From Demequina sp. NBRC 110054 (GTDB taxonomy: Bacteria > Actinomycetota > Actinomycetes > Actinomycetales > Demequinaceae): DNA of 64,000 bases. Location: NCBI RefSeq assembly GCF_002090115.1, contig NZ_BBRK01000004.1, forward strand, positions 1,736,001 through 1,800,000. The letters are read 5' to 3'. The notes under the pieces are model-generated. The model saw only the letters and a list, made by a program, of their open reading frames with translations. It ran no database searches and was not told the DNA's origin. Shown one piece after another: positions 1-64,000 of the stretch. The stretch's first letter is position 1, and every line of letters starts with the position of its first letter. A program made the translations under genes and the position numbers.

Positions 1-339
1 CAGCAGTGCGGTCGCGGTGATGAGCGCGCCGATCGGGATCGTCGCGATGAACGCCGCCTTGACCGGGTGCGTGGCCTCGGCGCGCACGGCGGCGGGGTGG
101 CGCAGCGCCTTGGCTCCGTAGGCGAGCGAGGCGACCGCGAGCACGCCGAGCGCGGTCCACGCGAGGACATCCCCGATCGCCTCCGGCACTGGCCAGTGTG
201 CGGCCGCCCCCTGCCAGGCGAGCGCGAGCCCGCCGATCCCCATCACCGAGGCGAAGATCCCGACGGGGAGGTGGTGCAGTCCGGATCCTTCGTGCGATGC
301 CGCGGGGCTCGGCGGGTGGGTGTCCTGCGTGGTGGTCAT
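1..339 (-). CDS. TDT/SLAC1-family transporter, N-terminal part (runs off the window)
   Basis: The 113 codons present begin MTTTQDTHPPS at an ATG preceded by a strong AGGAGG. After a short polar head comes LPVGIFASVMGIGGLALAW, the first membrane segment typical of the TDT/SLAC1 family (TehA, malate and sulfite exporters). A second hydrophobic segment follows at about residues 60-78, then a third that is cut by the window edge. The family exports small anions; the substrate cannot be told from this fragment. A palindromic ATACCC-N4-GGGTAT site lies 36 bp upstream and suggests control by a CsoR/CstR-type repressor. The gene is divergent from the OFA carrier. Confidence 0.8.
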   Translation of the reverse strand, partial: MTTTQDTHPPSPAASHEGSGLHHLPVGIFASVMGIGGLALAWQGAAAHWPVPEAIGDVLAWTALGVLAVASLAYGAKALRHPAAVRAEATHPVKAAFIATIPIGALITATALL

Positions 340-688
340 GGGTCCTCCTCAGGGCGTCGATCTCGGCACCTTCAATACCCCCCAGGGTATGCACGGAGGG
401 GCTGGGGGTCCACTGGGCACAAGGTCCTAGATCTCCGCCGATCGCACGCGGGCCGACGCTCGTCGCGAATACTCCACGAAACGGCGACAGTTCACACGTG
501 AAGGAGTGTTGTCAAGCCAGAACGGGCCCTGGTACCCGATGTCTCGATGGATTTCTCCCTCCGACAGCCAAAAGCCGGACCTAGGTCCCTTCGTTCTCAG
601 TTCCCCGACCGCGAGCATGGGCAACACGGAGCAACGGGGCCCCGGACAGCGTGGTTCGCGGCCAGTTGCTCCTCGAAGGGAGACAACG
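340..688. other. Divergent intergenic region, TDT exporter / OFA carrier
   Basis: 349 bp without a supportable gene. It holds the CsoR/CstR-like site near the exporter, an inverted repeat TTCAC-AC-GTGAA at 491-502, and a perfect 12-bp palindrome GGACCTAGGTCC at 577-588, about 100 bp before the carrier start. Either palindrome could be an operator for the carrier. Long open frames across this stretch have no family resemblance and are treated as chance. Confidence 0.5.
375..390. promoter_or_regulatory. CsoR/CstR-like operator ahead of the TDT exporter
   Basis: The sequence is ATACCC-CCCA-GGGTAT, a perfect 6-bp inverted repeat around 4 bp. G/C-rich cores flanked by ATA/TAT are typical of CsoR-family (copper or persulfide sensor) operators. 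The same ATACCC-N4-GGGTAT occurs before thioredoxin at 45141. No regulator of this family is encoded in the window. Confidence 0.55.
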
Positions 689-2077
689 ATGTCCGTCCTC
701 GACCGAGAGCGCACGGTTGCGCCACCCGGGTACAACCGGTGGCTCGTCCCGCCGGCGGCGCTCGCCGTCCACCTGAGCATCGGCCAGGTGTACGCCTACT
801 CCGTCCTGAAGCCCGCGCTGCTTGAGCACTTCGACGCATCCCACACGCAGATCGGTGTCATCTTCTCGATCTCCATCGTGATGCTCGGCCTGTCCGCGGC
901 GTTCGGCGGCCGGTGGATGGAGCGCAACGGGCCGCGCAAGACCATGGTGATCTCCGCGCTGGCGTGGTGCAGCGGCTTCGCCGTGGCGGCGCTCGGCGTA
1001 GCGATCGGTCAGCTCTGGGTGGTCTATCTCGGCTACGGCTTCATCGGCGGCATCGGCCTGGGGCTCGGCTACATCTCGCCGGTCTCGACGCTCATCAAGT
1101 GGTTCCCCGACCGGCCAGGCCTCGCGACCGGGCTCGCGATCATGGGCTTCGGCGGCGGCGCGATGCTCGCGGCTCCTCTGAGCCAGTTCATGCTGAGCAA
1201 CTACGCCGCGACCGAGTCCGAGGCGCTCGTCCCGACATACCTCACGTTGGGTGCCATCTACAGCGTGTTGATGCTGCTCGGCGCGGCCGTCGTCCGCGTT
1301 CCGCCGAAGGGCTACGTCCCGGAGGGGTGGGAGCCGTCGGAGCACGTCTCCAAGGTCTCGAGCGGCGGGCAGGTTAGCGCCAAGAACGCGATCAAGACCT
1401 TCTCCTTCTGGATGCTGTGGCTCGTGCTGTTCACCAACGTGACCGCGGGCATCGGCATCCTCGAGAACGCCAAGCCGATGATCGAGGACTACTTCCCGGC
1501 GGTCACCGCCGCTGCGGCCGCGGGCTTCGTCGGGCTGCTGTCCCTCGCGAACATGGGCGGCCGCATCGGCTGGTCGAGCCTGTCCGACGTGATCGGCCGC
1601 AAGTCCACCTACGTGATGTACCTCGGGGTCGGAGCGCTCGCGTATACCGCGGTCGCGCTGTTCGGGCCGGCGAACCTCACGCTGTTCGTGCTGCTCGTGG
1701 TGCTGATCATCTCCTTCTACGGCGGAGGCTTCGCGACCATCCCCGCCTACCTGAAGGACGTGTTCGGGGAGTTCGAGGTGGGCGCGATCCACGGGCGCCT
1801 GCTCACCGCGTGGTCAGCGGCCGGCGTCGCGGGCCCGCTCATCATCAACGGCGTCCTGGACCTGCTCGAGGCTCAGGGCCTGAGCGGCGCCGACCTCTAC
1901 CGGCCGTCGCTGCTGGTGATGGTCGGCATCCTGCTCGTCGGGTTCGTGGCGAACCTGCTGGTGCGGCCGGTGTCCGCGAAGTGGCACGAGCACGCCGACG
2001 CGGTTCCTGACCATGAGCGGCACCAGTCGCTGGCGAAGGGGACCCCCGCCTACGCGGGGGCCAGGAAGGAGAGCTGA
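689..2077 (+). CDS. OFA (oxalate/formate antiporter) family MFS transporter
   Basis: A 462-residue, 12-segment major facilitator. The start is the ATG giving MSVLDRERTVAPPGYNRW, preceded by GAAGGGAG; the open frame extends further upstream only by chance. Hallmarks are VHLSIGQVYAYSVLKPAL in helix 1, GGRWMERNGPRK in the loop after helix 2, and GRIGWSSLSDVIGRK in the second half. OFA carriers exchange or take up small carboxylates such as formate, oxalate, lactate or pyruvate; the substrate here is unknown. The 49-residue partner starts 3 bp downstream. Closeness to adhE and the presence of an FNT channel at 28 kb fit fermentative acid traffic. Confidence 0.85.
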   Translation: MSVLDRERTVAPPGYNRWLVPPAALAVHLSIGQVYAYSVLKPALLEHFDASHTQIGVIFSISIVMLGLSAAFGGRWMERNGPRKTMVISALAWCSGFAVAALGVAIGQLWVVYLGYGFIGGIGLGLGYISPVSTLIKWFPDRPGLATGLAIMGFGGGAMLAAPLSQFMLSNYAATESEALVPTYLTLGAIYSVLMLLGAAVVRVPPKGYVPEGWEPSEHVSKVSSGGQVSAKNAIKTFSFWMLWLVLFTNVTAGIGILENAKPMIEDYFPAVTAAAAAGFVGLLSLANMGGRIGWSSLSDVIGRKSTYVMYLGVGALAYTAVALFGPANLTLFVLLVVLIISFYGGGFATIPAYLKDVFGEFEVGAIHGRLLTAWSAAGVAGPLIINGVLDLLEAQGLSGADLYRPSLLVMVGILLVGFVANLLVRPVSAKWHEHADAVPDHERHQSLAKGTPAYAGARKES

Positions 2078-2080
2078 GCC

Positions 2081-2230
2081 ATGGCTGACAAGACGGACAC
2101 GACAGGCAAGGGCAAGCCGACGACGGGCTCCAACCCGCTCGCGTATGTGCTGTGGGCGCTGGTGGCGACGGGTCTGGTCTACGGCGTGACCATGACCGCG
2201 GTGAAGGCTGTGGTGCTCTTCACCGGATGA
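2081..2230 (+). CDS. MFS transporter small subunit (49 aa, single membrane segment)
   Basis: A short gene starting 3 bp after the OFA carrier, with AGGAAGGAGAG as its ribosome-binding site inside the end of that gene. The product begins MADKTDTTGKGKPTTG and has one hydrophobic segment, LAYVLWALVATGLVYGVTMT, ending in a short basic/hydrophobic tail. Small one-helix proteins sit behind many actinobacterial OFA carriers and are annotated as their small subunit. Tight spacing implies co-translation. Its exact role (stability or gating) is unknown to me. Confidence 0.8.
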   Translation: MADKTDTTGKGKPTTGSNPLAYVLWALVATGLVYGVTMTAVKAVVLFTG

Positions 2231-2245
2231 CCTGCAGGAGGGGCG

Positions 2246-2290
2246 GACGGGGCGGGTTCGATGAGATCGGGCCCGCCTCGTCGCTTTCGT
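2246..2290 (+). terminator. Rho-independent-like terminator after the OFA carrier operon
   Basis: An 11-bp stem (GACGGGGCGGG paired with CCCGCCTCGTC, one mismatch) is followed by GCTTTCGTTT. Confidence 0.7.
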
Positions 2291-2336
2291 TTACGGGTGT
2301 TCAGAAGCACTCATTTCCGATCGAAATGGCTGGAAA

Positions 2337-2370
2337 ATACACCCCCGGGGGCATATAAACCCCCTGGTAT
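2337..2370. promoter_or_regulatory. Imperfect AT-flanked G/C palindromes upstream of adhE
   Basis: ATAC-ACCCCCGGGGGC-ATAT is followed directly by ATAAACCCCCTGGTAT. Both resemble, imperfectly, the ATACCC-N4-GGGTAT sites at 375 and 45141. They lie about 110 bp before adhE and could be weak CsoR-family sites or a different regulator's box. I do not see a clear Rex-type site. Confidence 0.3.
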
Positions 2371-2480
2371 TTGGGCCCATGGTCCCCGGGACCTTGGCAC
2401 CGAGCATGTGGCGTTGATCCGTCTTACATTTCTATGTGTCGGGACCCGATGGGGGAACCCGGTAGAGGAGAGAGTGAGAG

Positions 2481-5225
2481 ATGACCACCACAGCCCCGGA
2501 CCAGAAGGCCGATGCTCCCGCCCAGGCGGTCGATGTCGCGGCTTCCATCGACAAGCTTGTCGAGCAGGCGCAGGTCGCGCTGCAGCAGTACAGCACCTTC
2601 ACGCAGGACGACGTCGACCTTCTCGTGAAGAAGGCCTCCGTCGCCGCGCTGAACCAGCACGGCGAGCTCGCCGTCCTCGCGGTCGAGGAGACCGGCCGAG
2701 GCGTGTTCGAGGACAAGGCCGTCAAGAACATCTTCGCGTGTGAGCACGTGACCCACTCGATGGCCCCCATGAAGACCGTGGGCATCATCAACGAGGACCC
2801 GATCAAGGGCATCATCGAGATCGCGGAGCCCGTCGGCGTCGTCGCCGGTGTCACCCCCGTGACCAACCCGACCTCGACCGCGATCTTCAAGTCGCTCATC
2901 GCGCTCAAGACCCGCAACCCGATCATCTTCGCGTTCCACCCGAACGCTCAGAAGTCGTCGGTCGCCGCCGCCAAGATCGTGCGCGACGCCGCGATCGCCG
3001 CGGGCGCCCCCGAGTTCTGCATCCAGTGGGTCGAGACCCCCTCCATCGAGGCCACAGGCGAGCTCATGAACCACGACGGTGTCGCGCTGATCCTCGCCAC
3101 CGGTGGAAACGCCATGGTGAAGGCGGCCTACAGCTGCGGCAAGCCCGCGCTCGGCGTCGGTGCCGGAAACGTCCCGGCCTACGTCCACAAGTCGGCCAAC
3201 CTCGACCGTTCGATCAACGACCTCGTCATCTCCAAGGCGTTCGACAACGGCATGGTGTGCGCCTCCGAGCAGGCCGTGATCCTGGACGCGGAGATCTACG
3301 ACGAGGCGCTGAGCCTCTTCGGCCGTCTCCACGCCTACAAGGCCACCGCGGCCGAGAAGACGATGCTCGAGGAGTTCATCTTCGGCGTCGCCGCGAACGG
3401 CGAGAACTGCGCCGGTGCGAAGCTCAACCCGAACGTGGTCGGCAAGACCCCGCAGTGGATCGCCGAGCAGGCGGGCTTCGAGGTTCCCGAGGAGACGTCG
3501 ATCATCCTCGCCGAGGTCTCGACCGTCGGCGACAGCGAGCCGCTGACCCGCGAGAAGCTGGCCCCGGTGCTCGCCGTCCTCAAGTCGGAGACCACCGAGC
3601 AGGGTCTCGACTACGCCAAGCGCATGGTCGAGTTCAACGGCCTCGGTCACTCGGCCGCGATCCACGCGCAGGACGACGAGCTCATCAAGGACTTCGGCAA
3701 GATCTGCAAGGCGAGCCGCATCCTCGTCAACTCGCCTTCCTCGCACGGCGGCATCGGCGACATCTACAACGCCCTGATGCCCTCGCTGACGCTCGGCTGC
3801 GGCTCGTACGGCCGCAACTCGGTCTCCGCGAACGTCACCGCGGTCAACCTGATCAACGTGAAGCGCATCGCCCGGAGGAACAACAACATGCAGTGGTTCA
3901 AGGTGCCGGCGAAGACCTACTTCGAGCCCAACGCGATCCAGTACCTCATGGACATGAACGGCGTGAACCGCGTGACGATCGTCACCGACGCGACCATGAC
4001 GCAGATCGGCATCGTGGACAAGGTCCTCGACATGCTGCAGCGTCGTGAGAACCCGGTCTCGGTCCAGATCATCGACAACGTCGAGCCCGAGCCGAGCGTC
4101 TCGACCGTGCGCAAGGGCACCGAGACGATGCGTGCCTTCAAGCCGGACACGATCATCGCCGTCGGCGGTGGCTCGCCCATGGATGCCGCGAAGGTCATGT
4201 GGCTGCTGTACGAGCACCCGGACATCGACTTCGCCGACCTCAAGGAGAAGTTCTTCGACGTCCGCAAGCGCGCCTTCCAGTTCCCGAAGCTGGGCGAGCT
4301 CGCCAAGCTGGTGTGCATCCCGACCACGTCGGGCACCGGCTCCGAGGTGACGCCGTTCGCGGTGATCTCCGACCCGGAGAACGGCCGCAAGTACCCGCTC
4401 GCGGACTACGCGCTCACGCCGACCGTCGCGATCGTGGACCCGGTCCTCACCGCGAACCTCCCGTCGCGCGTCGCCGCGGACTCCGGTCTGGACGCCCTGA
4501 CGCACGCCACCGAGGCGTTCGTCTCGGTCTACGCCAACGACTACACCGACGGCCTGTGCCTGCAGGCCATCAAGATGGTCTTCGACAACCTTGAGACCTC
4601 GGTGCAGGAGGGCGGCGCCGCGATCAAGGCCCGCGAGAAGATGCACAACGCCGCGACGATCGCCGGTATGGCGTTCGCCAACGCGTTCCTGGGTCTGGTG
4701 CACGCGATGTCGCACGTGACCGGCTCGACGTTCCACGTCGCGCACGGCCGCACCAACTCCATCTACCTGCCCCACGTCATCCGCTACAACGGCAAGGTCC
4801 CGACCAAGCCGACCTCGTGGCCCAAGGCCGAGTCCTACGTGGCGCCCGAGCGCTACCAGATGATCGCGAAGCACCTCGGTCTGCCGGCCTCGACCCCCGA
4901 GGAGGGCATCGAGTCCTACGCCAACGCGTGCGCCGAGCTGCGCGCCAAGTGCGGCGTCGAGGGCTCCTTCCAGGAGGTCGGCGTCGACGAGGCCGAGTTC
5001 ATGGCCTCGCTCGACACGCTCGCGATGAACGCCTACGCCGACCAGTGCGCGCCGGCCAACCCGCGTCTGCCGATCCTCGAGGACATGAAGATCATGATGG
5101 AGGCCGCGTACTACGGCACCTCCTTCGACGAGGTGGTCGCGAACCGCAAGGCCAAGAAGGAGGCCGACAAGGCCCCCGCCAAGGCTTCTGCGAAGAAGGC
5201 CGCCGCCAAGAAGGCCGCCAAGTAG
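2481..5225 (+). CDS. adhE: Bifunctional acetaldehyde-CoA / alcohol dehydrogenase
   Basis: A 914-residue AdhE converts acetyl-CoA to acetaldehyde and then ethanol, oxidising two NADH in fermentation. Residues 1-440 are the acylating aldehyde dehydrogenase, with catalytic Cys260 in FDNGMVCASEQAVIL. Residues 460-865 are the iron alcohol dehydrogenase, with GGGSPMDAAK, TTSGTGSEVTPFAV and the histidine-rich HAMSHVTGSTFHVAHG. The last ~35 residues form a Lys/Ala tail (APAKASAKKAAAKKAAK) not found in enterobacterial AdhE. The ATG follows GAGGAGAGAG. The gene stands alone between two terminators. It implies an anaerobic or oxygen-limited lifestyle. Confidence 0.97.
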   Translation: MTTTAPDQKADAPAQAVDVAASIDKLVEQAQVALQQYSTFTQDDVDLLVKKASVAALNQHGELAVLAVEETGRGVFEDKAVKNIFACEHVTHSMAPMKTVGIINEDPIKGIIEIAEPVGVVAGVTPVTNPTSTAIFKSLIALKTRNPIIFAFHPNAQKSSVAAAKIVRDAAIAAGAPEFCIQWVETPSIEATGELMNHDGVALILATGGNAMVKAAYSCGKPALGVGAGNVPAYVHKSANLDRSINDLVISKAFDNGMVCASEQAVILDAEIYDEALSLFGRLHAYKATAAEKTMLEEFIFGVAANGENCAGAKLNPNVVGKTPQWIAEQAGFEVPEETSIILAEVSTVGDSEPLTREKLAPVLAVLKSETTEQGLDYAKRMVEFNGLGHSAAIHAQDDELIKDFGKICKASRILVNSPSSHGGIGDIYNALMPSLTLGCGSYGRNSVSANVTAVNLINVKRIARRNNNMQWFKVPAKTYFEPNAIQYLMDMNGVNRVTIVTDATMTQIGIVDKVLDMLQRRENPVSVQIIDNVEPEPSVSTVRKGTETMRAFKPDTIIAVGGGSPMDAAKVMWLLYEHPDIDFADLKEKFFDVRKRAFQFPKLGELAKLVCIPTTSGTGSEVTPFAVISDPENGRKYPLADYALTPTVAIVDPVLTANLPSRVAADSGLDALTHATEAFVSVYANDYTDGLCLQAIKMVFDNLETSVQEGGAAIKAREKMHNAATIAGMAFANAFLGLVHAMSHVTGSTFHVAHGRTNSIYLPHVIRYNGKVPTKPTSWPKAESYVAPERYQMIAKHLGLPASTPEEGIESYANACAELRAKCGVEGSFQEVGVDEAEFMASLDTLAMNAYADQCAPANPRLPILEDMKIMMEAAYYGTSFDEVVANRKAKKEADKAPAKASAKKAAAKKAAK

Positions 5226-5268
5226 CGCCAGATCTGCGCGCCGGCTCGGGATACGGCTGACGCGCACC

Positions 5269-5307
5269 GGAAGGCCCCGGCTCCTCACAAGGGGGTCGGG
5301 GCCTTCC
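5269..5307 (+). terminator. Terminator after adhE
   Basis: An 11-bp perfect stem (GGAAGGCCCCG / CGGGGCCTTCC) with a 17-nt loop; no long T-run follows, as is common at high G+C. Confidence 0.7.
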
Positions 5308-5340
5308 GCTGTCCCGGGGAGGTCCCGTGCGGGCGGCCAC

Positions 5341-5346
5341 TAGACT
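5341..5346 (+). promoter_or_regulatory. -10 box of a leaderless prfB transcript
   Basis: TAGACT is followed 8 nt later by the GTG start and there is no ribosome-binding site, which is the leaderless arrangement. Confidence 0.5.
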
Positions 5347-5354
5347 GTCTGTTC

Positions 5355-6467
5355 GTGGCTACTGAATTCCCTGTCGAGATCGCGGCGCTGCGCAACACCT
5401 TCGAGCAGATCGAGGCGGTGCTCGACCCGACGAAGCTCAGGGAGCGGATCGCGGACCTCGAGGAGAAGGCCGCCGCTCCCGACCTCTGGGATGACCAGGA
5501 GAACGCCCAGGCCGTCACGAGCGCGCTGAGCGCCGCGAACTCCGAGCTCAACCGCGTCACGGGCTTCGGCCGCCGGATCGACGACCTCGAGGTGCTGATC
5601 GAGATGGGCGAGGAGGCCGACGACGAGGAGACCCTCGCCGAGGCCGAGGCCGAGCTCGAGAAGCTCAAGAAGGACCTGTCCGCGATGGAGGTCCGCACCC
5701 TCATGAACGGCGAGTGGGACGAGCGCAACGCCGTCGTCACGATCCGCTCCGGTGCGGGCGGCGACGACGCCACCGACTTCGCCGAGATGCTGCTGCGCAT
5801 GTACCTGCGCTGGGCCGAGCGTCACGGCTACCAGACCAAGGTGCTCGACACCTCCTACGCGGAGGGCGCCGGCATCAAGTCCGCGACCTTCGAGCTCAAC
5901 GCGCCGTACGCGTTCGGCACGCTGTCGGTCGAGGCGGGCACGCACCGCCTCGCCCGCATCAGCCCGTTCGGCTCGGCCGACAAGCGCCAGACCAGCTTCG
6001 CGGCGGTCGAGGTGATCCCGCAGATCGAGTCGACCGACCACATCGACGTGCCCGAGGCAGACATCAAGGTCGACGTCTTCCGCTCGTCCGGCCCCGGCGG
6101 CCAGTCGGTCAACACGACCGACTCCGCGGTCCGCATCACGCACCTTCCCAGCGGCATCGTCGTGTCGATGCAGGACGAGAAGTCGCAGATCCAGAACCGT
6201 GCCGCCGCGATGCGCGTCCTCCAGTCGCGCCTGCTGCTCCTCAAGAAGGAGGAGGAGGCCGCGCAGAAGAAGGAGCTCGCGGGCGACATCAAGGCAAGCT
6301 GGGGCGACCAGATGCGCTCGTACTTCCTCTACGGCCAGCAGCTCGTCAAGGACCTGCGCACCGGCCACGAGGTCGGCAACCCGCAGACCGTCTTCGACGG
6401 CGATCTCGACGGCTTCATCGACGCGGGCATCCGCTGGCGCCGCGCGCAGCAGTCCGAGCAGGACTGA
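5355..6467 (+). CDS. prfB: Peptide chain release factor 2
   Basis: A 370-residue RF2 that releases peptides at UGA and UAA. It has an N-terminal coiled domain (1-110), the codon-reading SPF tripeptide at about 203-205 (the RF2 rather than RF1 signature), and GGQ at about 247-249 in [10 protein letters not shown]. The GTG start follows a TAGACT box by 8 nt. The frame is continuous, so there is no programmed +1 frameshift of the E. coli kind. Downstream lies the ftsEX operon, the usual actinobacterial order. Confidence 0.96.
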
Positions 6468-6487
6468 CCCCGCACCGGAGCGCCGCG

Positions 6488-6591
6488 GTGCAGTTCTGCA
6501 CGCGGCTGTGAATCGTGGTGCGGGTGAGGCGCTGGAGAAACCTCGTGCGTCTCTGCATCCTCACCAGTTACGGGTGCGTGCAGAACTGCAC
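6488..6591. repeat. Inverted pair of 14-bp palindromes
   Basis: GTGCAGTTCTGCAC at 6488-6501 and its reverse complement GTGCAGAACTGCAC at 6578-6591. Each is itself palindromic apart from the central two bases. The flanking bases also partly pair (CGC..GGTGAGG against CCTCACC..GCG), so transcripts could fold into a long hairpin just after prfB. Confidence 0.6.
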
Positions 6592-6639
6592 GCCATGAGG
6601 CGCCGATGCGCCTGCATCGCCCGCCGGTGACCGCCGCCT

Positions 6640-6736
6640 GACACTGTGAACCACTCTCGCCTCCGGCGCGCGATCGTGTCGCGGGACGATGCGGGGTGTC
6701 GCCGGGGTGTCGTCGCTCGGATTGGTTCGAACTGTC
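6640..6736 (+). repeat. 97-bp element with inverted termini (copy A)
   Basis: The left end GACACTGTGAACCACTCTC and the right end GGATTGGTTCGAACTGTC are inverted repeats of one another (GACA.T..GAACCA). A second copy with the same termini lies at 30424-30518. The inner GTGTCGCGGG and GTGTCGCCGGGGTGTCG also recur at 21881-21918. Confidence 0.6.
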
Positions 6737-6976
6737 CGGGCCGGGCGGGGCGGAGTGCTGGGGGAGGGCGCGCAGTGTCCGTGCGCTCCGAGCCCAGGGA
6801 CGATGCGACGGTCGGGCGGGAGGGCGCGGCCGCGCTGTGCGGGGAACGAATGGGACGTATCACCGCAGTGTGATTCTTCGGACACGAAGGGGGCGGCGTG
6901 GCCTCCCAGGACGTACCGTGTGGTTGCTTACGATGCATGAAGGAGGCGTGGGTCCGTCCCCCCGCGCCACGTCACT

Positions 6977-7669
6977 GTGATTCGTCTAGAGAACGTCAGC
7001 AAGGTGTACTCGCGAGGTGCGAGACCCGCGCTCGAAGGCATCGATGTCGAGATCGAGCGCGGGGACTTCGTGTTCCTCGTGGGCTCGTCCGGCTCCGGTA
7101 AGTCGACCTTCCTCAAGCTCATCCTGCGCGAGGAGCGCCCGACCGGCGGCGACGTCTACGTCGCCGGCCGTCACCTCAACCGCCTCACGTCGTGGCGGGT
7201 GCCCCACCTGCGCCGCGAGATCGGCGCGGTGTTCCAGGACTTCCGCCTGCTCCCGAACAAGACCGTCTACCAGAACGTCGCCTTCGCGCTTCAGGTGATC
7301 GGCAAGGGACGGCGCGACATCGAGTCGACCGTGCCCGAGATGCTCGAGCTCGTCGGCCTGGCCGGCAAGGAGCGGCGCATGCCGCACGAGCTGTCTGGTG
7401 GTGAGCAGCAGCGCGTCGCGATCGCGCGCGCGTTCGTGAACCGGCCCCCGATCCTGCTGTGCGATGAGCCGACCGGAAACCTGGACCCGGGCACCTCGGT
7501 CGGCATCATGCGCCTCCTGGACCGCATCAACCGCACCGGCACGACAGTGATGATGGCGACCCACGACGACGAGATCGTCGACCAGATGCGCAAGCGCGTC
7601 ATCGAGCTCAAGGGCGGACACCTGGTCCGCGACCAGGACCGCGGCGTCTACGGGCTGGAGCGCGCATGA
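6977..7669 (+). CDS. ftsE: Cell division ATP-binding protein FtsE
   Basis: A 230-residue ABC ATPase that pairs with FtsX at the division site and switches on peptidoglycan hydrolases. It shows Walker [10 protein letters not shown] at about residue 36, the Q-loop [16 protein letters not shown] typical of FtsE, the signature LSGGEQQR, and Walker [13 protein letters not shown]. The GTG start gives the usual [11 protein letters not shown] head. It overlaps ftsX by 4 bp (ATGA), so the two are translationally coupled. Confidence 0.96.
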
Positions 7670-8577
7670 GGCTTCAGTTCATCCTCGGCGAGGTCATCAA
7701 CGGCCTGCGCCGCAACTCGACCATGGCCCTGTCGGTCGTGCTCGTCACCTTCGTGTCGCTCACCTTCGTGGGCTCGGCCGCGCTCATCCAGACGCAGATC
7801 GGCCAGCTGCAGGACGACTGGTACGGCAAGGTCGAGGTGTCGATCTTCCTGTGCCCCACGGACTCGGTGAACGAGCAGTGCGCACAGGGGGAGGCGACCC
7901 CCGCACAGGAGGACGCGATCCTCGAGGTGCTTGAGACCGGCGCGGTCGCGGACCTCGTCGACACCGTCACGTACGAGTCGAAGGAGGAGGCCTACGAGAA
8001 CTTCGCCGCGCGGGCCGACAACTCGCTCGTCCAGTACCTGACCGCGGACGACATGCAGGCGAGCTTCCGCGTGAAGCTCCTCGACCCCTCGCAGTTCCAG
8101 GTCGTCGCCGACGCGACGCAGGGTCTGTCCGGTGTCGAGTCGGTGCAGGACCAGCGCGAGATCTTCGACAACCTCTTCGCGTTCCTCAACGCCGCGACGC
8201 TCGTGGCGGCCGGTCTCGCGGCCGTGATGCTGCTCACCGCGGTCCTGCTGATCACCACGACCGTGCGGCTCTCCGCACTCAGTCGCAAACGTGAGACTAC
8301 GATCATGAAGATGGTCGGATCGTCGAGGACGCTGATTCAGCTCCCGTTCATGCTTGAGGGCGCGGTCGCCGCGACGACGGGCGCCATCCTCGCGACCGTC
8401 GGCCTGTGGTTCGGGGTCCAGTACCTGGTCCAGGACTGGTTGAGCTCCTCCGTGGGCTGGGTCGACTACGTCACCGGCGACGACGTGCTCGCGATCGCGC
8501 CATGGCTCGTCCTCATCGCCTTCGGACTCGCGGCGGCCGCCTCGCTGCTCACGCTCGGGAGGTACACGCGCGCATGA
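7666..8577 (+). CDS. ftsX: Cell division permease FtsX
   Basis: A 303-residue membrane partner of FtsE. The head [18 protein letters not shown] is typical of actinobacterial FtsX. A first membrane segment (about 20-45) is followed by an extracellular loop of about 130 residues that contacts the hydrolase, then three membrane segments. The loop is acidic and has a Cys pair ([10 protein letters not shown]). It overlaps the next gene by 4 bp, so FtsE, FtsX and the M23 peptidase form one operon. Confidence 0.95.
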
Positions 8578-9977
8578 GGACCCCACCGCGTCGTCTCGTC
8601 TCCCTCCTGGCCGCGATCCTCGCGGCCGCGATCGGCGGCGGCCTGCTCGTCGGCAGCGCCGCGGCCACCGCGCCGACCACCGTCGGCTCGTCCTCGTACG
8701 ACGACGAGATCGCCGACGCCAAGAAGGAGCAGGCCTCGAACGCCGAGGCGCTCGAGGAGCTCCAGTCCAGCCTCGAGGACACCAATCAGGAGATCGCCGA
8801 GGCGACCGAGAAGCTCGCTGCCCTCGAGAGCGAGCTGCCCGGCCTGCGCAAGGCGCTCCGCGCCGCGAAGAAGAAGTACGCCGCCGCGCAGGAGGCCTAC
8901 GACGCCGCGCTCGTCGAGCAGCAGATCGTCGCCGACAGGCTCGCCGCCGCGCAGGCGCAGGAGGAGGCCCTGGGCGACGAGATCGCGGAGGACGAGGACC
9001 GCGTCGCGGCGATCCGCGAGGCGCTCGCGGTGATCGCCCGCGACAGCTACACGGGTGCGGACATCTCAAGCCTGGCGGTCGTGCTCGGCGCCGAGTCCTC
9101 GGACGACTTCGTCGATGACTACGCGGCGCGCGATGCCGCCGCGCGGGTGCAGGCCAACGCCCTCGCCGAGATGGAGGAGATCGCCGCGGTCAACCGCAAC
9201 CGCGAGTCCCGCCAGGAGGCCGTGCGCGAGGAGATCGAGCGGCTCAAGGTGAAGGCCGACCAGCTCGTCATCGAGACCGAGGCGGCCAAGCTCGCGGCCA
9301 AGGAGGCCAAGGAGAACGCCGCCGCGAAGAAGGCGAAGGTCGAGTCGGCCGTGGCCGAGCAGGAGGAGCTCACGGCCTACCTCGAGTCGCAGCGCGACTC
9401 CTACCTCGCTCAGCAGAACAAGCTTCAGTCGCAGCAGGAGTCGGTGCGCGACGAGCTGCGCAGGCTCCTCACCAAGGCCGCGGCCGAGGAGGCCGCGGCC
9501 GCGGCGGCCGCCAAGAAGAAGCAGCAGGGCTCGAGCTCCGGGTCGAGCGCCTCGGTCGGCAGCAACGGAAGTGTCCTCGCGTTCCCCACCAAGGTGCCCT
9601 ACATCACCTCGAGCTACGGCATGCGCTACCACCCCGTCTACCACTACTGGCGCCTGCACGCGGGAACGGACTTCCGCGCCTACTGCGGCACGCCGATCTA
9701 TGCGGCCGCCGATGGCACGGTCATGTGGTCCCAGTGGCGCGCCGGGTTCGGCAACCAGGTGATGCTCAACAACGGCACCTATCAGGGCAAGACGTTCGCG
9801 ACGAGCTACAACCACCTCACCAGCTTCGCGGTGAGCTCGGGCGACGTGGTGCTCCAGGGCGACCTCATCGGCTACTCGGGCAACACCGGCACCGGAACGG
9901 CCTGCCACCTCCACTTCGAGGTGTACCTCAACGGGTCGACGGTGAACCCGATGTCGATCCTGCCGTCGATCAGCTGA
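8574..9977 (+). CDS. Secreted coiled-coil M23 peptidase, likely FtsEX-activated
   Basis: 467 residues with a cleavable signal peptide ([23 protein letters not shown], likely cleavage after SAAATA), a long coiled coil (about 40-290, KE/AA-rich), a Gly/Ser linker, and a C-terminal M23 LytM domain. The zinc-binding motifs are intact: HAGTD at about residue 361 and HLHFE at about 445, so it should be active against peptidoglycan. Placement after ftsX with a 4-bp overlap mirrors the EnvC role in E. coli, where FtsEX acts through a coiled-coil LytM protein. EnvC itself is catalytically dead, whereas this protein keeps its catalytic residues. Confidence 0.9.
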   Translation: MRTPPRRLVSLLAAILAAAIGGGLLVGSAAATAPTTVGSSSYDDEIADAKKEQASNAEALEELQSSLEDTNQEIAEATEKLAALESELPGLRKALRAAKKKYAAAQEAYDAALVEQQIVADRLAAAQAQEEALGDEIAEDEDRVAAIREALAVIARDSYTGADISSLAVVLGAESSDDFVDDYAARDAAARVQANALAEMEEIAAVNRNRESRQEAVREEIERLKVKADQLVIETEAAKLAAKEAKENAAAKKAKVESAVAEQEELTAYLESQRDSYLAQQNKLQSQQESVRDELRRLLTKAAAEEAAAAAAAKKKQQGSSSGSSASVGSNGSVLAFPTKVPYITSSYGMRYHPVYHYWRLHAGTDFRAYCGTPIYAAADGTVMWSQWRAGFGNQVMLNNGTYQGKTFATSYNHLTSFAVSSGDVVLQGDLIGYSGNTGTGTACHLHFEVYLNGSTVNPMSILPSIS

Positions 9978-10028
9978 GCCGTTCTCCCGGACGCTGCGGG
10001 GGTGACCTCGCCGTCCCGGGTCGCCGTC

Positions 10029-10058
10029 GCATCGTCCCTTGACACCGTGGCCTATGCT
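10029..10058 (+). promoter_or_regulatory. Putative smpB promoter
   Basis: A TATGCT -10 at 10053-10058 lies about 60 nt before smpB. The dispersed word GCATCGTCCC sits at 10029-10038, 14 nt above the -10. A TTGACA overlaps its end but is too close to the -10 to be its -35. Confidence 0.4.
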
Positions 10059-10116
10059 GGGAGGTCCGTGTCAGCGCGCCGGGGCAGCCAGCCCCGCAGG
10101 ATCCAGGAGGTGAGCG

Positions 10117-10584
10117 ATGGCCGACGACATCAAGGTGATCGCCACCAACCGAGCGGCGCGCCACGACTACTTCATCGACGACACCTTCGAGGCGGGAGTC
10201 GCCCTCATGGGCACCGAGGTGAAGTCGCTGCGCATGGGCCGCGCGACGATCGCCGACGGCTACATCCACGTGGACCGCGGTGAGGTGTGGGCCGAGAACC
10301 TGCACATCCCCGAGTACGTCCAGGGCACCTGGACCAACCACTCGGTGCGCCGCAAGCGCAAGCTCCTGCTGCACGCGCACGAGATCGAGACGCTCATGCA
10401 CAAGACGCGTGAGAAGGGCTACACGATCATCCCGCTGCGCCTGTACTTCAAGGGCAGCCGCGTGAAGCTCGAGATCGGCCTGGCCCGAGGCAAGAAGCTG
10501 CACGACAAGCGCCAGACGCTGCGCGAGAAGCAGGACAAGCGCGAGGCCGAGCGCGCGATGAGCCTGCGCCGCGCGCGCGACTGA
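10117..10584 (+). CDS. smpB: SsrA-binding protein
   Basis: A 155-residue partner of tmRNA in ribosome rescue. Family landmarks are NRAARHDYFIDDTFEAGVAL, GTEVKSLRMGRA and a C-terminal basic tail (KRQTLREKQDKREAERAM) that enters the ribosome mRNA channel. The ATG follows CAGGAGGTGAGCG. The RNA partner ssrA is in this window at 26.5 kb. It follows the ftsEX operon, as in most actinobacteria. Confidence 0.97.
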   Translation: MADDIKVIATNRAARHDYFIDDTFEAGVALMGTEVKSLRMGRATIADGYIHVDRGEVWAENLHIPEYVQGTWTNHSVRRKRKLLLHAHEIETLMHKTREKGYTIIPLRLYFKGSRVKLEIGLARGKKLHDKRQTLREKQDKREAERAMSLRRARD

Positions 10585-10648
10585 GGTTCTTTCCGACGAA
10601 GGCCCCGTGACCTGGGGAGATGTCCCCGCGCGGGGGCATGATGGGGGT

Positions 10649-12526
10649 ATGACCAGGACCCTCCGCGCCCTCCTCACGGCACTTGCGGCGTCGCTGCTCG
10701 CGATCGTCCCCTCGGTGGCGGTCGCCGAGTCCACGGACGATGCGACGGCGAGTGGCACGACGGGCCGCCAGATCACGAAGTACGAGGCCACCTGGGTGCT
10801 CCAGGCGGACGGCTCGGCCGACGTGAGCGTCGCGTTCACCTTCGACTTCGGCGACGACCCGGGCCATGGCCCCTACCTCACCTTCCCCACGGAGGTCGAC
10901 TACGGCGACGGCGCGCACGTGCGCCTGTACGACGTCCACGACGTCGAGGCCTCGAGCCCGACCGGTGCGCCGGCGCAGACCTACGTCACTGAGTCCGCCG
11001 GAGTGGTGACCATCCGCATCGGCGACGAGGACATCGACGACGTGTCGGGCGCGCAGGACTACGTCCTCGACTACACGGTCGACGGCATCATGAACGGCAC
11101 GACGGCGGCGGACCTCGGCGGCGAGGGCGACGAGGTCGTGCAGGACGAGTTCTACGTCAACGTCATCGGCACGAGCTGGGAGATCCCGCTGTCGGACATC
11201 ACCGTGGAGGTGGAGTCGTCGGTCGAGGCCTCCGACGAGCTGTGCTGGGCGGGGTGGGGGAGCGACCCGTGCACCTCCGCCGAGAACCAGGGCCAGACGG
11301 TCGTGTTCACCCAGGACCGCCTCGGGGCCTTCGAGGGTCTCACCGTCGCGATCGCCTACCCCGCGGGCTCGTTCGACACGGCGCCCGTCCTGGTCGAGAA
11401 GCGGACCTTCTGGGGCTCGTTCGGATTCGGCTGGATCTCGATCGGCGCGGCGCTCGCGATGCTCGCCCTCGGGCTGTGGCTCGTCGTCCGGCACCTGAGG
11501 CGCAACGCCCTCGACGTCGCCTACGACCAGGTCACGCCAGGCCTCGCGCCCACGCTCGGCGCGACGGCCCCGGTGCGGCGCCGCGACAAGCGCGCTCCCG
11601 TCGCGGTGCAGTTCCAGCCGCCCGCGGGTCTGCGCCCGGGGCAGCTCGGCACGCTCATCGATGAGAAGGCGGACACCCGCGACGTCACCGCGACCATGAT
11701 CGACCTCGCGGTGCGCGGCTACCTCAGCATCGAGCCGGTCGGGGACCTGGACTCCAAGGACGGGGACTTCAGGCTCACGAGGGAGAGGGACGCGGACGAT
11801 GCGCTCCTCGCCTATGAGCGACAGCTTCTGGACGCTCTGTTCGAGTCGCGCACGACGGTGACGCTCGACGAGCTCAAGACGACCTTCCTCAAGTACATGA
11901 CCGCCGTGCAGGGCGCGCTCTACGAGGACGTCACCGCGCTCGGCTGGTTCCGCGGCAACCCGCAGAAGGCCCGCGCCTCGTGGGCCGGGCTCGGCGCGAT
12001 CGTCGCGCTCGGCGGCGTGGGGCTCGGCTTCCTGCTCGGGTTCACGGTGTCACTCGCGGTGCTCGCGATCCCGGTCGTCGTGGTGGGCATCGTGATCCTG
12101 TCGACGGTCGCGGTCGCCCCTGCGAGGACCGCCGAGGGCAGCCGCGTGCTGGCCGAGACGCGGGGCTTCGAGCTGTACCTGCGCACCGCGGAGGCCGATC
12201 AGATCCGCTTCGAGGAGGGGCAGGACGTGTTCTCGCGCTACCTGCCCTTCGCGATCGCGTTCGGCCACGCCGAGCGGTGGGCGAGGGTGTTCGAGCAGCT
12301 CGCCGCGAGGGGCCAGCGGCTCGAGGATCCCACCTGGTACCACGGCTATGCGTACGGCACCTTCTGGATGTACTCGGCGGGGCTGAGCCACCGCATGGAG
12401 CGCTTCGAGTCGCTCGCGGGCTCCGCGCTGACCGCCCCCACGCCAGGATCCTCGGGCGGGTCCGGCTTCTCTGGCGGAGGCTCGGTCGGCGGGGGCGGCT
12501 TCGGAGGTGGCGGAGGCGGCTGGTGA
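10649..12526 (+). CDS. DUF2207 membrane protein
   Basis: 625 residues with a signal peptide (MTRTLRALLTALAASLLAIVPSVAVAES), an extracytoplasmic DUF2207 domain (about 40-230), a membrane segment near 255-280, a cytoplasmic domain, two adjacent membrane segments near 450-490, and a Gly-rich end (SGGGSVGGGGFGGGGGGW). That layout and ending are typical of the family; its function is unknown. The start is the ATG giving MTRTLRAL. A near-perfect palindrome (ATGTCCCCGCGCGGGGGCAT, 10620-10639) lies just upstream, and CATGAT 6 nt before the ATG could be a -10 for a leaderless mRNA. Confidence 0.85.
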   Translation: MTRTLRALLTALAASLLAIVPSVAVAESTDDATASGTTGRQITKYEATWVLQADGSADVSVAFTFDFGDDPGHGPYLTFPTEVDYGDGAHVRLYDVHDVEASSPTGAPAQTYVTESAGVVTIRIGDEDIDDVSGAQDYVLDYTVDGIMNGTTAADLGGEGDEVVQDEFYVNVIGTSWEIPLSDITVEVESSVEASDELCWAGWGSDPCTSAENQGQTVVFTQDRLGAFEGLTVAIAYPAGSFDTAPVLVEKRTFWGSFGFGWISIGAALAMLALGLWLVVRHLRRNALDVAYDQVTPGLAPTLGATAPVRRRDKRAPVAVQFQPPAGLRPGQLGTLIDEKADTRDVTATMIDLAVRGYLSIEPVGDLDSKDGDFRLTRERDADDALLAYERQLLDALFESRTTVTLDELKTTFLKYMTAVQGALYEDVTALGWFRGNPQKARASWAGLGAIVALGGVGLGFLLGFTVSLAVLAIPVVVVGIVILSTVAVAPARTAEGSRVLAETRGFELYLRTAEADQIRFEEGQDVFSRYLPFAIAFGHAERWARVFEQLAARGQRLEDPTWYHGYAYGTFWMYSAGLSHRMERFESLAGSALTAPTPGSSGGSGFSGGGSVGGGGFGGGGGGW

Positions 12527-12563
12527 GCCCGCTCGCGTAGCGCCCCGCACGCACCCGCCTATG

Positions 12564-12579
12564 TCCACCATGTGGTGGA
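12564..12579. promoter_or_regulatory. TetR operator, sulfatase copy
   Basis: TCCACC-ATGT-GGTGGA, a perfect 6-bp inverted repeat. The identical half-sites with the same 4-bp spacer and the same 21-bp distance to an ATG occur at 16431-16446 before the GH3 gene. The proposed ligand is the TetR protein encoded at 15723-16406. Confidence 0.7.
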
Positions 12580-12587
12580 GATTGCGT

Positions 12588-12593
12588 TATCAT
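12588..12593 (+). promoter_or_regulatory. -10 box of the sulfatase transcript
   Basis: TATCAT, 7 nt before an ATG. The matching GH3 promoter has TATCGT at the same distance from its ATG. The operator lies directly upstream, so bound repressor would cover the -35 region. Confidence 0.5.
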
Positions 12594-12600
12594 TCTCGGT

Positions 12601-12633
12601 ATGGCCAATGGTGACCGCACCATGCCCGCGTGA
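12601..12633 (+). CDS. Possible 10-codon leader peptide before the sulfatase
   Basis: An ATG at the predicted transcription start opens a 10-residue frame (MANGDRTMPA) ending in TGA. The preceding bases match those ahead of the GH3 start, where the equivalent ATG is the true gene start. It could be a leaderless mini-ORF that affects sulfatase expression or a remnant of a duplicated promoter and start. There is no direct proof of translation. Confidence 0.3.
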   Translation: MANGDRTMPA

Positions 12634-12747
12634 GTGAGCCGAGCTCTCCGACGATGGTCCCGATGACGTTGTCGCGCGCGAGCGAGGCCGCACGCACGAG
12701 CACCGACGGCCACGGCCGCCGGGCCATGACTGAGGAGAAGGACGACG

Positions 12748-14334
12748 ATGTCATCTGAGCTGCCCCCGGAGAGCCCGCTGGGCGACGCCCCCGAGGCGGA
12801 CGCGTCGAAGCAGGCCGCGCCCGACGCGCAGCCCGCCGTCGAGCACGCCCCCGTGGCCACCAAGACCAGGAAGAAGAGCGGTCGCGGCAGGCGGATCCTC
12901 AAGGGCACCGGCCTCGTGATGGCGATCCCCGGGGTCGCCGCGCTCACGGGCGTCGGCTACGTCCTCACTCAGATGGTCACGAGCAAGCCCGACAACTCGC
13001 CCGAGCACGAGGACTCGAAGGACGACTACCTGGACAGCATCGCCGGCGCCGCCGCCGAGGGCTCGCCCAACGTGCTGCTCGTGTACTACGACGACCTCGG
13101 CTACGAGGACCTGGGCTTCATGGGCGACACCCCGATCCAGACGCCGAACCTCGACGCGCTCGCCGAGGACGGCGTCGTGATGACGAACTACCACTCGCCG
13201 TCGGCCGTCTGCACGCCCTCGCGCGCCGCGATGCTGACGGGCCGCCTCGCGCCGCGCGCCGGCGTCCCCGAGGTGCTGTTCCCCAGCTCCGGGGCCATGA
13301 ACCTCATGAACCTCATGTCGGACGCGCATGGTCTCACGCAGGCCGAGATCACGATCCCCGACGTGCTCCAGGCGTCGGGCTACGACACGGGCATGATCGG
13401 CAAGTGGCACATCGGCGACAAGGAGGGCTCGCTGCCGAACGACTTCGGCTTCGACTCCTTCCTGGGCTCGCGCTACTCGAACGACATGACGCCGTTCCAG
13501 ATCTATCAGGACGACGAGGTGCTCCTCGAGACCGTCGACCAGACCGAGCTCGACGCCCTCTACACCGACGCCGCGGTCGACTTCATCGCCGAGGCGGGGG
13601 AGTCCGAGGACCCGTTCTTCCTGTACTTCGCCCACAACTTCCCGCACGAGCCGCTGTATGCGGCCGCGGAGAATGAGGGGCGCTCCGACGCGGGCCTGTA
13701 CGGCGACGTGGTCGAGGGGCTGGACGACGGCATCGGCCGCATCGTCGACGAGCTCGAGGCTACCGACCAGCTCGACAACACGATCATCATCGTCACGAGC
13801 GACAACGGCCCGTGGTTCCAGGGCGACGCGGGCGACCATCGCGGCCGCAAGGGCATGGTCTACGAGGGCGGCCAGCTCGTGCCGTTCGTCGTCCACTGGC
13901 CCGACGGCGTCGAGGGTGGTCAGACGATCGACACGATGACCATGGGCACGGACCTCATGCCGACGCTCCTGGATTGGATCGACCTCCCGCTGCCGACCGA
14001 CCGAGCGCTGGACGGCTCGAGCATGGCCCCGCTCATCGCGGGCGAGAGCGACGTCGCGAGCGAGTATTACTACTACTACGCCGGCAGCGAGCTGATGGCG
14101 GTGAGCGACGGCCAGTACAAGTACCACAAGCGCACGCCGTACCTCTACACGATGAGCGGCGACGTGTTCACCATCGGTGCGCACGTGCAGGGTCCCTGGC
14201 TGTTCGACCTCGAGGCCGACCCGAGCGAGTCCTACGACATCCACGACGCGCAGCCCGAGATCGCCGCGGAGCTCAAGGCCGAGCTCGAGCGCCGTGAGGC
14301 CGAGGACCAGGAGAACCTGCGCGGCTGGAACTGA
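12748..14334 (+). CDS. Membrane-anchored Cys-type sulfatase
   Basis: 528 residues. A basic cytoplasmic head (1-50) and one membrane segment (about 52-75) make an uncleaved signal anchor; the sulfatase domain is outside. NVLLVYYDDLGYEDLGFMG carries the metal-binding aspartates, and CTPSRAAMLTGR at residue 155 is the C-x-P-x-R signature whose Cys becomes formylglycine. GKWHIG and TSDNGPW complete the site. It hydrolyses sulfate esters; the substrate is unknown. The ATG follows GAGGAGAAGG. A 12-bp terminator separates it from the maturase gene just downstream. Confidence 0.92.
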   Translation: MSSELPPESPLGDAPEADASKQAAPDAQPAVEHAPVATKTRKKSGRGRRILKGTGLVMAIPGVAALTGVGYVLTQMVTSKPDNSPEHEDSKDDYLDSIAGAAAEGSPNVLLVYYDDLGYEDLGFMGDTPIQTPNLDALAEDGVVMTNYHSPSAVCTPSRAAMLTGRLAPRAGVPEVLFPSSGAMNLMNLMSDAHGLTQAEITIPDVLQASGYDTGMIGKWHIGDKEGSLPNDFGFDSFLGSRYSNDMTPFQIYQDDEVLLETVDQTELDALYTDAAVDFIAEAGESEDPFFLYFAHNFPHEPLYAAAENEGRSDAGLYGDVVEGLDDGIGRIVDELEATDQLDNTIIIVTSDNGPWFQGDAGDHRGRKGMVYEGGQLVPFVVHWPDGVEGGQTIDTMTMGTDLMPTLLDWIDLPLPTDRALDGSSMAPLIAGESDVASEYYYYYAGSELMAVSDGQYKYHKRTPYLYTMSGDVFTIGAHVQGPWLFDLEADPSESYDIHDAQPEIAAELKAELERREAEDQENLRGWN

Positions 14335-14347
14335 GCCGACGCGCACT

Positions 14348-14381
14348 GGGACGGTCGCCGCAGGACTGGGGCGACCGTCCC
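14348..14381 (+). terminator. Terminator after the sulfatase
   Basis: A perfect 12-bp stem (GGGACGGTCGCC / GGCGACCGTCCC) with a 10-nt loop. Confidence 0.7.
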
Positions 14382-14416
14382 GGTGTTGCTCGGCCCGGTC
14401 AATCTAAGATATGAGA

Positions 14417-15697
14417 ATGACTTCCTCGTCGCCCGAGCCTGTGCGGCGGCCCGCCGTCGTCGCCGTGCCGGGCATCGACCCTGCCGGCCCCGGCGGTCGA
14501 CGCAACCTGCCCTTCACCGTGCTCGCCAAGCCCACGGGCGCCGCGTGCAACCTCGACTGCACGTACTGCTTCTTCCTCTCCAAGGAGCTGCTGTACGACC
14601 ACGATGGCCAGCGCATGTCCGAGCAGGGGCTCGAGTCGTACCTGTCCAACCTGCTGCGTTCGCAGCCCGACGGCGAGGTCGAGATCGCGTGGCAGGGCGG
14701 CGAGCCGACGATGCGCGGGCTGCCGTTCTTCCGCCGCGCGGTCGCGCTCGCGGAGCAGCTGCGCCGCCCCAAGCAGACGGTGCGGCACACGCTTCAGACC
14801 AACGGCACGCTCCTGGACGATGCGTGGGGCGAGTTCCTCGCCGAGCGCGGCTTCCTCATCGGGCTGAGCGTCGACGGTCCGGCTCACCTGCACGACACCT
14901 TCAGGGTCAACAAGGCGGGGCGCGCGACGCATGCGCAGGTGATGCGCGGGCACGAGGTGCTGAAGCGCCATGGCGTCGAGTTCAACATCCTGTGCACGGT
15001 GCACGCCGCCAATCAGGATCACGGGCTCGAGGTCTACCGGTACTTCCGCGACGAGCTCGGCGCGCGCCACATGCAGTTCATCCCGATCGTCGAGCGCGTC
15101 ACGCGCGAGCAGCTGCCGATCGCGGAGCAGGGCTGGAAGGACGGCAGCGGGACGCGGATCCTGTACCGCCAGCAGGGGGACGCGGTGACGAGCCGCAGCG
15201 TCGACCCCGCCGCGTGGGGTGAATTCCTGATGAGCATCTTCGACGAGTGGGCCGCGCGCGACGTCGGCAGCGTCTTCGTCCAGCACTTCGATGTCATGCT
15301 CGGCAACGCGCTCGGGCAGTACTCGATGTGCGTCCACTCGCCCGAGTGCGGCGCTGCGCTCGCGGTGGAGCACACCGGCGACGTCTACTCGTGCGACCAC
15401 TACGTCGAGCCCGGCTACCTGCTGGGAAACGTCGCGGACAAGCCGCTCCAGACGATGCTGCGCTCGCCCGAGCAGAAGCGCTTCGGAGCATCGAAGCGGA
15501 CGAGCCTGCCTCGTCAATGCGTCGAGTGCCCCGTGCGCTGGGCGTGCCATGGCGGCTGCCCCAAGGATCGCTTCGACCGCACCGCGGACGGGGAGCCCGG
15601 ACTCAACCACCTGTGCGCGGGCTACTACCGGGCCTTCTCGCACGCCGAGCCGACGATCCGCCGGATGGCGGAGATCGTCGCGCCCGCGCTGCGCTGA
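14417..15697 (+). CDS. Anaerobic sulfatase-maturating enzyme (radical SAM)
   Basis: About 426 residues. The radical-SAM motif CNLDCTYCFF binds the catalytic 4Fe-4S cluster. WQGGEPTMRG, HTLQTNGTLL, GLSVDGP and a C-terminal SPASM-like cysteine set (including CPVRWACHGGCPKDRF) match anSME, which oxidises the sulfatase Cys or Ser to formylglycine without oxygen. The start chosen is the ATG 6 nt after a TAAGAT -10 (14405-14410), leaderless; an ATG at 14411 is the alternative. The Cys-type sulfatase next door is the obvious client. Confidence 0.92.
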   Translation: MTSSSPEPVRRPAVVAVPGIDPAGPGGRRNLPFTVLAKPTGAACNLDCTYCFFLSKELLYDHDGQRMSEQGLESYLSNLLRSQPDGEVEIAWQGGEPTMRGLPFFRRAVALAEQLRRPKQTVRHTLQTNGTLLDDAWGEFLAERGFLIGLSVDGPAHLHDTFRVNKAGRATHAQVMRGHEVLKRHGVEFNILCTVHAANQDHGLEVYRYFRDELGARHMQFIPIVERVTREQLPIAEQGWKDGSGTRILYRQQGDAVTSRSVDPAAWGEFLMSIFDEWAARDVGSVFVQHFDVMLGNALGQYSMCVHSPECGAALAVEHTGDVYSCDHYVEPGYLLGNVADKPLQTMLRSPEQKRFGASKRTSLPRQCVECPVRWACHGGCPKDRFDRTADGEPGLNHLCAGYYRAFSHAEPTIRRMAEIVAPALR

Positions 15698-15722
15698 GGC
15701 AGCGGGAAGCGCTGTCGAGCTC

Positions 15723-16406
15723 TCAGCCCTCGGGCGACTCCTCGGCGGTGCGCGGGGCGAGCTCGAATGCCTCCGCGAGGATCTGGCCGAAGATCGTGGG
15801 CAGGTCGATCTCTCCCGGGTGAAGGGCGTTGTACGTCTCGAGGCCCTCCTGCGCTGCGATCACCGCGACCGCTCGCTGCTCCGGGGTGAGGGGGTCGGAG
15901 GTGCCGCCGTGGTCCTCTCGCCCGCGCGCGATCGTGTCGGCGAGGATGCCTCGCAAGAGCCCGTGCCTGTGCTGCAGGACCTCTCGCGCGGGGTGCGAGG
16001 GCGAACCGGCCTCGGCGGTGAGGATCGACAGGAGCTGGACGAGTCCTGGTGTCGCGAGGCTGTGCCGCGCATTCGCGACGAGCGCGTCCGCGATGGTCTG
16101 GACGGGAAGCGTCGACATCTCCTCGATCGCCGCCTCGACGGCCTCGGCGCCGCCGGGCAGACCCCGCGTGTCTCGCCACTCGATGACCGCGAGGAGCAGG
16201 GCGGTCTTGTTGCCGAAATGGTGCAGCAGCGTCGAGTGGTCGATGCCCGCCTCGCGCGCGATCGAGCGCAGCGACGCTCCGTAGAAGCCCTTCTCCGCGA
16301 ACGCGGCGGCGGCGCGCTCGACGATCGCCTGCTTCGTCACCCTGCCGGTCGCGTAGCCGTCCTGCCGTTGGTGACGCTGCTGCTGCGTCGAGTCCCGTGT
16401 GCTCAC
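15723..16406 (-). CDS. TetR-family regulator of the sulfatase/GH3 locus
   Basis: 227 residues from a GTG (MSTRDSTQQQ); a GTG at 16424 is possible. The N-terminal helix-turn-helix reads AAAAFAEKGFYGASLRSIAREAGIDHSTLLHHFGNK, then a ligand-binding domain with no recognisable ligand. It is convergent with the maturase and divergent from the GH3 gene, with the inverted repeat at 16431-16446 only 24 bp before its start. Autoregulation and repression of both GH3 and sulfatase are inferred from the shared operator. Confidence 0.88.
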   Translation of the reverse strand: MSTRDSTQQQRHQRQDGYATGRVTKQAIVERAAAAFAEKGFYGASLRSIAREAGIDHSTLLHHFGNKTALLLAVIEWRDTRGLPGGAEAVEAAIEEMSTLPVQTIADALVANARHSLATPGLVQLLSILTAEAGSPSHPAREVLQHRHGLLRGILADTIARGREDHGGTSDPLTPEQRAVAVIAAQEGLETYNALHPGEIDLPTIFGQILAEAFELAPRTAEESPEG

Positions 16407-16430
16407 GAGAGCATCGTGCCACACCCAATG

Positions 16431-16446
16431 TCCACCGACTGGTGGA
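16431..16446. promoter_or_regulatory. TetR operator, GH3 copy
   Basis: TCCACC-GACT-GGTGGA lies between the divergent tetR and GH3 genes. The same half-sites and spacing occur at 12564-12579. Confidence 0.7.
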
Positions 16447-16454
16447 AGTTGCTG

Positions 16455-16460
16455 TATCGT
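16455..16460 (+). promoter_or_regulatory. -10 box of a leaderless GH3 transcript
   Basis: TATCGT, 7 nt before the GH3 ATG, with no ribosome-binding site between them. Confidence 0.5.
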
Positions 16461-16467
16461 TATCGGT

Positions 16468-18915
16468 ATGGACAACGTCGCCCGCCGCGCTTCTGTGCGC
16501 GCCGATCTCTCCCTCGCGGAGAAGGCCTCGCTCATGTCGGGAGCGAACTTCTGGAACACGAAGTCAGTCGACCGTGTCGACGTGCCGGCGATCATGCTGA
16601 CCGACGGTCCCCACGGCTTGCGCAAGCAGGGCGGCGCCGCCGACCACCTCGGACTCAACGCGAGCATCCCGGCCACGTGCTTCCCGCCGGCGGCCACTCT
16701 CGCCAACAGCTGGGACGTCCCGCTGCTCGAGCGCGTCGGCGACGCGCTCGGCGCCGAGGCCGCCGCGGAGGACGTGAGCGTCCTGCTCGGGCCCGGCCTC
16801 AACATCAAGCGCAACCCGCTCGGCGGGCGCAGCTTCGAGTACTTCTCCGAGGACCCGCTGCTGTCGGGCATGCTCGCCGGTGCTCTCGCACGCGGGATCC
16901 AGTCCCGCGGGGTCGCGGCCTGCCTCAAGCACTTCGCGGTCAACAGCCAGGAGACCCACCGCATGAGCGTCGACGAGATCGTCGACGAGCGCGCTCTCCA
17001 CGAGCTGTACCTCGAGGGCTTCCGCATCGCGCTCGACCAGAGCTGCGCCTGGACCGTGATGACCTCGTACAACAAGGTCAACGGCATCTACGCGAACGAG
17101 AACGCGACGCTGGTGGAGGACACGCTGCGCGGACGCTTCGGCTTCGACGGGCTCGTCGTCACCGACTGGGGAGGCAGCAACGACCGTGTCGCGGGCCTCG
17201 TCGCGGGCAACGCCCTTGAGATGCCCTCGACCGAGGGCGTGACCGACGCGGAGATCGTCGCCGCGGTCGAGGCCGGCGAGCTCGACGAGTCCGTGCTCGA
17301 CGCGCGTGTCGACGAGGTGCTGACCCTGATCGAGCGCACGGCGTCGGCGCGTGAGGGCTCGGCGCCCGCAGACCTCGACGCGCACCACGCGCTCGCGGTC
17401 GAGGCGGCGCGCAAGTCGATCGTGATGCTGCGCAACGCCCCTGACGTCGAGGGTGTGCGGCTCCTGCCCCTCGACGATCCGGCGAAGGCCGGCCGTGTCG
17501 CGGTCGTCGGCGACTTCGCCGCGACCCCGCGCTACCAGGGCGCCGGCAGCTCGCTCGTGAACCCCACCAGGGTCGACAGCGCGCTCGACGCGCTGCGCGC
17601 CACCGACCTCGACATCATCGGCTACGAGCCCGGCTTCAGCCGCATGGATGGCCAGTCGAAGCGGCGCCGGCGCCGCGCGGTCGCCCTCGCGCAGCGTGCC
17701 GACGTGACGCTGCTGTTCCTCGGCCTCGACGAGTCCGCCGAGGCCGAGGCCGTCGACCGTGCGCACATGCGCCTCGCCGAGAACCAGATCGCGCTCGTGC
17801 GCGAGCTCACGCGTCACGGCGCACGCCTCGTGGTCGTGCTCGCCGGGGGCGCTCCGGTCGAGCTCCCGTTCGCGAGCTCTGTCGACGCGATCGTCCACGG
17901 CTACCTCGGCGGCCAGGGCGGCGGCACCGCGATCGCCGACGTGCTCACCGGCGCGGTGAACCCGTCCGGACGCCTCGCCGAGACCTACCCGATGACCTAT
18001 GCCGACGTCGCGTCGTCGGCGACCTTCGGGCGCACCCAGGCCACCTCCGAGCATCGCGAGAGCATCTATCTCGGCTACCGGCACGCCGACAAGCTCGGCG
18101 CCGAGGTCCGCTACCCGTTCGGCCACGGCCTGTCGTACACGACGTTCGCCTACTCGGAGCTCATCGCCGGCCCCCGCTCGGCCCGTGTCACCGTCACCAA
18201 TGCCGGACACCGCGCGGGCACCGAGACTGTCCAGGTCTACACCGAGGCGCCCGACGCGGCGGCCGGTCAGTTCCGCGCGCCGCGCGAGCTTGCGGGCTTC
18301 GCGAAGGTGACGCTCGAGCCGGGTGAGTCTCGGACCGTCGAGGTCGCCTACCGCGAGCACGCGTTCGACGTGTTCGACGCCGAGGCGGGGGACTGGGCGA
18401 CCGTGGGCGGCGCCTACCGCGTGCTCGCGGGTGCGTCGTCCCGCGACCTCCGGGTGTCCGCCGACCTCACTGTCGACGGCGGTCCGATGCCCGACGCGGA
18501 CACCGCATCGTCCCTCCCGCACTACGTGAGCGGCCAGGTGCACGCCGTCCCCGACGAGGAGTACGTGGCCCTGCTGGGCCGCACCCTGCCTCCGAGCGGC
18601 TGGGACGCGACCAAGGAGCTCACCAGGGACGACATCATCGCCCAGTGCCAGGGACGCGGCGGGTTCGCCGGCTTCCTGTACTGGCTGATCGACACCACCG
18701 GCGACGTGCTGATGCTGCTGCGCAAGCCTCTCGCTGCGAACAACACGCACTTCGCGCTCGACCTGCCGTTCAGGTCCGTCGCGCGACTGAGCGGAGGGGC
18801 AGCAGACGATCACATGGTCGACGGCCTCCTGCTCATGGTCAACGGGCAGTTCTGGAAGGGACTCCACCGCACCGGGACCGCCTGGCGCGCGCTGCGACGC
18901 AGCAAGCGCGCCTGA
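16468..18915 (+). CDS. GH3 family beta-glycosidase (conventional domain order, cytoplasmic)
   Basis: 815 residues with no signal peptide. The catalytic barrel comes first (to about 290): DGPHGLRKQ, GRSFEYFSEDP, CLKHFAVNSQE, and the nucleophile Asp233 in LVVTDWGG. The GH3_C domain follows (about 310-560, GAVNPSGRLAETYP), then an FnIII-like domain after YPFGHGLSYTTF, and about 100 extra C-terminal residues. It should cleave oligosaccharides that have entered the cell; beta-glucosidase and beta-xylosidase activities cannot be told apart from sequence. The start is the leaderless ATG. The permuted GH3 gene follows after 118 bp, probably in one operon. Confidence 0.9.
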   Translation: MDNVARRASVRADLSLAEKASLMSGANFWNTKSVDRVDVPAIMLTDGPHGLRKQGGAADHLGLNASIPATCFPPAATLANSWDVPLLERVGDALGAEAAAEDVSVLLGPGLNIKRNPLGGRSFEYFSEDPLLSGMLAGALARGIQSRGVAACLKHFAVNSQETHRMSVDEIVDERALHELYLEGFRIALDQSCAWTVMTSYNKVNGIYANENATLVEDTLRGRFGFDGLVVTDWGGSNDRVAGLVAGNALEMPSTEGVTDAEIVAAVEAGELDESVLDARVDEVLTLIERTASAREGSAPADLDAHHALAVEAARKSIVMLRNAPDVEGVRLLPLDDPAKAGRVAVVGDFAATPRYQGAGSSLVNPTRVDSALDALRATDLDIIGYEPGFSRMDGQSKRRRRRAVALAQRADVTLLFLGLDESAEAEAVDRAHMRLAENQIALVRELTRHGARLVVVLAGGAPVELPFASSVDAIVHGYLGGQGGGTAIADVLTGAVNPSGRLAETYPMTYADVASSATFGRTQATSEHRESIYLGYRHADKLGAEVRYPFGHGLSYTTFAYSELIAGPRSARVTVTNAGHRAGTETVQVYTEAPDAAAGQFRAPRELAGFAKVTLEPGESRTVEVAYREHAFDVFDAEAGDWATVGGAYRVLAGASSRDLRVSADLTVDGGPMPDADTASSLPHYVSGQVHAVPDEEYVALLGRTLPPSGWDATKELTRDDIIAQCQGRGGFAGFLYWLIDTTGDVLMLLRKPLAANNTHFALDLPFRSVARLSGGAADDHMVDGLLLMVNGQFWKGLHRTGTAWRALRRSKRA

Positions 18916-19033
18916 CCCACCCACCTACAGCCGCGCGCCGAGCCGATCTCCGCGCGCCCGACCTCACCACCGACCACCGCGCGCTGCACCGATGCACGCG
19001 CGCCCGACCCCCCCCACGAAAGCCGAGAGGAAC

Positions 19034-21769
19034 ATGGCTACCCGTAGAGAGATCAAGCAGGACGCGGTCGCACGCGTCCGCGCGGACCGCGCCGCGAGGC
19101 GCGAGCGCGCCGCCGAGCTGAAGGCGATGACGCCCGAGGACCGCAAGGCCGCCAAGGCCGCCGACAAGCAGGCGGCCGCCGCGGCGAAGGCCGAGCGCAA
19201 GTCCGCGCGCGCCGAGATGCCCAAGGACGAGCGTCGCGAGGACAAGCGCCGCGCGAAGGTCTACCGCAAGGTGTCCCGCCGCCCGTTCCGCTTCGCGGGC
19301 TGGGGCGTCGGCGCCGTCGCCGCGTTCGGGATCGTCCTGCTCGCCGCGCCCTACGCGGGCGCGTTCGGCCGCATCGCCGGCCTCGAGTTCAACGACGACA
19401 GCCCCGAGGCCGTCGCGGCCCGTGAGGCCGCGCTCGAGCTCACCGAGGACATCGCTGACGAGGGCATGGTCCTCATGGAGAACCAGGACGACGTCCTTCC
19501 GCTCGCCGACGACGCGAAGGTGAACGTGTTCTCGTTCGCGTCCTTCAACCTGCTGCTCGGCGGCGGCGGCTCCGGCGGCACAGCCGTCGAGGGCGCCCCG
19601 ACGCTCTACGAGGCGCTCGCCGACCAGGGCATCGCGTACAACGAGGACCTCTACGCCACGATGGAGGATGCGGGCGCCGAGCACACCGAGGGCTCGAGCA
19701 ACTTCCTCGTGCAGATCGTCGAGATGGCCATGGGCGCCGCCGGCACCGCAGAGCCCGCGCCCGACTACCTCACCGATGAGGTCATGGCGCAGGCCGCCGA
19801 CTACTCCGACACCGCGATCGTCGTGATCGGCGCCGCGGGCGGCGAGGGCTCCGACCTGTCCCAGGAGGACCTCCAGCTCAGCGATGAGCAGATCGCGCTG
19901 CTGGACGTCGTCACCGCCAGCCAGGACGACGTCATCCTCGTGGTCAACGCCGGCAACCAGATGGAGCTCGGCTTCGTCGAGGACTACCCGCAGATCAAGT
20001 CCGTCGTCTGGATGGGCACGCCCGGCCAGCAGGGCGCGGTGTCGCTTGCGAAGATCATGTCCGGCGAGGTCAACCCGTCGGGTCGCCTCACCGACACGTA
20101 CGCCTACGACGTCACCTCGGCGCCCGGCGCCGAGAACTTCGGCAGCCACACGTACACCAACGCGGACCGCGCGTTCCTCGAGTACGAGGAGGGCATCTAC
20201 GTCGGCTACCGCTACTACGAGACCCGGTACCTGGACGACGAGGCCGGCTACGAGGCCGCGGTGCAGTTCCCGTTCGGTCACGGCCTCAGCTACACCGACT
20301 TCGTGTGGGACGTGGCCGAGCCCGTCGTCACCGAGGAGGCGGTGACGGTCGACGTCACCGTGACGAATGAGGGCGACGTCGCCGGCAAGGACGTCGTCCA
20401 GGCCTACTTCTCCGCCCCGTACACCGCGGGCGGCATCGAGAAGTCCGCGATCGAGCTCGCCGGCTACGCCAAGACGGCCGAGCTCGAGCCCGGCGCCTCC
20501 GAGACCGTCACGATCTCGTGGGACGTGCGCGACATGGCGTCGTGGGACACCGAGGCGGGCAACTACGTGCTCGACGCAGGCCTGTACGAGCTGACCGTCG
20601 CCACCGACGTCCACACCCCGGTCGCGTCGTTCGACCACGAGATCGCCGACGCGGTCGTCTACACGACCGACGCCGACACCGGCTATGAGTACGCGAGCCG
20701 CTTCGACTTCGCCGAGGGCGACGTCACCTACCTGTCGCGCGCCGACTGGGAGGGCACCTACCCGACCGCGCCCGACGGCACGGAGACCGCGTCCGACGAG
20801 GTCCTCGCGCTCATGAACCCGGAGATCGTGGCCGCCGAGGGCGAGGCCCCGACGTACGGTGCGGACAACGGCCTCACGCTGGCCGACATGGTCGGCCTCG
20901 ACATGGACGACCCGCAGTGGGACGCGTTCCTCGACCAGCTCACGCTCGAGGAGACGATCGAGCTGTTCTCCTACGGCGCCTACAAGACCGCCGAGGTCGA
21001 GCGTCTCGGGATCCCGTCGATCACGATGCTCGACAGCCCCGCGGGTCTGAACTCGCTGTTCGCCGACCTCGAGGCGGCCGCGTATCCGTCCGAGATCATG
21101 ATCGCGTCCACGTGGAACGACGAGCTGGCCTACGCGGTCGGCGAGTCGGTCGGCATCGAGGCCAACATCTACGGCGTCGAGGTCTGGTACGCCCCCGGCA
21201 TGAACCTGCACCGCACCGCGATGGGCGGGCGTGACTTCGAGTACTTCTCGGAGGACCCGCTGATCTCGGGCACGATGGCCGCGGCCATGGTGAACGGCGC
21301 GCAGGACCAGGGCATCGTCACGACGATCAAGCACTTCGTCCTGAACGACCAGGAGGTCAACGCGCGCTCCGGCATCAACGTGTTCACCTCCGAGCAGGCG
21401 CTGCGCGAGCTGTACCTCGCGCCGTTCGAGATCGCTGTGAAGGACTCGGCGCCCACCGGTGCGATGAGCTCGTTCATCAACATCGGTGGCAAGTGGGCCG
21501 GCGGCTCGTCCGAGCTGCTGCAGGACGTGCTGCGCGGCGAGTGGGGCTTCGAGGGCTTCGTCACGACCGACGCGGTGCTCGGCTCCTGGATGGACCCCGC
21601 CCAGGCGGCGCTGCACGGCAACGACGTGATGCTCGCGGTGCTCGCGCCCGGGACCGTCTCCGCCACGGAGAAGGCCGTCGAGGCCGACCCGGTCGGCATC
21701 GGCAACGGTCTGCGTGACCGCGTCCACCAGCTGCTTCACACGGTGACCCTGACGGGCGCCGTCGAGTAG
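19034..21769 (+). CDS. GH3 family glycosidase with swapped domain order, membrane-anchored
   Basis: 911 residues. The first ~85 are a Lys/Arg/Ala-rich cytoplasmic stretch, followed by a membrane segment (about 86-110). The GH3_C domain then comes before the barrel: DEGMVLMENQDDVLPL (about 140), GEVNPSGRL (about 345), FPFGHGLSYTDF (about 411), an FnIII-like domain (about 435-520), and only then the catalytic barrel (about 610-890) with GGRDFEYFSEDP, TIKHFVLNDQE and a nucleophile candidate in FVTTDAVLG (about 846). The start is the ATG after GAGAGGAAC. It probably acts outside the cell, complementing the cytoplasmic GH3 upstream. Confidence 0.9.
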   Translation: MATRREIKQDAVARVRADRAARRERAAELKAMTPEDRKAAKAADKQAAAAAKAERKSARAEMPKDERREDKRRAKVYRKVSRRPFRFAGWGVGAVAAFGIVLLAAPYAGAFGRIAGLEFNDDSPEAVAAREAALELTEDIADEGMVLMENQDDVLPLADDAKVNVFSFASFNLLLGGGGSGGTAVEGAPTLYEALADQGIAYNEDLYATMEDAGAEHTEGSSNFLVQIVEMAMGAAGTAEPAPDYLTDEVMAQAADYSDTAIVVIGAAGGEGSDLSQEDLQLSDEQIALLDVVTASQDDVILVVNAGNQMELGFVEDYPQIKSVVWMGTPGQQGAVSLAKIMSGEVNPSGRLTDTYAYDVTSAPGAENFGSHTYTNADRAFLEYEEGIYVGYRYYETRYLDDEAGYEAAVQFPFGHGLSYTDFVWDVAEPVVTEEAVTVDVTVTNEGDVAGKDVVQAYFSAPYTAGGIEKSAIELAGYAKTAELEPGASETVTISWDVRDMASWDTEAGNYVLDAGLYELTVATDVHTPVASFDHEIADAVVYTTDADTGYEYASRFDFAEGDVTYLSRADWEGTYPTAPDGTETASDEVLALMNPEIVAAEGEAPTYGADNGLTLADMVGLDMDDPQWDAFLDQLTLEETIELFSYGAYKTAEVERLGIPSITMLDSPAGLNSLFADLEAAAYPSEIMIASTWNDELAYAVGESVGIEANIYGVEVWYAPGMNLHRTAMGGRDFEYFSEDPLISGTMAAAMVNGAQDQGIVTTIKHFVLNDQEVNARSGINVFTSEQALRELYLAPFEIAVKDSAPTGAMSSFINIGGKWAGGSSELLQDVLRGEWGFEGFVTTDAVLGSWMDPAQAALHGNDVMLAVLAPGTVSATEKAVEADPVGIGNGLRDRVHQLLHTVTLTGAVE

Positions 21770-21787
21770 CCCCCCGCATTCCAGATC

Positions 21788-21830
21788 CGGCCTGTGGGCC
21801 TTACCGTGAGGGGAGGTCCGCAGGCCGTTT
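21788..21830 (+). terminator. Terminator after the GH3 operon
   Basis: CGGCCTGTGGGCC pairs with GGTCCGCAGGCCG (two mismatches) and is followed by TTT. Confidence 0.65.
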
Positions 21831-21852
21831 CTGCATCTCACCGCCTGCACTG

Positions 21853-21934
21853 CGCACGGAATCGGATCCGCCACGCCAGCGTGTCGCGGGGCGGGGTCGG
21901 CATGTCGCCGGGGTGTCGCGGAGGGATCCGTGCG
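21853..21934. repeat. Intergenic element sharing its core with the 6.6-kb element
   Basis: The ends CGCACGGAATCGGATCC and GGATCCGTGCG are inverted. The core carries GTGTCGCGGG and ATGTCGCCGGGGTGTCG, almost identical to 6676-6712 in copy A. The termini differ from copies A and B. Confidence 0.45.
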
Positions 21935-22062
21935 GGGTGCATGGGGCTGGTGGAGCAAGGGCCGGACGATGCGGGTGCCGACGGGGCACGGGGACGATGC
22001 GCTCGTCGACGGTGAGCAGCGGGAGTTCCAGGAGCGACGATGCTGCAGTCGCCAGACACGAC

Positions 22063-22096
22063 GAAGGCCGCGACCCCAGGAGGGGTCGCGGCCTTC
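22063..22096 (-). terminator. Terminator after the MMPL gene
   Basis: A perfect 15-bp stem (GAAGGCCGCGACCCC / GGGGTCGCGGCCTTC) with a 4-nt loop. Confidence 0.75.
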
Positions 22097-22113
22097 GCGC
22101 TGTGCGGACCGGG

Positions 22114-24828
22114 TCAGGCCTTGGTGTCGGCCTCGCCCTCGGTGACCGCAGCATCGTCCGTCGACTCGGACTCGGCGACCGCCGCATTGTCCGCATTGTC
22201 CGCGTCCTCCGCGTGGGGGACCGGGTGGCTGCGCTCGAGCGCGGCGCCCTCGACATCGACGTTCGGCAGGATCCGGTCGAGCCACTTGGGCATCCACCAG
22301 GCCTTCTCGCCCGCCAGGTGCATGAGCGCGGGGATGATGAGCATGCGGACCACGAAGGCGTCCGCGAGCACGCCGACCGCGAGGCCGAAGCCCATCGGGC
22401 GGATCAGGTTGATGTGGCTGAAGATGAAGCCTCCGAACACCGACATCATGATGATCGCGGCCGCGGTGACCACCGCGCGTCCGTGACGTCGACCGGCGAC
22501 GACCGCGCGGCGTGCGTCCATGCCGTGCACGTAGGACTCGCGCATGCCCGAGCCGAGGAACAGCTGGTAGTCCATCGCGAGGCCGAACAGCACACCCGTG
22601 AGGATGATCGGCAGGAAGTTCAGCACCGGGCCCGGATCGTGGACGCCGAAGATGCCTCCGAGCCAGCCCCACTGGTACACCGCGACCACGGCGCCGAAGG
22701 ACGCGAACAGCGACAGCACGAAGCCGAACGTCGCCATAAGCGGCACCAGCAGCGAGCGGAACACCACGATCAGGATGATGAGCGACAGCCCGACCACGAC
22801 CACCAGGTAGATCGGCAGCGCGTTCGCAAGCAGCTCGGAGATGTCGATGTTGCCGCTGGCCTCGCCCGCGACGCCGAGCACGGTGCCGTCCTCGAGCGGG
22901 GTCAGGTCGCGCAGCTCGTGGACCAGGTCCTCGGTGGACTGGCTCGACGGTCCCTCGGCCGGGATGACCTGGAAGGCGATGAACGAGTTGTCGTCGTTGA
23001 CGCCCACGGGCGTGGCCGCGGTGACGTCCTCGACCGCCATGAGGGTCTCCGCGATCGAGACCTCGGCCGCCAGCAGGTCGTCGTCGGAGACGGCCTCGGG
23101 CAGCTCCGCCGTCACGAGCAGGGTGCCGTTGAGGCCCTCGCCGAACTTCGCGTCGGTGATCGTGTAGGCCTGGTACTGCGTCGAGTCGGTCGGCTCCTGG
23201 GTGCCGTCGGGCAGGCCGAGCCGCATCGACAGCGCGGGGATGGCGATGACGAGCAGGAGGGCGGACGCGACGACCGCCGACAGCACGGCCTTCCACGTCG
23301 TCATCGGCTCGACGGGAGCCTCGTGGTGCTCGGGGGCGCCCACCGTCGCGCGGGCCTTCTTGTTGAGCGCGCGCATCCCGATGAGGCCGAGCAGAGCGGG
23401 CGTGAGGGTGACCGCGACGGCCACGGCGACGAGCACCGAGAAGGCGCCGACCGAACCCATGATGCCCAGGAACGGGATGCCGGTGACGTTGAGCGCGAGG
23501 AGCGCGATCAGCACGGTCGTGCCCGCGAACACCACCGCGTTGCCGGAGGTGCCGTTGGCGAGGCCGACGGACTCGTGGACCTCCATGCCGCGGCGGAGCT
23601 GGCTGCGGTGGCGGTTGACGATGAACAGCGAGTAGTCGATGCCGACCGCAAGGCCCAGCATGACGCCGAGGATCGGCGTGACGGAGGACATCTCGACGAC
23701 GTCCGAGAACGCCATCGCCGTCGCGACGCCCACGCCGACTCCGATCACCGAGGTGACGATCGGGAGGAGCGCGGGGATGAGGGTCCTCATCATGACGATG
23801 AGGACGACCAGCGCGAGCAGCACGCCGACGATCTCGCCGACGCCGATGATGCCCTCGACGCTCGTGGCGATGTCGGCGGAGAAGTACGAGTTCAGGCCCT
23901 CGGGGGTCGCCTCGGTGATCGCGTCCATGACCGAGTCCTTGTCGGCCTGCTCGAGCGTGAACGCGGTCTCGCTGAACTGGACGATGCCGAGCGCGGTCGT
24001 GCCGTCGTCGGAGACCGTGCGGATCTCCGCGGCCGCGGCGGCGAGGCGCTTGCCGAGCTCGAGCTGCTCCGCTGCCGCGTCGAGCTGGGCCTGGCCCTCG
24101 TCGAGCTGGGCCTGGCCGTCGTCGAGCTGCGCCTGACCCGCGTCGAGCTGGGCCTGGCCCTCCTCGAGCTGGGTGCGCGCCGCGTCGATCTGCTGCTGGC
24201 CGGCGTCGATCTGCGCCTGCTGCTCCGCGAAGGTCGCCTCGGCGTACGCGTACGTGCCGTCCTCCTTCGCGGCCTCGATGGCGGCGTCGAGCTGCTCCTG
24301 TCCTGCGTCGAGCTCCGACTGCTGCGACTCGAGCTCGGCGAGGCCGGCGTCGATCTGCGCCTGCTGCGCGTCGATCTCGTCCTGGCTCGCGTCGATCTCC
24401 GCCTGGTTCGCGTCGATCTCCGCCTGGTTGGCCTCGATCTCGGCGGCGCCGTCCTCGAGCTGCTGGAGCTGAGCCTCGAGCTCGGCCTGGGTCGCGAACG
24501 GGTCGACGACCGCCTCGACGGACGCGGTGTCGAGCGCGGTCTCGAGGGCTGCGGCGATCTGTGCCTGCTGCTCCTCGGTGATCTCCGAGCCGTCCGCGGT
24601 CTGGAAGACGACGCGGGCGCTGAGCCCATCGAGCCCGTCGATCTCCTCGGACATGCGGTCCGTGACCTTCTCGGTCTCGGTGCCCGGGATGCTGAACGAC
24701 TGGGTGAGCGTGCCGCCGAACGCGAGGAACGCGCCTCCGGCGACGAGCAGCGTGAGGATCCACGCGGTGATCACCACGAATGGGTGCCTCGAGGACGAGT
24801 GTCCGAGGCGATAGAGCAGATTGGCCAC
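22114..24828 (-). CDS. MMPL/RND-family exporter with a heptad-repeat extracellular insert
   Basis: 904 residues from a GTG (VANLLYRLGHSSSRHPFVV) after GGAAAGG. Two RND halves are visible, each with one membrane segment, an outside loop and a five-helix bundle (GVATAMAFSDV, GIDYSLFIVNRHR; GLAMDYQLFLGSGMRESYVHG). The first loop (about 90-330) contains roughly 15 heptads such as QAEIDAN and QAQLDAG, a predicted coiled coil. The C-terminal tail is acidic. MMPL proteins export lipids, siderophores or drugs using the proton gradient. The divergent TetR gene and shared palindrome suggest induction by a substrate. Confidence 0.9.
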   Translation of the reverse strand: MANLLYRLGHSSSRHPFVVITAWILTLLVAGGAFLAFGGTLTQSFSIPGTETEKVTDRMSEEIDGLDGLSARVVFQTADGSEITEEQQAQIAAALETALDTASVEAVVDPFATQAELEAQLQQLEDGAAEIEANQAEIDANQAEIDASQDEIDAQQAQIDAGLAELESQQSELDAGQEQLDAAIEAAKEDGTYAYAEATFAEQQAQIDAGQQQIDAARTQLEEGQAQLDAGQAQLDDGQAQLDEGQAQLDAAAEQLELGKRLAAAAAEIRTVSDDGTTALGIVQFSETAFTLEQADKDSVMDAITEATPEGLNSYFSADIATSVEGIIGVGEIVGVLLALVVLIVMMRTLIPALLPIVTSVIGVGVGVATAMAFSDVVEMSSVTPILGVMLGLAVGIDYSLFIVNRHRSQLRRGMEVHESVGLANGTSGNAVVFAGTTVLIALLALNVTGIPFLGIMGSVGAFSVLVAVAVAVTLTPALLGLIGMRALNKKARATVGAPEHHEAPVEPMTTWKAVLSAVVASALLLVIAIPALSMRLGLPDGTQEPTDSTQYQAYTITDAKFGEGLNGTLLVTAELPEAVSDDDLLAAEVSIAETLMAVEDVTAATPVGVNDDNSFIAFQVIPAEGPSSQSTEDLVHELRDLTPLEDGTVLGVAGEASGNIDISELLANALPIYLVVVVGLSLIILIVVFRSLLVPLMATFGFVLSLFASFGAVVAVYQWGWLGGIFGVHDPGPVLNFLPIILTGVLFGLAMDYQLFLGSGMRESYVHGMDARRAVVAGRRHGRAVVTAAAIIMMSVFGGFIFSHINLIRPMGFGLAVGVLADAFVVRMLIIPALMHLAGEKAWWMPKWLDRILPNVDVEGAALERSHPVPHAEDADNADNAAVAESESTDDAAVTEGEADTKA

Positions 24829-24898
24829 GTCAGAGCCTTTCCAAGGTATGGGGGTGGGGAGATGGCGACGATGCCTGCACTCACTGTAACCCGATTCT

Positions 24899-24930
24899 GA
24901 GAGATACCCAACAAATGTTGGATATCTCTC
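24899..24930. promoter_or_regulatory. TetR operator between the MMPL and tetR genes
   Basis: A 32-bp near-perfect palindrome centred at 24914/24915. The left half GAGAGATACCCAACAA matches the complement of the right half at 14 of 16 positions. It lies 33 bp from the tetR ATG and 70 bp from the MMPL start. Confidence 0.75.
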
Positions 24931-24963
24931 GCTTCCGGCTGAGAAACCTGGCACCATGCGTCT

Positions 24964-25560
24964 ATGGATGCCCGTGTGCTGAGGACCCGCGCGCGCCTTC
25001 AGGAGGCGTTGCTCGCACTCGCGCGCGAGAAGCCCGCGTCCGAGGTCAGCGTCAGCGACGTGGCCGAGCGGGCAGGCGTCAACCGCAGCACCTTCTATCA
25101 GCACTACACGGATACCGACACGCTGCTCGCGGATGCCCTGGACGCTGCGGCGACCAAGGCCGGAGCCCAGCTCGCGCACGTCGAGCTCGATCCCGCGGTG
25201 CCACCCGCGCTGCTCATTGACTTCCTCTCGCACATCGCCGACAACCCCGACATCTATCGCCAGGCCCTCACCGGCACGGCGAGCGGGGCCGTGATCGTGA
25301 GACTGCGAGCCAGGGTCGCCGACATGATCCGCCAGGACGCGCCCGAGCGCGTGATGGTCCCGGATCCTGAGCATGACGGGGTTCCCCTCGAGGTGCTGTC
25401 CGCGGGTGTCGCCGGCACGGTGCTCGGCGTGATCACCGCATGGCTCGACCGCGATCCGCTCGAGTCGCCCGAGGTCGCCGCCGGTTGGGCCTGGGCCGCG
25501 CTGTTCGGACCCGGGCGGGCGCTTCCCGACCGCAACGCGGGCGAAACACCCGCGGGCTAG
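24964..25560 (+). CDS. TetR-family regulator of the MMPL exporter
   Basis: 198 residues. The helix-turn-helix is at 20-55 (VSVSDVAERAGVNRSTFYQHYTDTDTLL); the rest is a ligand-binding domain resembling TetR_C domains of exporter regulators. It is divergent from the MMPL gene with a 32-bp palindrome between, the standard layout of a self-regulating repressor. The ligand is unknown. A terminator is not obvious before the phosphorylase gene 75 bp downstream. Confidence 0.88.
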   Translation: MDARVLRTRARLQEALLALAREKPASEVSVSDVAERAGVNRSTFYQHYTDTDTLLADALDAAATKAGAQLAHVELDPAVPPALLIDFLSHIADNPDIYRQALTGTASGAVIVRLRARVADMIRQDAPERVMVPDPEHDGVPLEVLSAGVAGTVLGVITAWLDRDPLESPEVAAGWAWAALFGPGRALPDRNAGETPAG

Positions 25561-25635
25561 CATCGTGCTCACGCAGGCCCTCCGCTAGAGGCGGGCCCCG
25601 CCCCTCGGGTCCTGCGCCGGAAGGTCCCTACGACC

Positions 25636-26403
25636 ATGACCGACATCGTCGACAAGTCCGCAGTCGGACTCGATGCCCGCCAGTACCACATCGATATCGC
25701 GCCGGGGGAGGTGGGGACGGTCGCGCTGCTGCCGGGCGATCCCTTCCGCGTCCCCTTCGTCGCGGAGTTCCTCACCGACGTGAAGGACGTCGCGCACAAG
25801 CGCGAGCACCGCACCATGACCGGCTACTACAAGGGCCGCCTCATCACGGCGACCTCCACGGGCATGGGCTGTCCCTCGACCGCGATCGCGGTCGAGGAGC
25901 TCGCGCGCGTGGGCGTCACCTCGTTCATCCGCGTCGGCTCGTCCGCCGCGCTGCAGGAGGGCGTCGAGCCCGGCGACCTGCTCGTGTCCGAGGGCTCGCT
26001 GCGCAACGACGGCACGACCGCCGCCTACGTGCATCCGGGCTATCCCGCGATCCCCGATCTCGCGATCGCGCAGTCGCTCAAGGAGACCGCCGCGGCCGTG
26101 ATGGCCGACAGCGAGCGGTCCGTCTTCTCAGGGATCAACGCCACCGACGACGCCTTCTACGCCGAGGGCCCCGAGTGGATCGCCGAGCTGAACCGCATGG
26201 GGATCCTCAACGTCGAGATGGAGAGCTCCGCGATGTACGTCGTCGCGCGCCTGCGCGGGCTCAGGGCGGGCATGGTCTGCGCCTGCTCGTCCAACCTCGT
26301 GACGGGCGACAGCCTCTACGGCGACAAGAACTCCCGTCTCAAGGAGGGATGGATGGCCTCGATCGAGGCGGCCCTCGAGACGGCAGTGGCGCTCGAGCTG
26401 TAG
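25636..26403 (+). CDS. udp: Uridine phosphorylase / PNP-UDP family nucleoside phosphorylase
   Basis: 255 residues. It splits a nucleoside with phosphate into base and ribose-1-phosphate for salvage. Features of the PNP/UDP fold are LLPGDPFRVPFVAEFL (phosphate loop), TGMGCPSTAIAVEEL, RVGSSAALQEGVEPGDLLV and the ribose-binding VEMESSAMYVVARLRGL. These fit uridine phosphorylase best, but purine specificity is not excluded. The ATG follows GGAAGG. It stands alone before a terminator and ssrA. Confidence 0.85.
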   Translation: MTDIVDKSAVGLDARQYHIDIAPGEVGTVALLPGDPFRVPFVAEFLTDVKDVAHKREHRTMTGYYKGRLITATSTGMGCPSTAIAVEELARVGVTSFIRVGSSAALQEGVEPGDLLVSEGSLRNDGTTAAYVHPGYPAIPDLAIAQSLKETAAAVMADSERSVFSGINATDDAFYAEGPEWIAELNRMGILNVEMESSAMYVVARLRGLRAGMVCACSSNLVTGDSLYGDKNSRLKEGWMASIEAALETAVALEL

Positions 26404-26413
26404 GTGCGGGTCG

Positions 26414-26441
26414 GGCAGGGGCGATCCGCATCGTCCCTGCC
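26414..26441 (+). terminator. Terminator after the nucleoside phosphorylase
   Basis: GGCAGGGGCGAT pairs with ATCGTCCCTGCC (one G-T pair) around a 4-nt loop. The dispersed word GCATCGTCCC (26428-26437) forms part of the right arm. Confidence 0.65.
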
Positions 26442-26494
26442 TGCCTCCCGTCCACCGTCGGCGAAAGGCCTACCGGCGCATCGTCCCGAGCCCG

Positions 26495-26500
26495 TACAAT
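26495..26500 (+). promoter_or_regulatory. -10 box of ssrA
   Basis: TACAAT, 18 nt before the mature 5' end. The dispersed word GCATCGTCCC lies at 26478-26487, within the presumed -35/-10 spacer. Confidence 0.55.
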
Positions 26501-26517
26501 GAAGGCACAACTCCACA

Positions 26518-26880
26518 GGGGATGATCGGTTTCGACGTGTGTCTACTTCCTAGGGGAAGCGGGTCGAGAATGCAGAGTTATCTCGTTAACGCCCTCTGCA
26601 AACCATAGGTGCCGATTCCAAGCGCACCGACTTCGCCCTCGCTGCCTAAGCGAGCCTCGAAGTCCGTCAGACCAGGCTAGATCCCGACCTGGACCCTGGC
26701 GTCATCTAGGGAACTGGCTCCACCTCCTCGTCGTCGGGGGGTGGGGGACTCTTAGACGACTGGGCCTATCTCACTTGCTCGCCTGATGCGGGTGAGGGGC
26801 CGAGAAACAGTTCTCAGGCTGCACCCGGAGAAGACCTGGGTTTGGACATGCGGACGCGGGTTCGATTCCCGCCATCTCCA
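26518..26880 (+). ncRNA. ssrA: Transfer-messenger RNA
   Basis: The 5' end GGGGATGATCGGTTTCGAC and the 3' end, with a GGTTCGATTCC T-arm and an encoded CCA, form the alanine-tRNA-like domain. The tag frame at 26611-26649 reads ADSKRTDFALAA then TAA; its GCC resume codon is preceded by the usual A-rich stretch. Pseudoknot-forming segments follow. It rescues stalled ribosomes with SmpB (10.1 kb) and marks products for ClpXP. The tag ends in ALAA, as in other actinobacteria. Confidence 0.97.
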
Positions 26881-26902
26881 CTCATCCCTGTAGTTGCAGG
26901 CA

Positions 26903-26937
26903 GAAGGCCGCCGCCCCGTTCCGGGGTGGCGGCCTTC
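26903..26937 (+). terminator. Terminator after ssrA
   Basis: A 15-bp stem GAAGGCCGCCGCCCC / GGGGTGGCGGCCTTC with a 5-nt loop. It may serve corA from the other side too. Confidence 0.7.
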
Positions 26938-26983
26938 GCCATGTCCGGACGATGCGGGGGCGGGGCGTACGCGAGGGCGCGAC

Positions 26984-28081
26984 CTACATCCAGCGGTTGC
27001 GCTTGAAGACCAGCCACAGCACGACTGCGAACGCGCCCATGCCGCCGAGCGCCATGGGGTAGCCCCATGCCCAGCCCAGCTCCGGCATCGTCCTGAAGTT
27101 CATGCCGTAGATCGCGGCGATCAGCGTGGGCGCGAACAGGATCGCCGCCCAGCCCGAGATCTTCTTCATGTCCTCGTTCTGGCGCTGCGCCACGAGCGTC
27201 GCGTTGACGTCGAGGATCTGCGCGAACGTCTCGCGCAGCTCGAGCACCCGCGTCGCCGCGTGCGAGTGGTGGTCCGAGACGTCCTGCAGGTACGTCTGCA
27301 GGTTCGGGGCGAGTCCGTGCTTGTCCACGCCGCGGCGCAGCGCCTCGAGCACGGCACCCATGCCGGTGACGGCATGCTGCAGGTCGATCACCTCCTGGCC
27401 CAGGCGGTACACACGCTCGGTGGCCGCGGCATCGCCCGCGAAGACCTGGCGTTCCACCTGCTCCTTGTCGACCTCGAGGCCCGCGAGGACCGGCGCGTAC
27501 GCGTCGACGATGATGTCGAGCAGCCAGTACGCCACGGCCTCGGGTCCCAGCCGCAGCAGGTGCTCGGACTCGAAGAGCGCCGCGCCATAGCGATGTTTGC
27601 TGATCGCCGCGGCGGCCACGCCCTCGGCGTCGGTGCCGTCCACCCATTCGTTGTCCTGGCACAGGATCGCGACCGCGTTCGGCCTCACCAGGATGTGGAA
27701 CTCCGCGAGCTCGACGCGCTCGGCGTCGTCCAGGTAGCGGGCTGAGCGCACCACCAGGAACAGCACGTCGCCGTAGCGCTCCGCCTTCGGGCGCTGCTGG
27801 CCCAGCAGGAGGTCCTCCTTGAGGACCGGGTGCAGCTCCCAAGCGTCGGCGAGGGCCTCGACCTGGGCCTCGGTGGGCGCGGGGTAGAGCGACATCGCGA
27901 GGCGCGTGGGCGAGGAGCCCGCGTACTCGAGGGCCTCGGAGGGTGAGCCGTCGTCGAGCGTCTGGACCACCCGTCCGTCCTCGACGTAGCGGACCAGATG
28001 GCCGACTCGAGGCGTCACGTCGGCGACGGCCGGTCGCGGCTGACGGCTCCGTCTCACCACGCCCCTTCGGCGCTCCTGCAT
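26984..28081 (-). CDS. corA: CorA-family Mg2+/Co2+ channel
   Basis: 365 residues. The start MQERRRGVVRRS is chosen because GAGGAGGAG precedes it. A large cytoplasmic domain (1-300) with long helices leads to two C-terminal membrane segments; the selectivity motif YGMNF sits at the end of the first, followed by RTMPELGW and the second segment ending FKRNRWM. CorA proteins form pentamers and import Mg2+. The gene is divergent from the FNT channel with 110 bp between. Confidence 0.93.
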   Translation of the reverse strand: MQERRRGVVRRSRQPRPAVADVTPRVGHLVRYVEDGRVVQTLDDGSPSEALEYAGSSPTRLAMSLYPAPTEAQVEALADAWELHPVLKEDLLLGQQRPKAERYGDVLFLVVRSARYLDDAERVELAEFHILVRPNAVAILCQDNEWVDGTDAEGVAAAAISKHRYGAALFESEHLLRLGPEAVAYWLLDIIVDAYAPVLAGLEVDKEQVERQVFAGDAAATERVYRLGQEVIDLQHAVTGMGAVLEALRRGVDKHGLAPNLQTYLQDVSDHHSHAATRVLELRETFAQILDVNATLVAQRQNEDMKKISGWAAILFAPTLIAAIYGMNFRTMPELGWAWGYPMALGGMGAFAVVLWLVFKRNRWM

Positions 28082-28179
28082 GGCTCCTCCTCGCGACGCT
28101 GGACCTCCTCCAGGACACGGTAGCGCCACGATCTCACCCGCTGGGACCTCAGTACCTCATGATCCGTGAAGCAGTCGCC

Positions 28180-28185
28180 TAGTGT
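28180..28185 (+). promoter_or_regulatory. -10 box of a leaderless FNT transcript
   Basis: TAGTGT, 6 nt before the GTG start; no ribosome-binding site. Confidence 0.5.
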
Positions 28186-28191
28186 CATCCC

Positions 28192-29043
28192 GTGCTTTCG
28201 CTTGAAGAGACCGTTGAAGTCCACGCCCACGCAGCCGACCACAAGGCCGAGCTGTCGAAGACGCCCCCGCGCCTGATCGTGTCCGGCATGCTCGCCGGCA
28301 TGTGGATCGGCGTGGGCGACGTGCTCATGTGGTCCGCCGCAGGACCCTTCATGGCCGCCGATGACCCGGCCGGCAAGCTCGTGGCGGGCTCCGTGTTCGC
28401 CGCCGCCCTGACGATCGTCGTCTTCGCGGGATCCGAGCTCGCGACATCGGCGATGATGATCCTGCCGATCGGCGCGATCCGTCGGTCGATCTCGTGGGCG
28501 CGCGCCGCCGGCGTCCTCGCCGGCGTGTTCTTCTCGAACATGCTCGGCGCGTTCCTCTTCGCGTGGGTCATCATCCAGACGGGCGTGCTCAACCATGGGG
28601 CCGCGGGTGACTTCTACGCGGACTACCTGCTGGGCAAGATCGACCATTCGGCGAGCGAGCTGTTCTTCCGCGGCGTGCTGTGCAACGTGCTGGTGTGCGT
28701 CGCGATCTGGGCCGCGGCCCGCCTGCGCAACGAGGTCGCCAAGGCCGTCATCATCTTCTGGGGCGTCCTTGCGTTCATCGCCTCGGGCTTCGAGCACGTC
28801 GTCGCGAACATGACGACCTTCGCGCTCGGCCTCATGGGCCAGGGAGGCCTCGACGTCTCGCTGTTCGACTTCGCCAAGAACATGACGTTCGTGGGTCTCG
28901 GCAATCTCGTGGGCGGCGGCCTCGTGATCGGCGTCGCCTACGCGTTCGTCGCGGGCAAGATCGGACGCGACGCGGAGCCGACCGTCGTCGACCCCGACCT
29001 CGAGTGGCGCACGAACGCCCGCGAGGTCGGCGTCGAGGAGTAG
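28192..29043 (+). CDS. Formate/nitrite transporter (FNT) family channel
   Basis: 283 residues with six hydrophobic segments. GSELATSAMMILPIGAI and GFEHVVANMTTFALGL match the FocA/NirC pore; the conserved pore His is in FEHVVANM. It moves formate, nitrite or a similar small anion across the membrane. No pyruvate formate-lyase gene is in the window, so the substrate is open; formate would fit AdhE and the OFA carrier. The GTG start follows TAGTGT by 6 nt. Confidence 0.9.
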   Translation: MLSLEETVEVHAHAADHKAELSKTPPRLIVSGMLAGMWIGVGDVLMWSAAGPFMAADDPAGKLVAGSVFAAALTIVVFAGSELATSAMMILPIGAIRRSISWARAAGVLAGVFFSNMLGAFLFAWVIIQTGVLNHGAAGDFYADYLLGKIDHSASELFFRGVLCNVLVCVAIWAAARLRNEVAKAVIIFWGVLAFIASGFEHVVANMTTFALGLMGQGGLDVSLFDFAKNMTFVGLGNLVGGGLVIGVAYAFVAGKIGRDAEPTVVDPDLEWRTNAREVGVEE

Positions 29044-29100
29044 GCGCGCCGGCGCCTCGTCCCACCAGGACGATGCGTCAGCAGGCGGGGCGCGCGAGCG

Positions 29101-30357
29101 TCAGGCCGCAGGGCCGACCTTGGTCAGCGCCTCCGCGTAGGCGTCGGCGACGCGACTCAGGTCCGCGTCGGTCAGCGCGGTCGACAGGTTGATCATGCCG
29201 CGCGGCGTCGTGTAGATCCCGAGGTCCATGAGCGCGAGGTGCAGCGCGCTGCGCCACTGCCCGTGAGCGTTCGTATCGGTGACGGTCTCGCCGTCGACGA
29301 CGGGGTGCAGGTTCAGGATCGAGCCCGCGCGGGTCATCACGGCGCTCGTGCCGGCCGTCGCGGCCTCGCGTGCGACCGCGGCCGCGAGGACCTCCGCCCG
29401 GGCGTTGAGCGTCGCGATCGCCTCAGCATCCAGCAGTCGCAGCGATTCGAAGCCCGCCGCCGCGGCCGCGACGTGACCGTTGAACGTGCCCGCGTGGCTC
29501 AGGTGGCCGGGACGGGTCGCGGCCGTGAGCTCGAGCAGCCCCGACCGGCCACCGACCGCGCCGATCGCGAGGCCGCCGCCGATGATCTTCGCCATCAGGG
29601 TCAGGTCGGGGGAGAGTCCGAGCGCGCCCTGCGTGCCGCGCGGGTGGTTGCGCAGCGCCTGCACCTCGTCGAGCACGAACAGCGCGCCCACGCGGTGGGC
29701 CGCCAGCTGCGCGGCCGCCAGGTAACCCTCGGGAGCGGGGACGACGCCTCCCGCACCCAGGAACGGCTCGAGGAACACCGCGGCGACGTCGGGCGTGAGC
29801 GCGGCCTCGAGCGCCGCATCGTCCCCGTACGGGACCTGGACCACGTCGGGCTCGTCCGCGTCGGAGAACGGCGGCACCCCGCCGTGGTAGCCGCCCGTCG
29901 CCACGATGAGCGTGCGCCGCCCGGTCGCGTGGCGGGCGATGCGCGCGGCGAGCGCGGACGCCTCGGAGCCCGAGTTGGTGAGCCGCACGAGCTCGATCGA
30001 CTCGACGCGCTCCGCGATCTCCTCCGCGAGGTCGAGCTGGGTCGGGTGCACGGCCGCGAAAGCGCTGCCCTCGCCGACGGTCGACCGGATCGCCTCGACC
30101 AGGCGCGGATGCGCGTTGCCGTGGACGAGCGAGGTGTAGTTGTTGACGAGATCCACGTACTCGAGGCCGTCGGCATCCGTGAGCGTCGCGCCGTGACCGC
30201 GGAGGATCGCGGCGGGGAACGGGCCGTAGTGCGTGACCGAGCGCGTCTCTCCGCCGGGCAGCCACCTGCGGGCGCGCGCGTATGCGGCGCGGGACTCGGG
30301 CCGGCGGGCGGCGTAGGCGTCGCGGATCTCCGCGTAGGTCTGCTCGGTCTCGGTCAT
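29101..30357 (-). CDS. Class III aminotransferase resembling glutamate-1-semialdehyde aminomutase
   Basis: 418 residues, PLP-dependent fold type I. GETRSVTHYGPFP, LTNSGSEASALAARIAR, LDEVQALRNHPRG and the PLP lysine in LMAKIIGGGLAIGAVGG place it near HemL. HemL usually sits among heme genes; this gene has none beside it, and differences such as DEVQA rather than DEVMT argue for a distinct substrate. I would call it a HemL-like aminotransferase only. It is convergent with the FNT gene; a 95-bp inverted-terminus element lies 67 bp before its start. Confidence 0.8.
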   Translation of the reverse strand: MTETEQTYAEIRDAYAARRPESRAAYARARRWLPGGETRSVTHYGPFPAAILRGHGATLTDADGLEYVDLVNNYTSLVHGNAHPRLVEAIRSTVGEGSAFAAVHPTQLDLAEEIAERVESIELVRLTNSGSEASALAARIARHATGRRTLIVATGGYHGGVPPFSDADEPDVVQVPYGDDAALEAALTPDVAAVFLEPFLGAGGVVPAPEGYLAAAQLAAHRVGALFVLDEVQALRNHPRGTQGALGLSPDLTLMAKIIGGGLAIGAVGGRSGLLELTAATRPGHLSHAGTFNGHVAAAAAGFESLRLLDAEAIATLNARAEVLAAAVAREAATAGTSAVMTRAGSILNLHPVVDGETVTDTNAHGQWRSALHLALMDLGIYTTPRGMINLSTALTDADLSRVADAYAEALTKVGPAA

Positions 30358-30737
30358 GCGTGGCGCCTCCGGTGCTGCTGTCTCTCGATGCCTCGAACCT
30401 AGCCCTCGCGAAGCGGCGTTCCCGACAGTACGAACCACTCTCAGCGGCGACACCCCGCAGATCGGTCTCCGGCAACTGGTTGAGCGGCGTGTCGTGGTTC
30501 AGATTGGTTCAAAGTGTCGATGGTGCGTGGGCGGTGGAGGGACGACGCGGGACGCGACGGGACCCGGATAGAGCGGCGGCAGGGGCCAGTTGGCACGCGG
30601 TGGCGTGTTCCTGGTCACACTTGATGCCCCCGCAGGTATCACATCGTGGACGCGCTGTCTCACGTAGCGGTAAGGTCTCCCCATCCCCGCGCTCGATGCT
30701 GTGCGCTTGCCATCATCAGCGCACCCCTGAGGAAGTC
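30358..30737. other. Divergent intergenic region, aminotransferase / metN
   Basis: 380 bp. It contains the second copy of the inverted-terminus element (30424-30518). Closer to metN are a TAAGGT -10 candidate (30671-30676) and a hairpin GTGCGC / GCGCAC (30701-30724) just before the ribosome-binding site. I looked for a SAM riboswitch ahead of the methionine importer and see no recognisable one. Confidence 0.55.
30424..30518 (+). repeat. 95-bp element with inverted termini (copy B)
   Basis: The left end GACAGTACGAACCACTCTC and the right end AGATTGGTTCAAAGTGTC match copy A at 6640-6736 in sequence, order and spacing. The inner GGCGACACCCCGC is the reverse complement of a word in copy A. Confidence 0.6.
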
Positions 30738-31730
30738 ATGATCACGCTCGAGCAGGTCTCCAAGACCTTCGCCGCCCGCTCCGGGCCTGTGCGCGCGCTC
30801 GACGACGTGAGCCTCCAGGTGGAGCAGGGCGAGATCTACGGCGTCATCGGCCGCTCCGGCGCTGGCAAGTCCACGCTGATCCGCACGGTCAACATGCTCG
30901 AGCGCCCCGACTCGGGGACCGTGACAGTCGGCGGCCGCGAGCTCACCGGGCTCGAGGGCGCGGAGCTGCGCAAGGCCCGTCAGCGCATCGGCATGATCTT
31001 CCAGCAGTTCAACCTGCTCGAGTCCCGCACGGTCAAGGGCAACGTCGAGCTCGCGCTCGAGATCGCGGGCCACGACCGCGCGGCCAGGCATGCACGCAGC
31101 GCCGAGATCCTCGAGCTCGTGGGCCTGAGCGACCGGGCGGGTGCGCGAGTCTTCGAGCTCTCCGGCGGGCAGAAGCAGCGTGTCGGCATCGCCCGCGCGC
31201 TCGCGGCCGACCCCCAGGTGCTCCTGTCGGACGAGGCGACGAGCGCGCTCGACCCCGAGACGACCGCCTCGATCCTCGAGCTGCTGCGCGACCTCAACAA
31301 GGAGCTCGGCCTCACGATCCTGCTCATCACGCACGAGATGGACGTCGTCAAGACGCTGTGCGACTCCGCCGCGCTCATGCGCGAGGGCCGGATCATCGAG
31401 CAGGGACGCCTCGACGACATCGTCGTGCGCACCGAGTCGCAGATGTCGCGCGACCTGTTCCCGCTCGGCGAGCTGCCCGAGCCCCGCGGGACGACGATCA
31501 TCGAGATCACCTTCGTGGGCCTCGCCTCCGAGGAGCCCGTCATCTCGCGCCTCGCGCGCACCCACGAGCTCGACGTGAGCCTGCTCGGTGCTGCGATCGA
31601 GACGATCCACGGCAAGCAGACCGGCCGCACGCGCCTCGAGCTCAGCGGCTCGGGCGCGCAGGTCGACGCCGCCGTCGCGGACCTGCGCGAGCAGGGTCTC
31701 ACCGTCGACCGGGTGAGGGAGGCGCGATGA
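30738..31730 (+). CDS. metN: Methionine ABC importer, ATP-binding protein
   Basis: 330 residues. ABC domain at 1-245 with Walker A GRSGAGKST, signature LSGGQKQR and LLSDEATSALDPETT, the DEATSALD variant typical of MetN. The C-terminal NIL/ACT-like domain (about 255-330, TFVGLASEEPVISRLARTH) senses methionine and inhibits transport. The start is the ATG after GAGGAAGTC. It overlaps metI by 4 bp. Confidence 0.95.
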   Translation: MITLEQVSKTFAARSGPVRALDDVSLQVEQGEIYGVIGRSGAGKSTLIRTVNMLERPDSGTVTVGGRELTGLEGAELRKARQRIGMIFQQFNLLESRTVKGNVELALEIAGHDRAARHARSAEILELVGLSDRAGARVFELSGGQKQRVGIARALAADPQVLLSDEATSALDPETTASILELLRDLNKELGLTILLITHEMDVVKTLCDSAALMREGRIIEQGRLDDIVVRTESQMSRDLFPLGELPEPRGTTIIEITFVGLASEEPVISRLARTHELDVSLLGAAIETIHGKQTGRTRLELSGSGAQVDAAVADLREQGLTVDRVREAR

Positions 31731-32479
31731 TCGACAGCACCGATCCCGACTTCTGGCCCGACCTGTTCGCGACCGTGTGGCAGGCCACCGGCGAGACGCT
31801 CTACCAGGTGGGCTGGACGCTCCTCCTGACCGCGATCCTCGGCACGATCATCGGTGTCCTGCTCGTCGTCACGGACAAGGGCGGGATGCTCGAGGCGCCG
31901 TTGGGCTCGCGCGCATTCGGCAAGGTCCTCAACGTCGTGCTGCAGCTGATCGTGAACCTGGGGCGGTCGATCCCGTTCCTCATCCTCATGATCGCGCTCA
32001 TCCCGTTCACGAGGCTCATCCTCGGCACCGCATTCGGCGTCACCGCCGCGATCGTGCCGCTCACCGTCGCCGCCGTGCCGTTCTTCTCCCGCATCGTCGA
32101 GATGTCGCTGCGCGAGGTTCCCGAGGGGCTCCTCGAGGCAGGCGCCTCGCTCGGCGCGACCCGCTGGCACCTGGTCTCCAAGGTGCTGCTGCCCGAGGCC
32201 CTTCCCGGGCTCATCCTCGGCTTCACCACCACCGCTGTCTCGGTGGTCAACTACTCCGCGATCGTCGGCACGATCGGCGGTGGTGGCCTCGGCGACGTCG
32301 CCGTCCGCTACGGCTACCAGCGCTACTCGACCGAGTACATCGTCGTCGTCATCATCGTGCTCGTCGCCATCGTGGCCTGTCTCCAGGGCCTCGGCGGCTG
32401 GATGTCCATGCGAATGCGCCGGGGCGGCACCCCTTCCGCGCGCTCTGCCGCCGCGGTGCCGCCCGCCCGGGACGCCTGA
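31727..32479 (+). CDS. metI: Methionine ABC importer, permease
   Basis: 250 residues with five membrane segments. The EAA loop that docks on MetN is EAGASLGATRWHLVSKVLLPEALPG. NLGRSIPFLILMIALIPFTR is characteristic of MetI. A short polar tail ends the protein. The start codon lies in the ATGA overlap with metN. Confidence 0.95.
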   Translation: MIDSTDPDFWPDLFATVWQATGETLYQVGWTLLLTAILGTIIGVLLVVTDKGGMLEAPLGSRAFGKVLNVVLQLIVNLGRSIPFLILMIALIPFTRLILGTAFGVTAAIVPLTVAAVPFFSRIVEMSLREVPEGLLEAGASLGATRWHLVSKVLLPEALPGLILGFTTTAVSVVNYSAIVGTIGGGGLGDVAVRYGYQRYSTEYIVVVIIVLVAIVACLQGLGGWMSMRMRRGGTPSARSAAAVPPARDA

Positions 32480-32560
32480 CCGCTCAGGTCCCGGACCCGC
32501 AGCCTTCTTCTCGCCGCACCGCGCGGCACACCTTCACCCTTCACGAAAGCAGACATCATC

Positions 32561-33394
32561 GTGCGCAAGCCCATCCTCTCCACTGCCCTCGTCGCGACCG
32601 CGGCCCTGACCCTCGCCGCGTGCTCCGGCTCGACCGACGCCGACACCTCGGAGTCGGCCGCTTCGTCCGGGGAGCTGCAGACCCTCACCGTGGGCGCGAC
32701 CGCCGTCCCAGCCGGCGAGATCGTGCAGTACGTGATCGACTCCGGACAGGCCGAGGCCGCCGGGCTCGAGATCGAGATCACCGAGTTCTCCGACTACAAC
32801 ACGCCGAACCCGGCGCTGTCCGAGGGCGCGACCGACGTCAACCTGTTCCAGCACCTGCCGTTCCTCGAGGACTACAACGAGAACGCCGGCGACGACCTGA
32901 TCAGCGTCGGCGAGGTCTACCTGCCGCCGCTCGCGCTGTACTCGAAGACCGTCGACGCGCTCGAGGACCTGCCCGAGGGCGCCTCGATCGCCCTGCCGAA
33001 CGACGCGTCGAACGAGTCGCGCGCGCTGCTGCTGCTTCAGGATGCGGGCCTGATCGAGGTCGCCGACGGCGCCTCGACCGTGTCCGACATCACCTCGAAC
33101 CCGAGCGACTTCGAGTTCCTCGAGATCGACGCGGCGAGCCTGCCCGCCGCGCTCGACGATCAGGACGCCGCGATCGTGAACTTCTCGTTCGCATCCGCAG
33201 CAGGCCTGTCGTCGGACCTGCAGCTCGTCGCCGAGGGTGACGAGTCGCCGTACTTCAACATCCTCGCGACCCGCGCCGAGCTCGCCGACGACGAGCGCGT
33301 CGCCGCCTTCTACGCGGCGCTCACCTCGGAGGAGACTCAGGAGTGGATCCTCGAGACCTACAGCGGTCTCGTGGTCCCCGCGTCGGTCTCGTAA
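32561..33394 (+). CDS. metQ: Methionine-binding lipoprotein
   Basis: 277 residues from a GTG. The lipobox LTLAAC places the mature lipid-linked Cys at about residue 21, followed by an acidic Ser-rich linker. The NlpA/MetQ domain has ITEFSDYNTPNPALSEG, NLFQHLPFLEDYN and IALPNDASNESRALLLLQDAGLI. It captures methionine outside the membrane for MetNI. It ends the operon, before a strong hairpin. Confidence 0.94.
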   Translation: MRKPILSTALVATAALTLAACSGSTDADTSESAASSGELQTLTVGATAVPAGEIVQYVIDSGQAEAAGLEIEITEFSDYNTPNPALSEGATDVNLFQHLPFLEDYNENAGDDLISVGEVYLPPLALYSKTVDALEDLPEGASIALPNDASNESRALLLLQDAGLIEVADGASTVSDITSNPSDFEFLEIDAASLPAALDDQDAAIVNFSFASAAGLSSDLQLVAEGDESPYFNILATRAELADDERVAAFYAALTSEETQEWILETYSGLVVPASVS

Positions 33395-33405
33395 GACCTG
33401 TCACG

Positions 33406-33448
33406 CGAAGCGGCCCCCGTCCTCCTGGTGAGGGCGGGGGCCGCTTCG
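33406..33448 (+). terminator. Terminator after metNIQ
   Basis: A perfect 14-bp stem CGAAGCGGCCCCCG / CGGGGGCCGCTTCG. Confidence 0.75.
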
Positions 33449-33529
33449 CGTCCGGGTGAGGGACGATGCAGGTGCCGGGGCGGGCGCGAGGGGTCGTCGG
33501 GTGCGCGCGGCGCAGGAACGATGCCGGTG

Positions 33530-34675
33530 TCAGCGCCCCATCGCGACGCGCTCGGGGCAGTCGAAAGGATCGCGGGCCGCGAGGCCGACGCGGTTGAGGT
33601 ACGCGATCACGATGCCGTACGACTCGACGAGGCTCGTCTCCGTGTAGGGCATGTCGAGCGAGGCGCAGTGCTCGCGCACGATCTCACGGGCGTGCGCGAG
33701 GTGCGGGCGCGCCATGTTCGGGAACAGGTGGTGCTCGATCTGATAGTTGAGCCCGCCCATGAGGATGTTCATGGCCCAGCCACCGCGGATGTTGCGGCTC
33801 GTGAGCACCTGCTTGGACAGGAAGTCGAGGCGTGCGTCGGCGGGGACGAGTGCCATGCCCTTGTGGTTCGGGGCGAAGGAGGCGCCCATGTAGACGCCGA
33901 ACACGGCCATCTGCACGCCGACGAACGCGAAGGCCATGCCGAGCGGCAGGAACCAGAAGACGGGCACCAGGTAGAGGCCGAAGTGCAGGGCGATCGACGG
34001 CAGCTCGGTCCAGCGCTGACGGGGGGACCCGTGCGTGATCAGCGACGCGATCGACCGGTAGTGGAGGTTGAGCCCCTCGAGCGTGAGCAGAGGGAAGAAC
34101 AGCCAGCCCTGGCGCCGCGTGATCCAGCGGATGAGCCCGCGGGACTCAGCGGCGTCCTCCTCGACGAACGAGATGGTGTCCTTCTCGATGTCGGGGTCGG
34201 CGCCGCGCTTGTTCGGGTTCGCATGGTGGCGGGTGTGCTTGGTCATCCACCACTGGTGGCTGATGCCGACCACGACGGTGCTGAGCACTCGCCCGAGCCG
34301 GTCGTTCGCAGGACCGGTGCGCAGCACGGCACGATGGGAGGCCTCATGGCCGAGGAATGCGACCTGGGTCAGGACGAGGCCGAGGCCCGCCGCGATGAGC
34401 AGCTGGAACCACGAGTCGCCGAGGATCACGAAGCCGGTGACGACGCCTCCCAGGGCGAGCGTCAGCGCGAGCCCGTAGACGGCGTAGAAGACAGGTGCCC
34501 GGCGCAGGAGGCCGGTCTCTCTGACGGTGGAGGCGAGCTCGGTGAACGAGCGCGTGACGTGATTGACGGGGGGCTTCGGCAGCGAAGCGGCCACGGGATC
34601 TCCAGATGACGAGGGGGACGTCGACTTCCCAGCCGAGGACCGGGCGCGGGGCGCCCGCCGTGCGGATGCGGCCAC
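33530..34675 (-). CDS. Membrane fatty-acid desaturase
   Basis: 381 residues from a GTG. Three histidine boxes bind the di-iron site: HEASH, HTRHH and QIEHHLFP. Four hydrophobic segments lie between them. It introduces a double bond in membrane lipid acyl chains, using oxygen, and usually serves cold adaptation. The family includes acyl-lipid desaturases with a QxxHH third box (delta-6-like); regiospecificity is not predictable here. A palindrome directly before the start codon may regulate it. The gene is 87 bp downstream of the GGDEF-EAL gene on the same strand. Confidence 0.92.
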   Translation of the reverse strand: MAASARRAPRARSSAGKSTSPSSSGDPVAASLPKPPVNHVTRSFTELASTVRETGLLRRAPVFYAVYGLALTLALGGVVTGFVILGDSWFQLLIAAGLGLVLTQVAFLGHEASHRAVLRTGPANDRLGRVLSTVVVGISHQWWMTKHTRHHANPNKRGADPDIEKDTISFVEEDAAESRGLIRWITRRQGWLFFPLLTLEGLNLHYRSIASLITHGSPRQRWTELPSIALHFGLYLVPVFWFLPLGMAFAFVGVQMAVFGVYMGASFAPNHKGMALVPADARLDFLSKQVLTSRNIRGGWAMNILMGGLNYQIEHHLFPNMARPHLAHAREIVREHCASLDMPYTETSLVESYGIVIAYLNRVGLAARDPFDCPERVAMGR

Positions 34676-34691
34676 CCTACGTCACCGTAGG
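34676..34691. promoter_or_regulatory. Palindrome touching the desaturase start codon
   Basis: CCTACG-TCAC-CGTAGG, a perfect 6-bp inverted repeat directly upstream of the GTG. A protein bound here would block initiation; the regulator is unknown. Confidence 0.45.
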
Positions 34692-34762
34692 TTAGGTGTC
34701 ACGGGCCTGTGATGTCGGACACGCGGAGTTCATTCTCGGGCCGTCCGCTCGCCGTGCAGGAG

Positions 34763-36490
34763 TCAGTACGAACGCACGCGCAGCGGGGGAGCCGTCGCGG
34801 CCGCGATGCGCGCGCGCAGCAGCGGCTCCGACATCGGCCGGTAGTGCAGGAAGCCCTGCTGGAGGCCGATGCCGGCCTCCCTCACCGCGTCGTACTCGAG
34901 GTTCGTCTCGATGCCCTCGGCGATCACCGCGACGTCCAGCTCGCCCGCGATGCGCGAGATCACGGAGAGCACCTCGGCGTCGACGGCGCTGCCGCGGCCC
35001 GCGCCGTGGACGATCGTGCGGTCCACCTTGATGACGCTGAACGGCAGCGGCTGCTGGAGGAAGCGCAGGGTGTCGAGGGAGACGCCGACGTCGTCGAGGG
35101 CGAGCCGCACTCCCGCGGCGTCCAGGGCGGCGAGCTCGGTCCTGGCGGCGGTGAGGTCGCCGAGCCGCGACAGCTCCGACAGCTCGAGGACGATCCGGTG
35201 GGTCGCGATGCCCGCGCCCTTGATCGTGGACAGGAGCGTGTCGGCCAGCCCCGGGACCACGAGCGACTCTGCGGAGAGGTTGACGTGCATGCTGATGTCC
35301 GCGGCGGGCTTGAAGCCATCGGCCTCCCAGTGGCGCAGGGCCTTGCAGGCCCGCCCCAGCACCCAGCGGTCGAGCTCGAGCGTCGCGCCGAGCCGAGCCG
35401 CCCGCATCTTGATGTCCGCGGGGAAGCGCTCGTCGTCGACGCCGCCATGGATGCGCAGCAGCGCCTCGACGGCCGTGGGCCGGCCCGTCACCGTGTCGAT
35501 GATCGGCTGATACATGAGATGGAGGGCCTCGGTGAGGATCTGGTCCACGCCCTGAGCCGTGCGACGTCCGAACTGCACCTTGTTGCCGCCGGACAGCTTC
35601 GCGGAGTACATCGCGGCGTCGGCCAGCTGGAGGAGCTCCTCGGTGTCCGCGTCCGCGTTGTCGGCGACGACGACGCCGATGCTGGCGTCCGCCTGAGCAT
35701 TGTCCGGGAGCGCCGGGTCCCGCTGCGAGAGGGCGAGCCGCAGCCTCTCGCCGAAGGCGAGCGCCGCGTCCTCTGCGGTGACCGTCGCGGGGAGCCTCAG
35801 TCGGCTGACCACGGCGAACTCGTCGCCGCCGATCCGTCCGACGACGTCAGCGCCCGCCGCGGCGATCAGCATGCGACGCGCGGCGGAGCGCAGCAGCGCA
35901 TCGCCCTGCTTGTGGCCGAGGGTGTCGTTCGTGACCTTGAGGCGATCGAGCGTGAGGTAGGCGACGATGACGCGTGCGTCGCCGCCGTCGAGCGAGGCCA
36001 TCGTGTCCTCGAGGACTGTCATGAGCCGTTCGCGCGTGGCGAGGCCCGTCATGCCGTCCGTCTCGGCGCTGCGACCCGCGTGGTCCGCAAGGGCACGCAT
36101 CACGCGCACGGGCCTGACGACCGCGAACGCCTTGCCCTCTCCGTCCGCCACGGGGAGGTCGTGGAAGTCATCGGCGCTGTCGGCGCCCATCATGTGCGCC
36201 GCGGCCGAGGCCAGGGGCGTCTTGGGGCTCAGCAGCGGCAGGCCCCACGAGGCCAGCTCGCCGATGCCCTGGCTCGCGACGACCGCGCGCGCGGTGCCTG
36301 CGGAGCCCGCCATGGTGTTCAGGAAGCGCTCGCGGCTGATGACGCCGATCTCGCCGGTCGCACGCTGCACGAGCAGGTTGTGACGGCTGCCGCGGCTGAA
36401 GATGTGGGTGGCGACCTCGGAGCAAGGGGTGTCCGCGGGCACGAGCAGGCAGAGCTCGATCAGCGGCTCGATCGTCGGTTCTGTCGTCAT
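34763..36490 (-). CDS. GGDEF-EAL cyclic-di-GMP protein with a CBS-like head
   Basis: 575 residues. Residues 1-150 look like a paired sensory domain (NLLVQRATGEIGVISRERFL), as in CBS/GGDEF/EAL proteins. The diguanylate cyclase domain (about 160-320) keeps RIGGDEFAVV. The phosphodiesterase domain (about 330-575) keeps AVEALLR, NLSAESL, ELSELS, DDVG, KVDR and IAEGIET. Both catalytic sites look largely intact, so it may make or break c-di-GMP. The start MTTEPTIEP follows GGGAGGG. No membrane segment is seen. Confidence 0.88.
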   Translation of the reverse strand: MTTEPTIEPLIELCLLVPADTPCSEVATHIFSRGSRHNLLVQRATGEIGVISRERFLNTMAGSAGTARAVVASQGIGELASWGLPLLSPKTPLASAAAHMMGADSADDFHDLPVADGEGKAFAVVRPVRVMRALADHAGRSAETDGMTGLATRERLMTVLEDTMASLDGGDARVIVAYLTLDRLKVTNDTLGHKQGDALLRSAARRMLIAAAGADVVGRIGGDEFAVVSRLRLPATVTAEDAALAFGERLRLALSQRDPALPDNAQADASIGVVVADNADADTEELLQLADAAMYSAKLSGGNKVQFGRRTAQGVDQILTEALHLMYQPIIDTVTGRPTAVEALLRIHGGVDDERFPADIKMRAARLGATLELDRWVLGRACKALRHWEADGFKPAADISMHVNLSAESLVVPGLADTLLSTIKGAGIATHRIVLELSELSRLGDLTAARTELAALDAAGVRLALDDVGVSLDTLRFLQQPLPFSVIKVDRTIVHGAGRGSAVDAEVLSVISRIAGELDVAVIAEGIETNLEYDAVREAGIGLQQGFLHYRPMSEPLLRARIAAATAPPLRVRSY

Positions 36491-36582
36491 ATCGAAATGT
36501 CCCTCCCGTTCACCTTTCGGCTCGCGCAGGGCTGAGGTGAGCATTCCGGGCGGGGACATCGCGGCCCTCGCAAGCGCGGCGA

Positions 36583-36588
36583 TAGGCT
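36583..36588 (+). promoter_or_regulatory. -10 box of a leaderless antiporter transcript
   Basis: TAGGCT, 6 nt before the ATG at 36595. Confidence 0.45.
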
Positions 36589-36594
36589 CGCGGC

Positions 36595-37548
36595 ATGCTC
36601 ATCGCCATCGCCGCCACCGTGGTGGGCCTCGCGGCGCTCGCGTGGAGCGCCGATCACTTCGTCGCCGGAGCATCGGCGGTCGCGCGCTACGCGGGCATGG
36701 CGCCTCTGCTCGTTGGCATGCTCGTCATCGGCTTCGGCACCTCGGCCCCCGAGCTCGTCGTCTCGGCCTTCGCGGCGGCCGGCGGCAATCCCGAGCTCGC
36801 GATCGGCAATGCGTTCGGCTCGAACGTGGCCAACATCGGACTCATCCTGGGCATCACGGCGATGGTGCTGCCGATCATGGTGCACCGTGGAGTGCTCCGC
36901 CGCGAGCTGCCTGTCCTCATCGTCGTCACGCTGATCGCATGGCTGTTGCTCGCGGACGGCACCCTGTCCAGGCTCGACGCTGCGGTGCTCGGCGGCGTGC
37001 TCCTTGCGCAGATCACCTGGGCGATCGTCGTCGGCCGACGCAACCCGTCCGACGAGCTCGCCCGCGAGGTCGAGGAGTCGGCCACGATGACGAGGTCGCG
37101 CGCGTGGCTGTCGCTCCTGGCCGGACTCGTGCTGCTCGTGCTGTCCTCCCGGGTGCTCGTGTGGGGCGCCGTCGACATCGCCGAGCGACTCGGCTGGTCG
37201 GATCTCGTCATCGGTCTCACGGTCGTCGCGATCGGGACGTCGGCTCCCGAGCTCGCCTCCGCGCTCGCGGCTGTCCGACGCGGCGAGAACGACCTCGCGC
37301 TCGGCAACGTCATCGGATCCAACCTTTTCAACACCCTCGGCGTGCTCGCCGTCGCAGGCCTGGTCGCGCCCGCGACCGTGGACCCTGCGATCCTCACGCG
37401 CGACCTGCCGTTCGTCCTGTCCCTCACGATCCTGCTCGTCGTCTTCGCGCTGTGGCCGTGGCACCGCGGCAGCATCTCCCGCTCCGAGGGCGGCGTCCTG
37501 TTCGTTCTGTGGCTGTCGTACACAGGGTTCCTGCTCGTGACCGCGTGA
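36595..37548 (+). CDS. Calcium/cation antiporter (CaCA family, YrbG-like)
   Basis: 317 residues, ten hydrophobic segments in two inverted halves. The alpha repeats that bind the ions are GFGTSAPELVVSAF with GNAFGSNVANIGL, and AIGTSAPELASAL with GNVIGSNLFNTLG. The family exchanges Na+ or H+ for Ca2+. It starts leaderless 6 nt after TAGGCT and is followed, with a separate leaderless promoter, by the ABC exporter. Confidence 0.92.
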   Translation: MLIAIAATVVGLAALAWSADHFVAGASAVARYAGMAPLLVGMLVIGFGTSAPELVVSAFAAAGGNPELAIGNAFGSNVANIGLILGITAMVLPIMVHRGVLRRELPVLIVVTLIAWLLLADGTLSRLDAAVLGGVLLAQITWAIVVGRRNPSDELAREVEESATMTRSRAWLSLLAGLVLLVLSSRVLVWGAVDIAERLGWSDLVIGLTVVAIGTSAPELASALAAVRRGENDLALGNVIGSNLFNTLGVLAVAGLVAPATVDPAILTRDLPFVLSLTILLVVFALWPWHRGSISRSEGGVLFVLWLSYTGFLLVTA

Positions 37549-37600
37549 GCGGGCGAGTGGGGTACCCCACGAAGGCCTGTCTCCCGCGAAGCACCAGGGC

Positions 37601-37606
37601 TAACCT
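37601..37606 (+). promoter_or_regulatory. -10 box of a leaderless ABC exporter transcript
   Basis: TAACCT, 6 nt before the GTG at 37613. Confidence 0.45.
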
Positions 37607-37612
37607 GTCCGC

Positions 37613-38368
37613 GTGGAACCAGCCCTCGTCCTCACCGGACTGAAGAAGACCTTCGGCGCGACCGTGGCAGTAGCCGGGATCGATCTCGAGATCCCCCAGG
37701 GCTCGTTCTACGGGATGGTCGGCCCGAACGGCGCGGGCAAGACGACGACCCTGTCCATGGCGACGGGCCTGCTCACCCCGGACGAGGGCATCGTCCATGT
37801 GCATGGGATCGATCTGTGGCGCCGGCCCGACGACGCGAAGCCGTTGCTCGGAGTCCTCCCTGACGGCCTGCACACCTTCGACAGGCTCACCGGCGCCGAG
37901 CTGATCTCCTACGCGGGTCTCCTGCGAGGGCTTCCGGCCGAGGAGGCGCGGCGCCGCCGCGACGACCTCCTCGCGGCGCTCGATCTCGAATCCGCCGGCC
38001 GCACCCTCGTGACGGACTACTCGGCCGGCATGAAGAAGAAGGTCGCGCTCGCGTGCGCGCTCGTCCACGCGCCCCGGGTGCTCGTGCTCGACGAGCCGTT
38101 CGAGGCCGTCGACCCCGTGAGCGCCGGCGCGATCCGGCGCATCCTGCTCACCTTCGTCGACGACGGGGGCACCGTCATCATGTCCTCGCATGTCATGGCG
38201 CTCGTCGAGCGGCTGTGCGATCGCGTGGCGATCGTCGGCTCGGGTCGCGTGCTCGCGGAGGGCACGCTCGAGGACGTGCGCGCGGGCCGCGACCTCGAGG
38301 ACCGCTTCGTGGAGCTCGTCGGCGATGTCGAGGACCAGAGGGACCTGTCGTGGTTGCGGCGATCCTGA
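37613..38368 (+). CDS. ABC transporter ATP-binding protein (exporter type)
   Basis: 251 residues. Walker A GPNGAGKTT, a signature variant DYSAGMKKKVAL, Walker B VLVLDEPFEAVD and the H-loop SSHVMAL. The glycine-poor signature (YSAGMKKK) is typical of ABC-2-type exporters of unknown substrate. It overlaps the permease gene by 19 bp, so the pair is translated together. Confidence 0.85.
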   Translation: MEPALVLTGLKKTFGATVAVAGIDLEIPQGSFYGMVGPNGAGKTTTLSMATGLLTPDEGIVHVHGIDLWRRPDDAKPLLGVLPDGLHTFDRLTGAELISYAGLLRGLPAEEARRRRDDLLAALDLESAGRTLVTDYSAGMKKKVALACALVHAPRVLVLDEPFEAVDPVSAGAIRRILLTFVDDGGTVIMSSHVMALVERLCDRVAIVGSGRVLAEGTLEDVRAGRDLEDRFVELVGDVEDQRDLSWLRRS

Positions 38369-40005
38369 GCCTGCGCTGGCGCACGACGCTCCACTCCCTG
38401 CGGCGCGACTGGTGGCGCATGCTCGTGGTCGTCGCCGGTGGCGTGTGGTCGATCTCGCTCGTGCCGAGCCTGGTCTGGGCCGAGCACATCCTGTGGTTCC
38501 AGCCCGTCGATCTTCGCGCGGACGCGCTGATCGTCGCCGGCTCGGTGCTGATGCTCGGCTGGGTCACGGTGCCGCTCCTGGTCACCGGCCTCGACGACAC
38601 GCTCGACCCCTCGCGTTTCGCCTCGCTCGGCGTCCCGGTGCGCAGGATCATGCCGGGGCTCGCGATCGCCGCGTTCCTCACCGTGCCCGCGCTGTTCACC
38701 CTGCTGGCGATGCTGCTGCTCGTCTTCTCGTGGAGGGACGACGGGGCGACCCTGGCCGTCGCGCTCGTCGGAGCGGCGCTCACCGCCGCCGTGATGGTGC
38801 TGTCGGGGAGGGTCGCCGTCGCGTGGGCGGGCCGTGCCCTCGCCGGTCGCCGGTCGCGCATCGCCGCTGCGGCGGCCTCCGTGGCTGGCATCGCGGTCGT
38901 GGCGGTCGCGGGGCGCGCGCTGCTGAGCAAGGGCCTCGAGAGCGTGCTCGAGGACGACGTGCCGACGATCATCGCGGCGCTGGGCACGACGCCGATCGCC
39001 GCGGGCCTCGCGGCTCCCGAGTTCGCGAGCCGCGGGGACTGGCTGCCCGTGGCCTGGCGCCTGGGCCTCGTGGCGGCGTGGTGCGTGCTGCTCGCGCTGG
39101 TGTGGAGGGACAGCGTCGCCCGCGTGCTCGTGACGCCACCCGCCAGATCCGCGGGGGTCTCGCGCCGGGACGACCGCATTCTCGCGCACGCCGACGTCGC
39201 GGCGGCCCTGCGGGGGCGGATCGAGGCCGCGACCGACGCTCCTGGTGGGGCGGTCGCGCGCCTCCTGATCCGTGCGCTGCCGAGCCCCCAGGTGCGGGCG
39301 GTGAGGAGCAGGATGCTCCGCTCGTGGTCGAGCGACCCGCGCTACCTCGCGGCGGCCGTCGGCGCGCTCGTGGGGCCCGTGCTGCTGTTCGGGATCCTGC
39401 TGCCCGCGCTCGGGGCCCCCGGCTGGGTCGCGTTCCTCATGCCCGCGACGGTCGCGACCTCGATCGCGTGGGGTCGCCACAACGATGTCGCCTACGACTC
39501 GACGGCGCTGTGGCTCGACGTCGTCTCCGGCAGGATCGGTCGAGCGATCATGCGGGGGAGGGTCGAGGGCCTGCTCGCGTGGGCCGCTCCCGTCGTCGTG
39601 ATCACGTCGCTCGCGGCGGCTCAGGTGGCCGACCGCTGGGACCTCGCCCTGGCGCTCTGCGCGGCCTCGCTCGGGGTGCTCGGCACGACCATGGGGGTGT
39701 CCGCCGTGCTGTCGGTGTGGATGCCGTACCGGGCCCCGCAGCCGGGCTCGAACCCGTTCGGCGCGGAGGTGGGGTCCGTCGGCGCGGGTCTTGCGGCACA
39801 GGTGGTGTCCTCGCTCGCCTCGCTCGTGACCGCACCCCTCGTGATGGTGCCGTTCGCGCTCGCGTACCTCGTCCATCCGGGCTGGGCGTGGGTCGCGACG
39901 GTCTTCGGCCTCGGCCTCGGCATCGCCGGCATCGCGCTCGGCACGCGGTTCTCGGGCGATCTGTACGACGCGCGCTCCGGGCGGCTGCTCGGCGCCGTCG
40001 TATGA
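38350..40005 (+). CDS. ABC exporter permease, large membrane subunit
   Basis: 551 residues from a GTG inside the end of the ATPase gene. About twelve hydrophobic segments, in two groups of six separated by a cytoplasmic linker (about 255-320, SRRDDRILAHADVAAALRGR). No strong family motif beyond ABC-2-like topology. Substrate unknown. The end leads into a leaderless DUF3039 gene. Confidence 0.75.
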   Translation: MVAAILSLRWRTTLHSLRRDWWRMLVVVAGGVWSISLVPSLVWAEHILWFQPVDLRADALIVAGSVLMLGWVTVPLLVTGLDDTLDPSRFASLGVPVRRIMPGLAIAAFLTVPALFTLLAMLLLVFSWRDDGATLAVALVGAALTAAVMVLSGRVAVAWAGRALAGRRSRIAAAAASVAGIAVVAVAGRALLSKGLESVLEDDVPTIIAALGTTPIAAGLAAPEFASRGDWLPVAWRLGLVAAWCVLLALVWRDSVARVLVTPPARSAGVSRRDDRILAHADVAAALRGRIEAATDAPGGAVARLLIRALPSPQVRAVRSRMLRSWSSDPRYLAAAVGALVGPVLLFGILLPALGAPGWVAFLMPATVATSIAWGRHNDVAYDSTALWLDVVSGRIGRAIMRGRVEGLLAWAAPVVVITSLAAAQVADRWDLALALCAASLGVLGTTMGVSAVLSVWMPYRAPQPGSNPFGAEVGSVGAGLAAQVVSSLASLVTAPLVMVPFALAYLVHPGWAWVATVFGLGLGIAGIALGTRFSGDLYDARSGRLLGAVV

Positions 40006-40117
40006 ATGCAGGCACGTGAGCGCTGTCGCCCGCGCGACGCCTTGTGGGCATCGTTGTCGGCGCGCGAGCGCTGGGGATACGGGGGCGTGGAGCGCGACGG
40101 CGACTACCATGGAACGC

Positions 40118-40399
40118 ATGAGCGAGCCGAACATCCCCGTCGAGCAGCCGCAGGGCGGCACCGCGACGATCGAGCGCACCGACACGCAGGAGCTCATCGA
40201 GCCCGGCGACGCCGAGCGCTTCGCGCACTACGTGCGCAAGGAGAAGATCCTCGAGTCCGCCATGAGCGGCGAGCCGGTGATCGCGCTGTGCGGCAAGGTG
40301 TGGGTGCCCGGCCGTGACCCCAACCGCTTCCCGGTGTGCCCGGCGTGCAAGGAGATCATCGAGGGTCGCTTCGGACCCGAGGACGGCGACGACTCCTGA
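40118..40399 (+). CDS. DUF3039 zinc-ribbon-like protein
   Basis: 93 residues. The core HYVRKEKILESAMSGEPVIALCGKVWVPGRD...PVCPACKEI has three Cys (LCGK and CPAC) that could bind zinc. The family is small and restricted to actinobacteria; its function is unknown. The start MSEPNIPVE is favoured because TACCAT lies 7 nt before it (leaderless); an ATG at 40109 is the alternative. It precedes clpS, its usual neighbour. Confidence 0.82.
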   Translation: MSEPNIPVEQPQGGTATIERTDTQELIEPGDAERFAHYVRKEKILESAMSGEPVIALCGKVWVPGRDPNRFPVCPACKEIIEGRFGPEDGDDS

Positions 40400-40433
40400 C
40401 GCGCGCCTCATGTCCGTTTTCGGGTGATCCCCG

Positions 40434-40439
40434 TAGGCT
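40434..40439 (+). promoter_or_regulatory. -10 box of a leaderless clpS transcript
   Basis: TAGGCT, 6 nt before the GTG at 40446. Confidence 0.5.
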
Positions 40440-40445
40440 GGGCAC

Positions 40446-40733
40446 GTGGAATTCCAGGAGGATCTCTCGCCTGAGGGAAACGTGGCGACCAGGCCGGACG
40501 ATGCTTGGGTGACGATCGTCTGGAACGATCCGGTCAATCTCATGTCGTACGTGACCTACGTCTTCCAGACCTACTTCGGCTTCACGCGCGCCGTCGCGGA
40601 GCAGCGGATGCGCGAGGTCCACGAGCGCGGGCGCTCGGTCGTCAGCTCGGGCAGCCGCGAGCGGATGGAGGTCGACGTGCAGGCGATGCACTCGTACGGA
40701 CTCTGGGCGACGCTGCAGCGGAGCGGCGAGTGA
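40446..40733 (+). CDS. clpS: ClpS, N-end-rule adaptor of the Clp protease
   Basis: 95 residues. [26 protein letters not shown] contains the substrate pocket ([10 protein letters not shown]; the family has ND..N.M..V). It carries N-degron proteins to ClpC1P in actinobacteria. The GTG start follows TAGGCT by 6 nt. Its stop overlaps the DUF2017 start by 4 bp. Confidence 0.93.
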
Positions 40734-41368
40734 GGGGCTTCGAGCACGACGGCGACCGCGTCGTCGCGCTCATGGACGAGGAGGAGCGGACCGTCATCGC
40801 GCGGATCGTGGCCGACGTCGGCCTGCTCCTCGGCGAGGTCCGCTTCGGTGCGGAGGACGAGGACGACGAGGCACCCGAGGCCGATGCGGAGCGCGAGCTC
40901 TTCGAGGGACTCAGGGGCCTCGACGGATCCGCCTCGGCTCCGACCGACCCCGCGGTGCTGAGGCTGCTGCCGAATGCCGCGCCCGACTCTCCCGAGATCT
41001 CCGACGAGTTCCGACGCCTCACCGAGGGAGACCTGCGCTCTCTCAAGATCGAGCGCCTTCGCACCATGTGGGAGCAGCTCTCCGAGGACGAGCCCGAGTG
41101 GTCGCTGACACTCGAGGAGGCGGGCCCCACCGCCGCGGCCCTCACCGACGTGCGTCTCGTGCTCGCGACGCGCCTCGGGCTCGACTCCGACGCGGATGTG
41201 GACCTGCTCCACGCGGAGATCGACGCCGGCGTGCGCGCCCTCGACGAGGACGAGGAGGCCCCCGTCGATCACGAGAGGGTCTGGCTCGGCATGCTCTATC
41301 AGGCGCTCAGCTGGCTTCAGGAGACGCTCGTGGCGTGCCTCGCTGACGGGGAGGAAGGCGATGTCTGA
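40730..41368 (+). CDS. DUF2017 family protein
   Basis: 212 residues, soluble and acidic, with no membrane segment. It matches the actinobacterial DUF2017 family by its place between clpS and murI and by the head [22 protein letters not shown]. The role is unknown. It overlaps clpS by 4 bp and murI by 8 bp. Confidence 0.82.
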
Positions 41369-42185
41369 CGCGCCCATCGGGGTGTTCGACTCGGGCGTCG
41401 GCGGGCTCACCGTGGCGCGCGCGATCATGGACATGCTTCCCCATGAGTCGATCCACTACGTCGGAGACACCGAGTTCGGGCCCTACGGTCCGCTGCCGAT
41501 CCACGAGGTGCGTCAGCACGCGCTCGACATCATGGACACGCTTGTCGAGGACGGCGTGAAGATGCTCGTGATCGCCTGCAACACCGCGTCCGCGGCGGTT
41601 CTGCGCGACGCCCGCGAGAGGTTCTCGCGCGAGCGCGGCGTCCCCGTCGTCGAGGTGATCATCCCCGCAGCCAGGCGCGCCGCCGCCCTGACCAAGGAGG
41701 GGCGCGTCGGCGTCGTCGGCACCGTGGCGACCGTGACGTCGGGGGCCTACTCCGACGCGCTCGCCGCGGCCCCCTCGATCAAGGTGACGAGCCAGGCCTG
41801 CCCCCGGTTCGTCGAGCTCGTGGAGGCTGGCATCACGTCCGGTCCCGAGGTCATCGAGGTGGCGGAGGAGTACCTCGCGCCCCTCAAGGAGGCGCAGGTC
41901 GACACCGTGATCCTCGGCTGCACGCACTATCCGATGCTCGCTGGCGCTATCGGCTACGTCATGGGACCCGAGGTGACGCTCGTCGACTCCGCGCGCGAGA
42001 CGGCGCTCGACGTCTATCGGGGCCTGGTGCAGGCCGGGCTCGAGCGCTCGCCCGACGCGGTGCCCGAGCATCGCTTCTTCGCGACGGGGGAGCGTGACAG
42101 GTTTGAGGCTCTCGCGCAGCGCTTCCTGGGGCCGCTGGTCGGTGCGGTGGAGCCGCTGACGGGCTCGGTGGAGCCGCGGCCGTGA
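41361..42185 (+). CDS. murI: Glutamate racemase
   Basis: 274 residues. It makes D-glutamate for peptidoglycan. The two catalytic cysteines are in [13 protein letters not shown] and LGCTHYPML; the substrate loop is [16 protein letters not shown]. The start ATG follows GGGGAGGAAGGCG. It overlaps the MBL-fold gene by 4 bp. Confidence 0.96.
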
Positions 42186-42952
42186 GGCTCGTGATCGTCG
42201 GCGCGTCGGGCTCGGTTCCGGGCCCGGCCTCGGCGGCGTCCTGCTACCTCGTCGAGGCCGAGGATGAGAACGGCCGCACGTGGCACGTGGTCCTCGACCT
42301 GGGATCCGGGGCGGCCGGCTCTCTGCAGCGCTACCTGGATCCGCGCGAGCTCGATGCGATCGCTATCTCGCACGCCCATGCGGACCACTGCGCGGACCTC
42401 GCGGTGATGGACGTCTACCTCCGCTACGCGAGCCCCGACGAGCCCGTCTCCGTACCCGTGCACGGCCCGTTCGGCCTTGCGGGCCGCATCGCCGAGATGC
42501 GCGGCGTCGCCGAGCACTCCGAGGTGCTGCCGACGATCGCGTGGCAGCCCGGGGTCCCGGTGCGGATCGGGCCGATGACGATCACGTGCGCCGCCGTCGA
42601 GCATCCCATCCCGGCCTACGCGATCCGCGTCGAGGGTCCGTCCGAGCGGGGAGGCGACGCCGTCCTCGCCTACTCGGGTGACACGGACGCGTGCGAGGGT
42701 CTCGAGGCGATCGCCGAGGGGGCTGACCTGCTGCTGTGCGAGGCGTCGTTCCTGGAGCGCGAGGATCGACCGCTCGGCATGCACCTCACAGGGGCGCGCG
42801 CGGGCCAGGTCGCCGAACGGTCGGGCGTCGGTCGGCTGCTGCTGACGCACATTCCGCCGTGGACCGAGCCGTACGAGACCGTCGCGGAGGCGGCCGCGGA
42901 GTACTCCGGGCCGCTCGGCGCTGCGCACGCCGGCATGCGGGTGTATCTGTAG
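42182..42952 (+). CDS. MBL-fold phosphodiesterase (Rv1339-like)
   Basis: 256 residues from a GTG. The metal motif is [10 protein letters not shown], with later ligands in SGDTDAC and THIPPW. This is the metallo-beta-lactamase protein that follows murI in mycobacteria and other actinobacteria; the M. tuberculosis homologue Rv1339 is reported as an atypical cAMP phosphodiesterase, while older annotation calls it ribonuclease Z-like. The position between murI and rph supports Rv1339-like over a true tRNase Z. Confidence 0.85.
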
Positions 42953-43012
42953 CTCGTGGCGGGTGGCGGCGGCATTCCGCGCCGCCGCGCGCGGCGGGTA
43001 GTCTCGGGGGTC

Positions 43013-43747
43013 ATGACCTCACGCGCCGATGGCCGCCGCCCAGACCAGCTCCGACCCGTCTCGCTCGAGCGAGGCTTCCAGACGAACGCCGAGGGCTCCT
43101 GCATGGTGACCTTCGGGGGCACCCGGGTGCTCTGCTCCGCATCGTTCACCGTCGGTGTTCCGCGCTGGAAGAAGGGCTCGGGCGAGGGGTGGGTGACCGC
43201 CGAGTACGCGATGCTTCCGCGCGCGACCAACACCCGCAACGACCGCGAGAGTGTCCGCGGCAAGATCGGCGGCCGGACCATGGAGATCTCGCGCCTGATC
43301 GGTCGCTCGCTCCGTGCGGTCGTCGACGTCAAGGAGCTCGGTGAGAACACCATCGTCCTCGACTGCGACGTGATCGACGCCGACGGCGGCACGCGCACCG
43401 CGGCGATCACCGGCGCGTACGTCGCTTTGGCCGACGCGATCGCCTGGGGGCGCGCCAACCGGGCGATCGCCCTCGACGCGAAGCCGCTCACCGGCTCGGT
43501 GTCCGCGATCTCCGTCGGGATCATCGACGGCACGCCGATGCTCGACCTTCCCTACGTCGAGGACGTCCGCGCCGAGACCGACATGAACGTCGTCATGACC
43601 GGTGACGGAGGCTTCGTCGAGGTCCAGGGCACCGCCGAGGGCAAGCCGTTCAGCAAGGCCGAGCTCGACGAGCTGCTGGCTCTCGCGACCGCTGGCAACG
43701 CCGAGCTCGCGCGGATCCAGCGCGACGCGCTCGCTGCGGAGGACTGA
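43013..43747 (+). CDS. rph: Ribonuclease PH
   Basis: 244 residues. It trims tRNA 3' ends with phosphate. [30 protein letters not shown] and [21 protein letters not shown] are diagnostic; phosphate-binding [21 protein letters not shown] follows. A TAGTCT box 8 nt before the ATG suggests a near-leaderless start. rdgB begins 4 bp downstream. Confidence 0.96.
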
Positions 43748-43751
43748 GCGG

Positions 43752-44381
43752 ATGGCCGAGGACGTCCGCCCGATCGTCGCCTTCGCGACGCACAACGCCC
43801 ACAAGATCGACGAGGTCTACGACATCCTGCGCGAGCGCGTGCCTGGCCTCGAGCGCGGACATCTGCTCAGCGCGGCCGACGCCGACGCGCCCGCCCCTGT
43901 CGAGTGCGGGATCTCGTATCAGGAGAACGCGCTGATCAAGGCGCGCGCGCTCGCCGAGCGCACGGGGCTGCCCGCGATCGCGGACGACTCGGGCCTGAGC
44001 GTCGATGTCATGGGCGGAGCGCCCGGGATCTTCTCCGCGCTCTGGAGCGGCCGTCACGGCGACGACCGCGCGAACCTCGAGCTTCTGCTCGCGCAGATGG
44101 AGGACATCCCCGACGCGAACCGCCAGGCGGCATTCGTCTGCGCCGCGGTCATGGTCCAGCCCGACGGCCGCGAGATCGTCGAGATGGGCATCATGGGCGG
44201 CCGGCTCACGCGCGAGCCCGCGGGCGCGGCAGGGTTCGGCTACGACCCGATCTTCGTCGCGTCGGGCCAGTGCGTCACCAACGCTGAGCTCGAGCCCGAC
44301 GTCAAGAACGCGATCTCACACCGCGGCGGCGCCTTCCGCGCCCTCGCGCCGCACGTCGCGGCACTCTTGCCGCGCAGATAG
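43752..44381 (+). CDS. rdgB: XTP/dITP diphosphatase (RdgB/HAM1)
   Basis: 209 residues. It destroys deaminated purine nucleotides such as dITP and XTP. Landmarks are FATHNAHKIDEV, ADDSGLSVD, GFGYDPIFV and the C-terminal SHRGGAFRAL. The final residues AALLPRR and the stop codon lie inside the first unit of the 30-bp tandem repeat that continues downstream. Confidence 0.95.
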   Translation: MAEDVRPIVAFATHNAHKIDEVYDILRERVPGLERGHLLSAADADAPAPVECGISYQENALIKARALAERTGLPAIADDSGLSVDVMGGAPGIFSALWSGRHGDDRANLELLLAQMEDIPDANRQAAFVCAAVMVQPDGREIVEMGIMGGRLTREPAGAAGFGYDPIFVASGQCVTNAELEPDVKNAISHRGGAFRALAPHVAALLPRR

Positions 44382-44477
44382 GGCGGTGCGGCACTCTTGC
44401 CGCGCAGATAGGGCGGTGCGGCACTCTTGCCGCGCAGATAGGGCGGTGCGGCACTCTTGCCGCGCGGGCAGGGCGGT
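44358..44477. repeat. Four tandem copies of a 30-bp hairpin unit
   Basis: The unit runs GCGGCACTCTTGCCGC-GCAGATAGGGCGGT. Copies 1-3 are identical (44358-44447), copy 4 (44448-44477) differs in GATA to GGCA, and a decayed fifth follows. Each unit folds as a 6-bp stem (GCGGCA / TGCCGC) with a CTCT loop. The array lies between convergent genes, so it may act as a serial terminator. Confidence 0.85.
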
Positions 44478-44499
44478 GCGGCAGGACCGCCGCGCCGGC

Positions 44500-45042
44500 T
44501 CAGCGCAGCACGCCGCAGTGGGCGAGCGCCTGCCGCAGCAGCACGTCCTGGCCGCCCATCATGTCCTGCGTGATCTCCTCCGAGGCGGCCTCCTCCGGGG
44601 TCAGCCACGCGATGTCGAGCGCGTTCTGGCTCGGCTCGCAGTCGCCGTCCACTGGCACGATGAAGGCGAGCGCGACCGCGTGCTGACGCGAGTCGTGGAA
44701 GGCCGTGACGCCCGGGGTCGGGAAGTACTCGGCGACCGCGAACGGCGTGGGGCTGATCGGCAGGCGGGGCAGCGCGACCGGGCCGAGGTCCTTCTCGAGG
44801 TTGCGCAGCAGCGCGTCGCGGACGGTCTCGTGGTACATCACGCGGCCCGCGACGATCGCGCGGGAGATCACTCCGTCGTCGGCCCGCAGGAGCAGTCCCA
44901 CGTGCGTGAGCTCGCCCGTGGGACTGTTTCGCACGGGTACTGCGTTGACGTAGAGCAAAGGGAGCTCGCCTCGGACGTGGTTCAGTTCTCTGTCGCTGAG
45001 CCAGCCCGACGGCTCGGGGGGCAGTTCGGCCATGTCCGTCAT
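44500..45042 (-). CDS. NUDIX-fold protein of the DUF4916 type, degenerate Nudix box
   Basis: 180 residues. The segment GRVMYHETVRDALLRNLEKDLG aligns with a Nudix box, but the catalytic REUxEE is replaced by RNLEKD, so hydrolase activity is doubtful. The flanking HVGLLLRADDG and AVALAFIVPVDGDCEPSQ fit the Nudix fold. An actinobacterial family of unknown role. An alternative start (MAELPPEP) lies 9 bp downstream. Confidence 0.75.
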   Translation of the reverse strand: MTDMAELPPEPSGWLSDRELNHVRGELPLLYVNAVPVRNSPTGELTHVGLLLRADDGVISRAIVAGRVMYHETVRDALLRNLEKDLGPVALPRLPISPTPFAVAEYFPTPGVTAFHDSRQHAVALAFIVPVDGDCEPSQNALDIAWLTPEEAASEEITQDMMGGQDVLLRQALAHCGVLR

Positions 45043-45140
45043 GAGTCAGTTGTACCCCGGCGCGAGTCTCCCTTCACATATGCGCGCCGGGCGTGACAAC
45101 CTGAATATTGGGAAATGAAGTCCGAACCAAGTGCGTTATT

Positions 45141-45156
45141 ATACCCCCTAGGGTAT
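45141..45156. promoter_or_regulatory. CsoR/CstR-like operator ahead of thioredoxin
   Basis: ATACCC-CCTA-GGGTAT, the same inverted repeat and spacing as the site at 375-390. It ends 22 bp before the thioredoxin ATG, overlapping the likely promoter region. Confidence 0.55.
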
Positions 45157-45178
45157 ATAGAACGCCGAGAGAGGAAAC

Positions 45179-45547
45179 ATGGCTACCGTCAACCTGACCA
45201 CTGACACCTTCGACGAGACCGTCTCCAAGGACGGCATCGTCCTCGTCGACTTCTGGGCCGACTGGTGCGGTCCGTGCAAGCGCTTCGCGCCGATCTTCGA
45301 GAAGTCCTCCGAGGAGCACGGCGACGTCGTGCACGCCAAGGTGGACACCGAGGCCCACCAGGAGCTGAGCATCAAGTACGGGATCACCGCGATCCCGACG
45401 CTGATGGCCTTCCGCGACGGCATCATGGTCTTCAACCAGGCCGGTGCGCTTCCCGGCCCCGCGCTCGAGCAGCTCGTGGGCGCGGTCGAGGGGCTCGACA
45501 TGGAAGAGGTCCGTCAGAAGATCGCCGAGCACGAGTCGAACGCCTGA
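45179..45547 (+). CDS. trxA: Thioredoxin
   Basis: 122 residues. The redox motif is FWADWCGPCKRFAPIF, and the cis-proline is in AIPTLMAFRDG. The C-terminal helix is somewhat longer than in E. coli TrxA (about 108 residues). The ATG follows GAGAGGAAAC. No thioredoxin reductase is adjacent. The CsoR/CstR-like site suggests response to copper or persulfide rather than general oxidative control. Confidence 0.94.
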   Translation: MATVNLTTDTFDETVSKDGIVLVDFWADWCGPCKRFAPIFEKSSEEHGDVVHAKVDTEAHQELSIKYGITAIPTLMAFRDGIMVFNQAGALPGPALEQLVGAVEGLDMEEVRQKIAEHESNA

Positions 45548-45572
45548 CACGAGGCTCGTTCGCACTGACTCC

Positions 45573-45606
45573 ACGCGGGGTCGATCCTTCGGGATCGGCC
45601 CCGCGT
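45573..45606 (+). terminator. Terminator after trxA
   Basis: A 15-bp stem ACGCGGGGTCGATCC / GGATCGGCCCCGCGT (one G-T pair) with a TTCG loop. Confidence 0.75.
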
Positions 45607-45684
45607 CGTCGTCTCCGAGCCCTGCCGTCTGTGAAGGCACGGCCATCGCTCTCGCCTGCCGGGCCCGCATCGTCCCGGCCACAG

Positions 45685-45766
<82 letters not shown>

Positions 45767-45881
45767 GCCTCGACAGTGTACGGGCAGTACGGGTACTGGG
45801 AATGGCTTTCCGCGTCATCCTCGCTGCCGATGGGGCTCTCATGAGGCGAGCGGCCGAGGGACGGTCGCGAAGGGAGTCAGG

Positions 45882-46661
45882 ATGCTGACGACGTCGGGCT
45901 ACGACGCGCGCTGGACCACGCTTCTCGACGATGCGATCGCGGGGGTGGGCGTGGGGGTCCACGTCCAGCCCGTCGTGGATCTCACGAACGGAGACGTGGT
46001 CGCGTACGAGACGCTCGCGCGCTTCAGCCACGAGGACGCCGGCGGTGTCAGCCCCGATGTGTGGTTCCGTCGCGCGCGCTCGCACGGCCTCGCCGCGCCC
46101 CTCCAGGCCACCGTGCTGCGCACCGCGCTCGGCCTGCTCCCGACCCTGCCCGAGGGGGCGCTCCTCGGCCTGAACGTCGAGCCCGACACGATCGCCCACC
46201 CAGAGGTGCGAGCGGCGCTCCTCGACCACGCGGACCTGTCGAGCGTGGTGGTCGAGCTCACCGAGCGCGGCTCATGGTCGTGGGAGGAGATCGGGACGAC
46301 CATCGAGGAGATCAAGGCGCGCGGCGCACGCACCGCCATCGACGACGCGGGGGCCGGCTATGCGGTGATCCACCAGATCGCCAAGCTGCAGCCCCACGCG
46401 CTCAAGCTCGACCGCGTGATCGTCGACGGCGTCTCTCAGGATGTGGGTCGGCAGGCGCTCGTGTCGATGATCGTCGGGATGGCGACCCGCGCGGGCGCGA
46501 ACGTGGTGGCCGAGGGCGTCGAGCACCTGGTCGACGCGCAGCGCCTCATCGCGGCGGGCGTCACCTATGCGCAGGGGTACTTGTTTGCGGCGCCCGGCGA
46601 GCCGTGGCCGCAGCCGGACACGGAGAGTCTGCGCGTCCTGGCTGCGGCGGCGGAGCAGTAG
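45882..46661 (+). CDS. EAL-domain protein, stand-alone
   Basis: 259 residues, an EAL domain almost alone. The signature is YETLARF, with Thr for Ala, while other site residues are kept: GLNVEP, ELTERG, DDAGAGYA, KLDR and VAEGVEH. c-di-GMP hydrolysis is plausible but not certain. The start MLTTSGYD follows AGGGAGTCAGG. It is convergent with bcp with only 12 bp between stop codons. Confidence 0.82.
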   Translation: MLTTSGYDARWTTLLDDAIAGVGVGVHVQPVVDLTNGDVVAYETLARFSHEDAGGVSPDVWFRRARSHGLAAPLQATVLRTALGLLPTLPEGALLGLNVEPDTIAHPEVRAALLDHADLSSVVVELTERGSWSWEEIGTTIEEIKARGARTAIDDAGAGYAVIHQIAKLQPHALKLDRVIVDGVSQDVGRQALVSMIVGMATRAGANVVAEGVEHLVDAQRLIAAGVTYAQGYLFAAPGEPWPQPDTESLRVLAAAAEQ

Positions 46662-46673
46662 CCCGCTCGGCTG

Positions 46674-47144
46674 TCAGTCGATCTTGAGGTCGCGGCGCAG
46701 CTTCGCGACGTGGCCAGTGGCCTTGACGTTGTACTGCGCGAGCTCGACGGCGCCCTCGGGGTCCACGACCACGGTGGAGCGGATGCTGCCGACGACCTTG
46801 CGGCCGTAGTTGTTCTTCTCGCCCCAGGCCGCGTACGCCTCCTGGACGGACTTGTCCTCGTCGGACACGAGCGTGAAGGTGAGGCCCTCCTTCTCGCGGA
46901 ACTCCGCAAGCTTGCCCGGCGAGTCCTTCGAGATGCCGACCACGGTGTAGCCCGCGGCGTTCAGAGCGTCGAGGGAGTCGCGGAAGTCGCAGGCCTCCGT
47001 GGTGCAGCCGGGGGTCATCGCGGCGGGGTAGAAGTACAGGATGACGTGCTCGCCGCGGTGGTCGGACAGCGTGAACGTGCCCGTGTCGGTCGCCGCGGTG
47101 AAGTCGGGTGCGGCCTGGCCCTTGGTCAGTCGGTTGTCGCTCAT
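46674..47144 (-). CDS. bcp: Bcp/PrxQ peroxiredoxin
   Basis: 156 residues. It reduces peroxides with thioredoxin; the thioredoxin gene is 1.1 kb away. The peroxidatic and resolving cysteines are five apart in PGCTTEACDF, the classic PrxQ arrangement. DFTAATDTGTFTLSDHRG and YFYPAAMTPGC are typical. The start MSDNRLTKG is at a distance from a TAGCGT box. Confidence 0.93.
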   Translation of the reverse strand: MSDNRLTKGQAAPDFTAATDTGTFTLSDHRGEHVILYFYPAAMTPGCTTEACDFRDSLDALNAAGYTVVGISKDSPGKLAEFREKEGLTFTLVSDEDKSVQEAYAAWGEKNNYGRKVVGSIRSTVVVDPEGAVELAQYNVKATGHVAKLRRDLKID

Positions 47145-47295
47145 GATGTGCGCAACGCTACCCGGGCGTGGGGTGTTCCCTCGCGGGGAGCCCTATCGCA
47201 AAGCGCGAGAGCGGCGTGCCATCGCGTGTCGTCCCCAGCCGGCGCGAATCGTCAACGAGTGCCGCTACTGTGACGCCAGGGAACTGGGGGACACG

Positions 47296-50200
47296 ATGAC
47301 CGAGCCGACGCCCGAGGTGCGCTGCCCGATATGCGGCGCCGTGTGCGCACCTGCGATCACTCCGCGGTGTCGGCGCTGCTATGCCGATCTGACCGATTCG
47401 GCGTTCGCGGAGATCGTCGAGGCGGACGCGCGGATCGCGGGTTTCCGCGCCGAGTACGATGCGCTCGCAAGGCGGTGGCAGGACGCCCTCGGGAGGCGCG
47501 AGGCCGCGTACGCGGCCCTCAACCGGACGCGGGCTGACTCTGCGCCGGCTCCCGTGGCCGCTCGCGAGGAGTCTGAGCCCGTTCCCACGGCGGGATCTCG
47601 GCCGGGCCCCACTGTCGTCGGCGCGCCTCCGTCGGCAGGAGCGCCGACGCCCGAGCCGCGACGCCGAAGCGCGCTGCGGGAGTCGCTCACGGCGCCGATG
47701 CTGCTGGGCCTGGGCGGCGCCGCGCTGCTGGTCGCCTCTGCCGTCGTCTTCGTCGCCGTCACGTGGGAGACGTTCTTCCCGCCCGCGCAGGCGCTCCTGC
47801 TCGTCGCGCTCTCCGCAGCGACGGGCTGGCTCGGCGTGTGGCTCACCCGCCGCGGGCTCGGGGTCTCCGCCGGGGCCGTCGGCGTGGTGTCGATGGCCTT
47901 CGCCGGCACCTCGGTCGTCGCCCTCGCGCGCGCTCTCACGGTGCTCGGCCCGTTCACGATGTCCGCGGCTGCGCTCGCGGCGGCCGCCGCCGGCACGGTG
48001 CTGGCCAGGCGCAGCCTCGCCTGGGTCGGGGTCGCCTCGACGGCGGCGCTCGGGTTCGCCGGCGTGGGAGCCGCGGTCGCGGGCGGCGCTGACGCCGGCA
48101 CGGCCGGGTGGACGCTGTGGGGCACCGGGTCGATCGTGGCGATCTCGGCGCTGTCTCGACGGTGGCTCGGCGCCGTGCTGAGCACCGCGCTGAGATACAC
48201 CGCGGCGGGCATGGTGGTCCTGGTGTCGCTGGGGGCGATCGCCTGGGGATGGGGAGCAGACGACGTGCTCTGGGCCTGGCTTCCGGTCGCCTCGGGTGTC
48301 GGCCTGGCGGCGATCGCGCCGCCGGTCGCGCTCACGGCCACTGTCGCGGTCGCGTCCGCGGCAGCCGCGGCGACCGCAAGCGTGCTGCCCGAGCCCGGCC
48401 TTGCGATGCTCCCCGTCGCGGCTGTCGTCGCGGTCGCTCTTGCGGTCGGGCGCCGGTGGTCGCAGCAGCGCCACCGCGTGGTCCGCGGGCTATGGCCCGC
48501 AGGACTCGGCGCGCTGCTCGCGGCGCTGGCGGCGCTCGCGGGGGTGCCCGCCCTCGTGGCCGACCCCGACGCGGGAGAAGGGTCCGCATGGCTGCTGGTC
48601 GGGCTCGCGGCGACCGCGCTCACCTCACTCGTGGTGCGCCTGTGGACTCATCGGGACGATGCGTCGGTCGCGCTCGCGGATCGCGTCCTGCTCACCGGCG
48701 CGGCACTGTTCGTCATGGTCCTGCCGAGCGCTGTCACACTCCTGTGGCCGCGGCCCGAGCCCGCCGCGCTCGCGGTGACCGCGCTCGTCGTCGCGCATCT
48801 CGCCGCGGCGTCTTCGCTCGCCTGGCCGTCCGGTCCAGCGCGCCTCACGATCCTCAGCGTCGCCGTCGTGATCGGCGGGATCAGCGCGGTCGGCGGTGCG
48901 TTCGCGTGGTCCGACCCCACGTCCCACGTCGCGTGGGCGGCGGTCGCCGGATTCGCGCCTGTCGTGCTCGCGGCGTTGCTCGCGCGTCGTTTCCCCCGCT
49001 CCCTAGGGGGGCTCGCGGTGCTGCTTCCGACGCTCGTCGCCGGTGGTTCGGTGCTGAGGCTCGCCGAGGGATCGCTGTGGGCGGCCGCAGCCATGGTGGC
49101 GGCCGCAGCGGCAGCCTCGTGGATCCTCGCGCGCGTGCCGGTCGCCATTCGCCTCTGGGCGTCGCCTGGGCTTCTGCCCGCTGCCGTGGTCGTCGTGATG
49201 GCAGGACTCGCGACGATCGCCCAGGCCTCCGACACCTTCTTGGGCGACGAGCTCATGCCACGCCTCGGGGGCCACGGGGCGTTCGCCGCGACTCTGCTTG
49301 CGGCGGCCGTCGCCGCCGGTGCGGTCCGAGTCCGGGTACAGCCCGGCGAGAGCGGGCTTCCTGAGGGATCCGCGACATGGGTCGAGGCGATCGGGGTGCT
49401 CGCGCTGCTGGGCGCGTCGGTGCAGGCGACCCTCACCGTCAGCGTCGGCGGGGGAGGGGCGCTCGGCTCCTCGCTCGTGGGCATCGCCGCGGCCGTCGCG
49501 GTCGCCTCCTCGTCCCGGTGGTGGGAGTCGCGCGGGGCGACGCTCACGGCATTCGCGGGCGCGACGGCGTGGACGGCGTGGCTCGCCCTCGTGGCACTGT
49601 TCGAGGTCGCCGTACGCGCGATGCCCCTCTGGCCTGGCACCGCCGTCGCGGCAGTGGCCATCGCGGTCCTCGCTCTCGGCGCGCGCTGGCGGGCAACGAT
49701 CACCATGCCGGCGATCGTCGCGATCGCGACGCTGGTGCCGCCCGCGATCGTCGCAGCCCGGGTGGACGGGGCTCTCGCCTTCTCGCTTACGGCGGCGGCC
49801 TCGGTCGCGGCCGCGTGCTGGCTGCTTGCTCCCCTCTCTCCGCGGGTCCGAGGGTGGGCCTCGCTAGGGCTTCTCGTCGCGGTGCTCCCCGCCTTGCCCG
49901 CGTTCGCGATCGCCGCATGGCGGTGGTTCGTCAGGCTCGGTGAGGCGTGGGAGGTCGGCGAGGCGGCATCGTCCTCGTTCGCGCCGCTGCTTCTCGTGCT
50001 CGCGGTGGCCGCGGCTGCGCTGTCCACCCGGCGCGGCCGCGCGAGCATCGTGTCGCTCGCCGTGGCGGTGGCCATCGCATCGCTCGCAGCTCCCCCGGTG
50101 GGGTGGGCGTGGGTGGTCGGAGCCGTCGCGGCGCTCGTTGCTGCCTCGCTTGGAGGGTCGGCGCTCGGCCGCGGGCTCGTCACGCGACCCGCGCATCAGC

Positions 50201-51078
50201 TCGCGCTCGCGTCGTCGGCGGTCGTCTGGGCAGGACCGCACGCGTGGATGCAGGCGGGGGCGCTCGCCGTGACGGCCATCGTCCTCGGACTGCTAGCGGC
50301 GCGCGGGGAAGCGCCGCGGTTCGTCTACGGGCACGCGGCCGTCGTGTCGCTCGCAGCTGCGGGCTGGGCCGCATGCGTCGGTGCGGACGCGTCGACTCTC
50401 GCCCCCGCGCTCGCGCTCGGACTGTACGGGGCGGGTCTCTCGGCTCTGCTGCGGCTCGAGCTGATCGCCCGCCGCGATGCTGCGTCAGGGCTCGCCGCCG
50501 CGTCGCTCCTCGCCGGTGTCTTCGTGCGAGTCCAGCACGACATGGTCGGGGTTGCGCTCGCCGCGCTCGTGACCTCCGCGGCGTGGCTCGTCCTGCGGCG
50601 CGACCTGGGTCGGTGGGCTCGGTGGGCGGCCGCTGCGTATGCGAGCGTCGGCGTCGCACTGCTGATCCACGTCGCGGGAGTCGCCATCCTCGAGGCGTAC
50701 ACGGTGCTTCCCGCGGTGTGGGCGCTGGCTGAGGGCGTCGCGTGGATGCGGCGTGACGCGGAGGTTCCGAGTGTGACCGCGATCGGGGGAGGGCTCGCCC
50801 TCGTGCTCGCGCCGAGTATCGTCGCGCTTGCGCTCCAGCCCGGCGCGCTCATCCGCACGCTCGTGCTCACCCTCGCGATCGCAGGACTCGCGTTCGCGAC
50901 GGTGATGCTGAGGTGGCTCGCGCCCGCCGTCGCGGCGGCGTCGACGGCGATCGCGGTGGCGCTTGCGCAGCTGTTCGTGGACGAGCAGCTCCTGCCGCGG
51001 TGGGTGTCTTTCGCCGTGGTGGGAGCCGTGCTGATCGCGCTCGCTGCTACGTATGAGAGGCTCAAGGAGCTCCGCTGA
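47296..51078 (+). CDS. Giant polytopic membrane protein with N-terminal zinc ribbon (SCO7613-like)
   Basis: 1260 residues. A four-Cys ribbon (CPICGAVCAPAITPRCRRC) and a helical segment lead into a Pro/Ala-rich linker, then more than 30 hydrophobic segments from about residue 135 to the end. Actinobacteria carry similar proteins annotated by a C-terminal SCO7613 domain; their function is unknown. The start is the ATG after CTGGGGGACACG. No partner genes are in the operon. The codon pattern is consistent with a real gene over its whole length. Confidence 0.85.
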   Translation: MTEPTPEVRCPICGAVCAPAITPRCRRCYADLTDSAFAEIVEADARIAGFRAEYDALARRWQDALGRREAAYAALNRTRADSAPAPVAAREESEPVPTAGSRPGPTVVGAPPSAGAPTPEPRRRSALRESLTAPMLLGLGGAALLVASAVVFVAVTWETFFPPAQALLLVALSAATGWLGVWLTRRGLGVSAGAVGVVSMAFAGTSVVALARALTVLGPFTMSAAALAAAAAGTVLARRSLAWVGVASTAALGFAGVGAAVAGGADAGTAGWTLWGTGSIVAISALSRRWLGAVLSTALRYTAAGMVVLVSLGAIAWGWGADDVLWAWLPVASGVGLAAIAPPVALTATVAVASAAAAATASVLPEPGLAMLPVAAVVAVALAVGRRWSQQRHRVVRGLWPAGLGALLAALAALAGVPALVADPDAGEGSAWLLVGLAATALTSLVVRLWTHRDDASVALADRVLLTGAALFVMVLPSAVTLLWPRPEPAALAVTALVVAHLAAASSLAWPSGPARLTILSVAVVIGGISAVGGAFAWSDPTSHVAWAAVAGFAPVVLAALLARRFPRSLGGLAVLLPTLVAGGSVLRLAEGSLWAAAAMVAAAAAASWILARVPVAIRLWASPGLLPAAVVVVMAGLATIAQASDTFLGDELMPRLGGHGAFAATLLAAAVAAGAVRVRVQPGESGLPEGSATWVEAIGVLALLGASVQATLTVSVGGGGALGSSLVGIAAAVAVASSSRWWESRGATLTAFAGATAWTAWLALVALFEVAVRAMPLWPGTAVAAVAIAVLALGARWRATITMPAIVAIATLVPPAIVAARVDGALAFSLTAAASVAAACWLLAPLSPRVRGWASLGLLVAVLPALPAFAIAAWRWFVRLGEAWEVGEAASSSFAPLLLVLAVAAAALSTRRGRASIVSLAVAVAIASLAAPPVGWAWVVGAVAALVAASLGGSALGRGLVTRPAHQLALASSAVVWAGPHAWMQAGALAVTAIVLGLLAARGEAPRFVYGHAAVVSLAAAGWAACVGADASTLAPALALGLYGAGLSALLRLELIARRDAASGLAAASLLAGVFVRVQHDMVGVALAALVTSAAWLVLRRDLGRWARWAAAAYASVGVALLIHVAGVAILEAYTVLPAVWALAEGVAWMRRDAEVPSVTAIGGGLALVLAPSIVALALQPGALIRTLVLTLAIAGLAFATVMLRWLAPAVAAASTAIAVALAQLFVDEQLLPRWVSFAVVGAVLIALAATYERLKELR

Positions 51079-51130
51079 GCGTCCGAGGGCGTGCTTGCGT
51101 GCTCGATTTCGCGCATCGTCCAGGGTCTGC

Positions 51131-51136
51131 TAATGT
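51131..51136 (+). promoter_or_regulatory. -10 box of tRNA-Lys
   Basis: TAATGT, 15 nt before the tRNA. The dispersed word GCATCGTCC lies at 51113-51121, just above it. Confidence 0.45.
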
Positions 51137-51151
51137 TGTCTCTCGGCGCAA

Positions 51152-51227
<76 letters not shown>

Positions 51228-51232
51228 AGCGC

Positions 51233-51262
51233 GAAGGCCCGGTCCATCTGGACCGGGCCTTC
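51233..51262 (+). terminator. Terminator after tRNA-Lys
   Basis: A perfect 13-bp stem GAAGGCCCGGTCC / GGACCGGGCCTTC with an ATCT loop. Confidence 0.75.
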
Positions 51263-51301
51263 GTCGTCTCCGCAGTGCTTCCTGCGGACTGCGGGGAGTG
51301 C

Positions 51302-51814
51302 TCAGTCCCGCTCGATCCAGCGGTCGATCGACCACGTGAGCGCGAGGGCGATCGGCACCGCGAAGCCGTCAGCGACATCGAGCGTGTACCTGTCGCGGAC
51401 CGCCATCCACTTCTGGGTGATCTGTACCATCACGTGCCCGTGCTCGTCCTTGAGGGAGTAGTCCTTCTCGATGAGGTTGCCCTCCATAAGCAGGCTCTTG
51501 CCGCCCTCGAGCGTGACCTCGATCTTGTCCTTGACGAACGAGAATGGCTTCGCGTGCAGATATGCGAGCGGGTGGCCGTCGGCGTCGGAGATCTCGATGC
51601 GCTTGGGGAAGGCCAGCATCTCCCCACGCGCGGTCGCGACGATCGTGCCGGAAGCATCGAGGATGTCCGCCTTGGGACGTATCCCGATCTTGCCGTCGAC
51701 GACGTAGACCTCCGCCTCCGTCTCCGGCTCGAGCACCGTGAAGTCGCGGCCCGCGCCGAACCTGCTCTTCATGATCAGGCGCGTGTAGCCGGCCGGTGCG
51801 GTGGGAACGTCCAT
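51302..51814 (-). CDS. LURP-one-related (tubby-like fold) protein
   Basis: 170 residues. Strands such as YTRLIMKSRFGAGRDFTVLEPE, VDGKIGIRPKADILDA and LHAKPFSFVKDKIEV form the beta-barrel of the LURP1/phospholipid-scramblase superfamily, with a C-terminal hydrophobic helix (FAVPIALALTWSIDRW). Bacterial members are of unknown function; membrane-lipid binding is a guess from the fold. The start follows GGAAGGATCC. Confidence 0.8.
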   Translation of the reverse strand: MDVPTAPAGYTRLIMKSRFGAGRDFTVLEPETEAEVYVVDGKIGIRPKADILDASGTIVATARGEMLAFPKRIEISDADGHPLAYLHAKPFSFVKDKIEVTLEGGKSLLMEGNLIEKDYSLKDEHGHVMVQITQKWMAVRDRYTLDVADGFAVPIALALTWSIDRWIERD

Positions 51815-51888
51815 CGTCGGGATCCTTCCGTGATCGTCGTTCCCGACGCTACCGGGTGCGATGCCCGGATGTCAGCGCTGTGGCCGTG

Positions 51889-52896
51889 TCAGCCAAGCGC
51901 TCCATCCGAGGAGAACACGAGACCGAGCGCGATCTCGCCTTCCGTGATCGCAGTCTTGGTCAGGGGGCCGCCCGCATCGAGAGACAGGAAGGAGTCGATC
52001 TCGATCCCGTAGACGTCCTCGAGCCCGATCTGGCAGAACGCCCGCTCGGGGCACTCGGCGGGGCCTCCGAGCACGATCGGTCCGCAGATCTCGGCGAGCT
52101 CCGACAGCGTCGAGACGCCATAGGCGTCGACGAAGCCCTGGGTGGTCGCGAAGGCGTTCTGGTCCTGGGCCGCCGAGGCCTCGCCGAAGGTCAGCCCGAC
52201 CTCCTCGGCCAGAGGCTCGAGCGCGGCCACGGTCGCGTCGATGTCGGACTGCGCGACGGTCTCCGCATCGGCTCCGTTGATCTGCAGGTTGAGGTACTCC
52301 GTGACGGTCGCGGCGTACTCGGGGACGATGTCGACCTCGCCCGACTGCAGGGCCGGCATGTAGGTCTCGCGGTTGCCGATCGTGCGGACCTCGACGTCGT
52401 AGCCCGCGTCGGTGAGCACGTCGCCGTAGATCTCGGCCACGGTGATGTTCTCCGAGAAGTTGGCGGCGCCGATCACGAGGCTGCCCTCGCCGCTCGATGG
52501 CGCCGTGAGCCCGTTGTCGTCGACGAACTGCTGGGCGACGTCGGTGGAGGTCTGGCGCTCGACGTCGACGGCCTTGTTGAGCTGGATCAGGGACTCGGTG
52601 TCGAGCGCCTCCGACACGACGGCGAGCGCGGCCAGCACCTCGTCGCTCGCGGAGTCCGCGTTGACCGCGGGGATGATGTTGTCGGACAGCTGCAGGCCCA
52701 TGTCGTCGTCGAGGACCACGAGCGTGTCTCCAGCGACGGCGGTGCACGCCGCGGGCTCCATGGCCTCGGACGATGCAGTGGTCGAGGATCCGGAGGAGGA
52801 CGAGCCTGATGCCTCCGACTCCTCGTAGGTGGTACAGCCTGCGAGGGCGATCGTCGAGATCGCGGCGGCCGCGAGAATGCCGGAACGGGTGCGCAT
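51889..52896 (-). CDS. Osmoprotectant ABC transporter binding lipoprotein, circularly permuted
   Basis: 335 residues. The lipobox IALAGC and a Ser-rich linker come first. The next ~75 residues (TLVVLDDDMGLQLSDNIIPAVN, LIQLNKAVDVERQ) are what normally ends an OpuC-type binding protein. Only then comes the usual beginning (SLVIGAANFSENITVAEIYGDVL, VDIVPEYAATVTEYL), and the protein stops at IALGLVFSSDGALG, where the displaced segment would normally follow. It should capture glycine betaine, choline or a similar solute for the permeases just downstream. The start follows GAGGAGCTCCC. Confidence 0.9.
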   Translation of the reverse strand: MRTRSGILAAAAISTIALAGCTTYEESEASGSSSSGSSTTASSEAMEPAACTAVAGDTLVVLDDDMGLQLSDNIIPAVNADSASDEVLAALAVVSEALDTESLIQLNKAVDVERQTSTDVAQQFVDDNGLTAPSSGEGSLVIGAANFSENITVAEIYGDVLTDAGYDVEVRTIGNRETYMPALQSGEVDIVPEYAATVTEYLNLQINGADAETVAQSDIDATVAALEPLAEEVGLTFGEASAAQDQNAFATTQGFVDAYGVSTLSELAEICGPIVLGGPAECPERAFCQIGLEDVYGIEIDSFLSLDAGGPLTKTAITEGEIALGLVFSSDGALG

Positions 52897-52969
52897 GGGA
52901 GCTCCTCGTCGTCGGGGGTGCTGTCGGGTCAGGAACCCCGAATGACTCGGGATTGTTCCCAGTCAACCG

Positions 52970-53701
52970 TCACGCGGTGGCCCGCGCACGTTCTCGCAGG
53001 GGACGGGGAGTGAGCCGCGTCTGCACGCGGCCGAGGATCCAGTCCACGGCGAGGCACACCACCGCGACGATCAGGCCCCCCGCGAGCACCTGTCCGTAGC
53101 GCTGCGTCGCGAGTCCCGTGTTGATGATGACGCCCAGTCCGCCACCCGCGACGAGGGCCGCGAGCGGGACGGTCGCGACCGTCTGCACGGCCGCGGTGCG
53201 CAGCCCTGCCGCGATGAGCGGCATCGCGAGCGGCAGCTCCACGCGGGTGGCCACCTGGAACCGCGTGAGCCCCTGGCCGAGCGCCGCCTCGCGCAGGTCG
53301 GCGTCGACCGACGCCATGCCGGTGAACGTGTTGGTGAGGATGGGCGGGAACGCGAAGATCGCGGCGGCGAGCACGACGGCGCGGTTGCCGAAGCCGATCG
53401 CCGATGCTGCGAACAGAGTGAGGAGGGCGAGCGTGGGCATCGCGCGGGTGACGTTCGAGACGACGACGGTCGCGCCGCCTCCCCGTCGCAGGTGACCGAG
53501 CCACAGGCCCACGGGGAAGGCGACCGCGGAGGCGAGGAGCACAGCCCCGAGCGACATCCCGAGGTGCTCGATCGTGAGTGCGAGGATCGAGTCCTGCGGC
53601 AGCACCCACTCGCCCGGCGCGACCTCGCGCAGGACGCCGTACTGCCCGAGCCAGCTCGTGGGGTCGGTGAGGTAGTCCCACGCGTCGGAGATCACGCTCA
53701 T
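52970..53701 (-). CDS. Osmoprotectant ABC transporter permease (second)
   Basis: 243 residues. Five to six membrane segments; the EAA loop is EAALGQGLTRFQVATRVELPLAMP. The ALLTLFAASAIGFGNRAVVLAAAIFAFPPILTNTFTGM region is typical of OpuCB/OpuCD permeases. Its start lies in a 4-bp overlap with the first permease, and the binding-protein gene follows 73 bp downstream. Confidence 0.92.
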   Translation of the reverse strand: MSVISDAWDYLTDPTSWLGQYGVLREVAPGEWVLPQDSILALTIEHLGMSLGAVLLASAVAFPVGLWLGHLRRGGGATVVVSNVTRAMPTLALLTLFAASAIGFGNRAVVLAAAIFAFPPILTNTFTGMASVDADLREAALGQGLTRFQVATRVELPLAMPLIAAGLRTAAVQTVATVPLAALVAGGGLGVIINTGLATQRYGQVLAGGLIVAVVCLAVDWILGRVQTRLTPRPLRERARATA

Positions 53702-54363
53702 GCGGCGGCCCTCCCGCGGTTCCACGGCATCGCGAGGCGCCCGACGAGCACGAGTGCCAGGTCGAGCACGAGCGCGAGCGCGAGGCACAGCAGCGACGCG
53801 GTCATGATCTGCGCGCGATAGTCGGACTGGAAGCCGCGGAACATCAGCTGCCCGAGGCCTCCGTACCCGACGACGACCCCGACCGTCACCATCGCCACGG
53901 TGCTCACGGTCGCGATCCGCAGGCCCGCGAGGATCGCGGGCAGCGCGATGGGCAGCTCCACCGCGAACAGCAGGCGGGTGGGGGAGTAGCCGAGCCCGCG
54001 CGCGGCGTCGACGACGTCCGCGTCGACGCTCTGCAGCCCGACCAGCGTGTTGCGCACGAGCACGAGCAGCGCGTACATGACGAGGCCGATGAGCACCGTC
54101 GTGCGGCCGATGCCCGTGAAGGGTGCGAGCAGAGCGAACAGCGCGAATGACGGGATCGTGTAGAGGACGCCGCTCACGCCCATGATCGGCGCGGCCAGGC
54201 GCGGGTACCGGCGGGCGATCACTGCCATCGGAAGCGCGACGAGCGCCGCGATCGCGATCGCCTGGAGCGTCAGCGTCGTGTGGATCGACAGCTGGTGCGC
54301 GACCTCGTCCCAGTTCCGCTCGAGGTACTCCCACGAGAACCACGGGTTGGGGACGTCGTCCAT
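53698..54363 (-). CDS. Osmoprotectant ABC transporter permease (first)
   Basis: 221 residues. SGVLYTIPSFALFALLAPFTGIGRTTVLIGLVMYALLVLVRNTLVG is the hallmark of OpuCB-type permeases, and the EAA-like loop is DAARGLGYSPTRLLFAVELPIALP. The start chosen is the ATG 6 nt after a TACCCT -10, leaderless. It forms a heterodimer with the second permease. Confidence 0.92.
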   Translation of the reverse strand: MDDVPNPWFSWEYLERNWDEVAHQLSIHTTLTLQAIAIAALVALPMAVIARRYPRLAAPIMGVSGVLYTIPSFALFALLAPFTGIGRTTVLIGLVMYALLVLVRNTLVGLQSVDADVVDAARGLGYSPTRLLFAVELPIALPAILAGLRIATVSTVAMVTVGVVVGYGGLGQLMFRGFQSDYRAQIMTASLLCLALALVLDLALVLVGRLAMPWNRGRAAA

Positions 54364-54369
54364 CGTGCC

Positions 54370-54401
54370 AGGGTACACAGGGTGACGTGATCGGCTACGG
54401 T
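54370..54401. promoter_or_regulatory. Back-to-back leaderless promoters of the osmoprotectant importer
   Basis: On the minus strand TACCCT (54370-54375) is 6 nt before the permease ATG. On the plus strand TACGGT (54396-54401) is 6 nt before the ATPase ATG. Both transcripts start within about 45 bp, so one regulator could control all four genes. Confidence 0.5.
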
Positions 54402-54407
54402 GGCCGG

Positions 54408-55172
54408 ATGGAACGCACCGGCATCGTCTTCAGCGACGTGCGCAAGCAGTATGGCGACGGCGCCGTCGCGGTCGGATCGCTCGATCTCGAGGTGCGTGCG
54501 GGCGAGATCCTGGCGCTCGTGGGGCCCTCGGGCTGCGGCAAGTCGACGACGCTGCGCATGGTGAACCGGCTCGTGGAGCCGACCTCGGGATCGATCACCG
54601 TGGACGGCAGGAACGTCATGGACGCGGACCCCGTCGAGCTGCGCAGGAGCATCGGCTACGTGATCCAGCACGTGGGCCTGTTCCCACATCGGACCGTCGC
54701 CCAGAACGTCGGCACCGTCCCGGGGCTGCTCGGCTGGTCGAAGGCCGATACGCAGGCAAGGGTGGACGAGCTGCTCGCGCTCGTAGGGCTGCCTCGCGAG
54801 GAGTACGGTGCGCGCTACCCGCACGAGCTGTCGGGAGGCGAGCGTCAGCGCGTCGGTGTGGCCCGCGCGCTCGCGGTCCGGCCTCCGGTGCTGCTCATGG
54901 ACGAGCCGTTCGGCGCGGTGGACCCGCAGGGCAGGCGCAGGCTCCAGCGCGAGTTCGCGGCGATCCAGGCCGAGCTCGGCACCACCGTGATGATGGTGAC
55001 GCACGACATCCGCGAGGCCGTGCTCCTCGCCGACCGCATCGCGGTGCTGAGCCGCGGAGGTGTGCTCGAGCAGCTCGGCACTCCGGATGAGGTGACGACG
55101 ACGCCCGCGAACGCCTTCGTGGAGGACTTCCTCGCCGACTTCGACGTCGAGCCGCGTCAGGCCGGCGACTGA
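54408..55172 (+). CDS. Osmoprotectant ABC transporter ATP-binding protein
   Basis: 254 residues from the leaderless ATG (MERTGIVFSDV); a GTG at 54387 is the alternative. Walker A GPSGCGKST, HVGLFPHRTVAQNVGTVPGLLGW (the OpuCA-type Q-loop region), signature LSGGERQR and Walker B LLMDEPFGAVDPQGR. There is no C-terminal CBS pair, which longer OpuCA proteins use to sense ionic strength. Its end overlaps the convergent DUF4126 gene by 16 bp. Confidence 0.93.
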   Translation: MERTGIVFSDVRKQYGDGAVAVGSLDLEVRAGEILALVGPSGCGKSTTLRMVNRLVEPTSGSITVDGRNVMDADPVELRRSIGYVIQHVGLFPHRTVAQNVGTVPGLLGWSKADTQARVDELLALVGLPREEYGARYPHELSGGERQRVGVARALAVRPPVLLMDEPFGAVDPQGRRRLQREFAAIQAELGTTVMMVTHDIREAVLLADRIAVLSRGGVLEQLGTPDEVTTTPANAFVEDFLADFDVEPRQAGD

Positions 55173-55948
55173 TCCTTCGGAGCGGCGGCCTGTGAGGGCA
55201 TGTCGGGCTCCTCGGCCGGCTCGTCCGGCGTCTCGGCGCTCGCGCCGTTGCCGCGCGAGCCCATGCGCTCGCGGTACTCGGTGGTCCACGTCTTCCAGCG
55301 CTCGCGCCGCGAGCCGCGCCCGGCCTCCTGCTCGGCCTCGCGCTCGAGCCGCTTGCTCGTCTGCAGCAGGCCCTTGTGCTTGCGGCGGCGGCGACCGTTG
55401 GAGACGATCCGGTACAGCGCGGCGATGAGCACGATGAAAACCACGACGACGAGCGCCGGGATGAAGATCGCGAGGAAGGACAGGCCGACCGCGATCGCGT
55501 CCTCGGCGAAGGACGCGAGCGGTGCTCCCGTGCCGCCTGTCGACGCGTTGATCGTGGGCCTGGACGCGGTCTTGGAGACATGGACGATGCCGGCGATGAC
55601 CGCGCCGACGATGCCAGCGATGAGCGGGTTCTCGGTCCAGAAGACGTGGCCGTCGAACTCTGCGGCGGCCGCGCTGGCGGCGAAGATCACGCCGCCGACG
55701 AGCGGGCGCACCGCGGTCTGGATCAGGTCGTTGACGGTGTCGACGCCGGGGATCTTGTCGAGCACGATCTCGGCGGCGAGCAGGATGAGCCCGATGATGA
55801 TCGCCGGCCAGGACTGGAGCCACATCAGCTGGTCGGGGAGCTCCATCACATCCGTGAAGCGCGCGAAGATGCCCACCATGACGAGGGGGATGAAGGCGTT
55901 GAGGCCCGCCGCGGCCGAGAGGCCGGCTCCGGTGAGTGCGGCGAACAT
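55157..55948 (-). CDS. DUF4126 membrane protein
   Basis: 263 residues. Five to six hydrophobic segments; the head TGAGLSAAAGLNAFIPLVMVGIFARF is diagnostic of DUF4126. The C-terminal 80 residues are charged and cytoplasmic (KRLEREAEQEAGRGSRRERWK), then acidic and Pro-rich. Function unknown. The start follows CAGGAGGTTCAC. Confidence 0.85.
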   Translation of the reverse strand: MFAALTGAGLSAAAGLNAFIPLVMVGIFARFTDVMELPDQLMWLQSWPAIIIGLILLAAEIVLDKIPGVDTVNDLIQTAVRPLVGGVIFAASAAAAEFDGHVFWTENPLIAGIVGAVIAGIVHVSKTASRPTINASTGGTGAPLASFAEDAIAVGLSFLAIFIPALVVVVFIVLIAALYRIVSNGRRRRKHKGLLQTSKRLEREAEQEAGRGSRRERWKTWTTEYRERMGSRGNGASAETPDEPAEEPDMPSQAAAPKDQSPA

Positions 55949-56033
55949 GTGAACCTCCTGGATAGGTCGCCCCCGCGGGCGTGCACGGCACCACGATATC
56001 GTCCGGTCGGCGCGCGAGGCAGCGCCGGACACA

Positions 56034-56067
56034 CGAGAGGCCCCCGGCCTGAGCCGGGGGCCTCTCG
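56034..56067. terminator. Hairpin between tRNA-His and DUF4126
   Basis: A perfect 15-bp stem CGAGAGGCCCCCGGC / GCCGGGGGCCTCTCG with a CTGA loop, just after tRNA-His. Confidence 0.7.
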
Positions 56068-56074
56068 TGATTCC

Positions 56075-56151
56075 TGGGGTGGCTGACGGGACTTGAACCC
56101 GCGGCCCTCGCGACCACAACGCGATGCTCTACCTGCTGAGCTACAGCCACC
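56075..56151 (-). tRNA. tRNA-His (anticodon GUG)
   Basis: Acceptor GTGGCTG / CAGCCAC, anticodon loop TTGTGGT (GTG), T-arm GCGGGTTCAAGTCCCGT. The extra G at -1 (56151) faces C73, the histidine identity pair, and CCA is encoded. It lies downstream of orn, a conserved actinobacterial arrangement. Confidence 0.95.
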
Positions 56152-56220
56152 ATCGGCCCCTGCGAACAAGGGCCAGCGAAAAGTGTACCGTGCCTGCGCG
56201 GGTGCTGAGGACCGTCCGCC

Positions 56221-56871
56221 TCAACCGGTGGCTTCTGAGGCCTCCGGCGTCGGCGCCGCGGCGCCCTCCGTGGACGGGTGCACGACCCGCTCCGAGGCGG
56301 CGCGCGACTCGTCCGAGTCGGGGCCCGGGAGCGGGACCAGGATGGTCTCCCGGTAGTAGCGCAGCTCCGCGATCGAGTCCTGGATGTCGCCGAGCGCGCG
56401 GTGGTTGCCGGTCTTGTCCGGGGCGTGGAAGAACACCCGCGGGTACCAGCGCCGCACGAGCTCCTTGAGGGAGCTGACGTCCACGACGCGGTAGTGCAGG
56501 CGCTCCATCAGCTGCGGCATGTCGCGCTCGAGGAATGCCTTGTCCATGCCGACGGTGTTGCCCGCGAGCGGGGGACGGGCTCCCGCCGGGATGTGGGCGT
56601 TGATGTAGGCGAGGACCTGCTGCTGCGCGTCCTGCATCGTGGTGCCGTGCTCGAGCTCGGGGAGCAGTCCGGACGTCTCGTGCATCTTCGTCACGAAGTC
56701 GTTCATCTGCTCGAGCGCGGCGGCCGGTGGGCGGATCACGACGGAGACGCCTTCGCCGAGCACGTTGAGCTCGGCGTCGGTCACCAGGCACGCGACCTCG
56801 ACGAGCGCGTCGTTCTCGAGGTCCAGCCCGGTCATCTCGCAGTCGATCCAGACGAGGTGATCAGAAGCCAT
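56221..56871 (-). CDS. orn: Oligoribonuclease
   Basis: 216 residues. A 3'-5' exonuclease that finishes degradation of very short RNAs, including the c-di-GMP product pGpG, which links it to the EAL proteins here. DEDDh residues are in WIDCEMTGLD, GNTVGMDKAFLERDMP and NHRALGDIQDSIAELRYYRE. About 35 extra C-terminal residues, Pro/Ala/Glu-rich, exceed the usual ~180. TAGAGT lies 6 nt before the ATG (leaderless). Confidence 0.95.
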   Translation of the reverse strand: MASDHLVWIDCEMTGLDLENDALVEVACLVTDAELNVLGEGVSVVIRPPAAALEQMNDFVTKMHETSGLLPELEHGTTMQDAQQQVLAYINAHIPAGARPPLAGNTVGMDKAFLERDMPQLMERLHYRVVDVSSLKELVRRWYPRVFFHAPDKTGNHRALGDIQDSIAELRYYRETILVPLPGPDSDESRAASERVVHPSTEGAAAPTPEASEATG

Positions 56872-56877
56872 GCGTTC

Positions 56878-56883
56878 ACTCTA
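56878..56883 (-). promoter_or_regulatory. -10 box of a leaderless orn transcript
   Basis: TAGAGT on the minus strand, 6 nt before the orn ATG. Confidence 0.45.
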
Positions 56884-56927
56884 GAGGGTGGGAAGGACAT
56901 CTCCGGTTGACGCGACGTTGGTTACAT

Positions 56928-56951
56928 GGTTAGTTAGTTGAGTAACTAACC
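56928..56951. promoter_or_regulatory. GntR (YtrA-type) operator
   Basis: GGTTAGTTA-GTTGAG-TAACTAACC, a perfect 9-bp inverted repeat, 15 bp before the GntR start. Its A+T-rich sequence stands out in this DNA. It likely binds the GntR protein encoded next. Confidence 0.7.
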
Positions 56952-56965
56952 AATGTGGAGGGTCA

Positions 56966-57322
56966 ATGGACGACGGAAGGCCGCTGTTCCTTCAGATCGC
57001 CGAGGCGCTCGAGTCGGCGATCCTCGACGGCTCGATGCCGGAGGGCTCCCAGGTGCCCTCGATCAACGAGCTGGCGACCTTCCACCGGATCAACCCGGCG
57101 ACCGCGCTGAAGGGCGTGAACCGCCTGGTCGACGCGGAGATCCTGCACAAGAGAAGGGGAGTGGGCATGTTCGTCACCGAGGGGGCCAGGGCACGACTGC
57201 TCGCGGCGCGACGCGGCGACTTCGTGACCTTGCACGTGGCGCCGCTGGCCGCCCGTGCGAAGGCGCTCGGGATCGACGCGGCGGAGCTTGCCGACATGCT
57301 CAAGGAGGAGATGGAGCGATGA
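56966..57322 (+). CDS. GntR-family repressor, YtrA subfamily
   Basis: 118 residues, a winged helix (LFLQIAEALESAILDGSMPEGSQVPSINELATFHRINPATALKGVNRLVDAEILHKRRGVGMFV) plus a short C-terminal dimer helix. The short form without a ligand domain is the YtrA subfamily, which usually controls an adjoining ABC transporter. The start follows GTGGAGGG. It overlaps the ATPase gene by 4 bp. Confidence 0.9.
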   Translation: MDDGRPLFLQIAEALESAILDGSMPEGSQVPSINELATFHRINPATALKGVNRLVDAEILHKRRGVGMFVTEGARARLLAARRGDFVTLHVAPLAARAKALGIDAAELADMLKEEMER

Positions 57323-58206
57323 CGCACACACTCGAGGCGACGGGCCTCACCAAGCGATTCGGGGACGTCACGGCGCTCGGCGATGTGAGCTTCCGGCTCG
57401 ACGAGCCCGGGATCCACGGCCTGCTGGGCAGGAACGGCGCGGGCAAGACGACCCTGATGAACCTGCTCACGGGACAGGACTTCCCGACCGAGGGCCGCGT
57501 CCGGCTGCACGGGCACGACCCCGCCGTCGGTGCCCAGGGCTTCGGCCGCGTCGCGTTCATCAAGGAGTCGCAGGCCTATCCCGAGGGGTTCAAGGGTCGC
57601 CACGTCCTCAAGGCCGCGGCCGCGGTGTACTCCCGATGGGACGACGACTACGCGTCGCGCCTTGTCGAGGAGTTCCAGGCCCCGCTCGATCGCTACATGA
57701 AGAAGCTCTCGCGAGGACAGCGATCCGCGGTCGGTGCGATCGTCGCGCTCGCGTCGCGCGCCGACGTCACCCTGCTCGACGAGCCCTATGCGGGCCTCGA
57801 CGCGGTCGCGCGGCAGATGCTCTACGACCGCCTGATCGAGGACTTCGCCGCGCACCCGCGGGTGATCCTCATGTCGACGCACCTCATCGACGAGGCGGCC
57901 GATCTCTTCGAGCGCGTGCTCGTGCTCGACAAGGGGGCGCTCCTCATCGACGATGACGCCGATTCCCTCCGTGGCACGGCGGTGCGGATCGTCGGCGCCG
58001 TCGAATCCGTCGAGCGCGTCGCCGCGGGTCGCGACGTGCTGCACAGGGAGACGCTCGGCGGCACCGCCGCGCTCACCCTGGACGGCGTGGACGAGGCCTT
58101 CCGCGCCGACGCCCTTGCCGCGGGCCTCGAGCTCGCGCCCGTGTCCCTTCAGCAGCTCATCGTGCGCCGCACCGGTGCGCCCACCTCTCAGGAGATGTCG
58201 CTATGA
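57319..58206 (+). CDS. ABC transporter ATP-binding protein of the GntR operon
   Basis: 295 residues. Walker A GRNGAGKTT, signature LSRGQRSA (Arg for the second Gly), Walker B VTLLDEPYAGLD and H-loop STHLIDEA. The family pairs with YtrA regulators; substrate unknown, often linked to cell-envelope stress. The C-terminal part (about 205-295) is an accessory domain. It overlaps the permease gene by 4 bp. Confidence 0.88.
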   Translation: MTHTLEATGLTKRFGDVTALGDVSFRLDEPGIHGLLGRNGAGKTTLMNLLTGQDFPTEGRVRLHGHDPAVGAQGFGRVAFIKESQAYPEGFKGRHVLKAAAAVYSRWDDDYASRLVEEFQAPLDRYMKKLSRGQRSAVGAIVALASRADVTLLDEPYAGLDAVARQMLYDRLIEDFAAHPRVILMSTHLIDEAADLFERVLVLDKGALLIDDDADSLRGTAVRIVGAVESVERVAAGRDVLHRETLGGTAALTLDGVDEAFRADALAAGLELAPVSLQQLIVRRTGAPTSQEMSL

Positions 58207-58982
58207 CCACCATCGACGCCACCGGCGCGCCGCTCGCCGACCGTTCGATCGCCTCGCTGGGCCACCGCCTCGGCGCCGTCCTGCGGATCCACCTCGCGGG
58301 CCCGTTCCTCACCCTGATCCAGCCGTGGATCGTGACCGCGGTGATCTTCGCCGTCAACCTCGCCGTGTACGGGATGATCGCCTACGCGGCAGGCGGGGTC
58401 TCGGCGATCGACGACGACGCCTTCAAGCACGGAGGCTCGGTGAGCTGGGTCTTCGTCTTCATGATCGTGGTCGCGGTCCAGGCGATGCACTTCACGTTCC
58501 GGTTCGCCCTGGGACTCTCGATCGACCGCCGCGACTACTACCTGGGCACCATCGGGTTCTTCGGACTGCTGTCGCTCGTGTACTCGCTCGGACTGACCCT
58601 GCTGGTCGTGCTCGAGAGGCTCACCGGAGGCTGGTGGCTCAATGCCGCGTTCTTCGCGCCGATCCCGCTCGACTCCGCGCCGCTGACGACGGTCGCGTAC
58701 GTGTTCGTGGTCGGGTTCCTGCTCGCCTTCGGTGCGGGCGCGTTCTCTGCATCAGTGTGGGTCCGCTGGGGTGCGCGAGGGCTCTACTGGTACTTCGGCA
58801 TCCTCGCCTTCGGCGTCGTCGCGTTCCTGTGGAGCGTCACCGCCGCCGAGGCGTGGCCCGACGTGTGGTCCTTCCTCGCGGACACGTCCCTCGCGGGGCT
58901 CGCGACCTGGGCGCTGCCGGTCGTGGCGCTGTGCGTCGCGGGCGGGTGGGCCCTGCTGCGAAGGGCGCCGCTCCGGTCCTAG
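58203..58982 (+). CDS. Membrane subunit of the GntR-operon ABC transporter
   Basis: 259 residues with six hydrophobic segments (first near 40-60, last near 230-250). No enzyme motif; the topology and its place after the ATPase identify it as the permease. It lacks a large extracellular loop. Confidence 0.8.
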   Translation: MTTIDATGAPLADRSIASLGHRLGAVLRIHLAGPFLTLIQPWIVTAVIFAVNLAVYGMIAYAAGGVSAIDDDAFKHGGSVSWVFVFMIVVAVQAMHFTFRFALGLSIDRRDYYLGTIGFFGLLSLVYSLGLTLLVVLERLTGGWWLNAAFFAPIPLDSAPLTTVAYVFVVGFLLAFGAGAFSASVWVRWGARGLYWYFGILAFGVVAFLWSVTAAEAWPDVWSFLADTSLAGLATWALPVVALCVAGGWALLRRAPLRS

Positions 58983-59016
58983 GCCCAGGCGTCGCCGTCG
59001 GCGGCATCGGGGCGAT

Positions 59017-59049
59017 CCCGGGTCGTCGGCGAGACGCCGCAGACCCGGG
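59017..59049. terminator. Terminator between the ABC operon and the old yellow enzyme gene
   Basis: CCCGGGTC / GACCCGGG, a perfect 8-bp stem enclosing a second small stem (GGCG / CGCC). Confidence 0.6.
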
Positions 59050-59066
59050 CCGTCGACCCTCCGGCC

Positions 59067-60176
59067 TCAGCCCTCGAGGTCGGAGGGCACGCGACGCGCG
59101 GCGAACGTGCCGCGCAGGAACTGCCGCGGCCAGTAGCCGATCTCGACACCCAGCTCGTGCGCTGCGCGCAGCGGGAAGTGCGGGTCGCGGAGGAACTCGC
59201 GTCCCGCGAACACGGCGGACGCCTTCCCCTCGGAGATGATGCTGTCCGCCTGCTTCGCGTCCACGATCTCGCCGACGGCGCCCGTGATGATCCCCGCGCG
59301 GTCGTAGACCGCGGCGGCGTGAGGCACCTGGTAGCCGGGGCCGGTGGGGATCTGTGCCCCGGGGACGAGCCCGCCGGTCGAGACGTCGATCATGTCGACG
59401 CCCGCCTCGCGCAGCCACGTCGCGACGGTCACGGTGTCCTCGAGGGTCCAGCCCTCCGGCTCCATCCAGTCGGTCGCGGACATGCGGACCAGGACCGGGA
59501 CGTCGGGACCCGCGATCGCGCGCACCTCCTTGGCGATGTCGAGCAGGAGGCGCGAGCGGTTCACGATCGAGCCGCCGTACTCGTCCTCGCGGTCGTTCGA
59601 CAGCGGCGAGAGGAACTGGTGGATCAGGTAGCCGTGCGCCGCGTGGATCTCCAGCACGTCGAAGCCCGCGGCGAGCGCCCGTGCGGCCGACTGGCCGAAC
59701 GCGTAGACGATGTCGTTGATCTCGTCGGAGGACAGCCCGTTGGGCTCGCGGTAGCCCGGGTAGGCGATCGGCGACGGCGCGACGGTGGTCCACCCGCCGT
59801 CCTCCTTCGGGACGCTGCCGTTGCCGTCCCACGGGCGCATCGTCGACGCCTTGCGACCCGCGTGCGCGAGCTGGATGCCGGCCTTCGCGCCCTGGGAGTG
59901 GATGAAGTCCACGATCCGGGTCCACGACGCCTGCTGCTCATCGCACCACAGGCCCGGGCACCACGGCGTGATGCGTCCCTCGGGAACCACTCCGGTCGCC
60001 TCGGCCATCACCAGGCCGGCCCCGCCCTGCGCGTACGAGCCGAGCTCGACGAGGTGCCAGTCGGTCGGCACGCCGTCCTGCGCGTCGCACGAGTACTGGC
60101 ACATCGGGCTGACCCACAGGCGGTTGCGGAACTCGACTGTGCGGATCGTCAGGGGGGAGAACAGCGTGGAGGTCAT
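59067..60176 (-). CDS. Old yellow enzyme, YqjM/NADPH dehydrogenase type
   Basis: 369 residues, an FMN-dependent ene-reductase. SPMCQYSC carries the YqjM-type redox-tuning Cys, GIQLAHAGRKAS and EIHAAHGYLIHQFLSPLSNDREDEYGG the active-site region, and FAGREFLRDPHFPLRAA the phosphate site. It reduces activated double bonds; natural substrate unknown. The start MTSTLFSPL is used; an upstream GTG (60182) adds two residues. A TetR gene lies just upstream on the same strand and may regulate it. Confidence 0.93.
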   Translation of the reverse strand: MTSTLFSPLTIRTVEFRNRLWVSPMCQYSCDAQDGVPTDWHLVELGSYAQGGAGLVMAEATGVVPEGRITPWCPGLWCDEQQASWTRIVDFIHSQGAKAGIQLAHAGRKASTMRPWDGNGSVPKEDGGWTTVAPSPIAYPGYREPNGLSSDEINDIVYAFGQSAARALAAGFDVLEIHAAHGYLIHQFLSPLSNDREDEYGGSIVNRSRLLLDIAKEVRAIAGPDVPVLVRMSATDWMEPEGWTLEDTVTVATWLREAGVDMIDVSTGGLVPGAQIPTGPGYQVPHAAAVYDRAGIITGAVGEIVDAKQADSIISEGKASAVFAGREFLRDPHFPLRAAHELGVEIGYWPRQFLRGTFAARRVPSDLEG

Positions 60177-60246
60177 GCGCACATCCTGTCGTACATCGCT
60201 CGATTTGCGAACAGTCGCGCGCCGATGAGGTGGAAGGGGCGGCCCC

Positions 60247-60852
60247 TCAGTCCTTCGAGTCCGCGAGCGCGAACCAGTAGCGAGGCGTCGCCTCGATCAG
60301 GAAATCCGAGGCCGCGTCGCGATCGCGAGGCTCGGGCGACATCAGCCACGCGCGCAGCGCGCCGACCAGTCCGTGGCTCGTGAAGGCGACCTCCATCTCG
60401 AGTCTCAGCCGCTCCTCCGGGTCGTTGACGCGGTGCGGGGCGCTCCTCTCGGCGAACTCGAGCAGGGAGCCCTCGATGTGGCGCGCGAGCATCGCCGACA
60501 TCGCGGTGCCGCGGTTGGCCTTGGTGGGTGCGAGCGCCATGCGGTAGACGTCCTGGTGCTCCTCGACGTGCGCGAGCAGCGCCGACTCGGAGTTGCGCCA
60601 TTCGGTCAGGAGGTCACCCTCGACGAAGCTGCCGAGGAAGTTCGCGCGGACCGTGTCCAGTCCGGCGGAGAGCACGCGTCCCAGGAGCTCCTCGGGGGAC
60701 TCCGCGTGGTTGTAGAAGGTGGCGCGCGAGACATGGGCCGCGCGCGCGATCTCACTCACGGAGAGGTCCTCGATGGGACGCTCGGCGGCGAGCTGGAGCA
60801 CTGCGGTCTCGAGCGCCGCGGCACTGCGGGCGAAGCGAGGGTCGACGGTCAT
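60247..60852 (-). CDS. TetR-family regulator
   Basis: 201 residues. The helix-turn-helix region is ERPIEDLSVSEIARAAHVSRATFYNHAESPEELL; the rest is a ligand-binding domain. The likely target is itself or the old yellow enzyme gene 70 bp downstream. The ATG follows TAGGGT (60860-60865) by 7 nt, so it is leaderless. No clear palindrome is visible at its promoter. Confidence 0.88.
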   Translation of the reverse strand: MTVDPRFARSAAALETAVLQLAAERPIEDLSVSEIARAAHVSRATFYNHAESPEELLGRVLSAGLDTVRANFLGSFVEGDLLTEWRNSESALLAHVEEHQDVYRMALAPTKANRGTAMSAMLARHIEGSLLEFAERSAPHRVNDPEERLRLEMEVAFTSHGLVGALRAWLMSPEPRDRDAASDFLIEATPRYWFALADSKD

Positions 60853-60886
60853 ATTTGACACCCTAGCGCTATCTGTCGCGTGTATG

Positions 60887-60925
60887 GCAGAGGCCCCCCG
60901 CCCGATGTGGACAGGAGGCCTCTGC
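60887..60925 (-). terminator. Terminator after pntB
   Basis: GCAGAGGCC / GGCCTCTGC, a perfect 9-bp stem with a 21-nt loop, 14 bp beyond the pntB stop. Confidence 0.65.
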
Positions 60926-60938
60926 GAACTGGTTCGCC

Positions 60939-62342
60939 TCAGGCGTGCGCGCCCTCGTTCGACCGCACCTCGGTGAGGATCTCCTCGACCTTCGCCTTGG
61001 CGTCGCCGAAGAGCATCGCCGAGTTCTCGCGGAAGAACAGCGGGTTCTGCACTCCGGCGTACCCGGTGGCCATGGAGCGCTTGAAGACGATGCACTGCTT
61101 CGCCTTCCACACCTCCAAGACGGGCATGCCGGCGAGCGGCGAGCCCGGGTCCTCGAGCGCCGAGGGGTTCACCACGTCGTTGGCGCCGATGACGAGGACC
61201 ACGTCCGTCTCGGGGAAGTCGTCGTTGATCTCGTCCATCTCCAGGACGATGTCGTAGGGCACCTTGGCCTCGGCCAGCAGCACGTTCATGTGGCCGGGCA
61301 GGCGACCCGCGACCGGGTGGACGCCGAAGCGGACCTCGATGCCGTGCGCGCGCAGGTTCGACACGAGGTCGGCGACCGGGTACTGCGCCTTCGCGACGGC
61401 CATGCCGTAGCCGGGCACGATCACGACGGACTTCGCCTCGGTGAGCATCTCCGCGACGTCGGCCGCCTGGACCTCGGTGTGCTCGCCCTGCTCGACATCG
61501 GTCGACGAGCTCGCCTCGGTGCCGAAGCCTCCGAGGATCACGGAGATGAACGCGCGGTTCATCGCCTTGCACATGAGGTAGGAGAGGATCGCACCGGACG
61601 AGCCGACGAGCGCGCCCGTGACGATGAGCAGGTCGTTGCTCAGCATGAGGCCGGCCGCTGCCGCCGCCCATCCCGAGTACGAGTTGAGCATCGACACGAC
61701 GACGGGCATGTCGCCGCCGCCGATCGCGGCCACCAGGTGGAAGCCGAGCAGCAGCGCGATCACGGTCATGAGTAGCACAGGGACGATGCTTCCTGTCGCC
61801 ATGTAGACGAACATCAGGACCAGGCTGACGACGATCGCGCCGAGGTTCAGCCAGTTGCGTCCGGGCAGCGTCAGGGGGCTGGACTTCATCTTCGCGGACA
61901 GCTTGAGGTACGCGACGATCGAGCCGGTGAGAGTCACCGCACCGATGAAGATGCCGAGGAACACCTCGATCTGGTGGACCGCGTCGGCGTGGGTCTCGGT
62001 GAGGTGGGAGTTGAAGCCCACGAGCACCGCGGCCGCTCCCACGAAGCTGTGCAGCATCGCGATGAGCTCGGGCATCTGGGTCATCTCGACCGTACGCGCC
62101 CGCCAGGTGCCGATCGCCGCGCCGATCGCGAAGACCATGGCGATGAGGAGCGCCGCCTGGAGGGGGCGGTCCGAGGTGTCGAGCGAGAGGATGATCGTCG
62201 CGGCGAGGGCGAGCCCCATGCCGACCATGCCGAGCATGTTGCCGCGACGGGCCGTCTCCTGCTTGGACAGGCCCGCGAGAGACAGGACGAAGAGGACGGC
62301 GGCGACGAGGTACGTGGCCTGGGCGAGCGAGGTGAGCGTCAT
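60939..62342 (-). CDS. pntB: NAD(P) transhydrogenase, beta subunit
   Basis: 467 residues. Eight to nine membrane segments (1-260) form the proton path, then the NADPH-binding domain III (about 290-467) with [39 protein letters not shown] and [12 protein letters not shown]. It transfers hydride between NADH and NADP+ using the proton gradient. Its ATG overlaps the pntA stop (TGATG). Confidence 0.96.
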
Positions 62343-63904
62343 CACGCGTCCTTCCTGAACATGCCGAGCATTCGGTAGGTCACGAGGAAGCCACCGAAGA
62401 TGTTGATGCTCGCGACGGCTGCGGCGATGAACGACAGCGTGGCCACGAGGGGGTCGGCCGAGCCGATCTGGAGCAGCGCGCCTACCAGGATGATCCCGGA
62501 GATCGCGTTGGTCTGCGCCATCAGCGGGGTGTGCAGCGAGTGCTTGACGTTGCTGATGACATAGAAGCCGACGATCACCGCGAGCGCGAACACCGTGAGG
62601 TGCTGGACCGTCGCGGAGTCGGCGAACGAGAGGAGCAGGAGCGACGCGACGGCGCCGAGGCCGTAGCGCATGTTGCGTCGCTTGGCCTTCGCCTCGGCCT
62701 CGGCCGCGGCGACGCGCGCCTGCTCGGCCAGTTCCTCCTCGGTGGGGCCGGCGGGGACCGCGGGCGTGGGCGCCGCGGCGGACACGGACACGGCGGGCGG
62801 CGGCCACATGACCTCGCCCTGGTGCGCGACGGTCATGCCGCGCTGGACGACGTCGTCGAGATCCAGGACCATCGCGCCGTCCTTGGCCGGCGTGAGCAGG
62901 GCCATGAGGTGCACGATGTTGGTGCCGAACAGCGTGGACGTGTGGCGGGGCATGCGGCTCGTGAGGTCGCTGTAGCCGACCACCACTACGCCGTTGTCCG
63001 TCGTGATCGTCTTGCCAGGCACGGTGAGCTCGCAGTTGCCTCCGCCCGAGGCGGCGAGGTCCACGACCACGGAGCCGGGCTTCATCGACGCGACCATCTC
63101 GGCGGTGATGGTCGTCGGCGCCGAGCCGCGCACGAGCGCGGTCGTGATCACGACGTCGGCGTTCGCCGCCTCCTTCGCGTAGACGTCCATCGCGGCGGCC
63201 TGCTGCTCCTCGGTGAGGGGCTTCGCGTAGCCGTCCGCGCTGATCTCCTGCTGCGCCTCGGGCGCGACGACGAACTCGCCGCCCATCGAGCCGATCTGCT
63301 CGGCGACCTCGGGTCGCACGTCGAAGGCGCGCACCTGGGCGCCGAGCGAGCTGGCGGCACCGATCGCCGCGAGTCCGGCTACTCCCGCGCCGATGACGAA
63401 CACGGTCGCGGGGCGTGTCTTGCCCGCCGCCGTGACCTGGCCGGTGAACATGCCGCCGTAGGCCTCGGCCGCCTCGATCACGGCGCGGTAGCCGGCGACG
63501 TTGGACATCGTCGAGAGCACGTCGATCGACTGCGCGCGAGAGATGCGCGGCACCGCGTCGAGCGCGAGCGCGGTCACGCCCTTCTTCGCGAGCGCGGCGA
63601 GAAGCTTCTCATTGGACTGCGGCGCCATCGTCGCGACGAGCGTCGCGCCCTCACGGAGCTGCTTGATCTGCGTGGCCGTCGGCGCGTTCACGCACGTGAC
63701 GATGTCCGCCGCCCATGCGTCGGCCGCGGCGACGAGCGTCGCCCCTGCCTCCACGTACTGCTCGTCAGGGAAGGACGCGCCCTTGCCTGCGCCCTCCTGC
63801 ACGAGCACCTCGTAGCCGAGCTTGATCAGCTGCGCGACCGAGGCGGGACTGGCCGCGACCAGCCTCTCGCCGCGGCGGGTCTCTGCCGGGACCCCTATCT
63901 TCAT
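62342..63904 (-). CDS. pntA: NAD(P) transhydrogenase, alpha subunit
   Basis: 520 residues, the full-length fused form. The NAD-binding domain I (1-380) has [42 protein letters not shown] and [13 protein letters not shown]; three to four C-terminal membrane segments (about 405-515, [36 protein letters not shown]) complete it. The start follows GGATCGACG. In many actinobacteria alpha is split in two genes; here it is one. Confidence 0.96.
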
Positions 63905-64000
63905 CGTCGATCCTTGTCCGCCGCCGCGTGACCGACCGCCGATGGCGCGGCGAGGGTCCGGGGCGACCAGTGCGTCGGCCGACCGCCCGCGTGGAGCGGG
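63905..64000. other. Upstream region of pntA, cut by the window end
   Basis: 96 bp. It contains the pntA ribosome-binding site. I see no gene, palindrome or clear promoter. Confidence 0.4.

Follow-up and report, generated by a model that had tools for sequence, protein, structure and literature searches.

Does one TetR regulator control both the sulfatase gene and the GH3 glycosidase genes of this Demequina locus? The question is raised by a palindrome. In the window (the whole stretch of 64,000 nt analysed here), a pattern search finds exactly two exact copies of TCCACC-N4-GGTGGA, at 12564-12579 and 16431-16446, where the preliminary description had placed them. The mean expectation is 0.01 copies per window, and none of 100 dinucleotide shuffles contained two. 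Each copy is followed after 8 nt by the hexamer TATC(A/G)T and, 7 nt further on, by an ATG (12601 and 16468). This spacing is as had been described, but only the second ATG starts one of the enzyme genes: GH3a, whose transcript is probably leaderless, begins at ATG 16468, whereas ATG 12601 opens a 10-codon ORF, and the start of the sulfatase is at 12748, preceded by a ribosome-binding site of its own, GAGGAGAAGG. Domain profiles bear out the gene content that had been read from the sequence (a Cys-type sulfatase, an anSME, a TetR and two GH3 enzymes), the second GH3 enzyme being circularly permuted (GH3perm). The features are:

12564-12579, + strand: putative TetR operator 1, TCCACCATGTGGTGGA, 5' of the sulfatase gene (exact match; copies with 0-1 mismatch before the sulfatase in 7 other genomes)
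12588-12593, + strand: -10 element TATCAT, 8 nt past operator 1 (from sequence)
12601-12633, + strand: 10-codon ORF, MANGDRTMPA-stop, probable relic of a GH3a N-terminus (from sequence and alignment with GH3a promoters)
12748-14334, + strand: Cys-type S1 sulfatase, 528 aa, with an N-terminal membrane anchor at about residues 55-73 (PF00884, hydropathy)
14335-14394, + strand: strong hairpin between the sulfatase and anSME genes, terminator-like without a T run (-51.7 kcal/mol, z -6.3)
14405-14410, + strand: TAAGAT, which may be the -10 of an anSME promoter of its own (from sequence, as a tentative reading; G021 has TAAAAT there)
14417-15697, + strand: anSME (TIGR03942 above cut-off; an in-frame ATG also at 14411)
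15723-16406, - strand: TetR repressor, probable GTG start (PF00440; its 28 orthologs at 51% identity or more all come with GH3a and the operator)
16431-16446, + strand: putative TetR operator 2, TCCACCGACTGGTGGA, between tetR and GH3a (exact match; conserved before GH3a)
16455-16460, + strand: -10 element TATCGT of GH3a, 7 nt ahead of the ATG (from sequence and promoter geometry)
16468-18915, + strand: GH3a, 815 aa, residues 1-140 free of a hydrophobic anchor (PF00933, PF01915, PF14310; hydropathy)
18992-21769, + strand: GH3perm, circularly permuted, with an N-terminal anchor at about residues 101-125 (domain order, hydropathy; the start may be ATG 19034)

Is the palindrome kept in related genomes? 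Such a search had been proposed as a check of the preliminary description. Our family sample comprises 47 Demequinaceae genomes, including the 3.35-Mb genome of the window; 44 belong to one genus, Demequina. TetR genes at least 51% identical are present in 15 of the 47 (the window and 14 others), and 14 further loci at this level of identity come from Paraoerskovia (1), Isoptericola (1), Microbacterium (3), Oerskovia (5) and Agromyces (4). The site is kept throughout: all 29 loci, from six genera, have the operator with 0-1 mismatch before GH3a, and GH3a and GH3perm lie downstream in every one (GH3 matches below 40% identity were left out of the neighbour count; the genomes are related, and counts across loci are not independent). 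GH3perm is split over two frames in G007 and runs off the contig end in G040. The TetR protein of the window has an N-terminal TetR_N helix-turn-helix (PF00440, 1e-13 in a profile search), and its recognition-helix region, DHSTL(L/I)HHFGNKTALL(L or V), is conserved, almost without variation, in all 15 aligned Demequinaceae TetR proteins. The structure model is all-helical (mean pLDDT 83) and its fold matches generic TetR; we searched these fold matches for a structural hint of the ligand and found none.

As a comparison set we used 15 other loci, in which TetR is at most 46% identical or matched over a short stretch only. None has a GH3a match of at least 40% identity or an operator between tetR and a GH3a. 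One of them (L118) has an exact operator copy about 2 kb off, and five more (L117, L121, L122 and L123 among them) have sites with at most 1 mismatch kilobases off, or none. L057, where a TetR 47% identical stands beside MMPL, was also considered as an operator locus and was rejected, having no site with 0-1 mismatch. An order-wide search gave five weak TetR homologs, three of which (L222, L225 and L226; 35-37% identical) also adjoin GH3 genes; this operator is absent from these three loci and the recognition helix is different.

The position of the site within the promoters is equally regular. A TANNNT sequence begins 5-9 nt past the operator in all 29 GH3a promoters (past the first copy at the 13 loci that have two, 38-40 bp apart), and the same is true of 7 of 8 sulfatase promoters, the exception being that of G040. 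This total of 36/37 compares with 0-2/37 per window in 15 neighbouring windows of 5 nt, to 40-45 nt either side; random positions, mostly coding and hence a cruder control, gave 215/84000. The conserved palindrome, our candidate operator, thus keeps a near-fixed distance from the -10. Since the -10 follows 5-9 nt downstream, the site lies over the -35/spacer region, as expected for a repressor. In the majority sequence of 50 aligned operator rows the palindrome extends to 18 bp (TTCCACC/GGTGGAA), compared with 16 bp in the two sites of the window. Comparative evidence of this kind strongly supports the palindrome as the operator of this TetR.

At the level of sequence, then, the genomes establish the operator, its promoter geometry and its co-inheritance with the genes. 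The mechanism that we favor, and consider quite probable, is that TetR represses tetR, GH3a-GH3perm and the sulfatase through TCCACC-N4-GGTGGA, and that the enzymes share one compound. Bound over the -35/spacer region, 6-9 nt before the -10, TetR would block RNA polymerase at its own gene, at the GH3 pair and at the sulfatase. What frees it from the operator would be a small ligand, probably some glycoside or a compound derived from one. The anchored sulfatase and GH3perm, together with the cytoplasmic GH3a, would strip sulfate and terminal sugars off the same compound.

Does the regulon reach further in this genome? The whole genome contains 5 exact copies of the pattern, compared with 2 of a reversed control pattern, and sites with at most 1 mismatch number 32 compared with 33. 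Site counts alone therefore show nothing, the reversed control being similar, and position and conservation carry the argument. The three exact sites outside the locus lie, by eye, in the ORFs of rpoB, a glycosyltransferase and a hypothetical gene. By the calls of a simple codon-usage gene caller, 28 of the 32 sites are intragenic; 2 are those of the locus and 2 are intergenic at gene ends (L191, L198). With every out-of-locus site of at most 1 mismatch either intragenic or at a gene end, we reject further regulon members. No transporter lies under the operator, which supports, for this genome, a regulon free of transporters; the preliminary description had seen none in the block.

What compound might the enzymes share? 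The sulfatase is the sole PF00884 match in the genome (4.3e-57) and carries, as CTPSR, the C-x-P-x-R signature of type I (S1) formylglycine sulfatases. Residues C155-T-P-S-R159, D115, D116, K219, H221, H300, D352 and N353, which we take to be the formylglycine signature and active-site ligands, are invariant in 11/11 aligned sulfatases (that of the window and 10 relatives). Its structure model was poor (pLDDT 46) and was left unused. The anSME, the only one in the genome, scores 443 bits against TIGR03942 (cut-off 349) and matches PF04055 and PF13186, having both the radical SAM and the SPASM domain. No FGE-type maturase match was found in the genome; with one sulfatase match and one anSME, the pair is self-contained. 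The GH3 nucleophile Asp lies in a (T/S)DWGG motif in all 15 aligned GH3a proteins, and the window's GH3a has the GH3_N, GH3_C and Fn3-like domains. The nearest model for GH3a is that of exo-alpha-(1->6)-L-arabinopyranosidase (NF041610), but its score of 681 bits is far under the cut-off of 1300. Among solved structures GH3a is nearest to bacterial GH3 beta-glucosidases. GH3perm has the domain order GH3_C, Fn3, GH3_N by profile search, and a TTDA motif that was read from its sequence only. The sulfatase and GH3perm domains are probably outside the cell, where they would remove sulfate and a terminal sugar, and GH3a would cleave inside. The preliminary description saw here the desulfation and cutting of a sulfated oligosaccharide. 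This would be no more than one possible role, since the sulfatase proves to be accessory (see below).

The absence of a co-regulated transporter speaks against a complete system for algal polysaccharides, and so does the presence of only one sulfatase. Could the substrate instead be an amphipathic glycoside carrying a sulfate, acyl or phosphate ester, for instance a saponin or an aryl glycoside? In addition to the single sulfatase, this would fit the lack of any other promoter under the operator. It would also fit the genes that follow the GH3 pair in relatives: of 16 loci surveyed (20 kb each, one of 7 kb), 7 have a gene for an anchored esterase after the pair, 5 have one for a PAP2 phosphatase, and one locus has both. 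The esterase is PHB-depolymerase-like and reaches the Pfam cut-off of Esterase_PHB in 1 of 2 tested. TetR regulators usually sense small molecules, and the nearest sequence match of this one among solved structures is UidR, a glucuronide sensor. However, GH3 enzymes act on oligosaccharides too, and the esterase and PAP2 may be unrelated neighbors. A small esterified glycoside is a possible substrate, and we would hold to it only tentatively.

How firmly is the sulfatase tied to TetR? An anSME above the cut-off is present in 12 of the 47 Demequinaceae genomes, each time with a sulfatase just 5' of it. This pair occurs in 10/15 family genomes with TetR versus 2/32 without (Fisher 3e-5, kinship ignored). 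Among the 10 genomes with both TetR and the pair, the operator stands upstream of the sulfatase in 8: it is exact in the window, G014, G008 and G020, and has one mismatch, with the half-site GGTTGA, in G021, G040, G015 and G010. In G025 and G019, the sulfatase and anSME come after operator-GH3a-GH3perm-esterase on the same strand, so that in 10/10 the sulfatase is either under the operator or in an operator-led gene string. The two TetR-less genomes with the pair (G006, G042) have no operator before the sulfatase. Of the 13 exact out-of-locus sites in the 14 other TetR genomes, all of which were examined, 3 are intergenic, all before a sulfatase; 9 fall within predicted genes (that of L131 being a weak call) and 1 partly so (G040).

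The position of the pair relative to the other genes varies. It shows four arrangements with respect to tetR and GH3a, and the sulfatase adjoins tetR-GH3 in 4/15 Demequinaceae loci; in G021 the pair sits between tetR and GH3a. In 6 of the 8 genomes with an operator before the sulfatase, the sulfatase is on a different contig from tetR (G040, G015, G010, G014, G008 and G020; draft assemblies), and in the last five of these the 20 kb around tetR is free of a sulfatase. No anSME above the cut-off was found in the 14 TetR-bearing genomes of other genera. By gene content, the core module is tetR-GH3-permuted GH3, and the sulfatase and anSME are accessory, since the pair is absent from 5/15 family TetR genomes and the maturase from all 14 of the other genera. 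Given how seldom the sulfatase is adjacent, and the lack of anSME elsewhere, the inducer of the core need not be sulfated.

Where does operator 1 come from? The 45 nt past it are identical at 30 positions to the promoter and first codons of GH3a in G043, while 20,000 mononucleotide shuffles compared with the same sequence gave a mean of 11.2 and a maximum of 24 matches. There are 29 matches to the window's own GH3a promoter and 12-19 to other sulfatase promoters, except that of G021 (27). The ORF at 12601, MANGDRT..., resembles GH3a N-termini (that of G043 starts MANVDRR), and site 1 thus looks like a copied GH3 promoter. On the simplest reading, the ancestor of the clade probably acquired, in front of its sulfatase gene, a copy of the GH3a promoter together with the first codons. 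We considered a functional leader peptide and rejected it as first choice: in G021 the short ORF has ATT in place of ATG, and other sulfatase promoters contain, by eye, no such ORF; in the window itself the ORF may still encode one. The window sulfatase branches with its counterparts in G014 and G020 (support 0.98), whereas the window anSME (0.98) and GH3a (1.00) group with those of G021. These discordant groupings suggest that the gene cluster may be a mosaic.

A copied promoter, with a 10-codon ORF of no clear use, might also mean that TetR governs only tetR and the GH3 pair, the site before the sulfatase being a fortuitous or decaying copy and the sulfatase effectively independent. The lost start codon and one altered half-site in G021 would agree with decay, as would the 5/15 family TetR genomes that do without the pair. 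Against this, the six sulfatases on contigs apart from tetR keep the operator with 0-1 mismatch, two others follow the GH3 genes, and both of those in TetR-less genomes lack it. We regard an independent sulfatase as unlikely. That the palindrome is a transcribed hairpin (an mRNA structure or terminator) is highly improbable: it does form a perfect inverted repeat (6-bp arms, 4-nt loop), whose second copy, past the -10 at the 13 two-copy loci, would be transcribed, but across the aligned rows the N4 varies and the arms hardly do, and the first copy stands upstream of the -10 in 7/8 sulfatase and 29/29 GH3a promoters and is thus not in the transcript.

Repression of the sulfatase by TetR, as we propose it, need not extend to its maturase. 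A strong hairpin lies in the sulfatase-anSME gap in all 10 genomes folded, the window included (10 of the 12 with the pair; the two genes of G006 directly adjoin each other, and G042 was left out), with z from -3.7 to -6.3 in the four that were shuffle-tested. TANNNT occurs, by eye, shortly before the anSME start in 7 of these 10, which suggests a separate anSME promoter. With a hairpin and a -10-like sequence before it, anSME may not co-respond with the sulfatase. The single TetR regulon of the preliminary description is strongly supported by conservation for the sulfatase and GH3 promoters, but anSME is perhaps uncoupled and the sulfated glycan is conjecture.

It is tempting to speculate, although we think it rather doubtful as a whole, that a TetR that senses a small glycoside with a sulfate or other ester group (a marine saponin or an aryl glycoside) runs a distributed regulon, and that the sulfatase was relocated repeatedly in Demequina with its operator kept or re-acquired, in the window by copying of a GH3 promoter with its first codons. 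The favored mechanism itself describes a compact regulon, in which a single regulator and a single 16-bp operator go with two glycosidases, one sulfatase and the maturase of the latter. In it the operator would tie the sulfatase to a sugar-related TetR, and the substrate could be found through what lifts repression. The locus is also a likely case of promoter copying that left a short leaderless ORF.

How does this locus compare with known systems? Among the matches listed, titles and abstract openings revealed neither a TetR-controlled sulfatase-GH3 regulon nor a Demequina sulfatase. In the ats cluster of Bifidobacterium breve and in gut clusters of Bacteroides, a Cys-type sulfatase adjoins a radical SAM maturase, as here; the regulators of those clusters are not known to belong to the TetR family. 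The best profile match of our TetR among solved structures is UidR/GusR (6ayi; 4.8e-13, profile positions 12-156 of 203), the TetR repressor that governs the E. coli gus operon in response to glucuronides. Both are TetR repressors adjoining a glycosidase, but the targets of GusR are a GH2 enzyme and a transporter, and Salmonella GusR comes only at rank 23 by fold to the TetR model. GH3perm resembles the permuted GH3 beta-glucosidases 5wug and 5k6l in having the GH3_C half first (judged from the matched stretches) and differs from them by its added N-terminal membrane anchor.

The nearest described systems, going by the part of PMC4746261 available to us, are the BgrT proteins, TetR-family regulators of beta-glucoside and beta-galactoside genes in Bifidobacterium. 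Their palindromic sites of 18-22 nt and local regulons were predicted by comparative genomics, and they are reported from other Actinobacteria too (PMC4746261). In both cases tetR stands beside glycosidase genes, a beta-glucosidase gene such as bglX for BgrT and a GH3 pair of putative glycosidases at 29/29 loci here, and in both the site is palindromic (18-22 nt compared with 16 bp in the window and 18 bp in the majority sequence). The likeness is one of gene pairing and of a palindromic site. Unlike the BgrT genes, which are often near transporter genes, the genes described here include no transporter under the operator; they form a regulon with two promoters, and they include a sulfatase and maturase, which the available part of PMC4746261 does not give for BgrT. 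Our regulon would extend to a sulfatase the kind of TetR control that PMC4746261 predicts for beta-glucoside and beta-galactoside genes.

Among the 29 loci that combine GH3a, the first GH3 gene, with a TetR at least 51% identical to that of the window, 13 (L045-L055, L094 and L096) have the GH3a -10 element flanked by two copies of the predicted TetR operator, TCCACC-N4-GGTGGA, at a spacing of 38-40 bp.

The gap between the sulfatase and sulfatase maturase (anSME) genes encodes a strong hairpin in all ten genomes folded (positions 14335-14394 in the window; loci L044, L051, L055, L168, L170 and L172-L175 in the others). Its sequence differs from one genome to another, and it resembles a terminator without the run of T. 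The hairpin possibly sets the ratio of sulfatase to maturase.

The circularly permuted GH3 gene (GH3perm) of Demequina globuliformis (G007, L047) is split into two pieces in different frames, and the sulfatase frame of a metagenome bin (G040, L168) contains one internal stop. In Demequina sediminicola (L116), a TetR gene (46% identity) abuts a GH3perm fragment (residues 784-925), with neither a GH3a match nor the operator at the locus; this is perhaps a decayed module. In Paraoerskovia marina (L176), another TetR gene (31%) has as its neighbour an anSME-like gene broken into pieces that do not all share a frame, with no sulfatase match in the 3.6 kb stretch covered.

The locus is followed, at 22114-25560 of the window, by a gene for an MMPL-family transporter and a further TetR gene; in a related genome (G004, L057) the same chromosomal place holds TetR and MMPL without the GH3 genes.

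More distant TetR genes also occur beside GH3 genes. Elsewhere in the same genome (L037, C4 about 957000), a TetR gene (36%) lies close to a GH3 gene (36%), and the operator is absent there. At L222, L225 and L226, TetR genes 35-37% identical adjoin GH3 genes and share the recognition helix SHPGL(L/I)HHFP(R/T)KE. The L226 gap contains an ACC-N4-GGT core with different outer bases, as does, less clearly, that of L225; this core is perhaps a sister operator.
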